Positions 1 through 64,000 of a DNA stretch of 64,000 nt are shown piece after piece. The DNA is taken from contig JAFAKN010000006.1 of NCBI GenBank assembly GCA_019235415.1, forward strand, positions 1-64,000. Direction: 5' to 3'. The DNA is from Alphaproteobacteria bacterium (GTDB lineage Bacteria > Pseudomonadota > Alphaproteobacteria > Reyranellales > Reyranellaceae). The notes beneath the pieces are model-generated. The model made no database searches and was not told the DNA's origin. It saw nothing but the letters and a program-made list of their open reading frames with translations. A program made the position numbers and the translations under genes. Positions within the stretch are counted from its first letter, which is position 1. Each line of letters starts with the position of its first letter.

Positions 1-1195
1 GCACCTGGTGCGCAACCTGACGCGGCTCGAGGACCAGGAAGCGTTCAGCCGCATCCTGTTCGGCAATGCCCGCGACCTGATGGACGAGTTCGAGCTGGCG
101 CCGCAGACGCAGGCACTGATTGCCCCGCTCGCCGTGGTCGGCGGCCAAGTCGCGCCCTCGACGCCCGGCACGCCGTTCAACCTCATGATGCGGCCATTGT
201 CGCTCGCCTCGTTGCGCGACGGTGGCTCGCAGGATCCCCGCCTGCTGCCGTTGCGCGGCTCGACCGGCCTGCCGGTCGGCGGCATGGGCGCCATCACCGA
301 CGCGCTGGGCGCCAGCCTGCGCGCGCACGACGGCGAGGTCCTGCTCGGCCAGCCGGTCACGAACATCCGAACGACGGGCGGCCGCGTGCGCGGCGTCGTC
401 ACCGCACGCGGCGATGAGTACGACGCGCCGATCGTCGTCTCCGCCCTCAGCCCCTACACCACCGTGACGTCGCTGGTCGCCGAGGCGCCGGAATGGCGCG
501 AGCTTTTGGCCAAGATGAAACGCAAGCCGATGCGCGGCCGGGCCTTCAAGGTGGTTCTAGCGCTCGACGGCATGCCGCGCTTCGCCGCTGCGTCCTCCGG
601 CGAGGAGGCCGCACGGCTGGCGTCGGCCCAGTTCCGCATCGCGCCCTCGCTCGACTACATCGAGGAGGCGCACACCGACATGCTGCTCGGCCGCCTGTCG
701 CAGAAGCCGGTGATCTGGGGCCTATGTCCTTCGATGACATCGCCCACGCTGGCGCCAACCGGCAAGCACGTGCTCAGCCTGAACGTCGGCAATGCGCCCT
801 ACCGGCTGCGCGAAGGCACCTGGCAGGAGCAGCGCGAGGTCTTCGCCGAGCGTGTCGTGATCAAGCTTGCCGAGTACATGCCGGGGCTAACGAGCCTGAT
901 CCGAGATTGGCGCATCCTCGATCCGACCGACTTCGAGCGCGAGTTCGGGCTGGTCGAAGCCAACATCACGCACGGCGACAGCCTGCCGTTCGGCTCGTTC
1001 TGGATGCGCCCCCTGCCCGGCCTGCACGACTACCGCACGCCGACCGCCGGCCTCTATCTCAGCGGCAACGGCACCTGGCCGGGCAACTACATCTCGGGCA
1101 TCTGCGGTCACAACGCGAGCCAGGCGGTGCTCCGCGACCTGCGCGAGGCCGGCAGCACGCTCGCCCTGGCCAGCAAGGCAGGTCGTTCATGGTGA
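1..1195 (+). CDS. FAD-dependent oxidoreductase, phytoene desaturase/dehydrogenase-like (5' truncated by window edge)
   Basis: Frame is open to the window start; C-terminal motif GLYLSGNGTWPGNYISGICGHNASQAVL and GSTGLPVGGMGAITDALG segment typical of phytoene dehydrogenase-like FAD proteins. Confidence 0.75.
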   Translation, partial: HLVRNLTRLEDQEAFSRILFGNARDLMDEFELAPQTQALIAPLAVVGGQVAPSTPGTPFNLMMRPLSLASLRDGGSQDPRLLPLRGSTGLPVGGMGAITDALGASLRAHDGEVLLGQPVTNIRTTGGRVRGVVTARGDEYDAPIVVSALSPYTTVTSLVAEAPEWRELLAKMKRKPMRGRAFKVVLALDGMPRFAAASSGEEAARLASAQFRIAPSLDYIEEAHTDMLLGRLSQKPVIWGLCPSMTSPTLAPTGKHVLSLNVGNAPYRLREGTWQEQREVFAERVVIKLAEYMPGLTSLIRDWRILDPTDFEREFGLVEANITHGDSLPFGSFWMRPLPGLHDYRTPTAGLYLSGNGTWPGNYISGICGHNASQAVLRDLREAGSTLALASKAGRSW

Positions 1196-2193
1196 GCGTG
1201 GTCGCCGTGGCCAAGCGCGCCGGCGTGTCGCCGGCCACGGTGTCGCGCGTGCTGGGCGGGCAGGTGCGCGTTTCCGCCGAGACGCGGGCGCGCGTGCTGC
1301 AGGCGATCGAGGAGCTGGGCTATCGGCCCAACGAGGTGGCGCGCAGCCTGCGCGCCGGCCGCGGCCGTGCCGTCGCGCTGGTGACCGGCGACATCGAGCA
1401 GGGCATCAACGCGGCCCTGGCCAAGAACGTGCAGAGCGAGCTCGAGGCGCTCGGGCTCGACCTCTTGCTGTTCAACATGGAGCACCGCGAGGAGCGCCTG
1501 CGCCATTTCCTCGAGCGCGCGCCCTCCCTCGCCCTGCGCGGCGTGCTGCTGAGCGCGCCGCACGTCATGGACATGCCCACGCTGCTGCCGGTGATCCAGG
1601 CGGCGATCAGGAGCGGCGTGGCGATCGTCTCGCTCGGCCAGGATTTCAGCGCCGAGGGCATTCCCTCGATCGTGAACGACAATGCCGGCGGCGCCGCCGC
1701 AGCCGTCGCGCATCTCATCGCCAGCGGCCGCACGCCGGTGGCGTTCGTCGGACGCATCGAAACGTCGGTGGTCGGCCGCGCCCGATTCGACGGCTATCGC
1801 GCCTCGCTTTTGGCGAATGGCGAGGACGTCGACGCCGGCCTGGTCTGGGAGATCTCCGAAGGCTACCGCGCCGATGCCGGCTACCAGGCGACGCGCGCCG
1901 CGCTCAAGAGGAACGTGCATTTCGGGGCGGTCTTCGCCGCCAGCGACGAGCTGGCGCTGGGCGGCATGGCGGCGGCGGCCGATCACGGCCTCGCCGTGCC
2001 CGACGAGGTGGCCTTCATGGGCTTCGGAGGCTTGAGCTGGGGCGCGTTCTCGCGGCCATCGCTCAGCACCGTGGCGATCGACGCCCCCGCCGCGGCACGC
2101 GCCGTCGGCGAGGTCTTCAAGGCGGACGGCCCGCCCGGTGCGGCGGGCCTCACCACCATTCCTACCAAACTCGTCCTGCGCCAGTCGGCGTAG
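1189..2193 (+). CDS. LacI family transcriptional regulator
   Basis: N-terminal HTH VSVVAVAKRAGVSPATVSRVLGGQVRVSAETRARVLQAIEELGYRPNEVARSL; start ATG at 1189 overlaps the upstream stop. Confidence 0.95.
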   Translation: MVSVVAVAKRAGVSPATVSRVLGGQVRVSAETRARVLQAIEELGYRPNEVARSLRAGRGRAVALVTGDIEQGINAALAKNVQSELEALGLDLLLFNMEHREERLRHFLERAPSLALRGVLLSAPHVMDMPTLLPVIQAAIRSGVAIVSLGQDFSAEGIPSIVNDNAGGAAAAVAHLIASGRTPVAFVGRIETSVVGRARFDGYRASLLANGEDVDAGLVWEISEGYRADAGYQATRAALKRNVHFGAVFAASDELALGGMAAAADHGLAVPDEVAFMGFGGLSWGAFSRPSLSTVAIDAPAAARAVGEVFKADGPPGAAGLTTIPTKLVLRQSA

Positions 2194-2213
2194 GCGGATC
2201 CGGAGTAGAGCGT

Positions 2214-3266
2214 ATGTTGATCGACGGCCTGCAGTGCGGACATTTTACACGCGACACCTTCACCGATCTGCGCAAGGCCGACGTCGGCGCCGTGACGGTG
2301 ACCTGCGGCTTCTGGGAAGGCACGGTGGAATCGCTCGATTCGATCGCGCGCTGGCGCGACCTGGTCAACGCCAACGCCGATCTCGTGGCCATCGCACACA
2401 CGGCGGCCGAGATCGAGGCGATCGCCGCTTCCGGGCGCACGGCGATCCTGCTCGGCTTCCAGAACTCCAACCTGCTGGAAGGCCGCATCCGCTTCGTCGA
2501 GCTGTTCGCCGAGCTCGGCGTGCGCGCCATCCAGCTCACCTACAACAACCAGAACGAGCTCGGCGGCAGCTGCTACGAGGCGGAGGACTCGGGCCTGTCG
2601 CGCACCGGCAAGGAGATGGTGCGCGAGATGAACCGTTGCGGCGTGCTGGTCGACCTCAGCCATGTCGGCAACGGCACTACCCGGGACGCCATCCTGTGCT
2701 CGGAAAAGCCGGTGGCGGTGACCCACGCCAATCCCGATAGCCTGTTCCCGCACAAGCGCAACAAGACCGACGACGTCCTGAGGGCGCTGGCCGAGCGTGG
2801 CGGCGTGCTGGGCTGTGCCACCTACCGCAACATCACCGGCGACCACTACTGCAGCTCGCTTCGGAACTGGTGCGAGATGGTGGCCAAGTCGGTCGACATC
2901 ATGGGCATCGACCATGTCGGCATCGGCACCGACCGCAGCCACAACTTCACCAAGCCCGACTACGACTGGATGCGCATGGGACGCTGGACACGCGGCGTCG
3001 ACTACGGCGCGGCCTCCGCCGCGCGGCCGGGCAAGGCGCCGCCGCCGGCGTGGTTCACCGAGGTGCACCATCTCGGCCTGCTGCCAGGTGGCCTGAAGGA
3101 CGTCGGGTTCTCGGCCGTCGAGGTCGACAAGATCACCAGCGGCAACTGGCTGAGACTCTATCGCGCGGTGTTCGGCGACGGACAGCCCGTTGCGGTCGCG
3201 ACACCCCGCTTCGTGCAAAGCGATCCGGTGCTGGCCACGACGCCGCGCCTGTCGGCCGCCTCGTGA
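2214..3266 (+). CDS. Membrane dipeptidase (peptidase M19, renal dipeptidase family)
   Basis: MLIDGLQCGHFTRDTF...GFQNSNLLEGRIRFVELFAELGVRAIQLTYNNQNELGGSCYE...VDLSHVGNGTTRDAI...DHVGIGTD motifs. Confidence 0.9.
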   Translation: MLIDGLQCGHFTRDTFTDLRKADVGAVTVTCGFWEGTVESLDSIARWRDLVNANADLVAIAHTAAEIEAIAASGRTAILLGFQNSNLLEGRIRFVELFAELGVRAIQLTYNNQNELGGSCYEAEDSGLSRTGKEMVREMNRCGVLVDLSHVGNGTTRDAILCSEKPVAVTHANPDSLFPHKRNKTDDVLRALAERGGVLGCATYRNITGDHYCSSLRNWCEMVAKSVDIMGIDHVGIGTDRSHNFTKPDYDWMRMGRWTRGVDYGAASAARPGKAPPPAWFTEVHHLGLLPGGLKDVGFSAVEVDKITSGNWLRLYRAVFGDGQPVAVATPRFVQSDPVLATTPRLSAAS

Positions 3267-4240
3267 GCGTCGCCGGCGTGGAGCGCATCGCGCTCGACGT
3301 CCATGCACATCTGGCGCCGGTGCTCAGGGATCGGCTGGCGAGCATCGCGGGCGTCACCTGGGACGACGCGGCCGGCGCGCTCACGATCGACGGCTACACG
3401 TTGGCCGCCAAGTCGGTCTATCGGCCCGAGGCGCTGGTCGCCTGGATGGACGAGCAGCGGGTCGAGCGCGCCTGGATCTCGATCCCGCCGCCGCTCTATC
3501 GCCTCGACCTTGACTTGGCGGCGATGCGCGACTGGGTGCACTACGCCAACGATGGCCTCGACGTCATGGCGTCGCGCTTTCCCGATCGCCTGTCGCCGCT
3601 CTATCACCTGCCCGTCACGCACCCGGCCTTGGCGGCCGAAGTCGCCACCGAGCGCGCCCGCACCAGCAAGGCGCGCTTCGCCATGCCGGCCGGATCGCAG
3701 GACCACAAGACCGTTCTCTCCGACCCTGACTTCGCGCCGCTCTGGTCGACGCTCGACCAGGTGCGCGGCTTTCTGTTCCTGCACCCGTGCAAGGGCTGCG
3801 ACCCGCGCTTCGAGCCGTTCTACCTGCACAACCTTTTGGGCAGCCCGATGGAGACGGCGCTCGCCGCCGCGCACCTCGCGATGTCCGGCGTGCTCGAGCG
3901 CCATCCCAACATGACGGTCTGCCTGGCGCACGGTGGCGGCGCCGCGGCCGCCATCGCCGGCCGCCTGGAACGCGGCCAGGTGACGGGGCGCCCCGGGGCC
4001 GATACCGGCGCGGAAAAGCCGCGCATCTCGTTCCGCCGCTTCTGCGTCGACTGCATCACCCACGATGCGGCGACGCTCGCGCTCGCCGCCGCCCGCCACG
4101 GCGAGGACCACGTCGTGTTCGGTTCCGACTGGCCCTTCTCCATGGGCCTGCCGGAACCGCACAGGCAACTCGCCGACCTCGACCCGAAGCTGCGCCAGCG
4201 CATCTTCCAGCACAATGCAAAGGCGCTCGGGCTGCTCTGA
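3263..4240 (+). CDS. Amidohydrolase family protein (ACMSD-like, amidohydrolase_2)
   Basis: GTG start overlapping the upstream stop; DVHAHLAP metal motif, CLAHGGG and FGSDWPF motifs. Confidence 0.85.
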   Translation: MSVAGVERIALDVHAHLAPVLRDRLASIAGVTWDDAAGALTIDGYTLAAKSVYRPEALVAWMDEQRVERAWISIPPPLYRLDLDLAAMRDWVHYANDGLDVMASRFPDRLSPLYHLPVTHPALAAEVATERARTSKARFAMPAGSQDHKTVLSDPDFAPLWSTLDQVRGFLFLHPCKGCDPRFEPFYLHNLLGSPMETALAAAHLAMSGVLERHPNMTVCLAHGGGAAAAIAGRLERGQVTGRPGADTGAEKPRISFRRFCVDCITHDAATLALAAARHGEDHVVFGSDWPFSMGLPEPHRQLADLDPKLRQRIFQHNAKALGLL

Positions 4241-4247
4241 AGCGTGG

Positions 4248-4457
4248 TTACCGATCCGGGTCGAGTTCCGGGTATTGCCGATAGACGCGAAATATCAGAT
4301 GTCGGGCGACGATGCCGATGACGTCGGCAAGTGCGCCACGGCATTCATCCTTCTCTTCGCCTTCAGGCAGTTCACTGATGATGCCGTCGAGCGCGCCGAG
4401 CGGGCCATCCAAAGCAAGTGCGGCCGCCACGAGACGCGTCGCGATGTCCATCTGCAT
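4248..4457 (-). CDS. Small hypothetical protein (69 aa)
   Basis: Compact ORF in an otherwise empty intergenic gap; MQMDIATRLVAAALALDGPLGALDGIISELPEGEEKDECRGALADVIGIVARHLIFRVYRQYPELDPDR. Confidence 0.45.
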   Translation of the reverse strand: MQMDIATRLVAAALALDGPLGALDGIISELPEGEEKDECRGALADVIGIVARHLIFRVYRQYPELDPDR

Positions 4458-4677
4458 GATGCCGATATTGCTCCCGGCATCGTCTTTAACCCAGCGATCA
4501 TCGGTTGAAGCCGCACTGCACGTCGGCCTGCAAGAATCTTCCCCCGGGCCCGCATTGACTCGCCGTCATCGGAGTGAAACGATTTCTTCGACAAGGCTTC
4601 GCTCCGGACCAGTTCGGCAGCGACCAGCGTCCGGAGCTTTTGCCGCGAAGCGCACGCGCGAAAGGGAGGACGCTGAC

Positions 4678-6750
4678 ATGAACGACATCAAATCCGAGAC
4701 CATCCCTGGAGGCAGACCAGGCAGCGGCGCGCATCGTGTGGTGGCGCTGTGCGGGCCGTACCTCTCGGGCAAGACCAGCCTGCTCGAGAGCATCCTCTAC
4801 GCCACGGGGGCCATCGGCCGGCGCGGGTCGACGCGCGCCGGCACCTCGATCGGCGACGGCGCGCCGGAGGCGCGCAAGCGCGGCATGGGCACCGAGCTCA
4901 ACGTCGCCTCGGTCGACTATCTCGGCGACCAGTGGACCTTCGTCGACGTGCCGGGCTCGATCGAGTTCCAGCACGACGCCTTCGCCGCCCTGGCCGTGTG
5001 CGACGCCGCCGTCGTGGTCTGCGAGCCCGCCCCCGAGCGTGTCGTGGTCCTGGCGCCGCTCCTGAAATACATCGAAGACAACCGCATCCCGCACATCCTG
5101 TTCGTCAACAAGATCGATTCGGCCGAGGTCCGCGTGCGCGACATGATGGCCGCGCTGCAGACGATCTCGACGCGCAAGCTGGTGCTGCGCCAGGTGCCGA
5201 TCCGCCGTGCCGCCGCCAACGGCGCCGACGAGACGGTGGGCTATGTCGACCTCGTGAGCGAGCGCGCCTACCGCTACAAGTCGAGCGGCGCCTCCGACCT
5301 GATCGAGATGCCGGCCGAGCTGCTGCCGCGCGAAAACGAGGCGCGCCGCGAGATGCTGGAAACCCTGTCGGAGTTCGACGACACCCTGCTCGAGCAGCTG
5401 ATCGAGGACATCGCGCCGGAGAAGTCGCTGATCTACCGCGACCTGCACGACGAGTTCGGCGCCGACCAGATCGCGCCCGTGCTGCTCGGCGCCGGCGACC
5501 GCGAGAACGGCGTGCGGCGGCTGTTGAAGGCGCTGCGCCACGACACGCCGTTCGTCGCCAGGACCGCCGAACGCCGCGCCCTGCCGTCGAACGGCGTGGC
5601 GATGCTCGAATGCTTCAAGGTCCTGCACCAGAGCCACGCCGGCAAGCTCTCCCTCTGCCGCGTCTGGTCCGGGACGCTGAGCGAGGGGCAGACCCTGGGC
5701 GGGCAGCGCATCGGCACCTTGCTGCGGCCGTTCGGCCAGCGGCTGGACAAGATCGCCGAGGCCAAGGCGGGCGAGATCGTGGCGCTGGCCAAGGTCGACG
5801 CCCTGTCGGCCGGCCAGACGCTGAGTGCCGCCGGCATCGTCGCCACGGAGGATTTCCCGGCCGCCGAGCCGCCGGTGTTCGGGCTGTCGCTCTCGGCCAA
5901 GAACCGCAACGACGAGGTCAAGCTCACCGCGGCGCTGCAGAAGATCATCGAGGAAGACCCGTCACTCAGCTACGAGCAGCGGGCCGAGACGCACGAGCTC
6001 CTGCTCAAGGGCCAGGGCGAGATGCATCTGAAGGTGGCGATCGACAAGCTTGCCGCCCGCTACAACGTCGCCGTCGAGACGCAGACGCCGCGTGTCGCGT
6101 ATCGCGAGACCATCCAGCTCGGCACGCAGCAGCACGCGCGCTACAAGCGGCAGACCGGCGGCCATGGCCAGTTCGCCGACATCAAGATCGAGATCAAGCC
6201 CCTGCCGCGCGGCTCGGGCTTCCGCTTCGTCGACAAGATCGTAGGCGGCGTGGTGCCGCGCAACTTCATCCCGGCGGTCGAGGAAGGCCTGGGCGAGAAC
6301 CTCAAGGAAGGCCCGCTCGGCCAGCCCGTGGTCGACCTCGAAGTGACGCTGTTCGACGGCCAGTACCATTCGGTCGACAGCTCGGAAATGTCGTTCAAGA
6401 TGGCCGCCCGCATCGCGCTCAGCGAGGGCCTGCCCAAGTGCAAGCCGGTGCTGCTCGAGCCGATCCTCAAGGTGACCGTGGCCGCGCCCAGCGAAGCAAC
6501 GCCGCGCATCCAGCGGCTGATCTCGGGCCGCCGAGGCCAGCTTCTGGGCTATGACGCGCGCGCGGGGTGGAGCGGCTGGGACGAGGTTTCGGCCCTGATG
6601 CCCGAGGCCGAGATCGCCGACATGATCGTCGAGATCCGCTCGGTCACGCAGGGCGTCGGCACCTTCCGCACCGAGTTCGACCATCTGCAGGAGCTGGTCG
6701 GACGCACCGCCGACCGCATCGTCGAGGAGAGCAAGAAGCGGGCTGCCTGA
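4678..6750 (+). CDS. Elongation factor G-like GTPase (EF-G paralog)
   Basis: P-loop GPYLSGKTSL, G4 NKID, EF-G domain IV/V motifs (GQKxx-like GGHGQFADIKIEIKPLPRGSGFRFVDKIVGGVVP; EPILKVTVAAPSE); G3 is DVPGS instead of DTPGH. Confidence 0.9.
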   Translation: MNDIKSETIPGGRPGSGAHRVVALCGPYLSGKTSLLESILYATGAIGRRGSTRAGTSIGDGAPEARKRGMGTELNVASVDYLGDQWTFVDVPGSIEFQHDAFAALAVCDAAVVVCEPAPERVVVLAPLLKYIEDNRIPHILFVNKIDSAEVRVRDMMAALQTISTRKLVLRQVPIRRAAANGADETVGYVDLVSERAYRYKSSGASDLIEMPAELLPRENEARREMLETLSEFDDTLLEQLIEDIAPEKSLIYRDLHDEFGADQIAPVLLGAGDRENGVRRLLKALRHDTPFVARTAERRALPSNGVAMLECFKVLHQSHAGKLSLCRVWSGTLSEGQTLGGQRIGTLLRPFGQRLDKIAEAKAGEIVALAKVDALSAGQTLSAAGIVATEDFPAAEPPVFGLSLSAKNRNDEVKLTAALQKIIEEDPSLSYEQRAETHELLLKGQGEMHLKVAIDKLAARYNVAVETQTPRVAYRETIQLGTQQHARYKRQTGGHGQFADIKIEIKPLPRGSGFRFVDKIVGGVVPRNFIPAVEEGLGENLKEGPLGQPVVDLEVTLFDGQYHSVDSSEMSFKMAARIALSEGLPKCKPVLLEPILKVTVAAPSEATPRIQRLISGRRGQLLGYDARAGWSGWDEVSALMPEAEIADMIVEIRSVTQGVGTFRTEFDHLQELVGRTADRIVEESKKRAA

Positions 6751-6853
6751 CGCTGCTTCACAAGCCGGTGAGAGGGCGCTGCGGCGCCTTCTCCTGGTGC
6801 AGTGCGCTATTCATACTGCTCCCGTGGAACATGTCCCAAGGGAGACCCATCGC

Positions 6854-7300
6854 ATGATCAAGAGAAGGTCCATGGTGATGGCCGGCCTGGCGATGGCCGG
6901 CGCAGCATCATCGACCCGCATCGCGCTCGCCCAGACCGACAAGGGGTCGGGCAAGCCGATGCTGGTGTTCGTCGGCCACGAGCTTTGAGGCGGATGCAAG
7001 ATCTGGCGTGCCCAGTCCGAACCCGCTTTCGTCGCCTCTGACGCCTGCAAGAAGCTCGACTACCGCATCGTCCATCCGGCCAACCAGTCGCTGGTCCTGG
7101 ACGAGGAATATTGGCCGGCCGACGCCAAATGGGTGCGGACCGCCTTCCTCGACAGCGACGAGGGCAAGGCGCGGCCCGACGCCACTCCCCGCTTCATCCT
7201 GGCCCAGAACGGCAAGATCATCCTCGCCGTGACCGGCAATGCCGGCTGGAAAGACCAGATGTGGCCCAAGATCCTGGCGGTCACCGGGACATCGGCTTGA
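6854..7300 (+). CDS. Putative exported thioredoxin-fold selenoprotein (148 aa; Sec encoded by TGA 6986-6988, UGGC motif)
   Basis: ATG 6854 gives a signal peptide MIKRRSMVMAGLAMAGAASSTRIALAQ, then KPMLVFVGHEL-[TGA]-GGCKIWRAQSEPAFVASDACKKLDYRIVHPANQSLVLDEEYWPADAKWVRTAFLDSDEGKARPDATPRFILAQNGKIILAVTGNAGWKDQMWPKILAVTGTSA-stop. Same frame, no other stop; UxxC replaces CxxC; cis-Pro-like ATPRFIL. Confidence 0.8.
6989..7043 (+). promoter_or_regulatory. Candidate bacterial SECIS (bSECIS) stem-loop immediately 3' of in-frame TGA
   Basis: Upper stem CTGG(7003-7006)/CCAG(7012-7015), loop CGTGC; lower CGGA(6991-6994)/TCCG(7016-7019); outer GAGGCG/CGCCTC also possible. Apical loop lies about 18 nt 3' of the TGA. 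Confidence 0.55.
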
Positions 7301-7406
7301 GGGGCGACGCGAGCAGGCGGCGTCAGCGCCGTCACGCCGCGTTGAGCAGGATTGACTTGGCAAGCGACCGGCGGCGCGCCAAGTGGGGCCGCAAAGGAGG
7401 CTTTAC

Positions 7407-8363
<957 letters not shown>

Positions 8364-8521
8364 TCGGGGCTTTGCCTCGCCTCGCCGGCCCGCGCTAAAA
8401 GCAGAAGGAGCGCGGCCCCTCGTCCTGAGAGAAGTCCAAGGATCTGGTCCGCCTCGTGAGCTTTGAGCGGACTCGGTCGGGGTGACCCCCGACCTGAGGA
8501 GGTCCGCGGTCCAGGGAGGAG

Positions 8522-9493
8522 TTGGCGTTGAAGACGACGAGGCGCTCGGCGCTGGCGGGCATGGCAGCCCTTGCGGCCGCGCCGCGGGCATTTGCCGAGG
8601 CGGCATTCCCGGACAAGCCGATCAAGATCGTCGTTCCGTTCGCGCCCGGCAGCGCCACCGACATCACCGCCCGGGGCCTCGGCGGCAAGCTGCAGGAGAT
8701 CCTGAAGCAGCCGATCATCGTCGACGACAAGCCGGGCGCCTCAGGCCAGCTCGGCGCCTCGGCGGTCGCGACCGCGGCGGGCGACGGCTACACGCTGTTG
8801 ATGGGCACCAATTCGACCAACGCGGCCAACACCGCCCTCTTCAAGAAGCTCTCGTACGATCCCGACAAGGATTTCGCGCCGATCATGCGCTGCATCACCG
8901 GCGTGAATGCGCTCGTCGTGAACAACGACCTGCCGATCAAGACGGTCGCCGAGCTGATCGACTACGCCAAGACGAACCCCGGCAAGCTCAACTATTCCGA
9001 AGCCAGCGCCAGCCAGCGCGTCTCGGCAGAGATGTTCAACCAGCTGGCCGGCGTGAAGATCGAGCGCGTGCCCTACAAGGCGAGCCCGCAGGCGCTGGGC
9101 GACGTCGCCTCCGGCCAGGTCCAGGTGATGTTCCCGGACCTGCCGCAGGCGCTCAGCCAGATCGAGGCCGGCCGCGTGCGCGGGCTGGGAGTGACGGGGC
9201 CCACGCGCACGCCGGTGGCGCCCGACCTCCCGGCAATCGCCGAGACCGTGCCGGGCTACTCCCTGGTTTACTGGCTGGCGGTGTTCGCGCCGGCCAACAC
9301 GCCCCAGCCCATCCAGAAGGCGCTGGCCGACGCCATCGGCGAGGCGATGAAGGATCCCGCGACTGCCAAGGCGATGACGCAAGGGCGCATGGACATCGCG
9401 CCGCTCGCGCTCACCGAGTTTGCGGCGTACGTCAAGAAGGAAACCGATTGGTGGGCCAGGGCGATCCAGGCCGCCGGGATCGAACCGGAGTGA
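8522..9493 (+). CDS. Tripartite tricarboxylate transporter substrate-binding protein (Bug/TctC family)
   Basis: FPDKPIKIVVPFAPGSATDITARGLGGKLQEILKQPIIVDDKPGASGQLGASAVATAAGDGYTLLMGTNSTNAAN. Confidence 0.93.
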   Translation: MALKTTRRSALAGMAALAAAPRAFAEAAFPDKPIKIVVPFAPGSATDITARGLGGKLQEILKQPIIVDDKPGASGQLGASAVATAAGDGYTLLMGTNSTNAANTALFKKLSYDPDKDFAPIMRCITGVNALVVNNDLPIKTVAELIDYAKTNPGKLNYSEASASQRVSAEMFNQLAGVKIERVPYKASPQALGDVASGQVQVMFPDLPQALSQIEAGRVRGLGVTGPTRTPVAPDLPAIAETVPGYSLVYWLAVFAPANTPQPIQKALADAIGEAMKDPATAKAMTQGRMDIAPLALTEFAAYVKKETDWWARAIQAAGIEPE

Positions 9494-9497
9494 CAGC

Positions 9498-10259
9498 ATG
9501 AACAAAGTCATCGTCGAGAAGGACGGACCGGTCAAAACCGTCTGGATGAACCGGCCTGAGAAGCGCAACGCGCTCGACAGCGAGCTCTTGCACGAGATGA
9601 TCGAAGCCCTGCAGGCGCCGGTCGCCCCTGACGATCGGGTCGTGGTGATCCGCGGCAAGGGCAACGTGTTCTGCGCCGGGCTCGACATGGCCGAACGCGG
9701 CAGGTCGGCCGGCGCCGGCAAGGCAAGCGGCATCGAGGTGATGCTGCGCGCGATCGAGCTCTGCCCGCTGCCCGTCGTCGCCGTCGTGCAGGGCGACGCC
9801 ATCGCCGGCGGCAACGAGCTTGCGCTGCACTGCGACCTGGTGGTCGCTTCCGACAAGGCGCGCTTCGGCATGTCGCTCGCCCAGGTCGGCCTGGCGCCCA
9901 ACTGGTTCCTGGCCAAGAAGCTCATGGAACTGCTGGGACCGGTGACGACGCGCGAGATGCTGTTGCTGGGCGATCCGCTGCCCGCGACCAAGCTCCATGG
10001 GCTGGGCCTGATCGCGCGCTGCGTGCCGGCGGCCGAGCTCGAGGCCGAAGCCAAGAAGGTGATCGACCGGCTGGCGGCCAATGCGCCGCTGTCGCTCAAG
10101 GCCATGAAGGCCCTAACCGTGCGGCAGCTCGAGTTCCGCGACGGCATCAAGCACGATGACGTCGACGCGCTGGTCGTCGCCGCGATGCAGAGCCAGGACG
10201 CGCAGGAGGGCATGAAAGCCCGCCTGGAGAAGCGCACCGCCAAATTCCAGGGCCGCTAG
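9498..10259 (+). CDS. Enoyl-CoA hydratase/isomerase family protein
   Basis: KTVWMNRPEKRNALDSELLHEM, VIRGKGNVFCAGLDMAE, GDAIAGGNELALHCDLVVASDKARFGM. Confidence 0.95.
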   Translation: MNKVIVEKDGPVKTVWMNRPEKRNALDSELLHEMIEALQAPVAPDDRVVVIRGKGNVFCAGLDMAERGRSAGAGKASGIEVMLRAIELCPLPVVAVVQGDAIAGGNELALHCDLVVASDKARFGMSLAQVGLAPNWFLAKKLMELLGPVTTREMLLLGDPLPATKLHGLGLIARCVPAAELEAEAKKVIDRLAANAPLSLKAMKALTVRQLEFRDGIKHDDVDALVVAAMQSQDAQEGMKARLEKRTAKFQGR

Positions 10260-10261
10260 CC

Positions 10262-10603
10262 ATGGCACTGCGTCTGCGCCTCGACAAGCCATGGCGGCCG
10301 CTCACGGCGGAAGAAGCCACGCGCCTGCCGGGGCAGCTCGGCGTCTACCAAGTCGCCGACTCGGTTGGCACGATCGTCTTCATCGGCGAGGCCGGCGCGC
10401 GCTCGCCATTCGGCCTGCGCAGCGAGCTGCAGCGCGAGGCGCGTGAACGCAGACCGGGCCACCAGTTCCGCGTCGAGGTGAACCAGCAGTATCGCACCCG
10501 CTGGTTCGAGCTTCTGATGGTGCACAAGGCCGACCACGGCAGCCTGCCCGCCGACAACGCCAAGAACCCGCCGCCCAGCCTCGGGCGGCTGAGCCCGTCG
10601 TGA
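10262..10603 (+). CDS. Hypothetical protein (113 aa; GIY-YIG-like N-terminal pattern)
   Basis: LPGQLGVYQVADSVGTIVFIGEAGARSPFGLRSEL; starts 2 bp after the upstream stop. Confidence 0.6.
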   Translation: MALRLRLDKPWRPLTAEEATRLPGQLGVYQVADSVGTIVFIGEAGARSPFGLRSELQREARERRPGHQFRVEVNQQYRTRWFELLMVHKADHGSLPADNAKNPPPSLGRLSPS

Positions 10604-10618
10604 TCGTTCGTTCAATTG

Positions 10619-10742
10619 CCTCCCCCGTCTTCCGGGGGAGGTGCCCCCGACAGGGGGCGGAGGGGGAAAGCCACAACGATGTTCCGTGTGGCTTTCCCCC
10701 TCCGGCCCTGCGGGCCACCTCCCCCGTATGAACGAGGGAGGG
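10619..10742. repeat. Composite intergenic inverted repeat (REPIN-like, family A)
   Basis: CCTCCCCC...GGGGGAGG, then inverted-symmetric GGGGGAAAGCCAC / GTGGCTTTCCCCC and GGCCCTGCGGGCCACCTCCCCC. Confidence 0.65.
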
Positions 10743-10754
10743 AAGGAGAGAAGT

Positions 10755-11921
10755 ATGGATTTCGAGCCGAGCTCCGAACAGCAGATGCTGATCGACCAGG
10801 TGCGCCGCTATGTGCGCGAGGAGATCATTCCGCTCGAGGCCAAGCTCGATCCCGACGCCGCCGAGCTCGACCCGGCCGATCAGGCGCGGCTGGTCGAGAA
10901 GACCAAGGCGATGGGCCTCTACGGCATCGACATCCCCAGGGAGTTCGGTGGGCCCGACATCGACATCGTGACGCGCGTGCTGCTCGCCATCGAGATGGCG
11001 CAGCACCGCGCCGGCCTCTACGTGCCGTGCTACGGCACGTTCGGCGGCGCCGGCCTGGCGCAGATCTTCGAAGCGAACGAGGACCAGAAGGAACGTTACC
11101 TCTATCCGACCTTGCGCGGCGAGAAGAAGCCATTCTTCGGGCTGACCGAGCCGTCCGGCGGCAGCGACCCGGCGCGCGCCATCCAGACCAAGGCCGAGCG
11201 CAAGGACAACGGCTGGGTGCTGAACGGGGCCAAGATCTTCATCTCCGGCGCCGACCGCGCGCAGTACGGCATCGTGTTCGCCCGGACCGACGCCTCAAAA
11301 GGCCGCGCCGGCATCACCTGCTTCATCATCGACGCCGACACACCCGGCTTCCACGTGCGGCGCGTGGTCCACACCTTGCGCTCCTCGAGCTACGCCACCG
11401 AGCTCGAGTTCAAGGATTGCTGGGTGTCCGATCACCAGGTGCTGGGCGAGGTCAACAAGGGCTTCGCCGTCGCCAACGACCGCCTGACGCGCCAGCGCAT
11501 ACCCTATGCCGCCGGCTGCATCGGCATCGCCATCGCGGCCCACGAGATGGCGGTCGAATGGGCGAAAATGCGCTCTACCTTCGGCGAGAAGCTCGCCAAC
11601 CGCCAGGCCATCCAGTGGATGCTGGTCGACAACGAAATCGACATCCGCACGGCGCGGCATTTCACGCTCGAAGCGGCCGAGAAGGCGCGCCGCGGCCTGC
11701 CCTTCCGCACCGAGGCGGCGATCGCCAAGCTCACGGCCTCGGAAGGCGGCGGCCGCGTCGTCGACCGCGCCATGCAGATCCATGGCGGCATGGGCATGAC
11801 CAAGGATCTGCCGCTCGAACGCTGGTATCGCGAGATGCGTATCCGCCGGGTTGGCGAGGGGCCGAGCGAGGTGCAGCGCATGGTGATCGCCCGCGAGATT
11901 CTCGGCAGCAATCTCAGATGA
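10755..11921 (+). CDS. Acyl-CoA dehydrogenase family protein
   Basis: MDFEPSSEQQMLIDQVRRYVREEIIP; FGLTEPSGGSDP; GGRVVDRAMQIHGGMGMTKDLPLERWYREMRIRRVGEGPSEVQRMVIAREIL. Confidence 0.96.
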   Translation: MDFEPSSEQQMLIDQVRRYVREEIIPLEAKLDPDAAELDPADQARLVEKTKAMGLYGIDIPREFGGPDIDIVTRVLLAIEMAQHRAGLYVPCYGTFGGAGLAQIFEANEDQKERYLYPTLRGEKKPFFGLTEPSGGSDPARAIQTKAERKDNGWVLNGAKIFISGADRAQYGIVFARTDASKGRAGITCFIIDADTPGFHVRRVVHTLRSSSYATELEFKDCWVSDHQVLGEVNKGFAVANDRLTRQRIPYAAGCIGIAIAAHEMAVEWAKMRSTFGEKLANRQAIQWMLVDNEIDIRTARHFTLEAAEKARRGLPFRTEAAIAKLTASEGGGRVVDRAMQIHGGMGMTKDLPLERWYREMRIRRVGEGPSEVQRMVIAREILGSNLR

Positions 11922-13081
11922 CCAAGCCGCAGCCAGGTCCATTGGCAGGTCCATTGGCATGTCCATCGGCTGGTCCATTGGCGGGCATCAAGGTCGTCGA
12001 GTTCGGCCAGAACCTGGCCGGCCCCTATTGCGGACAGATCCTGGCCTTCCTCGGCGCCGATGTCGTGAAGGTCGAGCGGCCGGAGGGCGACGATGCGCGC
12101 AAGTGGGGGCCGCCGTTCATCGACGACGATTCGCTGGGCTTCATCGCGCTCAATCGCGGCAAGCAGTCGATCACCTGCGATCTCGCCGACAAGAGCGAGC
12201 GCGAGGCGCTGATCGCGCGCATCGGCCAGGCCGACATCTTCATCCACAATCTGCGTGCCGACGTGCCGGCCAAGTTCGGCATCGACGGCACCGCTCTCAC
12301 CAAGCGCTTCCCGCGGCTAATCTACGCCGACCTCGGCGCCTTCGGTCACCTCGGCCCGTGGAAGGACCGGCCGGGCTACGAGCCGATCATCCAGGCGGTC
12401 GCGGGCCTGATTTCGCTGAACGGCGACCCTTCGGGCCCCGCGGCGCGCATCGGCGTGTCGATCATCGATCTGTCGACCGGCATGTGGACGGCGATCGGCG
12501 TGCTCGCAGCCCTCGCCCGGCGCGCCGCGACGGGGCAAGGGTGCCTGGTCAACACCTCGCTGTTCGAGAGCGGCCTGATGTGGGCCTCCAACCACATCGC
12601 CGGCTACTCCGCGACCGGCCGCATGCCGCCGCGCCAAGGGACCGGCCATCCGTCGCTGACGCCCTACCAGGCGTTCGACTGCAGCGACGGGCCGCTCATG
12701 GTCTGCCCCGGCAACGACCGCCTGTGGAGAAAATTCGCCGAGGCGCTCGGCCATCCCGAATTGCCCGACGAGCCGCGCTTCAAGACCAATGTCGAGCGCC
12801 TGCAGCATCGCGAGGCGCTGCTGGGCATGATCGCGGGCATCATGAAAGGCAAGAGCCGCGACTACTGGTCGGGCAAGCTCGACGCACTCGGCGTGCCCAA
12901 CGGGCCGATCAACACCGTGCCGCAGGTGCTGGCGCTAACCCAAGTCGCCGCGCTGGGTATGCTGGCCAAGCCCTATGCAGGGTCGGAGGCGCTGTTCCAC
13001 GGCCTGCCGGTGAGCTTCGACGGAACACGAGCCGGTGGCGCCGAGCGCGCGCCCAAGATCGGCGAGCACAACGAGAGGTAG
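11918..13081 (+). CDS. CaiB/BaiF family CoA-transferase
   Basis: GIKVVEFGQNLAGPYCGQILAFLGADVVKVERPEGDDARKWGPPF; NRGKQSITCDL; start overlaps the upstream stop. Confidence 0.95.
   Translation: MTKPQPGPLAGPLACPSAGPLAGIKVVEFGQNLAGPYCGQILAFLGADVVKVERPEGDDARKWGPPFIDDDSLGFIALNRGKQSITCDLADKSEREALIARIGQADIFIHNLRADVPAKFGIDGTALTKRFPRLIYADLGAFGHLGPWKDRPGYEPIIQAVAGLISLNGDPSGPAARIGVSIIDLSTGMWTAIGVLAALARRAATGQGCLVNTSLFESGLMWASNHIAGYSATGRMPPRQGTGHPSLTPYQAFDCSDGPLMVCPGNDRLWRKFAEALGHPELPDEPRFKTNVERLQHREALLGMIAGIMKGKSRDYWSGKLDALGVPNGPINTVPQVLALTQVAALGMLAKPYAGSEALFHGLPVSFDGTRAGGAERAPKIGEHNER
11936..11983 (+). repeat. In-frame 12-bp minisatellite, 4 units (GGTCCATTGGCA)
   Basis: ggtccattggca ggtccattggca tgtccatcggct ggtccattggcg; encodes GPLAGPLACPSAGPLA. 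Confidence 0.85.
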
Positions 13082-13085
13082 GCCG

Positions 13086-13178
13086 CTCTGTCATCCCGAG
13101 CGCAGCGAGGGACCTTTAGGTCGCAGGAAGGATCCCTCGCTTCGCTCGGGATGACAGAGACTTCGCTCGGGATGACAG
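13086..13178. repeat. Palindromic intergenic element (family B, CTGTCATCCCGAGCG...CGCTCGGGATGACAG) plus extra half-copy
   Basis: ctctgtcatcccgagcgcagcgaggga...tccctcgcttcgctcgggatgacagag followed by acttcgctcgggatgacag. Confidence 0.85.
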
Positions 13179-13188
13179 CTGGGGGACG

Positions 13189-14109
13189 TCAGCTCGCGAA
13201 GCTCAGGCAGTATTCGCGCACTCGCTCGAGCGGGATGCGGGCGTGGCTTTGCACGATGATGAACTTGCCGCCGGGATCGGTGCCGTTGGGCAGCTTGACC
13301 AGGCGCTCGAAGTCGTCGGCGCCCCAGACGCAGGAATGCTCGGAGAACAGGTGCACGTTGGCGGCGTAGCAGTCGTTCCAGTCGACATGATAGTCGAACA
13401 GGTTGCCCTTGAGCTCGGCGACGCTGGTGTAGAGCGAGTACTCGGTCCAGGCGACACTGATCGGCCGGCGCGCCTTCCACATCAGCAGTGCAGCACTCGG
13501 ATCGCCCCCGCCGTTGCCGACATGCTCCAATGTCTGGGCCGCAAGCTTGCCGTGCAGCAGGTTGGGCGTGACCGAAAGCCCGTAACCCTTGGAATCGTAG
13601 CTCGAGCCCACGACCTCGGCAGCGTTGCGCCACCATTCATGGTGCAGCTTGGGCTCCCAGCGCGACAAGGCACGACCGTCATCCACAAAGGTCGTGGCGT
13701 CGAAGTCGCCGACGCAACAGACGTCCGAATCCAGCGTCAGATAGCCTTCGAAGCCCAGCAGGGCGGGCACCTTGAGCTTGATGATCTGCTGCCGGTACCA
13801 GCCTGTCAGCATGTAGAACGGGCTGAGCAAGGGGAAGAAATCGCTCTCCGGCCGCACCGAGACGTTGATCTTGGGAAACCGCGGCAGGCTGGAGCGCAGC
13901 AGCCGGGTGTCCGCCGTGGGCGCCACGATCAGGAGCTCGAACGGCTTGGAATCCCGCCAATGCTTGGCCAGCGATTCGATCAGCAGCCCTGCGCGCTCCA
14001 AGTCGCCCCGGCGCTTAATCTTGCGCAGAGCCAGGGGCAGAACGGCTTGGCGGACCTCGGAAAACATCGTCTTGATTGGCTCCGAAAATACATGTGGCCC
14101 CAAACGCAT
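13189..14109 (-). CDS. Hypothetical protein, DUF6492-like/glycosyltransferase-like
   Basis: LLIVAPTADTRLLRSSLPRFPKINV...LGFEGYLTLDSDVCCVGDFD...WTEYSLYTSVAELKG. Confidence 0.7.
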   Translation of the reverse strand: MRLGPHVFSEPIKTMFSEVRQAVLPLALRKIKRRGDLERAGLLIESLAKHWRDSKPFELLIVAPTADTRLLRSSLPRFPKINVSVRPESDFFPLLSPFYMLTGWYRQQIIKLKVPALLGFEGYLTLDSDVCCVGDFDATTFVDDGRALSRWEPKLHHEWWRNAAEVVGSSYDSKGYGLSVTPNLLHGKLAAQTLEHVGNGGGDPSAALLMWKARRPISVAWTEYSLYTSVAELKGNLFDYHVDWNDCYAANVHLFSEHSCVWGADDFERLVKLPNGTDPGGKFIIVQSHARIPLERVREYCLSFAS

Positions 14110-14192
14110 TCCACATCAATCGCTGGAGGGGACTGCACCTGTGACCTACCAGCGGCAGAACGTCCCACGGCAAATTAAACAAGGCAAAAAAG

Positions 14193-14300
14193 CCGGGCCA
14201 AAAAAATAGCCGGGCACTGGGCCCGGCTAAGTCAAACAGGGAGGCTTCACGTCTGGGAGACGTGGGATCATGAGGATCCCGAGTTTCAACGCGATCAGCC
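14193..14300 (-). ncRNA. Candidate structured sRNA or long structured 3'UTR (5' end undetermined)
   Basis: Minus strand has consecutive hairpins GGGATC-CTCAT-GATCCC, CACGTCT-CCC-AGACGTG, unpaired GCCTCCCTGTTTG, then a strong intrinsic terminator; no ORF explains it. Confidence 0.4.
14200..14228 (-). terminator. Rho-independent terminator (minus-strand direction)
   Basis: On minus: AGCCGGGC-CCAGT-GCCCGGCT followed by A-TTTTTTT; a second GC/T-tract follows. Confidence 0.85.
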
Positions 14301-14431
14301 GAAACCGTTCGTGTCGAAGACCTGAACCGAACCTAATCGCCGTTCGCTGCATTGCCAGAGGGGAATTGCGAAAACTGGCATGCGGAGAGCGCATGCCTTT
14401 CATTGGCTATGCACTCCTGCACATCTCAGCG

Positions 14432-15322
14432 CTAAAAACGAGTCTCTGCGACTTTGCGCAACAGGAAGTCGCGAAACACCGCGATGCGCTTGGAGTGACG
14501 CAGCTCTTCGGGATACGTGAAGTACACATCCGTCGTACGGGCATTAAGGTCGGGCAGCACGATCTCGATCTTGTTCGATTCGCGCGCCAGGTAGTCAGGC
14601 AGCGACGCGATGCCCAGACCTGACTCCACGGCGCGGAAGATGCCGTAGGTGTTGTTGACGCGCAGCACGACCACGCGTTCCTCTTGGTCGACGTTGCCTT
14701 CGCGCAGCAGCCAGTTCACGTCCTGCACGGGCGCGCGTGCGTCCTCGCCGAAGATGATCAGGCGGTGCTGGCCGAGCTCCTCGATGCCCTTGGGCTTGCC
14801 GTACTTCTGGATGTAGCCGTGCGAGGCATAGACATGGCTGCGCACCGTGAGGAGATGGCGCTGCACCAGGCCGGGCTGCCGCGGCATCATCATGCGGATG
14901 GCGACGTCGGCTTCGCGCATGCCGAGGTCGAGCTCGTTGTCGGACAGCACCAGGCTGACGTCGATCTCCGGGTAGGCGGTGATGAACTCGTGCATCTGCG
15001 CGGTGAGCCAGGTCGAGCCGAAGCCGACGGTGGCATGGATCTTGAGCCGCCCGGCCGGCTTGTCCTGGTTGGCGCGCAACAGCGCCTCGGCGGTGTTGAC
15101 CTTGGCCGCCATGTCGCGCGCGGTGCGGTAGAGCAGCTCACCCTGCTCGGTCAGGATGAGCCCGCGAGCGTGGCGATGGAAGAGCATGACGCCCAGCTGC
15201 TCCTCGAGCGCGCCGATCTGGCGCGAGATCGCCGACTGGCTGAGCTTCAGCGCGTCGCCCGCATGCGTGAAGCTGCCGGCATCTGCCACGGCTTGGAAGA
15301 TCCGCAGCTTGTCCCAATCCAT
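14432..15322 (-). CDS. LysR family transcriptional regulator
   Basis: MDWDKLRIFQAVADAGSFTHAGDALKLSQSAISRQIGALEEQLGVMLFHRHARGLILTEQGELL. Confidence 0.96.
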   Translation of the reverse strand: MDWDKLRIFQAVADAGSFTHAGDALKLSQSAISRQIGALEEQLGVMLFHRHARGLILTEQGELLYRTARDMAAKVNTAEALLRANQDKPAGRLKIHATVGFGSTWLTAQMHEFITAYPEIDVSLVLSDNELDLGMREADVAIRMMMPRQPGLVQRHLLTVRSHVYASHGYIQKYGKPKGIEELGQHRLIIFGEDARAPVQDVNWLLREGNVDQEERVVVLRVNNTYGIFRAVESGLGIASLPDYLARESNKIEIVLPDLNARTTDVYFTYPEELRHSKRIAVFRDFLLRKVAETRF

Positions 15323-15351
15323 GACGTCGCCTCCAAACGGCGCTGCCGCGC

Positions 15352-16323
15352 TTACTCCGCAGCTTGCGCCAGGCGGGCCTCCAGGCCTGCCAACCATTTC
15401 TCCGCCTCGAGCGCTGCCATGCAGCCGGTGCCGGCGGCAGTCACCGCTTGGCGGAAGATCTTGTCCTGCACGTCGCCCGCCGCCCACACGCCGTCGACAT
15501 CGGTCGCCGTCGAATCGGGCTTGGTGATGAGGTAGCCCTCGCCGTCCATGGCGAGCTTGCCGCGGAACAGCTCGGTGTTGGGCGAGTGACCAATGGCGAT
15601 GAACACGCCGTCGGTCGCAAGCCGCTGCTCGACACCCGTCTTGACGTTGCGCACGCGCACGCCCTGGACCAGCGGCGCGGGCTTGGTCTCGCCCAGGATC
15701 TCCTGCAGCGTGTGATCCCACAGCACCGTGACCTTGGGATTCTTGAACAGCCGATCCTGCAGGATCTTCTCGGCGCGAAAGCTGTCGCGGCGATGGACGA
15801 GGGTGACCTTGGAGGCGTGGTGCGTGAGATAGAGCGCCTCCTCGACGGCCGTGTTGCCGCCGCCCACCACCACCACCTCCTTGCCGCGGAAGAAGAAGCC
15901 GTCGCAGGTGGCGCAGGCCGAGACGCCGCCGCCGCGAAACGCCTCCTCGCTCGGCAGGCCAAGCCATCTGGCCGTGGCGCCGGTGGCGATGATCAGCGCA
16001 TCGGCTTCGTAGCGGTCGCCCGAATCGCCGGTGCACACGAATGGCCGCCGGCCGAGATCGACCTCGACCACGGTGTCGAAGAACAGCTGCGTGCCAACGT
16101 GTTCGGCCTGCCTCTGCATCTGCTCCATGAGCCACGGCCCCTGGATCACGTCGGCAAAACCCGGGTAGTTTTCCACATCCGTGGTGATGGTGAGCTGGCC
16201 ACCGGGCTGGATACCCTGCACCAGCATCGGCTTGAGGCTGGCGCGGGCCGCATAGATCGCTGCTGTGTAGCCGGCCGGGCCCGACCCGAGGATCAGTACT
16301 TTGCTGCGATGAGTGGCTGTCAT
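15352..16323 (-). CDS. trxB: Thioredoxin-disulfide reductase
   Basis: KVLILGSGPAGYTAAIYAARASLKPMLVQG, GVSACATCDGFFFRGKEVVVVGGGNTAVEEALYL, GVWAAGDVQDKIFRQAVTAAGTGCMAALEAE. Confidence 0.97.
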   Translation of the reverse strand: MTATHRSKVLILGSGPAGYTAAIYAARASLKPMLVQGIQPGGQLTITTDVENYPGFADVIQGPWLMEQMQRQAEHVGTQLFFDTVVEVDLGRRPFVCTGDSGDRYEADALIIATGATARWLGLPSEEAFRGGGVSACATCDGFFFRGKEVVVVGGGNTAVEEALYLTHHASKVTLVHRRDSFRAEKILQDRLFKNPKVTVLWDHTLQEILGETKPAPLVQGVRVRNVKTGVEQRLATDGVFIAIGHSPNTELFRGKLAMDGEGYLITKPDSTATDVDGVWAAGDVQDKIFRQAVTAAGTGCMAALEAEKWLAGLEARLAQAAE

Positions 16324-16456
16324 GTCCTCCGGTGTCCCACGGGCCGCATAACTGGCCACATATATGCAAACCTCTTGTGCAATGCACGGCCGTTCTGTGC
16401 GTCAAGAGCAATTGTTCGCAGCGATCAAAGGGGTTTTCGCAACTTTATTGCGCGCA

Positions 16457-16472
16457 TGGCATGGTTCTGGCA
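16457..16472 (+). promoter_or_regulatory. Weak sigma-54-like promoter candidate (GG-N10-GC)
   Basis: TGGCATGGTTCTGGCA, 28 bp upstream of the Lrp start. Confidence 0.25.
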
Positions 16473-16499
16473 TAGACCGCGGCCAGCGGAGGAAATCGG

Positions 16500-16976
16500 A
16501 TGGCTCGCGCAAAGCTCGATCGAATCGACCGGCGCATACTCAATGACCTGCAAGGCAACGGCCGCATGACCAACGTGGAGCTGGCCGAGCGGGCCGGCAT
16601 ATCGGCGCCGCCTTGCCTTCGTCGGGTGCGGGCGCTGGAGCGGGCCGGCATCATCAAGGGCTACCACGCCGAGCTCAGCGCCGAGGCGCTGGGATACACG
16701 GTGTCGGTGTTCGCCCTGGTCGGCCTCAACAGCCAGGCCGAGACCGACCTCAAGGCGTTCGAGGAGCTGATGGGCAAGTGGCCCGAGGTGCGCGAATGCC
16801 ACATGCTGGCAGGCGAGGCCGACTTCCTGCTCAAGATCGTGGCCGAGACCTGGGACGAGTATCAGAAGTTCCTGACGACCCGGCTGACATCCGCCCCCAA
16901 CGTCAGCCATGTCAAATCGATGATGGTCTTCCGCACCGCCAAGCAGCTGCCGGGCGTGCCGATTTCGACCGACTGA
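16500..16976 (+). CDS. Lrp/AsnC family transcriptional regulator
   Basis: LDRIDRRILNDLQGNGRMTNVELAERAGISAPPCLRRVRALERAGIIKGYHAEL. Confidence 0.96.
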   Translation: MARAKLDRIDRRILNDLQGNGRMTNVELAERAGISAPPCLRRVRALERAGIIKGYHAELSAEALGYTVSVFALVGLNSQAETDLKAFEELMGKWPEVRECHMLAGEADFLLKIVAETWDEYQKFLTTRLTSAPNVSHVKSMMVFRTAKQLPGVPISTD

Positions 16977-17064
16977 AAAGAGTTGCGGGATACGGTGTGA
17001 ATTGATAGCCTAATTTTGAATACACAGCGTTACCGTTTAACACAGTCTTCGTGCGGAGCGCGCC

Positions 17065-17634
17065 ATGAACAATCTGCTTCGATCGGCTCGGCTGCTCGTC
17101 TCGGATCTCGCCTCGACGATCCTGTTCCTCGCCGTGCTGCTGGTCACCAAGAACCTGATCCTGGCAGTGGCGCTGGGCGTGAGCCTGGGTGTGTTGCAGA
17201 TCGGCTGGCTGATGGCTCGCCGCCAGCGGATCGACACGATGCAATGGCTGAGCATCGGCTTGGTGGTCGCCTCGGGCGTAGCCACGATGCTGACCAACGA
17301 TGCGCGCTTCGTGATGCTGAAGCCGACGGTGATCTACTGCATCGTCGGTGCCTACATGCTGCGGCCCGGCTGGATGAACCGCTACCTGCCTCCGATCGCC
17401 ATCCAGACCGTGCCCGACCTCGCCTACATCTTCGGCTTCGCCTGGGCCGGCCTGATGTTCCTTTCGGCGGCGCTCAACGTCGTGCTGGCCCTGTCGCTCG
17501 ATCCGGTGACGTGGTCGGCCACGATGTCGACCTGGGGCATCGCGAGCAAGATCGGCCTGTTCCTGGTGCAGTACGCCACGATGCGGCTGATCGGCAGACG
17601 CCGCGCACTGGCGGCGGCTGCGGCGGCGGGCTGA
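17065..17634 (+). CDS. YciB/IspZ-like inner membrane (septation) protein
   Basis: Multi-TM; MLKPTVIYCIVGAYMLRPGWMNRYLPP pattern resembles YciB family. Confidence 0.7.
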   Translation: MNNLLRSARLLVSDLASTILFLAVLLVTKNLILAVALGVSLGVLQIGWLMARRQRIDTMQWLSIGLVVASGVATMLTNDARFVMLKPTVIYCIVGAYMLRPGWMNRYLPPIAIQTVPDLAYIFGFAWAGLMFLSAALNVVLALSLDPVTWSATMSTWGIASKIGLFLVQYATMRLIGRRRALAAAAAAG

Positions 17635-17665
17635 TTGGAGCAAGGACTAGCCGGGCCGCACTTCG

Positions 17666-17737
17666 TGTCATCCCGAGGCCGAAGGCCGAGGGACCTTTCC
17701 GGTTGCCTAAAGGTCCCTCGCTACGCTCGGGATGACA
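17666..17737. repeat. Palindromic intergenic element (family B, second copy)
   Basis: tgtcatcccgag...agggacctttccggttgcctaaaggtccct...ctcgggatgaca. Confidence 0.85.
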
Positions 17738-17765
17738 GAGCTGCTGGCTTGTAGGTCTCGCAGTC

Positions 17766-18239
17766 CTACTTGAACTGGACGCCCACGACCTCGTAGGAGC
17801 GTGCGCCGCGTGGGGTCTGGACTTCGACGGTGTCGCCCACGGTCTTGCCGATCAGGGCCCTGCCGATCGGCGAGGTGACGGAGATGCGGCCCTTGGCGAG
17901 ATCGGCCTCGTAGGGCCCGACGATCTGGTACTTCACCTTCTCGTCGGTGTCCTCGTCGGCGAGCTTCACCGTCGCACCGAATTTCACGACCTTGCCCGAC
18001 AGCTTGCTGAAGTCGATCACCTCGGCGCGCGAGATGATGTCCTCGATCTCCGCGATGCGGCCTTCGATGAAGCCTTGCCGTTCGCGCGCAGAGGTGTACT
18101 CGGCGTTCTCCGACAGGTCGCCGTGCTCGCGCGCCGCCGCGATCGCCTTGATGATGGCGGGGCGCTCAACACTCTTCAGCTGCTTCAACTCGTCCTCGAG
18201 GCCCTTCAGCCCCTCGGCCGTCATCGGAATGCGTTCCAT
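17766..18239 (-). CDS. greA: Transcription elongation factor GreA
   Basis: [76 protein letters not shown]. Confidence 0.98.
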
Positions 18240-18323
18240 CAGTCAATGGTCCTTAATGATCGCGGCGGCGTCAACGCCCAACGCACCACCCGGAGCGCGG
18301 GTGGCATTGGCATGGGCTTTGCG

Positions 18324-18361
18324 AAGACCTCCTTCAGAAGGAGGTCTTGCGCAGACCGCCT

Positions 18362-18375
<14 letters not shown>
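18324..18375. repeat. Duplicated hairpin pair at carB 3' end
   Basis: AAGACCTCC-TTCAGAA-GGAGGTCTT (18324-18348) and AGACCGCC-TTCAGAA-GGCGGTCT (18353-18375). Confidence 0.8.
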
Positions 18376-21607
<3,232 letters not shown>

Positions 21608-21621
21608 GGAATCGCTCACGC

Positions 21622-21805
21622 ACCTCCCCTTCGCGGATTCCGCGAAGGGGAGGGGACCCGAAGGGCCGGAGGGGTCAGGCTCATTGGAGCGCGGACCTCC
21701 TGGTCCGCTCGGGGCCGCATGAATGCGGACCGGGAGGTCCGCGCTCCATGATCCCTCCGGCCGCTGCGCGGCCACCTCCCCTTCGCGGGTTCCGCGAAGG
21801 GGAGG
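21622..21805. repeat. Composite intergenic inverted repeats (REPIN-like, families A + C nested)
   Basis: CCTCCCCTTCGCGG.TTCCGCGAAGGGGAGG at both ends in inverted arrangement; inner TCATTGGAGCGCGGACC...GGTCCGCGCTCCATGA (21681-21751). Confidence 0.8.
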
Positions 21806-21830
21806 AACGCTCGAGCTTCGCTCCGCACGC

Positions 21831-23018
21831 TCATTTTTCCTTCTTGCTCTTGTCGATCATCGCAACGAAGCGATCGAACAGGTAGTGGCTGTCGGTCGGC
21901 CCGGGCGAGGCTTCGGGATGGTATTGCACCGAGAAGGCCGGCTTGTCGGTGCAGCGCAAGCCTTCGTTGGTGCCGTCGAACAGCGACACGTGCGTCACCT
22001 CGACGTCGTCGGGCAGCGACTCGGGGACAACGCAGAAGCCGTGGTTCTGCGAGGTGATCTCGACCTTCCCCGTGGTGAGGTCCTTGACCGGCTGGTTGGC
22101 GCCGCGATGCCCGCGCTCCATCTTGCGTGTCTTGCCGCCGAGCGTCAGCGCCAGGATCTGATGGCCGAGGCAGATGCCGAACAACGGGACCTTGCTGTCG
22201 AGCACGGCCTGCACCGCCGGCACGGAATAGTGCGCCGTCGCCGCGGGATCGCCCGGACCGTTGGACAGGAAGACGCCGTCCGGCTTGTGGCGCAGGATGT
22301 CCTCGGCCGTGGCGGTGGCCGGCACGACCGTCACCTTGCAGCCAGTGTTCGCAAGACAGCGCAGGATGTTGCGTTTGGCCCCGTAATCGACGGCGACGAC
22401 ATGGTATCTCGGCTTGTCGAGCTTGCCGTAGCCCTTGCCCAGCGCCCACTTGGTCTCGTTCCAGCTGTAGGTCTGCTTGGTCGTGACCTCGATCGCGAGG
22501 TCCATGCCGTCGAGGCCCGGCCATTCCTCGGCCATGCGGCGCAGCTTCGGGATGTCGAACTTGCCGTCGGGCGAATGGACCACGACGCCGTTGGGCGGTC
22601 CGCCGTCGCGGATGCGGCGCGTGATGGCGCGCGTGTCGACCCCGCAGACACCGGGGAGCTTGTGGCTGCGCAGCCAGTCGTCGAGCGGCTTGGCGGCGCG
22701 CCAGTTGGCCGGCTCGGTGATGTCGCCCCGCAGCACGACGCCGCGCGCCGCCGGGTTGATGCTCTCGATGTCCTCGGCGTTGGTGCCGACGTTGCCGATG
22801 TGCGGGAAGGTGAAGCTGATGATCTGACCGGCATAGGATGGGTCGGTGACGATCTCCTGGTAGCCCGTCATCGAGGTGTTGAAGCAGACCTCGCCCACGG
22901 CATGGCGCGGTGCGCCCACGCCTTTTCCCCAAAAGACCGCCCCATCGGCCAGGACCAGGGCGGCCGTGGCCCAACGCGGCGCGGCGTCAATCGCGCCGGC
23001 GGTCTCAGGAGAAGTCAT
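21831..23018 (-). CDS. carA: Carbamoyl-phosphate synthase small subunit
   Basis: [80 protein letters not shown]. Confidence 0.98.
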
Positions 23019-23207
23019 GTTGAATTCCGTTCGTGCGGCACCGGCGGCGCCCGGAAGGCGAGCCTTGCGAGCCGCGCCGGGTTGTAACCAAGCAGTCGCA
23101 CAGGGTCAAGCCGAAGCCTCACAGGAATTGATGAACAATTTCAATAACTTATTTGCTTTGCCAAGGGCCATCCAAGAGATTACTTTCCGCCCTCCGATCG
23201 AACCGGG

Positions 23208-23675
23208 ATGCAAACAATGCTGCGCGACAAGTTGAACGAGGCGCTGAAGGACGCCATGCGCGCCCGCGACATGGGCTCCGTAAGCGCAATTCGCCTCATC
23301 CTGGCCAAGCTCAAGGAGGTCGACATTGCAGCTCGCACCGAGACCAGCCGCGAGGGCGTGGCCGACGAGCGCATCCTTTCCATGCTCCAGGGCATGATCA
23401 AGCAGCGCAACGAATCGGTGGCGCTGTACGAGAAGGGCAACCGACCTGACCTCGCGGACAAGGAGAAGGCCGAGATCGTCGTCATCGAGCGATTCCTGCC
23501 GCAGCAGATGGACGAAGCGGCGGTCCAGGCGGCCATCGCCGACGCCATCGCCTCCGCCGGCGCGAAGTCCGTCAAGGACATGGGCGGCGTGATGGCGGCA
23601 TTGAAGGCCAAGCATGCCGGGCAGATGGACTTCGCCAAGGCCTCGGCCGCGGTGAAGAAGGCCCTGTCGTCATAG
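23208..23675 (+). CDS. GatB/YqeY domain-containing protein
   Basis: MLRDKLNEALKDAMRARDMGSVSAIRLILAKLKEVDIAARTETSREGVADERILSMLQGMIKQRNES. Confidence 0.95.
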   Translation: MQTMLRDKLNEALKDAMRARDMGSVSAIRLILAKLKEVDIAARTETSREGVADERILSMLQGMIKQRNESVALYEKGNRPDLADKEKAEIVVIERFLPQQMDEAAVQAAIADAIASAGAKSVKDMGGVMAALKAKHAGQMDFAKASAAVKKALSS

Positions 23676-23705
23676 GACCTTGGCCGTTTCGGCCTCATGC
23701 TCTTT

Positions 23706-23762
23706 GGGACCGCGAGCCTCCGGCTCGCTCTTCATCATGAGCGCGCGAGACGCGCGCGGTCC
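23706..23762. repeat. Imperfect composite inverted repeat (family C)
   Basis: ggaccgcgagcctccggctcgc...gagcgcgcgagacgcgcgcggtcc. Confidence 0.5.
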
Positions 23763-23813
23763 AAAAGACGGTTTTCCCCCGCCGCTGCGCGCGGCTTCCC
23801 GCTATCATGCGGC

Positions 23814-25700
23814 ATGGCCTTTCCCCCGGGCTTTCTCGATGAGCTGCGTGCACGGCTCACCCTCAGCGACATCGTCGGCCGCAAGGTCGCGCTGAAGCGG
23901 CGCTCGGGAGCGGAATACGCAGCCCTTTGCCCGTTTCACAACGAGAAGACGCCGTCCTTCACGGTTAACGACAAGAAGGGCATCTTCCATTGCTTCGGCT
24001 GCGGCACACATGGCGACGCCATCGGCTTCATCATGAAGACCGAGGGCCTTTCCTTTCCCGAGTCGGTCGAGAAGCTGGCACGCGAGGTCGGTTTGCCGGT
24101 GCCGCGCGCGACGCCCGCGGAGCGCGAGCGGGCCGAGCGAGCCGCGAGCCTGCAGCAGGTCGTCGAGATGGCAGCCGCCTGGTTCGAAAAGCAGCTTCGC
24201 CTGCCGACCGGCCGACAGGCGCTCGATTACCTGCGCGGCCGCGGACTCGAGGAGCGCACGATCGGGGATTTTCGCCTGGGGTTCGCACCGGATACGCGCG
24301 ATGGCCTGCTCGCGAGCCTGAAGCGTGAAGGCGTGCCCATCGAGAAGATCGTCGAAGCGGGCCTGGCCGTCCAGCCCGAGGGCGAGCGCAATCCGTACGA
24401 CCGATTCCGCGGCCGTGCCATGTTCCCGATCAACGATCGGCGCGGCCGCGTGATCGCTTTCGGCGGCCGCGTCATGGGACCGGGCGAGCCGAAGTACCTC
24501 AATTCGCCGGAGACGCCCCTGTTCCACAAAGGGGCCAACCTTTATTGCCTGGACCGCGCCCGCGAGGCCGCTGCGCGCAATGAGCCGGTGATCGTAGCCG
24601 AGGGCTACATGGACGTGATCGCGCTGCATGGCGCGGGGTTTGTCGGAGCGGTGGCGCCGCTCGGCACGGCGCTGACGGAAGGCCAGCTCGGCGAACTATG
24701 GCGGCTAGCCGACGAGCCCTACCTCTGCTTCGACGGCGACAATGCCGGCCGGCGCGCTGCGGCACGCGCCGCCGAGCGCTCCCTGCCGCTGTTGCGGCCC
24801 GGCAAGAGCCTGCGCTTCCTCGCCCTGCCGGCGGGCGAGGACCCCGATAGCCTGGTTCGGGCGCGCGGGGCTGAGGCATTTCGCCGTGTCCTCAACCTGG
24901 CGAGGCCCTTGTCGGACGTGGTGTGGGAGGTAGAGAGCGAGGCACGCCCGATCGATACGCCGGAGCGCCGGGCGAACCTGCAAAAGGCGATCGAGCGGCG
25001 GGTAGGCGAAATTGCCGATCCCGTGGTGCGGGAGTTCTACCGTACCGAGATGCGCGGCCGGCTGGCCCGCCTGCGCCGGCAGGACCGACCGGCGTGGCAA
25101 CCGGGCGCCAAACAAGCTTTCCGCCAGGCAGGGAACGAACCGGCACCCTTTGCCCCGGGCGCGGCGGCGCGGCGGGCTGGTATCGATCCTGAGGGGTCGC
25201 GGCAGGAGCGTGCGCTCCTCGGGGCCCTGATCGAACGGCCGGCCTTGCTTCACATCCTGGCCGAGGATGTCGCAGCGTTGCCCATCGCCCACCCGGAGCT
25301 GGTCCGCCTGCGCAGCGCGTTGCTCGACGCGCTGGCCCTGATGCCGGCAGGCTTGGACCCCGCGGCCGAGGAGGCGCTGGCGGCGGCGGGCCCTCAGGAC
25401 ATTCCCCTTGAAGCACGTCTGGTGCAGGAGCATTTACAGCGCCTCGGGCTGAGCCGCGTCGCCGACATGGCGCAGGTGAAGGCTCGAGAAATGTTTCGCG
25501 GTGCGGGATTGGCCGAAGACGACTGGGTCAGCCAGTGGCGCCGCGCCGCGCGCCACCTCAGCCAGCTGAGTTTCGACCCCGAGGAGCTGCGCCGCGCCGA
25601 GCAGGCCTTGGCCGAGGACATGAACGAGGAGAACCTGCGCCGCCTTCAGGCTATTCTCGACCGCATGCGACGAGACGCCCTGGAAGCCGGCGCGACTTAG
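23814..25700 (+). CDS. dnaG: DNA primase
   Basis: FLDELRARLTLSDIVGRKVALKRRSGAEYAALCPFHNEKTPSFTVNDKKGIFHCFGCGTHGDAIGF; VAEGYMDVIALHGAG. Confidence 0.98.
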   Translation: MAFPPGFLDELRARLTLSDIVGRKVALKRRSGAEYAALCPFHNEKTPSFTVNDKKGIFHCFGCGTHGDAIGFIMKTEGLSFPESVEKLAREVGLPVPRATPAERERAERAASLQQVVEMAAAWFEKQLRLPTGRQALDYLRGRGLEERTIGDFRLGFAPDTRDGLLASLKREGVPIEKIVEAGLAVQPEGERNPYDRFRGRAMFPINDRRGRVIAFGGRVMGPGEPKYLNSPETPLFHKGANLYCLDRAREAAARNEPVIVAEGYMDVIALHGAGFVGAVAPLGTALTEGQLGELWRLADEPYLCFDGDNAGRRAAARAAERSLPLLRPGKSLRFLALPAGEDPDSLVRARGAEAFRRVLNLARPLSDVVWEVESEARPIDTPERRANLQKAIERRVGEIADPVVREFYRTEMRGRLARLRRQDRPAWQPGAKQAFRQAGNEPAPFAPGAAARRAGIDPEGSRQERALLGALIERPALLHILAEDVAALPIAHPELVRLRSALLDALALMPAGLDPAAEEALAAAGPQDIPLEARLVQEHLQRLGLSRVADMAQVKAREMFRGAGLAEDDWVSQWRRAARHLSQLSFDPEELRRAEQALAEDMNEENLRRLQAILDRMRRDALEAGAT

Positions 25701-25866
25701 CCGCAGAGGACCGCAGATTCGATGCTTAGCCCCCTATCGCCGCTTGAACTTAACCCCCATATAGTAGAAGGGTAGTGTTCGGAGTTGCCCTCTCCGCCTC
25801 CCCTTCTTGCAGCCTATCCCACGGCCCCGCGGCCGTTTTGTTCGTTTGTGCACCCAAGGATAAAGA

Positions 25867-27882
<2,016 letters not shown>

Positions 27883-27909
27883 GCCTCGGCCCGTTGACAG
27901 CGATACGAT

Positions 27910-27939
27910 AAGGCCAGGAGAGTGACCCTGGCCTTTTTT
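27910..27939 (+). terminator. Rho-independent terminator downstream of rpoD
   Basis: AAGGCCAGG-agagtgac-CCTGGCCTTTTTTC. Confidence 0.9.
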
Positions 27940-28107
27940 CTGGCCGCTGCCGATTCGCAGCGCTGCTGAATTGCAGTGGTCAAAACGGCCGCAGCCCGGC
28001 AACCATCCTCTGCTGGCGGCCGTTTAGGCGTTCGGGACGGGGCTGTGTCGCGATCCAGCCGCGAGGCGATGCACGAACCTGGATTTCGACACGTATGGAA
28101 GAACGGT

Positions 28108-28665
28108 ATGACGACCAGAGCGATCCTGACGTTTGCCATGGGCGTCGCGCTGTCGGTTTCGGCGGGTTGTCAGACGGTCCGTACAATGGGGGATGATTAT
28201 TCCCGTGCCCTGTCCTCGCAGCCCACCTCCCAGAACCGAAGCTACGCCGCGGCCAGGCCCGCGCAGGCGCCGAGCACCCGGCCGCCGGCGGTTTCCGCCG
28301 CGAAACCCAAACCGGGTGTATCGTCTTCGACACCCGCATCGCCTGATTCTTCTGCGGCAACCGACGCAACCGACAATCTGCCGGCCCCGCCCCCCGCACC
28401 GGGACCTGCAGTGCAGCTCGCCGGAAAGAGCGAGAACGAGCTCCGGGCTTTGCTCGGCTCCCCCACCAACGAGGAGGATAGGCCGCCAGGCAAGCGCTGG
28501 CGGTATCGAGACGGGCAATGCACCCTGGATGTCCAGCTCTATCCGGACGTCCGGACCAAGCAGTTCGGAACTCTTGCGTACGAGGTAAAGAGCGATGACA
28601 ACACCGATGAAGGAAGACGTCACTGCCTGGCCCAGCTCCAGTCCCGGGTTCAGGCCAGACGCTGA
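28108..28665 (+). CDS. Putative lipoprotein, hypothetical
   Basis: [35 protein letters not shown] (lipobox-like SAGC) and C-terminal [37 protein letters not shown]. Confidence 0.7.
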
Positions 28666-29404
28666 GGGCGAGGCGCAACGAAAGATCCGTGTCGCCTTCG
28701 TCGAGGACGACGACGACTACCGCGAGGCTGTCAGCGGCGAGCTGGGCGATTACGGCTTCGAGGTGACCTCGTTCTGCGACGGGTCTGCGCTCCTGGCGGC
28801 CTTCGACGATGGCGCGGAAACCGATCTCGTCCTGCTCGACTGGAGCCTGCCCAGCGTCTCGGGCATCGACCTGCTGCCGCGCCTGCGGCGCACCGGCATC
28901 ACGGTTCCCGTGGTGTTCCTGACCGGCCGCACGCTGCCGGCCTACGAGAAGCTCGCGTTCGACCGCGGCGCGCTGGACTTCGTCGACAAGGCGCGCGGCG
29001 TGCCGATCCTGGCACATCGCTTGCGGCTGATCGCCGATTCGGTCAAGACGCCGGCGAGAAAGCCCAGCGAGCCGGAGCAGGACGACAACTTCCATTGCGG
29101 CCGCCTGCTGCTAAAGCCGCGGGTCAGCCGCGCCTTCTGGGACGACGTGGACGTCGGTCTCACGCTCACCGAGTTCAAGATCGTGCATCTGCTGGCGTCG
29201 AACGTCGGCAGCTACGTCACCTACCGCGCTGTGTACGACTGCATGCACTATGTCGGCTTCATCGCGGGGAGCGGAGAAAATGGCTACCGAACGAACGTCC
29301 GCTCTTGCATCAAGCGGATTAGAAACAAGTTCCGAGCAATCGACGCTTCCTTCGCCGAAATCGACAACTATCAGTCCTTCGGCTACCGCTGGGGAAAGAC
29401 CTAG
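28595..29404 (+). CDS. OmpR-family DNA-binding response regulator, ChvI-like
   Basis: IRVAFVEDDDDYREAVSGELGDYGFEVTSF...LVLLDWSLPSVSGIDLLPRLRRTG...LTLTEFKIVHLLASNVGSYVTYRAVYD. Confidence 0.92.
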   Translation: MTTPMKEDVTAWPSSSPGFRPDAEGEAQRKIRVAFVEDDDDYREAVSGELGDYGFEVTSFCDGSALLAAFDDGAETDLVLLDWSLPSVSGIDLLPRLRRTGITVPVVFLTGRTLPAYEKLAFDRGALDFVDKARGVPILAHRLRLIADSVKTPARKPSEPEQDDNFHCGRLLLKPRVSRAFWDDVDVGLTLTEFKIVHLLASNVGSYVTYRAVYDCMHYVGFIAGSGENGYRTNVRSCIKRIRNKFRAIDASFAEIDNYQSFGYRWGKT

Positions 29405-30935
29405 CCGACCTTCGCACGCGGCAATCGGCTGGCGAACGCGGGTTCGCCGTCTTGCCGCGTCGCTCACTCTCAAGCTCATCATCCTGGTCGGCATCTTCGT
29501 TGCCCTGCCGATCGTGCTCTACGGACAGTTCGAAAGCGCCGACCGCCAGATGCGCCAGCTGGTCTCCCGGGCAATCGAGGACCGCAGCCAGCTGATCGCC
29601 GATGCCCTGAAGCCCGCCCTGCAGGACGTCGATCCCACGCGCCAGGTCGGCCTCGCGGCCGACCTCGGCCGCCATGCCAGCGACGGCACCGTGCTGAAGC
29701 TCATGTTCCACCCGTCGGGCGAGCCCGATCCCGACCGCTTCTACTTCGTGGCGTCCGGCCCGAGCTTGCAGTCGGCCGACGTGGCCGCCGAGATCGATCA
29801 GCTGCGCCATCGCGGGGTGCTGCAGCGGCTGTCGGAAGCGTGCATCTGGGATGTCAGCAACCAGATCCGCTATCGCCAACCCGACGGGAGCACCGAGCTC
29901 CTCACCTCGGTCATTCCGATCAAGACTCCCGCCGGATGCTGGGTTCTCACCTCGACTCACACCACGTCCGAGTTCCTCAACACCTCGATCGGCCGGCCCT
30001 ATTGGGAGACGCGCGAAATCCGCTTCGCCGCCGCGATCTACGTGGTGTTGGCCCTCATGGCGCTGCTGGTGGCGATCAGCATCCGTCTCAGCCTGCAGCG
30101 CTTTCGCGACGTGGCCGCGGACATCAGCCAGGGCCGCATCGGCGACTACGCCTTCACCCAACGCAACGTCGTGCCGGAGCTGTCGAGCGTGGCCCGCGAT
30201 TTCGACAAGCTCGTGCTCGAGCTGGCGCGCGTCTCGCAGCAGATCCGCCAGTCGGCCGAGGACAAGGCACATTCCTTCAAGACGCCGCTGGCGGCGATTC
30301 GGTCGGCGCTCGAACCCGTGCGTCGTGCCGTGCCGCTCGACAACATGCGCGCGCGGCGCGCGTTGGAAATCGTCGATTCCTCGGTCGGCCGCCTGCTCGA
30401 TCTGGTGATCGCCGCGCAACGTCTCGACATCAGCACGGCCGAACTGATCGACGCGCCGCGCCTGCCGACCGACTTCACCCAGCTCGTCGCCGATGCCGCG
30501 CTGCACTTCCGCGAGATCCTGGCGGCGAAGGACGTCCGGCTGATCCGCCGGCTCGACGAGGACGCCATCGTGCGCGCCGGTCGCGGCATGCTCGAAGTGG
30601 TTCTGCAGAACATCCTGGAGAACGCCATCAGCTTCGCACCCAAGGGCAGCACGATCGTGGTCAGCCTGATGGCCGCGGGCGGTACCGTCGAGCTGCAGGT
30701 CGACGACGAGGGACCCGGCGTGCCGCCGGACAAGCTCGAGCACATGTTCGAGCGCTATTTCTCGTCGCGCCCGCGCGACGTCGCCGATACGAGCGCGCAC
30801 GCCTCCGGCCATGCCGGCCTCGGCCTGTGGATCGTGAAGCGCAACGTCGAGGCATTGGGCGGAAAAGTTGCCGCGGCCAATCGCATCGGTGGTGGCCTCT
30901 GCGTGACCATCACGCTGCCGCGCAACCGTGCGTGA
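29280..30935 (+). CDS. Sensor histidine kinase, ChvG-like
   Basis: SD-like ggagcggag before ATG 29280; two TM; H-box EDKAHSFKTPLAAIRSALEPV; N-box NILENAISFAPKGSTI; DEGPGVPPDKLEHMFERYFSSRP; GLGLWIVKRNVEALGG. Confidence 0.88.
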   Translation: MATERTSALASSGLETSSEQSTLPSPKSTTISPSATAGERPSRPSHAAIGWRTRVRRLAASLTLKLIILVGIFVALPIVLYGQFESADRQMRQLVSRAIEDRSQLIADALKPALQDVDPTRQVGLAADLGRHASDGTVLKLMFHPSGEPDPDRFYFVASGPSLQSADVAAEIDQLRHRGVLQRLSEACIWDVSNQIRYRQPDGSTELLTSVIPIKTPAGCWVLTSTHTTSEFLNTSIGRPYWETREIRFAAAIYVVLALMALLVAISIRLSLQRFRDVAADISQGRIGDYAFTQRNVVPELSSVARDFDKLVLELARVSQQIRQSAEDKAHSFKTPLAAIRSALEPVRRAVPLDNMRARRALEIVDSSVGRLLDLVIAAQRLDISTAELIDAPRLPTDFTQLVADAALHFREILAAKDVRLIRRLDEDAIVRAGRGMLEVVLQNILENAISFAPKGSTIVVSLMAAGGTVELQVDDEGPGVPPDKLEHMFERYFSSRPRDVADTSAHASGHAGLGLWIVKRNVEALGGKVAAANRIGGGLCVTITLPRNRA

Positions 30936-31046
30936 AGGCACGATTTCGGACCACAGCTTGATCACTGGGCCGGCTGTCAAGAGTTGCATAGCCTGCTGCG
31001 AGCGCATCATTGGCGCGCATCACAGGCGGCGGAGCGCACGCACCTC

Positions 31047-32510
31047 ATGGACACACTCACCACCCTGTCGAAGCTGCAGCAAGCAGGCTCTTCGCAGATC
31101 CATCCCGTCATCCTGTCGGGTGGCGCCGGCACGCGCCTGTGGCCGCTGTCACGCGCCTCGTACCCCAAGCAGCTGCTGAAGCTCGCCTCGAACCGGACGA
31201 TGCTGCAGGAGACGGCGGCGCGCGGACTGACCGACGTCGGGTTCGCACAGCCGCTCTTGGTGTGCAACGACGATCATCGCTTCCTGGTCGAGGAGCAGCT
31301 GCAGGAGATCGGGCTCAAGCCGCAGGCCATCCTGCTCGAGCCGATGGCGCGCAACACCGGCCCGGCGATCGCGGCGGCCGCCTTGTGGCTGCTGTCGCGC
31401 GACCCGGACGCCATGCTGCTCGTGCAGCCGTCCGATCACGTGATCGCCTCCCCGGACGCTTTCCACAATGCCGTCATGCGCGGCCTCGGCGCGGCCCAGG
31501 ACGGTCGCCTCGTCACCTTCGGCATCAAGCCCAGTCGCGCCGACTCCGGTTACGGCTACATCCAGAGCGGCGATGCGCTCAAGGGCGTGGCCGGCGCCTT
31601 CGCCGTCGACCGGTTCGTCGAGAAGCCGGACCGTGCGACGGCCCAGCGCTTCGTCGACAGCGGCGCATTCTTCTGGAACAGCGGCATCTTCCTCTTGAGC
31701 GCCCGCGCCTTCCTCGGCGAACTCTCGCGCGTCAATCCGGCGATGCTCGCGGCCTGCGAGCGCGCCGTCCAGGAGGGCAAGGAGGACCTGACTTTCTTCC
31801 GCCTGTCTGCCGACGCATTCGCCGAGGCGCCCAGCCTGTCCATCGACCATGCGGTCATGGAGCACACGAGCGCCGCAGCCGTGGTCCCGGTCGACATGGA
31901 GTGGAGCGACGTCGGCTCGTGGCCGGCGCTGCGCGCCGTGGGCGCCCTCGATGCCAACGGCAACCTGCTGCACGGCGACGTGCTGGCCGACCGCGTGCGC
32001 AACTCCTACATCCGCAGCGAAAGCCAGCTGGTGGCCGCCGTCGGGCTCGACAACGTCGTGGTCGTCGCCACCGACGACGCCGTGCTGGTCGCCGATGCCG
32101 ATTCGGCCGGCGAGGTCTCGCGCATCGTGGCCACGCTGCGCGAGAGCAATCGTCCGGAATCGCATCAGCACGTCACCTGCCACCGTCCATGGGGCAACTA
32201 CCGCACGGTCGACGCCGGCGAACGCTTCCAAGTCAAGCGCATCACCGTCAAGCCGGGCGGCAAGCTCAGCCTGCAGAAGCACTATCATCGGGCCGAGCAT
32301 TGGGTCGTCGTGCGCGGCACGGCGATCGTGCAGCGCGGCGACGAACGCACGATCGTGCGCGAGAACGAGTCGGTCTACATCCCGATCGGCACAGAGCATC
32401 GCCTGGAGAACCCGGGCAAGCTGCCGCTGCAGCTGATCGAGGTGCAGTCCGGCCCCTACCTCGGCGAAGACGACATCGTGCGCGTTTCAGACAACTACGG
32501 CCGGGTGTGA
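31047..32510 (+). CDS. Mannose-1-phosphate guanylyltransferase/mannose-6-phosphate isomerase
   Basis: IHPVILSGGAGTRLWPLSRASYPKQLLKLASNRTMLQETAAR; C-terminal cupin HRPWGNYRTVDAGERFQVKRITVKPGGKLSLQKHYHRAEHWVVV. Confidence 0.96.
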   Translation: MDTLTTLSKLQQAGSSQIHPVILSGGAGTRLWPLSRASYPKQLLKLASNRTMLQETAARGLTDVGFAQPLLVCNDDHRFLVEEQLQEIGLKPQAILLEPMARNTGPAIAAAALWLLSRDPDAMLLVQPSDHVIASPDAFHNAVMRGLGAAQDGRLVTFGIKPSRADSGYGYIQSGDALKGVAGAFAVDRFVEKPDRATAQRFVDSGAFFWNSGIFLLSARAFLGELSRVNPAMLAACERAVQEGKEDLTFFRLSADAFAEAPSLSIDHAVMEHTSAAAVVPVDMEWSDVGSWPALRAVGALDANGNLLHGDVLADRVRNSYIRSESQLVAAVGLDNVVVVATDDAVLVADADSAGEVSRIVATLRESNRPESHQHVTCHRPWGNYRTVDAGERFQVKRITVKPGGKLSLQKHYHRAEHWVVVRGTAIVQRGDERTIVRENESVYIPIGTEHRLENPGKLPLQLIEVQSGPYLGEDDIVRVSDNYGRV

Positions 32511-32601
32511 CGCGAGCACGGTCACAACCATGTTTCATGACCTCGAGCGCCCCGGCGAACGTTATGCGGGAGCTCGACTTCTCTCACCCAGGGGTGGAAC
32601 C

Positions 32602-33240
32602 ATGTCAGCGCCAGAACCAATGTCCTTCCTGCGTCGTCGCGGCTTCTTCGTGGCGATGCTCGCCCTCGCCGCCTGCGACAGCGACGACACGCCGGTCGTC
32701 CAGGATACCGCGGCCGGGCAAAGCCTCAACCTTGCGCCGACCAACGGCCCTGGCGGGCGCTCCGGCGCGACGCGCGATCCCGGCTACAGGCTCGGACCGA
32801 ACGACCGGGTGCGCATCATCGTGTTCGGGCAGCCCACGCTCACCGGCGAGTTCACGGTCGACGGCAACGGCGTGCTGTCCTATCCGCTGATCGGCAACAT
32901 CCCGGCCGGCGGCATGACGACGGCCGAGCTGCAGCAGACCATCACGAAGAAGCTCGAGCCCGACTACCTGGTCAATCCCAGCGTCAGCGCCGAGGTCGTC
33001 ACGCGCCGGCCGTTCTACGTCATCGGCGAGGTCCAGAAGCCCGGCAACTATCCGTACGTCACCGACATGACCGTGCTGAACGCCGTGGCCATGGCCGGCG
33101 GCTTCACCTACCGCGCCCGCAAGAACGACTACTACATCAAGCGGCTCGACAGGAGCGGCAAGATGGTCCGCGTCATGGCCAGCTCGGGCACGGTGCTGCA
33201 GCCGGGCGACACGCTCGAAGTTCGCGAACGGTACTTCTGA
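32602..33240 (+). CDS. Polysaccharide biosynthesis/export (Wza-like) protein
   Basis: LALAACDSDD lipobox; YRLGPNDRVRIIVFGQPTLTGEFTVDGNGVLSYPLIGNIPAGGMTTAELQQTITKKLE. Confidence 0.93.
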   Translation: MSAPEPMSFLRRRGFFVAMLALAACDSDDTPVVQDTAAGQSLNLAPTNGPGGRSGATRDPGYRLGPNDRVRIIVFGQPTLTGEFTVDGNGVLSYPLIGNIPAGGMTTAELQQTITKKLEPDYLVNPSVSAEVVTRRPFYVIGEVQKPGNYPYVTDMTVLNAVAMAGGFTYRARKNDYYIKRLDRSGKMVRVMASSGTVLQPGDTLEVRERYF

Positions 33241-35546
33241 TGACTTATGCATCGGACCATTTCTCTCCCCTGGTACGACGTCGCACCGCCCTCCGGGCGG
33301 TGCCCCCGCCATCCAGCTACCTCTCGGCCGAAGCGGTGCCGCGATACGCGGCGCCGGCGGACGAGGAGAGCTTCGTCGAGACGCTGCGCAAGCTGTGGCG
33401 CCAGCGCGGGCTCATCGTGCTCTGCACGGTGGTGCTGGGCGGAGCGGCGGTCGGCACAGCTTGGCTGCTGCCTTCCTACTACGTGTCGGAGGCCCGGGTC
33501 CTGGTCGGCGTGCCCAACCCGCGACTGCCCAATGTCGATTCGATTCTCGCCGAGGTGAGCCCCGACGCCGAGCGCGTGCAGAACGAGGGCTTCATCCTCC
33601 AGTCGCGCAGCATCGCCAAGCAGGTGATCGACTCGCTGAACCTGCGCGACGATCCGGAGTTCAACTGGGAGCTGCGCAAGCCCTCCTTCTGGTCGCGTCT
33701 CGAGCTGCGCCGCCTGATCCCCGCTGGCGTCGAATCGTGGCTGGCGCAGTGGTTCCCGGCGAAATCAGGCCCACCGGCCAGCCCGGCAGCCGGCCCCTCG
33801 CTCGACGATCGGCTGATCGACACCCTGCTGTCGCGTGTCGACGTCTCGACGCTCGGCCGCTCGCACGTGCTGAGCGTGAAGGCCTCGTCGCAGAACCCGC
33901 AGACCGCATCCGCCATCGCCAACACCCTGGCCGACCGCTATCTCGACTACCAGCGGCGCGACAAGGTCGAATCGATGGATCGGGTCGACAAGTTCATGCT
34001 CGGCCGCATCGCCGAGCTGCGCCAGCAGGTCGCCAAGTCGGACCAGGCGGTCGAGGACTACCGGCGCAAGCACGGTCTCTACAAGAGCGGCACCACCAGC
34101 GTCACGACGCAGCAGCTCAGCGAGCTCAATTCGCAGCTCCTGGCCGCCCAGACCGCCAAAGCCGAGGCGGATTCGAAGCTGAAGGAGGCGCAGGCCCTGG
34201 GCGGCGGCGCAGTCAGCAGCGAAAGCGTCCCGGACGTCCTGAAGTCGCCGCTGGTGATGGGCCTGAAGCAGCAGCTGGCCGAATCCGAACGCAAGGCCGC
34301 CGAGATGAGCGCCTCGTACGGCGCACGGCATCCGCTGCTGCTGAATGCCCGCGCCGAGGCCGGTACCATCCGCGCCCGCGTCAACGCCGAGGTCGGCCGG
34401 ATCGTCGAAGGCCTCGCGCGCGAGGCGCGCACCGCCAATGCCCACTACGACGCCCTGGCCGCCAACTTCGAAAGCCTGAAGCAGCAGATGGGCAAGGTGA
34501 ACGACGACTCGATCCAGCTCGAGTCGCTGGAGCGCGACGCGACGGTCAACCGCAACCTGCTCGAGGCCATGCTGCTGCGCGCCAAGCAGAGCACCGGCGC
34601 CGAGGCAATCCTGCAGGCCAACGCCAAGCTCGTGTCGCCTGCGGCGCCGTCGAGCGCGCCGACCTACCCGCCCAAGGCGCTGATCGCCTTCCTGGGCGTT
34701 GCCGGCGGCTTGATGGTGGGCGCGGCCGTCGCGCTGCTGCGCGAAGGCGGTGACCATACCTTCCGCCGCGCCGAGCAGATCGAATCGGCCACCGGATTGC
34801 CGGTCATGGCGATGGTCCCGCAAGTGGCCGGCCGCACGCCGCCTGCCATGCAGGTCCTGCGTCAGCCGACCTCTTCCTACAGCGAGGCGCTGCGGCGCCT
34901 GCACATCGGCGTCGAGCTCTCCGAGGCCTCAGCGTCGCCCAAGACGGTGCTGCTGAGCTCGGCCACGCCGTCGGAGGGCAAGTCAGTGATGGTGGCGTCG
35001 CTCGGTCGCCTGCTGGCGAGCAACGGCAAGCGCGTCCTGTTGGTCGACTGCGACTGGCGCAGCCCGCGGCTGCACCAGATCTTCCGCATCAGCAACAAGG
35101 ATGGGCTGGCCAACGTGTTGATGGACAAGGAGGTCCGCCTCGAGGACGTGGTTCATCACGATGCGCTGTCCGGCGTCGACGTGATGCCGTCCGGACCGTG
35201 GAGCCCGCGCTCGGCTCATCTGCTCGGCTCCGATCGCATGCGTCACCTCTTGGAAGCGCTGGAGCCGCACTACGAGTTCATCATCCTCGACACGGCGCCT
35301 GCCCTGGTCAGCGCCGACGTGCTGGCTCTGTCGCGCATGGTCGAGAAAGTGGTGTTCGTGGTTCGCTGGGGCCACACCCGGCAGGAGGCCGTGCTCGAGG
35401 CGCTGAAACAGATCATCGACGCCCAAGGCGACGTCGCCGGCGTGGTGATGTCGCGCGTCCTGTCCAAGCAGTACCGCCAGTACTCGTACGGCGATCCGTT
35501 CTTCGAGAGCAGCCGTGCGGCAGCCACCGCGCGTCATCTCTCCTGA
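33240..35546 (+). CDS. Polysaccharide chain-length determinant/BY-kinase (Wzc-like, fused)
   Basis: LRKLWRQRGLIVLCTVVLGGAAVGTAWLLPSYYVSEARVLVG Wzz domain; Walker A SATPSEGKSVMVASLGRLLASNGKRVLLVDCDWRSPRLH. Confidence 0.94.
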   Translation: MTYASDHFSPLVRRRTALRAVPPPSSYLSAEAVPRYAAPADEESFVETLRKLWRQRGLIVLCTVVLGGAAVGTAWLLPSYYVSEARVLVGVPNPRLPNVDSILAEVSPDAERVQNEGFILQSRSIAKQVIDSLNLRDDPEFNWELRKPSFWSRLELRRLIPAGVESWLAQWFPAKSGPPASPAAGPSLDDRLIDTLLSRVDVSTLGRSHVLSVKASSQNPQTASAIANTLADRYLDYQRRDKVESMDRVDKFMLGRIAELRQQVAKSDQAVEDYRRKHGLYKSGTTSVTTQQLSELNSQLLAAQTAKAEADSKLKEAQALGGGAVSSESVPDVLKSPLVMGLKQQLAESERKAAEMSASYGARHPLLLNARAEAGTIRARVNAEVGRIVEGLAREARTANAHYDALAANFESLKQQMGKVNDDSIQLESLERDATVNRNLLEAMLLRAKQSTGAEAILQANAKLVSPAAPSSAPTYPPKALIAFLGVAGGLMVGAAVALLREGGDHTFRRAEQIESATGLPVMAMVPQVAGRTPPAMQVLRQPTSSYSEALRRLHIGVELSEASASPKTVLLSSATPSEGKSVMVASLGRLLASNGKRVLLVDCDWRSPRLHQIFRISNKDGLANVLMDKEVRLEDVVHHDALSGVDVMPSGPWSPRSAHLLGSDRMRHLLEALEPHYEFIILDTAPALVSADVLALSRMVEKVVFVVRWGHTRQEAVLEALKQIIDAQGDVAGVVMSRVLSKQYRQYSYGDPFFESSRAAATARHLS

Positions 35547-35553
35547 GCGGCCG

Positions 35554-36771
35554 ATGCGCGATCCGTCCCGCGTCCTGTTCGTCACGCGCTACTACTGGCC
35601 GGAGCTGATCGGATCGGCGCCGTTCAGCACCGACATCGCCGAATGGCTCGCCGCCCATGGCCGCCGGACGACGGTCGTGAGCGGCTTGCCGCACTATCCC
35701 GGCACCACGGTCTTTCCCGCCTATCTCCACGGCAGGCGATGCGAGACCGTGTGCGGGGTGGAGTTGGAGCGCCTGGAATGCGGTCCGCCGCGCAGCCCCT
35801 CGACGCTGTCCCGCATCCTGAACGAGGCGGAGTTCCTGATGCGCGGGCTGGGCGCCCTGGCCACCGGGCGCCTGCGCCGCCACGAGGTGGTGCTGGCCCT
35901 CTGCCCTTCCATTCTCTGCGTGGCGCTCGCCGTGGCGGCGCGGCGACGACGCGGCGTGTGCATCGCCATCGTGCACGACATCCAGTCGGGCCTGGCCGAG
36001 AAGCTCGGCATGGTGGCCGGCGGGCGCCTGTCGGCGGTGATGCGCTTCTGCGAGCGCCTGGTGTTGAACCGGACGGACCTCGTGGTCGTCCTGTCGGCCG
36101 AGATGAAGCATCAGCTGCGCCGCATCGGGGTCACCACGCCGATCGAGATCGTGCCGCTGTGGGTCGATACCGAGCACCTCCAGCCGGCGCCGGCGGTCGA
36201 CGGGCCGCCCATCCGGGTGCTCTACAGCGGCAATCTCGGTCGCAAGCAGGGGCTGGAACAGGTCATCGAGCTGGCGCGCGAGCTCGCCACCCGGCGGTCC
36301 GACATCGAGGTCGTGGTGCGCGGCAACGGCAGCCGTGCGGCCGAGCTGTCGGCGGAGATCGCGCGGCTTGGCCTCACCAACATCCGCATGGTCGACCTGC
36401 AGCCGAGCGAGGCGCTCGGCACCGCACTGGCCGCAGGCGACATCCATCTGGTGCCGCAACGGCCCGACGCCGCCGATTTCGCCGTCCCGTCGAAGGTGTT
36501 CAACATCATGGCGGTCGGCCGCCCGTTCGTGGCCACGGCGCTGCCCGACAGCGTGCTGTGGCGTCTGCAGCGCCAGAGCGGCGCTTTCCTCTGCGTGCCG
36601 CCCGATGATCCGCCTACTTTCGCCGAGGCGGTGATCAAGCTGGCCGACGACAGCCGGCTGCGCCACGAGCTGGGGCGGCGCGGCCGCGAGTTCGTCGAGT
36701 TGCACTATGCCAAGCCGCTGATCCTCGGCCATCTCATGAGCCGCCTCGATGCCTTCGCGCTCGCCGCCTGA
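35554..36771 (+). CDS. Glycosyltransferase family 4, WcaI-like
   Basis: RVLFVTRYYWPELIGSAPFSTDIAEWLAAHGRRTTVVSGLPHYP; VLYSGNLGRKQGLEQVIELA. Confidence 0.9.
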   Translation: MRDPSRVLFVTRYYWPELIGSAPFSTDIAEWLAAHGRRTTVVSGLPHYPGTTVFPAYLHGRRCETVCGVELERLECGPPRSPSTLSRILNEAEFLMRGLGALATGRLRRHEVVLALCPSILCVALAVAARRRRGVCIAIVHDIQSGLAEKLGMVAGGRLSAVMRFCERLVLNRTDLVVVLSAEMKHQLRRIGVTTPIEIVPLWVDTEHLQPAPAVDGPPIRVLYSGNLGRKQGLEQVIELARELATRRSDIEVVVRGNGSRAAELSAEIARLGLTNIRMVDLQPSEALGTALAAGDIHLVPQRPDAADFAVPSKVFNIMAVGRPFVATALPDSVLWRLQRQSGAFLCVPPDDPPTFAEAVIKLADDSRLRHELGRRGREFVELHYAKPLILGHLMSRLDAFALAA

Positions 36772-37996
36772 GCGTCGGCCTCGACGCATTCTGATCCTCG
36801 AACCCGATGCCGAAGGCCATTCCCTGGAATGGCTGCAGCATCTCGTTGCGTTCACGACCGCCGACAAGAGCGCCGCTTCACTGTGTATCGCCGCGCCGGC
36901 GGAGCTGTGCGACACTCTCGCACGGTCGACGCCGCCACAGCTCGATCACCGCATCGGCCTGCTGCGGCTGCTGCCGCGCGAACAAGAGCGCTGCACGCAG
37001 CGCTCGCTCGTGGTCGCGTCGTTTGCACGGTGGTCTGTAATGCGCCGCTACCTGCGGCTCAGCGGCGCCGATGCCGGCTTCTTCCTGTCGATCGACCTCT
37101 TGTCGTTGCCGCTCGCCCTGGGGTTGGGGCTCGACGGCCGCCCGGTCTCCGGCATCCTGTTCCGACCCTCCATCCACTACCGCACGCTGGGAAACTACCG
37201 GCCGAGCCTCAAGGAGAAGCTGCGCGACCTGCGCAAGGACCTGCTGTATCGCCTCATGCTGCGCAACCGTCACGTCCGTACGGTGCTGTCGCTCGATCCG
37301 TTCTTCCCGCGCCACGCCGCCTCCCATTATGCCGGCGGCGGCAAGGTCCTTGCCCTTCCCGATCCGGCATTCCCCTTGGCGGCGTCGCCGTGCAAGGGCG
37401 CCGGCATCGCCGATTTCCCGCCGGCGGGCCGCACAGGCATGCTGCTGTTCGGCTACCTCACCGAGCGCAAGGGGCCGCTCGTGGTGCTCGATGCACTGAG
37501 GCTGCTGCCTTCCAAGGTGGCCGAGCGCGTCGCCGTGCTGTTCGCCGGCCGCACGGATCCCGAGATCCGCGCCGCTCTCGAAGCGCGTCGGTCGAGCTTG
37601 CAGCGTGAGCAGCCGCAGCTGTGGTTCCAAATCGAAGACCGACGGCTCGAACGCGACGAGCTCGAGGCCCTGGTTGCGCAAAGCGACGTCGTGCTCGCCC
37701 CCTATCAGCGCTTCGTCGGATCGAGCGGCGTGCTGTTGTGGGCGGCGCGCGCGGGCCGGCCGGTCCTGGCCCAGGACTTCGGATTGGTTGGTCGGTTGAT
37801 CCGCGACCATCGGCTCGGCGCCGTTGCCGACGCCAGCGACCCCGCGGCACTTGCACACGCCATCGAGCGGATGGTGGTCGAAGGACCGCAGAGCTTCATC
37901 GACACGTCTTCGGCAAAGCGCTTCGCCGCGGCACGCACCCCCGACCACTTCGCAGCTGCTGTGCTGTCGAGCCTCAGCAGCGCCATGGCCTCGTGA
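36749..37996 (+). CDS. Glycosyltransferase
   Basis: MLLFGYLTERKGPLVVLDALRLLP...DVVLAPYQRFVGSSGVLLWAARAGRPVLAQDFGLVG. Confidence 0.85.
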   Translation: MPSRSPPERRPRRILILEPDAEGHSLEWLQHLVAFTTADKSAASLCIAAPAELCDTLARSTPPQLDHRIGLLRLLPREQERCTQRSLVVASFARWSVMRRYLRLSGADAGFFLSIDLLSLPLALGLGLDGRPVSGILFRPSIHYRTLGNYRPSLKEKLRDLRKDLLYRLMLRNRHVRTVLSLDPFFPRHAASHYAGGGKVLALPDPAFPLAASPCKGAGIADFPPAGRTGMLLFGYLTERKGPLVVLDALRLLPSKVAERVAVLFAGRTDPEIRAALEARRSSLQREQPQLWFQIEDRRLERDELEALVAQSDVVLAPYQRFVGSSGVLLWAARAGRPVLAQDFGLVGRLIRDHRLGAVADASDPAALAHAIERMVVEGPQSFIDTSSAKRFAAARTPDHFAAAVLSSLSSAMAS

Positions 37997-38135
37997 ATGT
38001 CCTGCCGCAGATCGCCGATGCGGGAGCCGGTTGCGACCCCGACATGATCACAACATCAAGGGCTTGGGACGTGGAGAATCGCGCCATGTCGTCCATCGAC
38101 GAATGCATCGCGGGGTCGTCCGCGAGGGAAGTCCG

Positions 38136-39686
<1,551 letters not shown>

Positions 39687-39699
39687 GCGTTCAGCGGGC

Positions 39700-40881
39700 G
39701 TGCGGGTCCTGTGGCTCACGCTCGCGGATCCCGAGCCACGCCATAACGGCCAGTTCATCTATTCGGGCGGGCTGATCGACTCGGTTGCCCAAGCCGGAGG
39801 CGCGATCGAGGTGCTGGGTCTCGGCCGATCCGATTCGGCTGGCGCCAACCAACGCGGCGGGAACGTGGTTTGGTGCCTGCCCGACGACCCGCCCTTTTCG
39901 CACTGGCGCAGCCTCGCCTCCTGGCTGCCGCACACCGCCAACCGCTGCCGCACCACCGGCATGCGCCGCTGCCTCGACGAGCTTCTGGCGCGGAACGCCT
40001 GGGACGGCATCGTGTTCGACGGCATCTCGACCGGTTGGGCCCTGTCGCGCGTTCTGGCGCACTATCCCGGCCCTCGTCGCAGGCCGAAGCTGGTCTACAT
40101 CTCGCACAATCACGAGGAGAGCCTGCGCGCGCAGATTGCCGACAGCCAGCCGGTGTTCCTCAAGCGCCAGGCGGTGCGCCTCGACGCGTTCAAGGTCTCG
40201 CGCCTCGAGCGGGCCATGGTCGACGCCGTCGATTTCGTGACGGCGATCACCCAGGAAGACAGCGAGCTGTACCGTGCGCGCTGCCGCGACAAGCCCGTCG
40301 ACGTGCTGACGCCGGGATACTGCGGAAGACGGCTCGCCGCTCGGCGCCTGTCCGACGACCTGCCGCGCCGCGCCGTCATCGTCGGCAGCTTCGACTGGAT
40401 CGCCAAGCGCATGAACCTGGCCGAGTTCGTCGAGATCGCCGACCCGTTGTTCGCCGAAGCCGGTGCCGAGCTGCAGGCCGTCGGCAGCGCCGACGAGGCG
40501 TTTCTGCAGCAGCTGCGGCAGAAAACGACAGCGACGCACTTCACCGGCACGGTGCCCGACATCGAGCCCTACCTCGACCAGGCGCGCATCGCCATCGTTC
40601 CCGAGCGCAACGGCGGCGGCTTCAAGCTCAAGGTGCTGGAGTATGTCTTCAACCGCGTGCCGGTGTTCGCGCTGAACGGCTCGTTCGCCGGCGTGCCGCT
40701 GAGACACGCCGAGAGCGCCATGCTCTACCGCGACCATGCTGCCCTGGCGCGCGGCGTCCTCGAAGCGATCGACGATGTCGCGCGGCTGAACCGGCTGCAG
40801 GAACAGGCGCTCTCCGCCTGCAACGGGCAATTCGACTGGTCGAGCCGCGGCCGCCAGCTGGTGGCGGCCGTCGCGCCATGA
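39700..40881 (+). CDS. Glycosyltransferase
   Basis: GTG start; VRVLWLTLADPEPRHNGQFIYSGGLIDSVAQAGG...FKLKVLEYVFNRVPVFALNGSFAGVPL. Confidence 0.85.
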   Translation: MRVLWLTLADPEPRHNGQFIYSGGLIDSVAQAGGAIEVLGLGRSDSAGANQRGGNVVWCLPDDPPFSHWRSLASWLPHTANRCRTTGMRRCLDELLARNAWDGIVFDGISTGWALSRVLAHYPGPRRRPKLVYISHNHEESLRAQIADSQPVFLKRQAVRLDAFKVSRLERAMVDAVDFVTAITQEDSELYRARCRDKPVDVLTPGYCGRRLAARRLSDDLPRRAVIVGSFDWIAKRMNLAEFVEIADPLFAEAGAELQAVGSADEAFLQQLRQKTTATHFTGTVPDIEPYLDQARIAIVPERNGGGFKLKVLEYVFNRVPVFALNGSFAGVPLRHAESAMLYRDHAALARGVLEAIDDVARLNRLQEQALSACNGQFDWSSRGRQLVAAVAP

Positions 40882-42239
40882 TCGGCGCGATGCAACCGAG
40901 CTACCCGGCGCGCAAGCTGGACGGACTCGACATCACGCTCGTCGCGGTCTTCCTGCTCGGCCTCTATCTTGGCGTATCGCTGCAGATCAGCGAAAAGGTG
41001 CCGCTCACTTGCGCGCCGTCCGGCTTCGCGGGGCTGATCATGCTGTGGCGCCGCCGCGACCAGGTCCAGCCGCGTCACCTGGCCGGCCTGCTCGGCGTGG
41101 TGTGCGTCTATCTCGGCTCGATCCTGGCGGCGTCCGATTATGAGTTCCTGGGCAAGCGTTTCACAGGATTGCTGCAGCTCACCTACTCGCTGGCCATCGG
41201 CTATGCGATGTTTCTCACGCTGGTGCACGGCGAACGTCGGCAGATCGCCAATCTCCTGCTCACCTTCTGCCTGGTCATCATCGTCGGTTGCCTGCTCGAG
41301 ACCTATGCCGGCCTGAGGCCGCTGAGCGACGCGGTGCGCGAGCGCATCTACGCATCGAGCAACGTCTACGATGCGGATCTGCGCGACCAGCTGCTGTACG
41401 GCCGGATCCGGCCCAAGCTCTTCACCTCGGAGCCCTCGGCAGTCACCTTCGCCTATACGCACTACAGCTCCGTCTGGCTGGTCGTCAGCCCGTGGCGCTG
41501 GAAACTGCCGGTCTATTTCGGCCTGATGGCCCTCGCCCTGTTCGTGCTGCCGGGGCCGACCCTCATGCTCATGCTGCTGCTGACGGTGCCCTATCTGGTG
41601 TTTCTGGCAGGCGCGCGCGCCGGCGGACGGCCCTCCACGACGCGGCTCGTCGGATCGCTTGCACTGTCCCTCGTGCTGGTAGGGTTGGCGATCGTGCTTG
41701 GCCGCGTCTTCTTCGCCGAGCGGCTGAACGACCTCGCGACCGGCAAGGATGCCAGCTTCTTCTTCCGCTTCACCGGCCCCATGCTGGTCGCCTTCGACTT
41801 GCTGCGCGACCATCCCTGGGCGGGCGCCGGGCTGACCGGCGAGCCCTACATCGCCGATCGGGTGATCGACATCTTCATGAACTCGCCGTCCTTCGAGGCC
41901 GCCTGGCAGGTCGGCAAGGTCTCCGACACCCTCACCAACTTTTTCTGGCTGCACTGGATCTATCTCGGCCTGGTGTGGGGCGTCATCTGCCTGGTCGCGG
42001 TGTCGATCTGGCTGCGCATGCTGGGAACGCCGAGCGTGCTCTATTGCTGGGCCGTCTGGATCATCCTGGGCCAGGCCTCGGGCTCGTATGTCGGGCCGAA
42101 GACATGGGCGGTGCTGCTGATCGCGGCGGCCGTGGCGATTCTCACGGCTGGTGCCCGCCAGCCGCGCAGCAGTCCGCGGCCGCTGCCACGCGTACACCTG
42201 CAGCCCCACCTCCTCGACTCTTCGGGATATCTCCGATGA
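40878..42239 (+). CDS. O-antigen ligase/polymerase-like membrane protein (Wzy candidate)
   Basis: Multi-TM; RIRPKLFTSEPSAVTFAYTHYSSVW and LLRDHPWAGAGLTGEPYIADRVID periplasmic loop. Confidence 0.75.
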   Translation: MIGAMQPSYPARKLDGLDITLVAVFLLGLYLGVSLQISEKVPLTCAPSGFAGLIMLWRRRDQVQPRHLAGLLGVVCVYLGSILAASDYEFLGKRFTGLLQLTYSLAIGYAMFLTLVHGERRQIANLLLTFCLVIIVGCLLETYAGLRPLSDAVRERIYASSNVYDADLRDQLLYGRIRPKLFTSEPSAVTFAYTHYSSVWLVVSPWRWKLPVYFGLMALALFVLPGPTLMLMLLLTVPYLVFLAGARAGGRPSTTRLVGSLALSLVLVGLAIVLGRVFFAERLNDLATGKDASFFFRFTGPMLVAFDLLRDHPWAGAGLTGEPYIADRVIDIFMNSPSFEAAWQVGKVSDTLTNFFWLHWIYLGLVWGVICLVAVSIWLRMLGTPSVLYCWAVWIILGQASGSYVGPKTWAVLLIAAAVAILTAGARQPRSSPRPLPRVHLQPHLLDSSGYLR

Positions 42240-43510
42240 GCATTCCTGCCGGTGGCGGCCGGCGTAGCGTCCTCGCCGCAAGTGGCGCAGCCCTCGCCGC
42301 CGTACCGACGCTGGCCGCCGCTCAGCCAGCGACCCCGCGCAAGCCCGAGGCCGGCAGCATGCTGTCGGCGGCTGCGTTCGGCGCACGCGGCGACGGGACG
42401 GCCGACGACACCAACGCCCTGCAAGCCGCGCTCGCGGCCGCGGTCAGTCCGACCGGGCCTGGCTTCGTCCTCATTCCGCCGGGCACCTACAAGGTGACGC
42501 GGCCGCTGCGCCTGGTCACGGCGGACGGCGAAGCGGGCAATGTCACGCGGCCGCACGGCATCCTCGCCCATGGCGCGCGGCTCGTTTCGTCGATCGGAGA
42601 CGGGAGCAACGTCCTGGAGTTCGCGAGCCGCTCCACCGTGCGCTTCCTGCTCATCGAAGGCCTCGACATCCTTGGCAGCGGGCACGAAGGCCACGGCCTC
42701 GCGCTTTCCTGCGAGTACGGCGACCGCTACCTGTACAATTTCTGCCTGCGCGACGTCACGGTGCAGGGCTGTGGCGGCGACGGCTGCCGCCTCATGGGCA
42801 ACGTGTTCGAAGGCCAGATCGTCAACACGTACTTGCGCGACAACAAGAAGAACGGCCTGACATTGGGCCACGGCAGCAAGGCCGGCATCCTGTCGGCGAT
42901 CCACGCCTTCGGCTGCGTGTTCGGCCAGAACGGCCAATACGGCGTCGAGATGGTGAATGGCTGCTACGACGCGGCGTTTCACGGCTGCTACTTCCTGCTG
43001 AACGGCAAGCACGGCCTCGCTGCGCTGAACGGCTGCACCCTGCTCAACAACTGCGGCTTCGAGAACAACCACGAGGCGGCCGGCAGCTTCGACAAAGGCG
43101 CCGGCGGCATTTTCCTGCAGAACTTCGCCACGCTGGTCGCCTGCACGGCCTACTCGATGTTCAACCAGAAGCGGCTGATCGACGCCTATGTCGTGAGCCA
43201 GCTCGTCATGATCGGCTGCACCGGCAGCGGCGACGCTCGCGCCAAGGATGCCGGATTGGCCCGCATCGACGGCGAGAAGCGCGGGCGCGCCACCATTGTC
43301 GGGTCGCAGGGTGCGATTGAATACGTCAAAGACTTCGAGGGGCTGGAGATCTCGGGCAAGGACGGCACTCTGCGGTTGGGCTCCGACTGGCAGAGCCGCA
43401 ACCTGGTGCAGCTAGGGAACTATCGCCTGTGGATCGATGGCCGCGGCCGGCTGCGCCTCAAGAACGGCGTCCCCACGTCCGACGAGGACGGGACACCGGT
43501 CGGGGCGTAG
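42236..43510 (+). CDS. Right-handed parallel beta-helix (pectate-lyase superfamily) protein with signal peptide
   Basis: GGRRSVLAASGAALAAVPTLAAAQ; SAAAFGARGDGTADDTNALQAALAAA...GPGFVLIPPGTYKVTRPLRL. Confidence 0.88.
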   Translation: MSIPAGGGRRSVLAASGAALAAVPTLAAAQPATPRKPEAGSMLSAAAFGARGDGTADDTNALQAALAAAVSPTGPGFVLIPPGTYKVTRPLRLVTADGEAGNVTRPHGILAHGARLVSSIGDGSNVLEFASRSTVRFLLIEGLDILGSGHEGHGLALSCEYGDRYLYNFCLRDVTVQGCGGDGCRLMGNVFEGQIVNTYLRDNKKNGLTLGHGSKAGILSAIHAFGCVFGQNGQYGVEMVNGCYDAAFHGCYFLLNGKHGLAALNGCTLLNNCGFENNHEAAGSFDKGAGGIFLQNFATLVACTAYSMFNQKRLIDAYVVSQLVMIGCTGSGDARAKDAGLARIDGEKRGRATIVGSQGAIEYVKDFEGLEISGKDGTLRLGSDWQSRNLVQLGNYRLWIDGRGRLRLKNGVPTSDEDGTPVGA

Positions 43511-45043
43511 CTTTTCGGGACCGCGGGCGTCCCGCCGGCCGCTCAGAGCGGCGCACTGCGGGCAATGAAGCGAGTGCTCACGAAGCGCGCGATCTGCGCG
43601 ATGTCGCGCCGGACGTCGGACCAGGCGAGCGCCACGAGCAGCATGACGCCGCCCGCCGTCATGCCGACCGTCACTATCGCGGCTGGTGTCGGCTGGCTGG
43701 TCGGAACTGCGAAGCGGTGCAACAGGAACGCAGCGGCTGCGCCAGCTGCACCGGCCGAAATCGCCGGCGCGATCGCGCCGAGGACATTGCCGAGCGATAC
43801 CGGTCCACGCCGGGTCGCGAGCCAGAAGCCGAGGGGAAGGCGGATCACCACTCCGACGGCGGCGATCGAGGCAGCGACTCCGACAACGCCCCACGGCAGC
43901 CCGGCCACGATGGCGCCAATCGTGAGCGTGCCGTCGATCAGGGTCGCGCGCACCATCTCGCCGGTTCGGCCCTGCGTCATGAAGAGCAGGCCGGCGGTCA
44001 GCAGGACCGGCAAGTAGGCGGCGGTGACGCTGAACAGCGCAACCAAGGGCGCCGCCTCCAGCCAGGCCGGCCCGAACAGGATGTAGACCACCCAGTCCGC
44101 CAACATGGCCGCCAGCGCGAACACCGGCATGGTCAAAAGCGCGAGCTTCTGCATGATCTGCCGAAACATCGAGCGGTAGCGCTCCGGCTGGTCGATGAGG
44201 CGGCTGAGCGCCGGCATGCCGGCGGCGTAAACCGGTGCGTTGATATTGTTGACGGGCAGCAGGACCAACCGCGTCGTGCGCTCGTAGAGTCCCAGGATTG
44301 CCGGCCCCCAGAGCCAGCCGATCAGCACTTGATCGACGCTGCGGGCAAGCGCTGCCATGAGCCCGCTCGCCGTGATCGAGCCGCCATAGCGCAGCAGCGC
44401 CGGAAGATCCGGTGCACCGGCCGGACGCGCCGGGCGCCAGCGGCAGATCGCCCAACTGCCGACCAGCAGGAAGCCCGGCATCACCAGCCGTTGCGCCACC
44501 AAGGCCCAGTAGCCGGCACCCCCCAGCGCGAGCCCGATGGCAACGGCGAAGGCGGCGAGATCGGCCGCCGTCTCGAGGCCGGCGATGGCGGCAAAGCGCA
44601 TCTGCCGGCGCAGCAGCGCCCAGTGTTGCACCGTGAGCCCGCTCATCAGGAATCCCAGTGCCAGACAGCGCGCCACCGCCTCGAGATCGGGCTGGGCATA
44701 GAAAGCGGCCAGCGCCGGGGCGCCTGCGAACAGGCCGGCGGCCAGCAGCACGCCCACGCCGGCATTGATCCAGAACAGCGCCGAGACCTGGGCGTGCGAG
44801 ATGTCCTGCCGCTGGATGGTCGCGGCCGACAGCCCGAACTCCTTGACGAGATCGAGCATCACGCCGAGCGAGCCGACCATGGCCAGCAGGCCGAAGGTGG
44901 ACGGCGACAGCAGGCGCACCAGCACGACCATGGTCAGGAGCTGCGCCGCCACGCGCACGCCCTGGGAGACCAGCAGAATCGTGCCGCCGCGACGGGACCT
45001 TTGTCCGATGTCGGAGATCAGATGATCGGTCGCGAGCGCCGCC

Positions 45044-48322
<3,279 letters not shown>

Positions 48323-48384
48323 AGATTGATCACGTTTGCTCGCCGCGGGCCTCGTCGATACTCCACCCCGGGAGACGAAACCGC

Positions 48385-49638
48385 ATGCACGGGTCGATCA
48401 ACGCACGCGTCGAAGATATCGCCGGCACCACTGTCGAGCCGAGTGCCGACATCGCGCCGACTCCTCGCGCGGTGAATGGCGCACTCATGTACTTCGGTCC
48501 GGACGTGACCGACGCCAGCACCATCAAGCGCGTGCAGCAGTTCATCGACCATGGCTATCGCGTCACCGTCTTCGCCTTCCGCCGCCGCCGCTACAGCAGC
48601 GACCACCAGCCGCCCTGGCCCAACGTGCCGCTGGGCTTCACGAGCGACGGGCGCTACCTGCACCGTCTGTGGGCAATGCTGCGTGCCATTCCCGCGCTCC
48701 TGGCGCACCGGCATGAGGCCTCGCGGGCGGCGGTGTTCTATGCCCGCAACATCGATCAGCTCATCCTCGCCCTGCTGGTCCGTCTGCTGGCCGGCTCGCG
48801 CGCGCCCGTCGCCTACGAGGTGCTCGACATTCCACCGATCCTGATGAGGCGCAGCGTGGCCGCCATGCTGGTGCGCGGCGTCGAGCGGCTGTGCCTGCGT
48901 CCCGTCGACGTCCTCGTGGTTTCCTCGCCGGCTTTTCACCGCAACTATTTCGCCGCGGTCCAGAACTACCGCGGCCGGTGGTTCCTGCTCGAGAATAAGC
49001 TCCATCCCTCGATCGCGACGATGCCGACACCGATGCCGATGCCGGCGCGGCGGCGGACGGCATCGGGACGGCCATGGATTGTCGGCTATTTCGGCATGAT
49101 CCGCGGACAAGAGACCGTCGCGTTGATCGCCCGCCTGGCCGAGCGACTGCGCGGCACGGTGTCGTTCAAGTTCCGCGGTGTCCTGACGACCGTCGACCAG
49201 GCCACGTTCGAGGACATGGTGAGCCGCAGTCCCAACATCGTGTACGGCGGGCCCTATGCACCGCATCGCGACCTCGCCGAACTGTACGGCGGCGTCGATT
49301 TCGCCTGGGCGCTCGATCTCGAGCATGTCGATCACAACTCGCGCTGGCTGATGCCCTGTCGTTTCTACGAGGCGGGCTATTTCGGCGTTCCCTGCCTCGC
49401 GGTGCAGGATTTCGAGGTCGGCCGCGCAATCGAGACGCACCGCATCGGATGGACGTTCGACGAGCCGCTGGAGGACGCCCTCGTGCAGTTCTTCGAAAGG
49501 TTGACGTCGGCGGATTACGAGCGCGTCCGCTCGCGCCTGCAAGCCGCACCTCGCAGCATGTTCGTCGCCGGCGAGGACGTGCGCGGTCTCTGCCGCCTGT
49601 TCGAGACGAGGAGCGCTGCGGTCCGGTCCAATTCCTAG
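48385..49638 (+). CDS. Glycosyltransferase
   Basis: ALMYFGPDVTDASTIKRVQQFIDHGYRVTVFAFRRRRYS...RPWIVGYFGMIRGQETVALIARLAERL. Confidence 0.8.
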   Translation: MHGSINARVEDIAGTTVEPSADIAPTPRAVNGALMYFGPDVTDASTIKRVQQFIDHGYRVTVFAFRRRRYSSDHQPPWPNVPLGFTSDGRYLHRLWAMLRAIPALLAHRHEASRAAVFYARNIDQLILALLVRLLAGSRAPVAYEVLDIPPILMRRSVAAMLVRGVERLCLRPVDVLVVSSPAFHRNYFAAVQNYRGRWFLLENKLHPSIATMPTPMPMPARRRTASGRPWIVGYFGMIRGQETVALIARLAERLRGTVSFKFRGVLTTVDQATFEDMVSRSPNIVYGGPYAPHRDLAELYGGVDFAWALDLEHVDHNSRWLMPCRFYEAGYFGVPCLAVQDFEVGRAIETHRIGWTFDEPLEDALVQFFERLTSADYERVRSRLQAAPRSMFVAGEDVRGLCRLFETRSAAVRSNS

Positions 49639-50399
49639 AGGGCAGGGTCGAGCGTCGCCGCGCGATTGATCATCACGCAGTCGAACTCGACCAGCCGCAT
49701 CGTCCGGTCGCGGCTGACGGGGTAGATGCCAGTGATGTCGAAGCCCCGTTCGTCGAGGTACCTGATCGTCTCCATGTACTGCGGCATGCCCTTGTAGATG
49801 CCGATCACCGACGCCTCGGTCTGCAGCGCCTTCATTTGTGGCAGGCTGTGGCTCGCGCCGCGCAGCACCTCGATGTCGAAGCCCTGTGTGTCGATCTTGA
49901 GGTAGGGCCGCTTGAAGCCGATACGCTGCTGCAGGGTCGGCAGGATCGCATCGAGCGTGCGCACGCTCACGGTCTCGCTGTGACAGGGCGTGTTGAGCTG
50001 AGCGAAGTCGCTGACAGCGGCGGGCTCGGGCTCGAGGAACGAGCTGAACTGGTCGGACACCATGACGTTGATCGGCTGCGCGCCTTCACGGCTGCCGAGC
50101 GCATAGCCCTCGACATGCCAGTCGCGATCCCAGCGGCTGCGCGCGCGCAGGGTCTCGACATGGCGCGAGACCGGCTCGAAAGAGACGATGACGCCGTCGT
50201 AAAATACCTTGTTGCGCAGGAAGTCCCGGTACTGGCCGACGTTGGCGCCGACATCGAGCACACAGTCGACCTCGAGGCGACGCAGGAGCTCGCTGAGATG
50301 CAGCGCCAAGTCGCGCTCCTTCATGTCGCGCAAAGGCACGATATCGTATCCCAGAGAGCGACTGACTCTCAGCACCGACTGCTTGACAATCTTGAGCAT
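49635..50399 (-). CDS. FkbM family methyltransferase
   Basis: VDCVLDVGANVGQYRDFLRNKVFYDGVIVSFEPVSRHVETL...LKIDTQGFDIEVLRGA. Confidence 0.94.
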   Translation of the reverse strand: MLKIVKQSVLRVSRSLGYDIVPLRDMKERDLALHLSELLRRLEVDCVLDVGANVGQYRDFLRNKVFYDGVIVSFEPVSRHVETLRARSRWDRDWHVEGYALGSREGAQPINVMVSDQFSSFLEPEPAAVSDFAQLNTPCHSETVSVRTLDAILPTLQQRIGFKRPYLKIDTQGFDIEVLRGASHSLPQMKALQTEASVIGIYKGMPQYMETIRYLDERGFDITGIYPVSRDRTMRLVEFDCVMINRAATLDPAL

Positions 50400-50557
50400 C
50401 CGCCTCTCCCAACGCCCGTGGTGGCCATATGGTGCAGAGATGCTCGAACGGCGTGGTGACCAGTTGGTGATCAGCCTCGTGGTCGCTTGAGCACTGCCGG
50501 CGTAACGCTACCTAACGCCGCGGAGCGTGCGCAGCGGGGCAGGGAGGTATTCTTCAC

Positions 50558-51556
50558 ATGGTGTTTGCTATTCCGAAGCCGGTGCTGGTGACCGGCGGAG
50601 CGGGCTATATCGGCAGTCACGTCTGCAAGGCCCTGGCCGAGGCCGGTGCCCAACCCGTGTGCCTCGATACGCTGGAGAAGGGCCACGACTGGGCCGTCCG
50701 CTGGGGCGCGCTCGAGCGCGGCGACGTCGGCGATGCGGCGTTCATCGACGAGGTCTTCCGCCGCCACAGGCCGCGCGTCGTGATCCACCTCGCGGGCTAC
50801 ATCGAAGTGGGCGAATCGGTCGCGCAGCCGGAGCGTTACCTGCACAACAACGCCGCCAAGAGCCGCATCCTGATCGAGGCTGCCGTCCGCAATCGAGTCG
50901 AAGCGTTCGTGTTCTCCAGCACCTGCGCCGTCTACGGCTTGCCGCAGTCCGAGCGGTTGAGCGAGGAGCACGACATTGCGCCCATCAACCCCTATGCCGC
51001 GTCCAAAGCCAGCGTCGAGCGCGCCCTCGATGCCGCTGCGACCCGCGGCCTGCGCTCGGCCTCGCTGCGCTACTTCAATGCCACGGGCGCCGACGCAGAG
51101 GGCGAGATCGGCGAGGCGCACGATCCCGAGACGCATCTGCTGCCGCTCGCGGTCGACGCTGCCTTGGGCCTGCGCGAACCTCTGGTGGTGCACGGCTGCG
51201 ACTATCCGACGCCGGACGGGTCCTGCGTGCGCGACTTCGTGCACGTCACCGACCTGGCCGATGCCCATCTGCGCGCGGTACGCTGGCTGCTGCACCGGAA
51301 CAGCCTGGTCGGCTGCCACCAGGCGTTCAACCTGGGATCGGGAACAGGCTACAGCGTGCGCGAGGTGATCGCCGCGATCGGCCGTATCGCCGGTCAGCCC
51401 GTGCCCCACAACAGCGGTCCGCGCCGACCCGGCGATTCGCCGCAGCTGGTGGGCTGCATCACCAAGGCGCAGCGCGAGCTCGACTGGCTGCCGTCGCGCG
51501 GCCTGGAGACGCAGATCGAGGACACACTGCGCTGGCGCCGCAGCATGCAGCGCTGA
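50558..51556 (+). CDS. galE: UDP-glucose 4-epimerase
   Basis: VLVTGGAGYIGSHVCKALAEAGAQPVCLDTLEKGHDWAVRWG; FSSTCAVYG; DYPTPDGSCVRDFVHVTDLADAH. Confidence 0.95.
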   Translation: MVFAIPKPVLVTGGAGYIGSHVCKALAEAGAQPVCLDTLEKGHDWAVRWGALERGDVGDAAFIDEVFRRHRPRVVIHLAGYIEVGESVAQPERYLHNNAAKSRILIEAAVRNRVEAFVFSSTCAVYGLPQSERLSEEHDIAPINPYAASKASVERALDAAATRGLRSASLRYFNATGADAEGEIGEAHDPETHLLPLAVDAALGLREPLVVHGCDYPTPDGSCVRDFVHVTDLADAHLRAVRWLLHRNSLVGCHQAFNLGSGTGYSVREVIAAIGRIAGQPVPHNSGPRRPGDSPQLVGCITKAQRELDWLPSRGLETQIEDTLRWRRSMQR

Positions 51557-51602
51557 CGGGGGCAGCGCGGACGGGGGCAGCGCGGACGGGGGCAGCGCCG
51601 AT
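51550..51602 (+). repeat. 15-bp tandem repeat spanning galE stop codon
   Basis: gcgctgacgggggca gcgcggacgggggca gcgcggacgggggca gcgccgat. Confidence 0.9.
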
Positions 51603-51608
51603 GACGTT

Positions 51609-52724
51609 TCAGGCGGCATCGCGCTTGTCCGACCGACCCGACAGCCTGCGAAAGTCGATCAGCTCGGCGCGCTGCTTGGGCAGTGCCGCCGGGTACTCGG
51701 ACTGCAGGAAGACGATCAGTTTCTCGCGTACCTCGCAGCGCAGGTCCCAGGCATCGTCGGACGTGCGGGCGCTGACCAACGCACGCAGCTGCACCGCCCG
51801 CTCGCTGCTGTCGACCACCTGCAGGTTGACGACGCCGGCGTCCCACAGCCTGCTCTCGCGCACGATCTCCTCCAGGCGCGCGCGCACTCGCGCCACCGGC
51901 ACGCTGTAGTCGACCCACAGCAGCACGGTGCCGATCAGGTCGGTCGATTGCCGGGTCCAGTTCTGGAACGGCTTTTCGAGGAAGTAGGATAAGGGGACCA
52001 CCATGCGCCGCCGGTCCCACAGCTTCACGACGACGTAGGTGCCGGTGATCTCCTCGACCACGCCGTATTCGCCTTCCAGGACCACCACGTCGTCGATGCG
52101 GATCGGCTGGCTGACCGCGATCTGGATGCCGGCGAACAGGTTGGCGAGCAGCGGACGGGCCGCCAGGCCCACCACCAGGCCGGCTGCACCCGCCGAGGCG
52201 ATCAGGCTGACGCCGTACTGGCGCACCGAATCGAACGTCATCAGCGCCGCCGCCGCCGTGACGATGACGACGAGGGTGCCCGCCACGCGACGCAGCACGC
52301 GGACTTGCGTCACGTGCTTGCGCGCCAGCACGTCGTAGCCCTGCACGACGCTGGAGCGGCGCAAGTAGAAGTCCGACGCCATCCCGATCGTGGCTGTCGC
52401 GCTCCAGCCCAGCAGCAGGATGAAGGCGACCACGAGGCCGTGTGCAACCGCCATTCGTGCGGCGGCAGGCATTGGCGTCACCGGAAGCACAACGGCCACC
52501 GCCACGATCACGAGCCCGAGGCGAATCAGCCCGTCCGCCGCCGCGATCAGCGACTGCAGGAATTCGCGGTGCGGCGGGACCAGCTGTCGCACCCAGCGGA
52601 CAGCCGTTCGGTGGACGAGCAGAGCGGCCACCGCCGGCGCGATCAGTATCGCCGCCGAAATGAGCCAGTCGGGAAGCCAGCCGAGATCGGCCTGCAAGAG
52701 ATCGAGCGCGTCACGAACGGACAT
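51609..52724 (-). CDS. Mechanosensitive ion channel (MscS family)
   Basis: GVSLIASAGAAGLVVGLAARPLLANLFAGIQIAVSQPIRIDDVVVLEGEYGVVEEITGTYVVVKLWDRRRMVVPLSYFLEKPFQNWTR. Confidence 0.96.
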   Translation of the reverse strand: MSVRDALDLLQADLGWLPDWLISAAILIAPAVAALLVHRTAVRWVRQLVPPHREFLQSLIAAADGLIRLGLVIVAVAVVLPVTPMPAAARMAVAHGLVVAFILLLGWSATATIGMASDFYLRRSSVVQGYDVLARKHVTQVRVLRRVAGTLVVIVTAAAALMTFDSVRQYGVSLIASAGAAGLVVGLAARPLLANLFAGIQIAVSQPIRIDDVVVLEGEYGVVEEITGTYVVVKLWDRRRMVVPLSYFLEKPFQNWTRQSTDLIGTVLLWVDYSVPVARVRARLEEIVRESRLWDAGVVNLQVVDSSERAVQLRALVSARTSDDAWDLRCEVREKLIVFLQSEYPAALPKQRAELIDFRRLSGRSDKRDAA

Positions 52725-52806
52725 GGCGAGCCAACGGTAGTCGCGGATCGCACGTTGCGGCTTTCATGGACGTGTCATGAAAGTCGGGCGCAGGTAGGAT
52801 GCGCGC

Positions 52807-53304
52807 ATGCCTTCGGAGAGTGCCGGCGTTCTCATGTTCCGGCGCATGGGCGGCCAGTTGCAGGTGCTGCTGGTCCACCCAGGCGGCCCGTTCTGGCGGC
52901 GCAAGGATCTCGGCGCATGGACCATCCCCAAAGGCGAGCGCATGGCAGGTGAAGATCCCGAAGCGACGGCACGTCGCGAGTTCGCCGAAGAGACGGGCCG
53001 CACGCTCGATGGAGCGTTGCTGGGACTTGGCCGGATCAAGCAACGAGGCGGCAAGCAGGTCGAGGCCTTCGCAATCGAAGGCGACTTCGATCCCGCACGC
53101 CTCGTCTGCAACAGCTTCGAGATCGAGTGGCCACCGCGCAGTGGCAAGCGGCAGTCGTTTGCCGAGGTCGACAAGGCCGCGTGGTTCACGCTCGAGGAGG
53201 CCCGCGCGAAGATAAATGGTGCCCAGATCGAACTGCTCGAGCGACTTGAAGCACTGATCCTCTCGCCGGACCGCGGGCCTCCAGGCCCGCATTCACGATC
53301 ATGA
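52807..53304 (+). CDS. NUDIX hydrolase
   Basis: MPSESAGVLMFRRMGGQLQVLLVHPGGPFWRRKDLGAWTIPKGERMAGEDPEATARREFAEETGRTL (Nudix box). Confidence 0.95.
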   Translation: MPSESAGVLMFRRMGGQLQVLLVHPGGPFWRRKDLGAWTIPKGERMAGEDPEATARREFAEETGRTLDGALLGLGRIKQRGGKQVEAFAIEGDFDPARLVCNSFEIEWPPRSGKRQSFAEVDKAAWFTLEEARAKINGAQIELLERLEALILSPDRGPPGPHSRS

Positions 53305-53330
53305 GCGGGCCTGGAGGCCCGCGGTCCGGC
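53265..53330. repeat. Composite inverted repeat (family C), overlapping NUDIX 3' end
   Basis: GCCGGACCGCGGGCCTCCAGGCCCGC-attcacgatcatga-GCGGGCCTGGAGGCCCGCGGTCCGGC. Confidence 0.9.
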
Positions 53331-53340
53331 AGGATCAAGG

Positions 53341-54471
53341 TCAGCTGAACTTGGGCATCACCTTGGTGGCCATGAGATCGAGCGACGTCAGGATCTGGCT
53401 ACGCTCGTGCAGGCCCTGCGGGATCAGCAGGATCACCTCGTCCTGGTCTGGGATCACGTGCCGCACCTGCTCGAGCCGGCGGCAGATCGTATCGGGAGAG
53501 CCGACCAGCAGCTCGGGCACACCCTGGCCGAACGGTGTCGCCCAGCTGTGCCAGAACCACATCATGTCCTTCAGCCATTCGTGCGCCTGGGCGTCGGTCG
53601 GTGCGCAGACGAATACGCCTCCCCAGCCGGCCTGCTCGCCGTGCTCGACCTTGCGACCGTGCTTCGCCGCCTCTGCCGTATAAGCGTGGCAGAGCTGGTC
53701 GAAGAAGCTGAGGTTGTCGGTGAGGACGATCGGCTTGCCGCCGTAGCGTGCCCAGAACAGCGCGGTGCGCATCGAGGCGGCGAAGCCGCCGTAGAGCGGC
53801 GGATGCGGCGTCTGCAAGGGTCGCGGCGCGATGCCGATCTCCTCGACCTGCATGGCGGCCGAGACGCCGTGGCCGTATCTCACGTAGACCGGATGCTCGT
53901 GCGGATTGACCATGCCGGTTGGCGGGAAGTTCCAATACTTGCCGTGGTGGCTGAAGGTCTCGTGGGAGAGCGCCTTGACCACGACGTCGACGAACTCGGC
54001 AAAGTACTCGCGGTTGGCGGCATCGGCCGGCGAATCCTTGTTCCACGGGCCGACCGCATTCAGCTCGTCGCGCACCTTGAAGTTCTCGACCCAACGCGCC
54101 TGGTAGCCGCGCACCAGGCCCACCCCGAACCGGCCGCCCAGCATGTGATCCATCGTGGCGATGTCCTCGGCGACGCGCAGCGGGTTGTGCGTCGTCGACA
54201 CGAAGCCGCAGGTGATGACGCGCAGCCGCTTGGAGTGCTTGCCCAGCCACATCGACATCAGCCGCGGATCGTTGGAGATCTCGAAACCTTCGATCTGTAG
54301 ATGGTGCTCGGGATGGCCGAACCCGAAATAGCCCGCGTCGTCGGCGAAGCGCACATATTCGGCGATCTCGTCCAGCATGCGCTGGTAGAGCTCGGGCTTG
54401 CGGCCCGCCATGCCGGCCTCGAGCTCGGCGCGCCGGCCCACGGTGCAGTACATGAACAGGCTGAAGCGCAT
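53341..54471 (-). CDS. LLM class flavin-dependent oxidoreductase (luciferase-like)
   Basis: MRFSLFMYCTVGRRAELEAG...RLRVITCGFVSTTHNPLRVAEDIATMDHMLGGRFGVGLVRGYQARW. Confidence 0.93.
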   Translation of the reverse strand: MRFSLFMYCTVGRRAELEAGMAGRKPELYQRMLDEIAEYVRFADDAGYFGFGHPEHHLQIEGFEISNDPRLMSMWLGKHSKRLRVITCGFVSTTHNPLRVAEDIATMDHMLGGRFGVGLVRGYQARWVENFKVRDELNAVGPWNKDSPADAANREYFAEFVDVVVKALSHETFSHHGKYWNFPPTGMVNPHEHPVYVRYGHGVSAAMQVEEIGIAPRPLQTPHPPLYGGFAASMRTALFWARYGGKPIVLTDNLSFFDQLCHAYTAEAAKHGRKVEHGEQAGWGGVFVCAPTDAQAHEWLKDMMWFWHSWATPFGQGVPELLVGSPDTICRRLEQVRHVIPDQDEVILLIPQGLHERSQILTSLDLMATKVMPKFS

Positions 54472-54485
54472 GGTTCCTCTCAGTT

Positions 54486-54611
54486 GCCTCCCCATCGTGC
54501 AACGATGGGGAGGTGGCCCGAATGGCCGGAGGGGTCAAGCGCTCTTCGTTGCTGCCCCTTGACCCCTCCGTCCGCTGCGCGGACACCTCCCCGAGCTTCG
54601 CTCAGGGAGGA
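54486..54611. repeat. Composite intergenic inverted repeat (REPIN-like, family A)
   Basis: cctccccatcgtgcaacgatggggagg tggcccgaatggccggaggggtca...tgacccctccgtccgctgcgcggacacctcccc. Confidence 0.75.
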
Positions 54612-54616
54612 CAACT

Positions 54617-55720
54617 TCAAGCCGCGAGCTTGTACAGCTCGGCGACGTTATCGTGCAGGATGCGCTTCCTGAGCTCGGGCGACAGATGCGCCGTCTGCTC
54701 GGCGATCACCTGCTGGCTCGACGGCCAGGTCGAATCGCTGTGCGGGAAGTCGGACGCCCACATGAGCTGATGCGGTCCCATCTGCTCGGCGAACTGGAAG
54801 GCTGTCCAGTCGTCCTGGAAGGTGAGCGCGATGTTCTCGCGGAAATACTCCGAGGGCAGGCGGGCGAGTTCCTGGCCCTTCATCCAGTAGCGATGGCGCT
54901 TGTAGGCGTGGTCCATGCGATACATGAAGTGCGGCGCCCAGCCGGCGTCGGCTTCGACGCAGACGACGCGCAGCTTGGGATGGCGCTCGAAGACGCCGGA
55001 GTAGACCAGCAGGCCCATGATGTCCTGGCAGCCGCGGATGATCGACAGGAACGAGTTGATCTTGGGTCCGCGCGGCTTGACCATGGTGTTGTCGCCGCTC
55101 GATGTCAGGATGTGGAAGGCGAGCGGCAGCTCGAGCGCCACGGCGGTCTCCCAGAACGGATCGTAGATCGGGTCGTCGTAGTCCTTCTCGGCGGGGTTGC
55201 CCGGCATCATGACGCCGCGAAAGCCCATCGCCTTGATGCGCTCGAGATCGGCGATGCCTTCCTCGACCGTGCGCATGGCCGTCTGGCCCATCCCGATCAG
55301 CCGGTCGGGCGCATGCGCACAATAGGACTCGAGCCAGCGATTGTAGGCATCGAAGCAGGCCTTCTTGTAGTCGAAGTCGGGGTGGTTGCAGAGCAGCATG
55401 CCGACCGTCGGGTAGATGATCTCGGCGCCGACGCCGTCTTTGTCCTGGTCGGCGAGCCGCACCGTGGGGTCCCAGCCGCCCCGGTGGAGGTCCTCGAACT
55501 TGGCGCCGCCGATCCGGATGTCCTGGGGCGCGACGCCGGCCGCGGCGATCAGGCCCATGGGCACCGGTGTCTTCATGCCCTCGACCACGTAGATGTCGCC
55601 CATGCCCTCCTTGTGGACGACGTGCGGCGCCTTCTCTCGCCAAGCCGGCTCAATGTTCTCGACATAGCAGAGCGGCGGCTCGGTGATGTGCGAATCGGCG
55701 GAAATCGGGCGCCAGTCCAT
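54617..55720 (-). CDS. Amidohydrolase family protein (amidohydrolase_2)
   Basis: MDWRPISADSHITEPPLCYVENIEPAWREKAPHVV; LMWASDFPHSDSTWPSSQQVIAEQ. Confidence 0.93.
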   Translation of the reverse strand: MDWRPISADSHITEPPLCYVENIEPAWREKAPHVVHKEGMGDIYVVEGMKTPVPMGLIAAAGVAPQDIRIGGAKFEDLHRGGWDPTVRLADQDKDGVGAEIIYPTVGMLLCNHPDFDYKKACFDAYNRWLESYCAHAPDRLIGMGQTAMRTVEEGIADLERIKAMGFRGVMMPGNPAEKDYDDPIYDPFWETAVALELPLAFHILTSSGDNTMVKPRGPKINSFLSIIRGCQDIMGLLVYSGVFERHPKLRVVCVEADAGWAPHFMYRMDHAYKRHRYWMKGQELARLPSEYFRENIALTFQDDWTAFQFAEQMGPHQLMWASDFPHSDSTWPSSQQVIAEQTAHLSPELRKRILHDNVAELYKLAA

Positions 55721-55868
55721 TCTCGTTCCTCCGGAGGGGATTTATGGGCAAAATGGTAGGCAGAGCCCCTGCGGCGCGGCAAGCTGCCGGGCGGCCCCCG
55801 TTTCGGCGAGCGGCAGCGGTTGAACGCCCCCTTCCCCTGTGGCATACCCGCGCCCGCCCGCGTCCGGC

Positions 55869-55943
<75 letters not shown>

Positions 55944-56368
55944 GCCGGCCGCTGCCATTAAATGCAAGCGGGCCAACGTTTTATCGACGTTGACTCGCTT
56001 GCTTTTCCCTGTGGATGGCGGCCAGTCTTGCCCAGCAAATAACCGCAACGGACCGCGAACAGCCGAAAAAAACACTGGGCAACTCACTGGGCAAACGTTC
56101 TCTGCCTGTTCAAGCTCTGATGATGACGCACCTACGGTCGCCGCCTACCTTCTCGAGCCATGATCGAGGTCGGCTTGAGCGCGAGCGACGCGCCTTTCGC
56201 GGGCTCGATCGGCACCGACGAACCGTCGAGTTGATCGTTGACGGAGGCCATGGCCTTCACCATTGCCTCCTGCGCCGAGGGGCCTTCGATGTCTGAGGCT
56301 GCGAGGTGGCTATCCTTGTCATAGACGACGGCGTCACCAGGTGTGGCCAAGCTTCAGCACAACGAAGA

Positions 56369-56433
56369 GAGCCTGGTAGAGCATTAGCTTCGGAAGCTAG
56401 GGGCCGGAGGTTCGAATCCTCTCACTCCGACCA
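56369..56433 (+). pseudogene. 3' fragment of tRNA-Pro(CGG) (D-loop to CCA); acceptor 5' strand missing
   Basis: agcctggtagagcattagcttCGGaagctaggggccggaggttcgaatcctctcactccgacca; the expected 5' cggagtg partner of cactccg is absent upstream. Confidence 0.75.
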
Positions 56434-57465
56434 ATCGGTGAAGGGTTTTGGGGGCTTTCCGGAAGGAGGGCCCCCAAGCTTTCAGGGACATTTTTCAAAG
56501 ACTCCGTTCTCTTCTCTTTCTCGCGGCAGGGCAATCCATTCCGCGTCGGGTTTGTGGTGACGTTGGTCCACACCCGGCATCGCCGGTCCAGCCGCATAAT
56601 CACGATGCCGATGGCCAGGGCGGCCACCCGGATCGCCGCATGCCGTGGAGAAGTCATGAACGCACCCGTCAATCGCAAGTCACTACACTTGCTTCGTCTT
56701 GAAATGGCACCGGCTTGATCTGCGCCGCCCGGCGCTACCGGGCGCAATGCTTGTAGAGCGCGACCAAGCGACCAAGCCCATCTAAACCACAAGTTCTTTC
56801 AGGGTGGACGGCCACATCATCGAGATTGACGTGCGCGGCCGTGTCGCCGTCTCCGAGGCTGAGGCCCCATGCAGGACATCGGCATCGTGCGTCTGATGAA
56901 CTGACGCTCGCCTAGGCGGTTCGCGACGGCGCCCTGGCCCTGCTCCGGCGCCTTCGCGTCCGACGAGCTGCCACCACGGCCGAGCGCGGCCGCACCGCCT
57001 TAGAGTTCGGTCACTTTGCCCTGTAATGTAAGTCGCGGCCAGCATGCCGTCAGGTTGCGTCACGTCCTTGAAGGGCGCGGCGTGATCGAGCCAGCTCGCC
57101 ATCAGGTTGCCGAGCATGGCACGAGGATCGGCAATTCAGGCCGCGTACGGATCGAAAACGAAGGGAAGCACCAGTTCTCGCCATGCCTGACATCGAACGA
57201 GGCGTTTTTCGAGCAGAACGCGCGAACCGTAGCCTATGCCCGGCCCTACACGCTGAAGACGATGGCCGAGTCAGTCCCGGCGCAACTGTTCATCGCACTC
57301 TGGACCGTTTGAAGGGATGACCGGATCTAGATCAGCGCCCGATACCTGCACTGCCGGTACTTGACGCCACCGGATGGCCGCTTCTTTTCAACGTCCACAG
57401 ATTTTCACGACCCGACCATCAGGTCTGTCTTCCATCAACGTGCTGGCTCCTGTGCGAGCGTCTGC

Positions 57466-57891
57466 CTAGCCAGCTGGCCTGTTGTCGCGCTGCAGCGCTT
57501 GCACCTTCTTCCCCCAGACTTGATACAAGGTCGGCATGATCCACAGCAGCAAGCCACCGAACGCAATGCCCACTGCGCTGAAAGCTAGATCTGCGACGGA
57601 GGCATGACGACCAGGAGAATAGATCTGCCCAACTTCCAGGATCGCTGCATACGACGCCAGAAGGATGCACTGAACGCCCAGACGAACACGCCCCCGAAGA
57701 GCCAGTCCCATCACTATTGTTGTACCAAGGTAGGCCAGAACGTGTTCCGCGTGACCCACCAAGTGAGATAGGGACGACCGGCCCATTCCAAGGGGCGTCC
57801 GCATCAGCTCGTCGCCGGGAAGCCATGCAAGGACGCAAAGAGCAACGATGCAGAAAATGAATGCGACGCGAAGGAACGGAACCAGCGACAT
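57466..57891 (-). CDS. VanZ-like membrane protein
   Basis: DELMRTPLGMGRSSLSHLVGHAEHVLAYLGTTIVMGLALRGRVRLGVQCILLASYAAILEVGQIYSPGRHASVADLAFSAVGIAFGG. Confidence 0.75.
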   Translation of the reverse strand: MSLVPFLRVAFIFCIVALCVLAWLPGDELMRTPLGMGRSSLSHLVGHAEHVLAYLGTTIVMGLALRGRVRLGVQCILLASYAAILEVGQIYSPGRHASVADLAFSAVGIAFGGLLLWIMPTLYQVWGKKVQALQRDNRPAG

Positions 57892-58311
57892 CAGATCTGA
57901 AGCCTATCACAGCGTATGCCTATGGCGCTGGACAAAAGCTGTGCGAAAACTGGATGCGAGAGCCACCAGATCAAGTGGCGGCGATGCCGCACTCGGGCGA
58001 GATCGGCATGTGGGCGGTGCAGCCGGATGTCCGCAACTGCCCGGAGCTGACGGAGAAAAATCGAGCCGATGCCTGTCAGCTAGCGCAGGCAATGCCAGCA
58101 CCAATTCGCGCTCGACGCTCGGGGCGGAACGGCTGTCCGCCTCGTGGGCAGTCGGCGGCCCCTATGATCGGGTTGCCGGTAAACCTCGAGGTCATAGTGC
58201 GCGGGCCGCGAGCGCGCCGACACCTGCAGAGAAGGGCGCCCCTCGATCAAACGGGTGGTTTATTCGCGTTCAATGAAGGTGCTATAGTTTGATATCGCAA
58301 GAGCGACATGC

Positions 58312-58725
58312 ATGCCCCAACCGAAAGAAGAGCGAATCTCGAGGCAACGGCGACTTCTGATCGTCGAAGATGAGGTCGTTGTCGCGTGGGAGCATGTCCT
58401 GACCGTGCACGAGCTGGGCTGGGAAGTGTGCGCAACGGTCGCGACGGAGCAAGCCGCGGTCGAAGCGGCATTGCATTTAAAGCCGGACGCCATCTTGATG
58501 GACTACCGACTTGCCCAGGGAGGCGATGGCTTTCTCGCCGCCCGTCTTATTCGCGAAACGAGCGATGCGCCGATCATCTTCTGCACGGCCTACGGGGCCT
58601 CTCTGAGGAATCAGCTCCTGTCGCTACGGCGTACCCAAATTATGAGGAAACCGGTGCTGCCGTCCTCCTTGCAGAAGGCACTGCAAGCGGCCCTGGAGGT
58701 CGAAACTCGGGTAGATGGACAATGA
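58312..58725 (+). CDS. Single-domain response regulator (receiver only)
   Basis: RRLLIVEDEVVVAWEHVLTVHELGWEV...LKPDAILMDYRLAQGGDGFLAARLIRETSDAPIIFCTAYG...MRKPVLPSSL. Confidence 0.88.
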   Translation: MPQPKEERISRQRRLLIVEDEVVVAWEHVLTVHELGWEVCATVATEQAAVEAALHLKPDAILMDYRLAQGGDGFLAARLIRETSDAPIIFCTAYGASLRNQLLSLRRTQIMRKPVLPSSLQKALQAALEVETRVDGQ

Positions 58726-58762
58726 ACGCCCTCCTTGCGCTCGTTGCGCTTGTTGCCGCTGC

Positions 58763-59422
58763 TCAAACCTCCCGATCGTTCGACAGTACCATTCGCACCA
58801 GATGCGATAGATTTTCCGCCTGCATCTTGTCCATCATGCTGGCGCGATAGCCTTCGACCATTCGGAAGCTGAGACTGAGATCATAAGCGATGATCTTGTT
58901 CGACTTGCCGGCAACAAGGCCCGCCAGTACCTGTCGTTCCCGCTCTGACAGCAGCTGCATTCGCCTACGGCATTCGGCCGATCGGAACGCGCGCTCACGC
59001 TCATTGCGCTGAGTAGCCAACGCGGCCTTCACCGCCCTCACCAGCACCCGGTTGTCGAATGGCTTCTCCAACAAGTCGAACGCACCGGCCTTCATTGCCT
59101 CGACGGCGAGTGCCACATCGGCATCCCCTGTCATCATAATCACCGGCACGCGGACTTGCTGCGCGACGAGGCGGCGTTGCAGTTCCAGCCCGTCAATGCC
59201 TGGTATTCGGATGTCGGCGACGACGCATCCAGCTGTGTGGCGTAAACCTCCTTGCAGAAAGGAAGTCGCTGATTCGTGCACTTGGACCGAGAATCCCGAG
59301 GTTTCGAGCAGGAATGCCAATGCCTCCAGAACATCGTTATCGTCGTCTATTACGTGTACGATCTGGCGCGCCAAATTTCGTTCCCCATGCTTGTTCCAGG
59401 AGCAATGGGTCGCCAACCACAT
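58763..59422 (-). CDS. FixJ-family response regulator (receiver + LuxR HTH)
   Basis: IVHVIDDDNDVLEALAFLLETSGFSVQVHESATSFL...CVVADIRIPGIDGLELQRRL...LSERERQVLAGLVAGKSNKIIAYDLSLSFRMVEGYRASMMDKMQAENLSHLVRM. Confidence 0.94.
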   Translation of the reverse strand: MWLATHCSWNKHGERNLARQIVHVIDDDNDVLEALAFLLETSGFSVQVHESATSFLQGGLRHTAGCVVADIRIPGIDGLELQRRLVAQQVRVPVIMMTGDADVALAVEAMKAGAFDLLEKPFDNRVLVRAVKAALATQRNERERAFRSAECRRRMQLLSERERQVLAGLVAGKSNKIIAYDLSLSFRMVEGYRASMMDKMQAENLSHLVRMVLSNDREV

Positions 59423-60672
59423 TGACCATGATGATGAAGCGTCTCACGACCGCTCGAACGACGATCCAACACGAATCACCTTCGCGCCGACGCGCGGCGC
59501 TCCACTCACTCTGGTACCGCCCTGAGCCTGATCCCGCCTCATAGCCGTACCCTCGTGCTCGAAATCCTACTTCGCCGCCAATGTCGACGAAATCAACGTG
59601 CATGCATATTTGACTGCCCATGCGCGCACCTGAACCGCAATCAGGGTTCATAAGCTGATTAGCGAGAATCGGCACATTTGCAAGCTTGACGCTCGCACCG
59701 ACGAGCGAGCGGTTGCGGTGACGCGGTGAGACGGACAAACAAGCCGACTCGAGCCTCGAGGGGATGCTACTGTGCCGCCGGAATACTCATCGGCATTGCC
59801 TGTGCCGCATCGGCCGTGCACCGCCTTTCCAGCGGTATCGTTCCCGTCATGACGACAGACGCTCCGACCCTGCTGGTGCGAATAGCGCCTCATGTGCACC
59901 ACCCTGGCGAAGCAGCGACCGCGCAAGCAGCAAGAGCGCAATGATCGTCTCCTTAGAGCTCAGCGAACGCGCAAAGCACCCCAGCCCCCGCGCCCGCGTT
60001 GATCCCATAGGCTTGTGCTTCGAGCCAACGCCTAATGATCTCGGGAGTTCGGCCAGACCATGAGCAATGCCGCGCAGACCCCGACCGTGCCCGGTCCCAG
60101 TCGTCCGGCCTAATCATCAACTGCGCGATACGCCCATCCAATGGAACGGAAGGCGGCGGTCTGACATTGGGTGGCGCCGCCGGTTTGCGCAGTTCGGCGT
60201 CGTGTGATCCATGTCACGCGGGGCTCTGCTCACCCGATGGTTCGACTTGCAGGGTTCACTTTCGCAACTGCCATTGCGAAGGAGCGGCGGACAAGTCGAG
60301 CCCCTCACTCGAAAAGCTAGCGCGAGCCGCCACGATCTGTCCTTGCAATACCGCTTGCAAAGACGATCCAGCAAAAGAAGGCAGAAAAGTGATGTGAAAG
60401 AAGCACGCGCCATCCGCCGGCGCCTAGCAGTTACGTTCTCTGGCGCGCAAGATCTCGAAGCTTTCGCGTTTTCTGCAGAGACGGTCTCAGTCACCCTTAC
60501 AACGGCGGATTGATCAGCAAGTCGATTCTCGCAGGCCAGGGCCAGTGCTTCGCGTTCCGCACATGCGATCCACTTGCAGTGAGTTGGCCTATCAGGTGCA
60601 CGCATAGAATGTTGATCGGATCTGGCCTTTTTCACATTTCTGTAGTAGAGATGAAAAGACTGGAGGTGGGCT

Positions 60673-61422
60673 ATGGCTCGCAAACGCCCGTCTCAACATA
60701 GCGCAGACCAGTTTGCTCTCTTTGTCGCGAAAATCAGGGATACCTTGGACGGAGAGGCAGGCGCAAAATTCGACGAAGCGGTGAGCAAGCTCGTCCGCAG
60801 TAACACTGATCGTCAATGGGCACTTGGTAAATCCCCGGTCGGCGCCGGACGTTTTCAACCGGCCCTCCCGGAAAAGCCAGAGTTCGACCAGATCGAACGC
60901 GAGGCGCGAGAGACCGCCGACAGTAGAAATACCTTGCTCCTGTGGATCGGCCGATTGGTCTTCAACTGGTCGAACAACGAGAGCTTGCTTGTCTATGTCC
61001 TGATGCTTTTACTCGGCACTGATGAACGATCTGCGGCGGTCGTATTCGCGACACTCAATACGACCCGCGCTCGACTCGGGTTGGTGCACCGCCTCATGCT
61101 CCTCAAGGTCCGAGACCCTGCAGTTCAACGCGCACTCGCGGCCGTCATCGATCGCTTCAACGAGGCCGGTCGAGTACGAAACGACTTGTTGCATGCTATG
61201 TACTCCGTGAACGAGCGCGGAGAGATCACGCACACCCAGGCGATGCGCTTCGCGGAAAAGCGGGGCCACTTCTCATTTGGCGATCGTCAGCCAGTCGACG
61301 AAGAGCGTTTGGCCGAGCTCAAGCGCGTGGCGGATGAATTGATATCCTTAAATCGCGACCTCTGGGATCTGTTGCCCCGTCTGCGCACTGCCGTCGAACA
61401 AGCGACTGCCTCGGACGGCTGA
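60673..61422 (+). CDS. Hypothetical protein (249 aa)
   Basis: Good coding frame; LLLWIGRLVFNWSNNESLLVYVLMLLLGTDERSAAVVFATLNTTRARLGLVHRLMLLKV. Confidence 0.7.
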   Translation: MARKRPSQHSADQFALFVAKIRDTLDGEAGAKFDEAVSKLVRSNTDRQWALGKSPVGAGRFQPALPEKPEFDQIEREARETADSRNTLLLWIGRLVFNWSNNESLLVYVLMLLLGTDERSAAVVFATLNTTRARLGLVHRLMLLKVRDPAVQRALAAVIDRFNEAGRVRNDLLHAMYSVNERGEITHTQAMRFAEKRGHFSFGDRQPVDEERLAELKRVADELISLNRDLWDLLPRLRTAVEQATASDG

Positions 61423-61430
61423 CGCATTCT

Positions 61431-61940
61431 TCAGCAGCAATATGAATAAGACTCCCTAATCCAAGCCGAGCTGCCATCACCATCGCCCAGAAAGCTGTCG
61501 CCTTTGTCGTTGCCTGCGGCGGACAATATTGCGCTCTCCTCGGCCCTCGCCGCCTCGTGCAGCTTGCGCAACATTACCAATGCGGTCCTGAAGGAGACGT
61601 TCAAGATCCGCTGAAGGTGGTGGGGCCGTATCGATTTCGTTCCCCCGTCCGTCAAGTAGATCGCCTGAAGCCATTTATGCAGGGGCACATGGCTGGCGCT
61701 GAAGATAGTGCCGTAGGTGACCGAAAATGTTCGTCGACACGCATAGCACTTGTACGTACCAAGTCGCGTCGAGTTCCCGTTGAGCTTGCCGACCCTGCCT
61801 TGGACCCCGCAGCGTGGGCAAACTGGGCCGTTAGGCCACAGTATGCGCTCGAAGTACTCGTGTGCGCTCATCTCATCCGCGAAGCGCGCGAGGCTTGCTC
61901 GCGATATCGCGCAGTCAGAGTGGTTCATAGCCTGCCCCAA
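61431..61940 (-). CDS. IS1595-type transposase N-terminal zinc-ribbon protein (no DDE domain; truncated or stand-alone)
   Basis: RFADEMSAHEYFERILWPNGPVCPRCGVQGRVGKLNGNSTRLGTYKCYACRRTFSVTYGTIFSASHVPLHKWLQAIYLTDGGTKSIRPHHLQRILNVSFRTALVMLRKLHEA. Confidence 0.8.
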   Translation of the reverse strand: MGQAMNHSDCAISRASLARFADEMSAHEYFERILWPNGPVCPRCGVQGRVGKLNGNSTRLGTYKCYACRRTFSVTYGTIFSASHVPLHKWLQAIYLTDGGTKSIRPHHLQRILNVSFRTALVMLRKLHEAARAEESAILSAAGNDKGDSFLGDGDGSSAWIRESYSYCC

Positions 61941-62572
61941 CAGCTAGCCTGCATCCGCTTCCCACGGCGAGATGCAGTAGCGCCTTTAACTGTGCCTACT
62001 TGGTCGAGTTCGTGCAACTTAATATTTTCAGGGTCACTCATCTCCAATTTGTGATTGGCGTCACTAACAAAATTTCGCGCCGACTCTTTGATGCAGAAAG
62101 ACTAGGCACGGCCGACGACGCCCTCGGCCGACTCTGTGGGTACGAACCTGCGGCGTGGGCCTAAAAAAGATGGCGGGCCTCAGGACGCGTCTCCAGCTCT
62201 GGCAATCCATTCCTTCAAATGCGTGCTCGCAACTGTGGGACTTTGGCGACTTCAAGTTGGCGTTGCCAAGTCGCAGTTCGCCGATTGAGCGCCCTTTGCG
62301 GATCGGGAAGATGGGCCCGGTCGGAGAGAAGGTCGAGTCATCAATCTGATCTCGGATCGTGCGGTCACGAAGCCGCACCCAGTGGAGCCGTGGTTGCGGG
62401 CTCAAACTGAGGGAGGCCGCCATGTAACAGCTTGCTCAGATCGTCGGCCTGATGGGCCCGCGATCTCCACCACGCGGCGCATCGAACTGGCCCTGCCTCG
62501 CACACAGATGGATAGCGGACATGGCTTGGTCGAGCGCCAAATTGCAAAGAGTTTATGTCAGGAGACTAAGTC

Positions 62573-63469
62573 ATGTCTAAGCAGAACCAGGGACAAGGCC
62601 AGGGCCAACTTCAGGGTCAAGCGAACCTCCAGGGCCAAGGCCAGCTTCAGGGCCAAGCGAACCTCCAGGGCCAGGGCCAGGGCCAGGGTCAGGGCCAAAG
62701 CCAGTCTGAAGCTCAGCTGGCAGCCCAGGGTGTGGCGCAGTTCGCCGATTCCAACAACGAGAACGGCAATCTGAACGGCAACGGCAACCTGAACGGCAAC
62801 GGAAACGGCAACGCCAATTTCGATGCCAATGGGAACCTGAACGGCAATGGCAATCTGAACGGCAATGAGAACTCCAACGAGAGCGCGAACTCGTTGCAGA
62901 ACGATCTGACGAACACTGCCAAGAACGAAGTCACAAATGAGGTCGACAACCAGGTCAAGACGAGCGTCGACGTCAAGGTGAACATCGACTTGAGCGGCCT
63001 CGACCTGAAGCCCCAACTCGACGCCTCTATTCACGTCGATCACAACGACGGCATCGCCTTCTCGATGCCGGACTCGGTGACTCAGACTCTCTCCGGCGGC
63101 GGTACGAATACCGCCTTCAACCTCGACCAGATCAACAACCTGGTCAGCAACGGCCATCTGGGGAGTCCGGAGGTCAGCTTCGCCGCTGGCGCCGGAGTCC
63201 TCGACTCGGAAGGCCACTTGTCTCCAGCGGTCTTCACCCAGACGGCAACCGCAACGGGCGGCGAATCCTCGGCCGATCACGCGCAGTCGATCGGGCACGA
63301 CACCAGCCCGGCGTCGATCGCCTCGAATGCCGAGGCGGCGATCACCCAGACCGCATTCACCCAGAGCATCGTGATGGGGGCGAACATCCAGTTCAACTCC
63401 GCTACCTTCAACGTGGTCGGTCATGACACGATCACCGCGGACGGCAGTGCCGCGATGGGCCACCACTAA
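62573..63469 (+). CDS. Low-complexity Gln/Gly- and Asn/Gly-rich repeat protein (298 aa)
   Basis: MSKQNQGQGQGQLQGQANLQGQGQLQGQANLQGQGQGQGQGQSQ...NGNLNGNGNLNGNGNGNANFDANGNLNGNGN...; C-terminal non-repetitive domain; SD-like ggagacta upstream. Confidence 0.85.
   Translation: MSKQNQGQGQGQLQGQANLQGQGQLQGQANLQGQGQGQGQGQSQSEAQLAAQGVAQFADSNNENGNLNGNGNLNGNGNGNANFDANGNLNGNGNLNGNENSNESANSLQNDLTNTAKNEVTNEVDNQVKTSVDVKVNIDLSGLDLKPQLDASIHVDHNDGIAFSMPDSVTQTLSGGGTNTAFNLDQINNLVSNGHLGSPEVSFAAGAGVLDSEGHLSPAVFTQTATATGGESSADHAQSIGHDTSPASIASNAEAAITQTAFTQSIVMGANIQFNSATFNVVGHDTITADGSAAMGHH
62594..62870 (+). repeat. Coding tandem repeats (CAGGGCCAA / AACGGCAACCTG units)
   Basis: Repeated cttcagggccaagcgaacctccagggcc blocks, then repeated aacggcaa(t/c)ctgaacggcaa blocks. 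Confidence 0.85.
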
Positions 63470-63588
63470 ACGAAGCGCTGTGCTTAGGCGTAAAGGCTCC
63501 GCCCGGCTTTGGACGGGCGGAGCCCTCTCTCAGGCTGCCGAGTAGCTAGCCAGCTGGCCTAGGTGTGGGAACTGGGGTGGAGACCATC

Positions 63589-64000
63589 ATGCAGCTTGAC
63601 GGCAAGGGCTTCATTTCGCGTTTCATCGGCGCGCTGCATATTCCCTTCGATATCGCCGGCCGCACAGTCGACTATGACCCCGATGAGGGCACCCGGCGAC
63701 CGGAGGCGGTCGATCCGGCCAAGCCCCTGCATCCCCAGAAAGGTCCCGAGTTCGACGACCTCGAAACGCATCGATCGCCGACGCCCCCTTCTGTCCCTCA
63801 GGATCCGTGGGAGATAGGCAGCATACGGCCAATCCACTGGCCTAGCGCGCCACCTGCACCTCACGTAGGCGGCCATCCTCCGCCCCCGCATCTCCCTGAT
63901 CCCCCCTCGTCTTCCATTGGTGGCGGCGGAGGAGGCGGAGACGCCATCGGGACGAAGCAAGTGGTGGTCGTCAACATCGACTTGCAAATCGACGTCGACT
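63589..64000 (+). CDS. Hypothetical Pro/Gly-rich protein, truncated by window end
   Basis: ATG 63589, frame open to 64000: MQLDGKGFISRFIGALHIPFDIAGRTVDYDPDEG...PPHLPDPPSSSIGGGGGGGDAIGTKQVVVVNIDLQIDVD. Confidence 0.65.
   Translation, partial: MQLDGKGFISRFIGALHIPFDIAGRTVDYDPDEGTRRPEAVDPAKPLHPQKGPEFDDLETHRSPTPPSVPQDPWEIGSIRPIHWPSAPPAPHVGGHPPPPHLPDPPSSSIGGGGGGGDAIGTKQVVVVNIDLQIDVD

Follow-up and report, generated by a model that had tools for sequence, protein, structure and literature searches.

The window, the whole 64,000-nucleotide stretch analyzed here, carries on its forward strand at positions 6854 to 7300 a gene that, judging from its sequence and those of its relatives, almost certainly encodes a selenoprotein: a 148-amino-acid product in which an in-frame TGA (6986 to 6988) would specify selenocysteine (Sec) at residue 45, the first position of a UGGC motif, and in which a second TGA (7298 to 7300) is the stop. 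We assign a probability of about 0.9 to the core of this reading, that is, a selenoprotein of thioredoxin fold whose residue 45 is Sec, a figure that does not apply to each inferred step in how the protein might work. Sec had been proposed in an earlier, sequence-only reading of this DNA, and the proposal held on every ground where it could be tested, namely the Sec machinery, the homologues, the recurrence of the TGA, and the ratio of nonsynonymous to synonymous change (dN/dS). Beyond that reading, the analysis yielded a tandem paralogue with serine at the Sec position, a leader hairpin over the Shine-Dalgarno sequence, and a linkage to msrP.

On re-reading the sequence, the frame was as first described: it starts with ATG at 6854, meets the TGA at 6986 to 6988, and continues for 103 sense codons to the TGA at 7298 to 7300, while the residues around the first TGA read KPMLVFVGHEL-U-GGCKIWRAQSEPAF. 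The N-terminal piece called by the ORF caller (63 amino acids, 6797 to 6988) indeed ends at that TGA, and a Shine-Dalgarno sequence, GGGAG (6840 to 6844), lies 9 nt ahead of the ATG. Since the DNA is G+C rich and several other local frames are also open, the length of the open frame is weak evidence in itself; we accept the frame as coding because both the TGA codon and the protein flanking it are conserved across relatives. A scan of GTDB genomes returned 13 loci, with titles naming Reyranella, Rhodospirillales, or Alphaproteobacteria, and all 13 of these first-found relatives have the TGA at the identical codon, followed by a continuous frame with its own stop. Their proteins are 65 to 81% identical to that of the window over the aligned protein (alignment A1), with conservation on either side of the TGA. 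A read error, which had been named as a way in which the proposal could fail, is ruled out because the TGA recurs at the same codon across genomes.

Within the genus of the window, which the titles of the relatives point to as Reyranella, an alphaproteobacterium of soil and water, a match to the window protein was found in all 61 genomes sampled; in 57 of them it is full length with one internal TGA, and one more holds a fragment at a contig edge. The exceptions comprise a genome (G387) in which an orthologue with Cys (L081; motif CGFC, with the WRAQSEP block kept) takes the corresponding position in the gene order, a genome (G406, locus L083) in which an EF-G-like gene is followed directly by the Ser paralogue, the Sec gene seemingly having been lost there, and a genome (G429) that gave weaker matches only, all of which suggests that the gene is not essential everywhere. 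When 387 alphaproteobacterial genomes and 399 from the phylum were sampled, the TGA form with the motif was confined to the window's own family, other families contributing distant Cys homologues. The family has a distant UGPC member, also a selenoprotein, at L049:1495-1920 (genome G281), where its gene adjoins one for a BufB-type MNIO maturase (NF050167, below cut-off, in a cut fragment); a second UGPC protein (L088) resembles it, and a UAAC protein was seen at L086.

Among 76 distinct family sequences, the residue aligned with residue 45 is Sec in 37, Ser in 28, and Cys in 11, with no other. Homologues with Cys or Sec at this position, on which the selenoprotein proposal had been made to depend, thus exist, with Ser in addition. 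The 37 Sec sequences divide into 34 with UGGC, 2 with UGPC, and 1 with UAAC, and the Sec codon is TGA in all 34 distinct UGGC genes. Besides CGFC at the same locus, the Cys homologues show CPPC, CPYC, CPTC, CRPC, and CQPC, and the window's own genome has a CPPC homologue at another site (contig C542, locus L080). The codon for C48 (6995 to 6997), the putative resolving cysteine of the UxxC motif, is invariant in all 16 rows of our widest alignment (A5). The Ser form is a tandem paralogue (SEAC and similar) that retains the second Cys; it was found at L018:6084-6518 and at 10 more of the first 13 loci, and a synteny comparison found none at the window's own locus. In a midpoint-rooted tree in which several forks are open, the Ser rows cluster in a single clade (support 100/99) nested among the Sec rows, which is why the simplest history would be that a Sec gene was duplicated in tandem and that one copy then changed from Sec to Ser, TGA to TCA being a single-base change. 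The codon for the second Cys in the Ser rows is TGC in 26 of 28, with one TGT and one TCG; given that Sec became Ser while this Cys was nearly always kept, the Ser copy probably acts as a partner or binding form and not as an ordinary oxidoreductase.

For the UGGC genes, dN/dS comes to 0.30 over residues 33 to 44 and to 0.27 over residues 57 to 148, rather than to the near-neutral value after the TGA that had been named as counterevidence. Residues 46 to 56 show no amino-acid change at all, and synonymous divergence there is 0.16, versus 0.49 further on. Codons 48 to 54 (TGC AAG ATC TGG CGT GCC CAG) are identical in all 34 UGGC genes, while the Ser paralogues vary over the same codons (pS 0.51; Arg codon CGC in 22 of 28), suggesting a constraint on the RNA that disappears where Sec does. 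A candidate SECIS apical hairpin lies at 7000 to 7017 on the forward strand, with 7002 being U17 and 7008 to 7009 being G23U24 when counted from the UGA. In it, G15A16 and C18U19G20G21, separated by the bulged U17, pair with U31C32 and C27C28A29G30, giving an upper stem of 4 bp, 2 bp below the bulge, and a 5-nt loop (C22G23U24G25C26, that is, CGUGC) that has G as its second nucleotide and begins 18 nt after the UGA. U17, G23, and U24 have a role in the SECIS element of Escherichia coli fdhF, and in the fdhF sequence, which we checked, they sit at the same distance from the UGA; by our reading, formate dehydrogenase genes in this genus follow the same U17/G23/U24 register. As for the stem, U16-A31 replaces A16-U31 in L049, L086 has G16-U31, L088 has C at position 17 and an extended stem, and in the Cys orthologue L081 the pairing is gone.

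The hairpin also fits a published model of bacterial SECIS elements in loop length (3 to 9 nt), upper stem (4 to 16 bp), loop G (within the first two positions), and distance (loop 16 to 37 nt after the UGA) (PMC13188914). That model further sets a minimum free energy (MFE) of at most -7.5 kcal/mol (PMC13188914); the 45 nt starting from the UGA reach -13.2 kcal/mol, and the isolated apical hairpin of the UGGC genes reaches -4.3 to -6.0 kcal/mol. The 45-nt stretch folds no better than its shuffles (z -0.58), which gives no support to the idea of a thermodynamically unusual fold. As the MFE is ordinary relative to shuffles, the case for the SECIS element rests on position, codon invariance, and a few compensatory changes. 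An Rfam search of positions 6700 to 7500 returned nothing credible.

The Sec machinery, whose absence had been named as an argument against the proposal, was found across the window's own genome and those of relatives. In the window's own genome, the tRNA-Sec gene (selC; 72 bits, anticodon TCA) sits next to a 3' portion of selB at a contig end (C708), and selD was matched twice; in the closed genome of a relative (G066), selA, selB, and the tRNA-Sec gene are adjacent (L106:2195-5894, minus strand). Only the 3' part of selB was recovered from the window's own genome, the assembly of which is fragmented, and the absent part probably lies in an assembly gap; two candidates for the N-terminal part, on contigs C18 and C631, were discarded as TypA-like and CysN-like on reading. 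Across the genus, selB was found in 58 of 61 genomes, the other three being the window's own and two of 89% and 60% completeness. One further frame deserves mention for itself: a 731-aa open frame (L037:504-2696, minus strand) that contains a selD match preceded, by eye, by a pyridine-nucleotide oxidoreductase part. Also present in the window's own genome is a formate dehydrogenase-N gene of which the contig end leaves the 5' part (L105:750-1354); it has an in-frame TGA (ARI-U-HGPTV) and serves as a positive control for Sec decoding. A search with TIGR01553 found the UGA-type formate dehydrogenase in six of nine genomes, and one with TIGR01591 returned only matches without stops. The Sec-containing enzyme was not found by the TIGR01553 search in G066 and G441, two genomes of one contig each in which selB and the UGGC gene are present.

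Other readings of the TGA have to be weighed against these observations. It might be a true stop, in which case a 44-aa peptide would be made and the frame beyond it would be what is left of a pseudogene or open by chance, as the standard reading of TGA and the halt of the ORF caller would have it and as the unexceptional RNA fold might seem to allow; but the identity of 65 to 81% on either side, the dN/dS of 0.27 after the TGA, its recurrence at the identical codon in 57 of 61 genomes, and the Cys or Ser found there in homologues reduce the chance of this to almost nothing, and pseudogene, read error, and plain stop were all rejected on recurrence and selection. Readthrough of the UGA as another residue, by suppression or a local change of the code, would likewise keep the downstream frame under selection, and one may also think of a selenium-sensing switch whose truncated product is meaningful. 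Against both stand an orthologue with Cys at this very locus, a SECIS-like hairpin that shows a compensatory change and has decayed in that orthologue, the lack of codon constraint in the Ser paralogues, and the presence of the Sec machinery, which together make these readings very improbable. Under the Sec reading, the UGA at 6986 to 6988 would be decoded by SelB and tRNA-Sec with the aid of the hairpin that starts 11 nt downstream.

The predicted fold of the protein is thioredoxin-like. AlphaFold, run on alignment A3, gave a pLDDT of at least 90 for 110 residues, with low confidence mainly in the leader, and the best Foldseek matches of the model are thioredoxins (E 4e-4, probability 1.00); in a weak profile match, the WCPVC of a thioredoxin falls on the UGGC motif. 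Invariant in A5 are C48, W87, P88, P112, R113, and F114. The cis-Pro-like TPRF stretch noticed in the sequence-only reading is therefore real, and P112-R113-F114 (7187 to 7195) would form the cis-Pro loop of the thioredoxin fold, the cis assignment being by homology. Residues 1 to 27 (MIKRRSMVMAGLAMAG...IALAQ; 6854 to 6934) look like a twin-arginine-type signal peptide. A Tat substrate would be expected to show an RR motif, a hydrophobic stretch, and an AxA-type cleavage site; R4 and R5 are invariant in A1, and with a hydrophobic stretch they suggest possible Tat export. The Pfam TAT_signal model matched the paralogue L018 only, weakly and below cut-off (E 0.014).

From these features, we consider an envelope thiol/selenol oxidoreductase somewhat more likely than not. 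The protein would probably be exported folded to the periplasm by way of its leader; there, the selenolate of Sec45 would attack an oxidized substrate (the simplest candidates being a disulfide or a sulfenic acid on an envelope protein), the resulting selenenylsulfide would be resolved by Cys48, and the Sec45/Cys48 pair would regain its reduced state from a membrane thiol donor, as the UxxC motif, the invariant cis-Pro loop, and the fold lead one to expect. It could instead be a selenol peroxidase, reducing peroxides or hypohalous acids, or else a UxxC protein that handles metals, and not mainly a protein thiol/disulfide enzyme. Peroxidases do occur among the known thioredoxin-fold selenoproteins (PMC13188914), the linked msrP encodes an oxidant-repair enzyme, and the present results leave room for such a substrate. 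However, the combination of UxxC, a conserved resolving Cys, and a cis-Pro loop resembles thiol/disulfide enzymes more than GPX or Prx proteins, thioredoxins are the best fold matches, and neither Pfam nor NCBIfam yielded a Prx or GPX family match, all of which makes the peroxidase or metal-handling role rather unlikely.

The neighborhood of the gene is largely constant. Upstream on the forward strand lies the EF-G-like gene (4684 to 6750; Pfam GTP_EFTU and domains III, IV, and C), constant by synteny, and downstream lies msrP (7410 to 8363), for the catalytic subunit of the periplasmic methionine sulfoxide reductase (NF003767, 421 bits versus a cut-off of 207). The usual order in more than 40 loci is EF-G-like gene, Sec gene, Ser paralogue, Mpo1-like gene (PF06127), and msrP, some loci being without the Ser paralogue or the Mpo1-like gene. 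Taken from gene order, a role in the repair of oxidized envelope proteins is possible but doubtful, and the link with msrP may be one of chance neighborhood. Just after the EF-G-like gene, at about 6766 to 6779 and in relatives (alignment A2), lies a conserved TCACAAGGCAGTGA-like stretch; in many relatives a GCCGCC..GGCGGC stem comes next, which may be the terminator of that gene.

Both the Sec and the Ser genes are preceded by a leader element consisting of CATAnT and a 9-bp hairpin that meets the Shine-Dalgarno sequence (alignment A6). In the window, it spans 6808 to 6856 on the forward strand, with CATACT at 6812 to 6817 and an imperfect hairpin at 6820 to 6842, the 3' arm of which runs into the GGGAG sequence. 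In A6, 95.5% of cells pair, seven of nine pairs show changes on both sides, G-U pairs are common, and the covariation score was matched by none of 500 shuffles; the window's copy is weaker, with three of nine positions unpaired. The palindrome was searched with a covariance model (R1), as a strict DNA pattern proved too narrow. In the window's own genome the leader was the sole match (E 0.003), and across eight genomes the model found the Sec/Ser gene pair in seven and otherwise one marginal match. The hairpin probably controls translation of the Sec and Ser genes. A DNA operator of a regulon is less likely, given that the model matches essentially only the Sec/Ser pair and that the stem tolerates G-U pairs; a local operator over the promoter also ranks behind translational control. 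It is tempting to speculate that the Sec protein and its Ser copy form a matched pair, one catalytic and the other holding or trapping substrate, for envelope repair together with MsrP under a private 5' RNA hairpin, and that this family, not formate dehydrogenase, keeps Sec in lineages such as those of G066 and G441, although we regard this combined scheme as improbable.

Within the open-access literature and libraries searched, the protein very probably represents a new selenoprotein family. Against Pfam and NCBIfam (E up to 1), the window protein gave only one unrelated, sub-threshold Pfam match, and 22 members of A3 gave no NCBIfam match of note, the models for UxxC hypothetical selenoproteins included. 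None of the 119 catalogued prokaryotic selenoprotein families corresponds to it (PMC13188914); the earlier remark that it belongs to no named family thus stands for Pfam, NCBIfam, and Table 1 of that catalogue. A literature search on Reyranella and selenoproteins retrieved unrelated papers only. UxxC thioredoxin-like selenoproteins are already known as a kind; what appears to be new is the family itself, together with its Sec/Ser tandem and its private leader hairpin. One genus-wide family in Reyranella would thereby be added to the roughly 119 catalogued (PMC13188914), one whose gene annotation software would truncate at the TGA. A locus that offers Sec, a Cys orthologue, and a Ser paralogue provides a natural series for asking why Sec is kept, and the Ser paralogue a case for what a thioredoxin fold does once its nucleophile is Ser. 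Moreover, as G066 and G441 keep selB and the UGGC gene where formate dehydrogenase, usually the main selenoprotein, is missing in its Sec form, the family may help to explain how the Sec trait is sustained there.

The closest known counterparts are the Sec-containing thioredoxins and thiol:disulfide interchange selenoproteins of PF00085 and PF13098, which carry UxxC (PMC13188914, Table 1). The window protein shares with them the thioredoxin fold, Sec as the first residue of UxxC, the resolving Cys, and the cis-Pro loop, but it matches neither profile, and its distant homologues L044 and L046 (CPTC and CPYC) touch PF13098 only below cut-off. It further differs in its twin-arginine-type signal, its WRAQSEP block, and the conserved W87-P88, the latter two being, to our knowledge, not found in thioredoxins. 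The UGSC-containing protein (NF041046) and GOS_C (NF045500) likewise have a short UxxC motif and no assigned function, yet neither model matched the window protein (E up to 1) or the 22 members of A3. Among the structural matches listed, the closest by target TM-score is the periplasmic thioredoxin SoxS (PDB 3dml and 3d4t; TM 0.66 of the target), by its name presumably a sulfur-oxidation (sox) protein, which is similar in fold and in the probable periplasmic site; unlike SoxS, with which it shares 18% identity, the window protein has Sec in place of Cys, and its gene lies by msrP. Finally, although the stem sequence differs and the loop is the 5-nt CGUGC, the hairpin behind the UGA resembles the SECIS element of E. 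coli fdhF in its bulged U17 and its loop G23-U24, placed at the same distance from the UGA.
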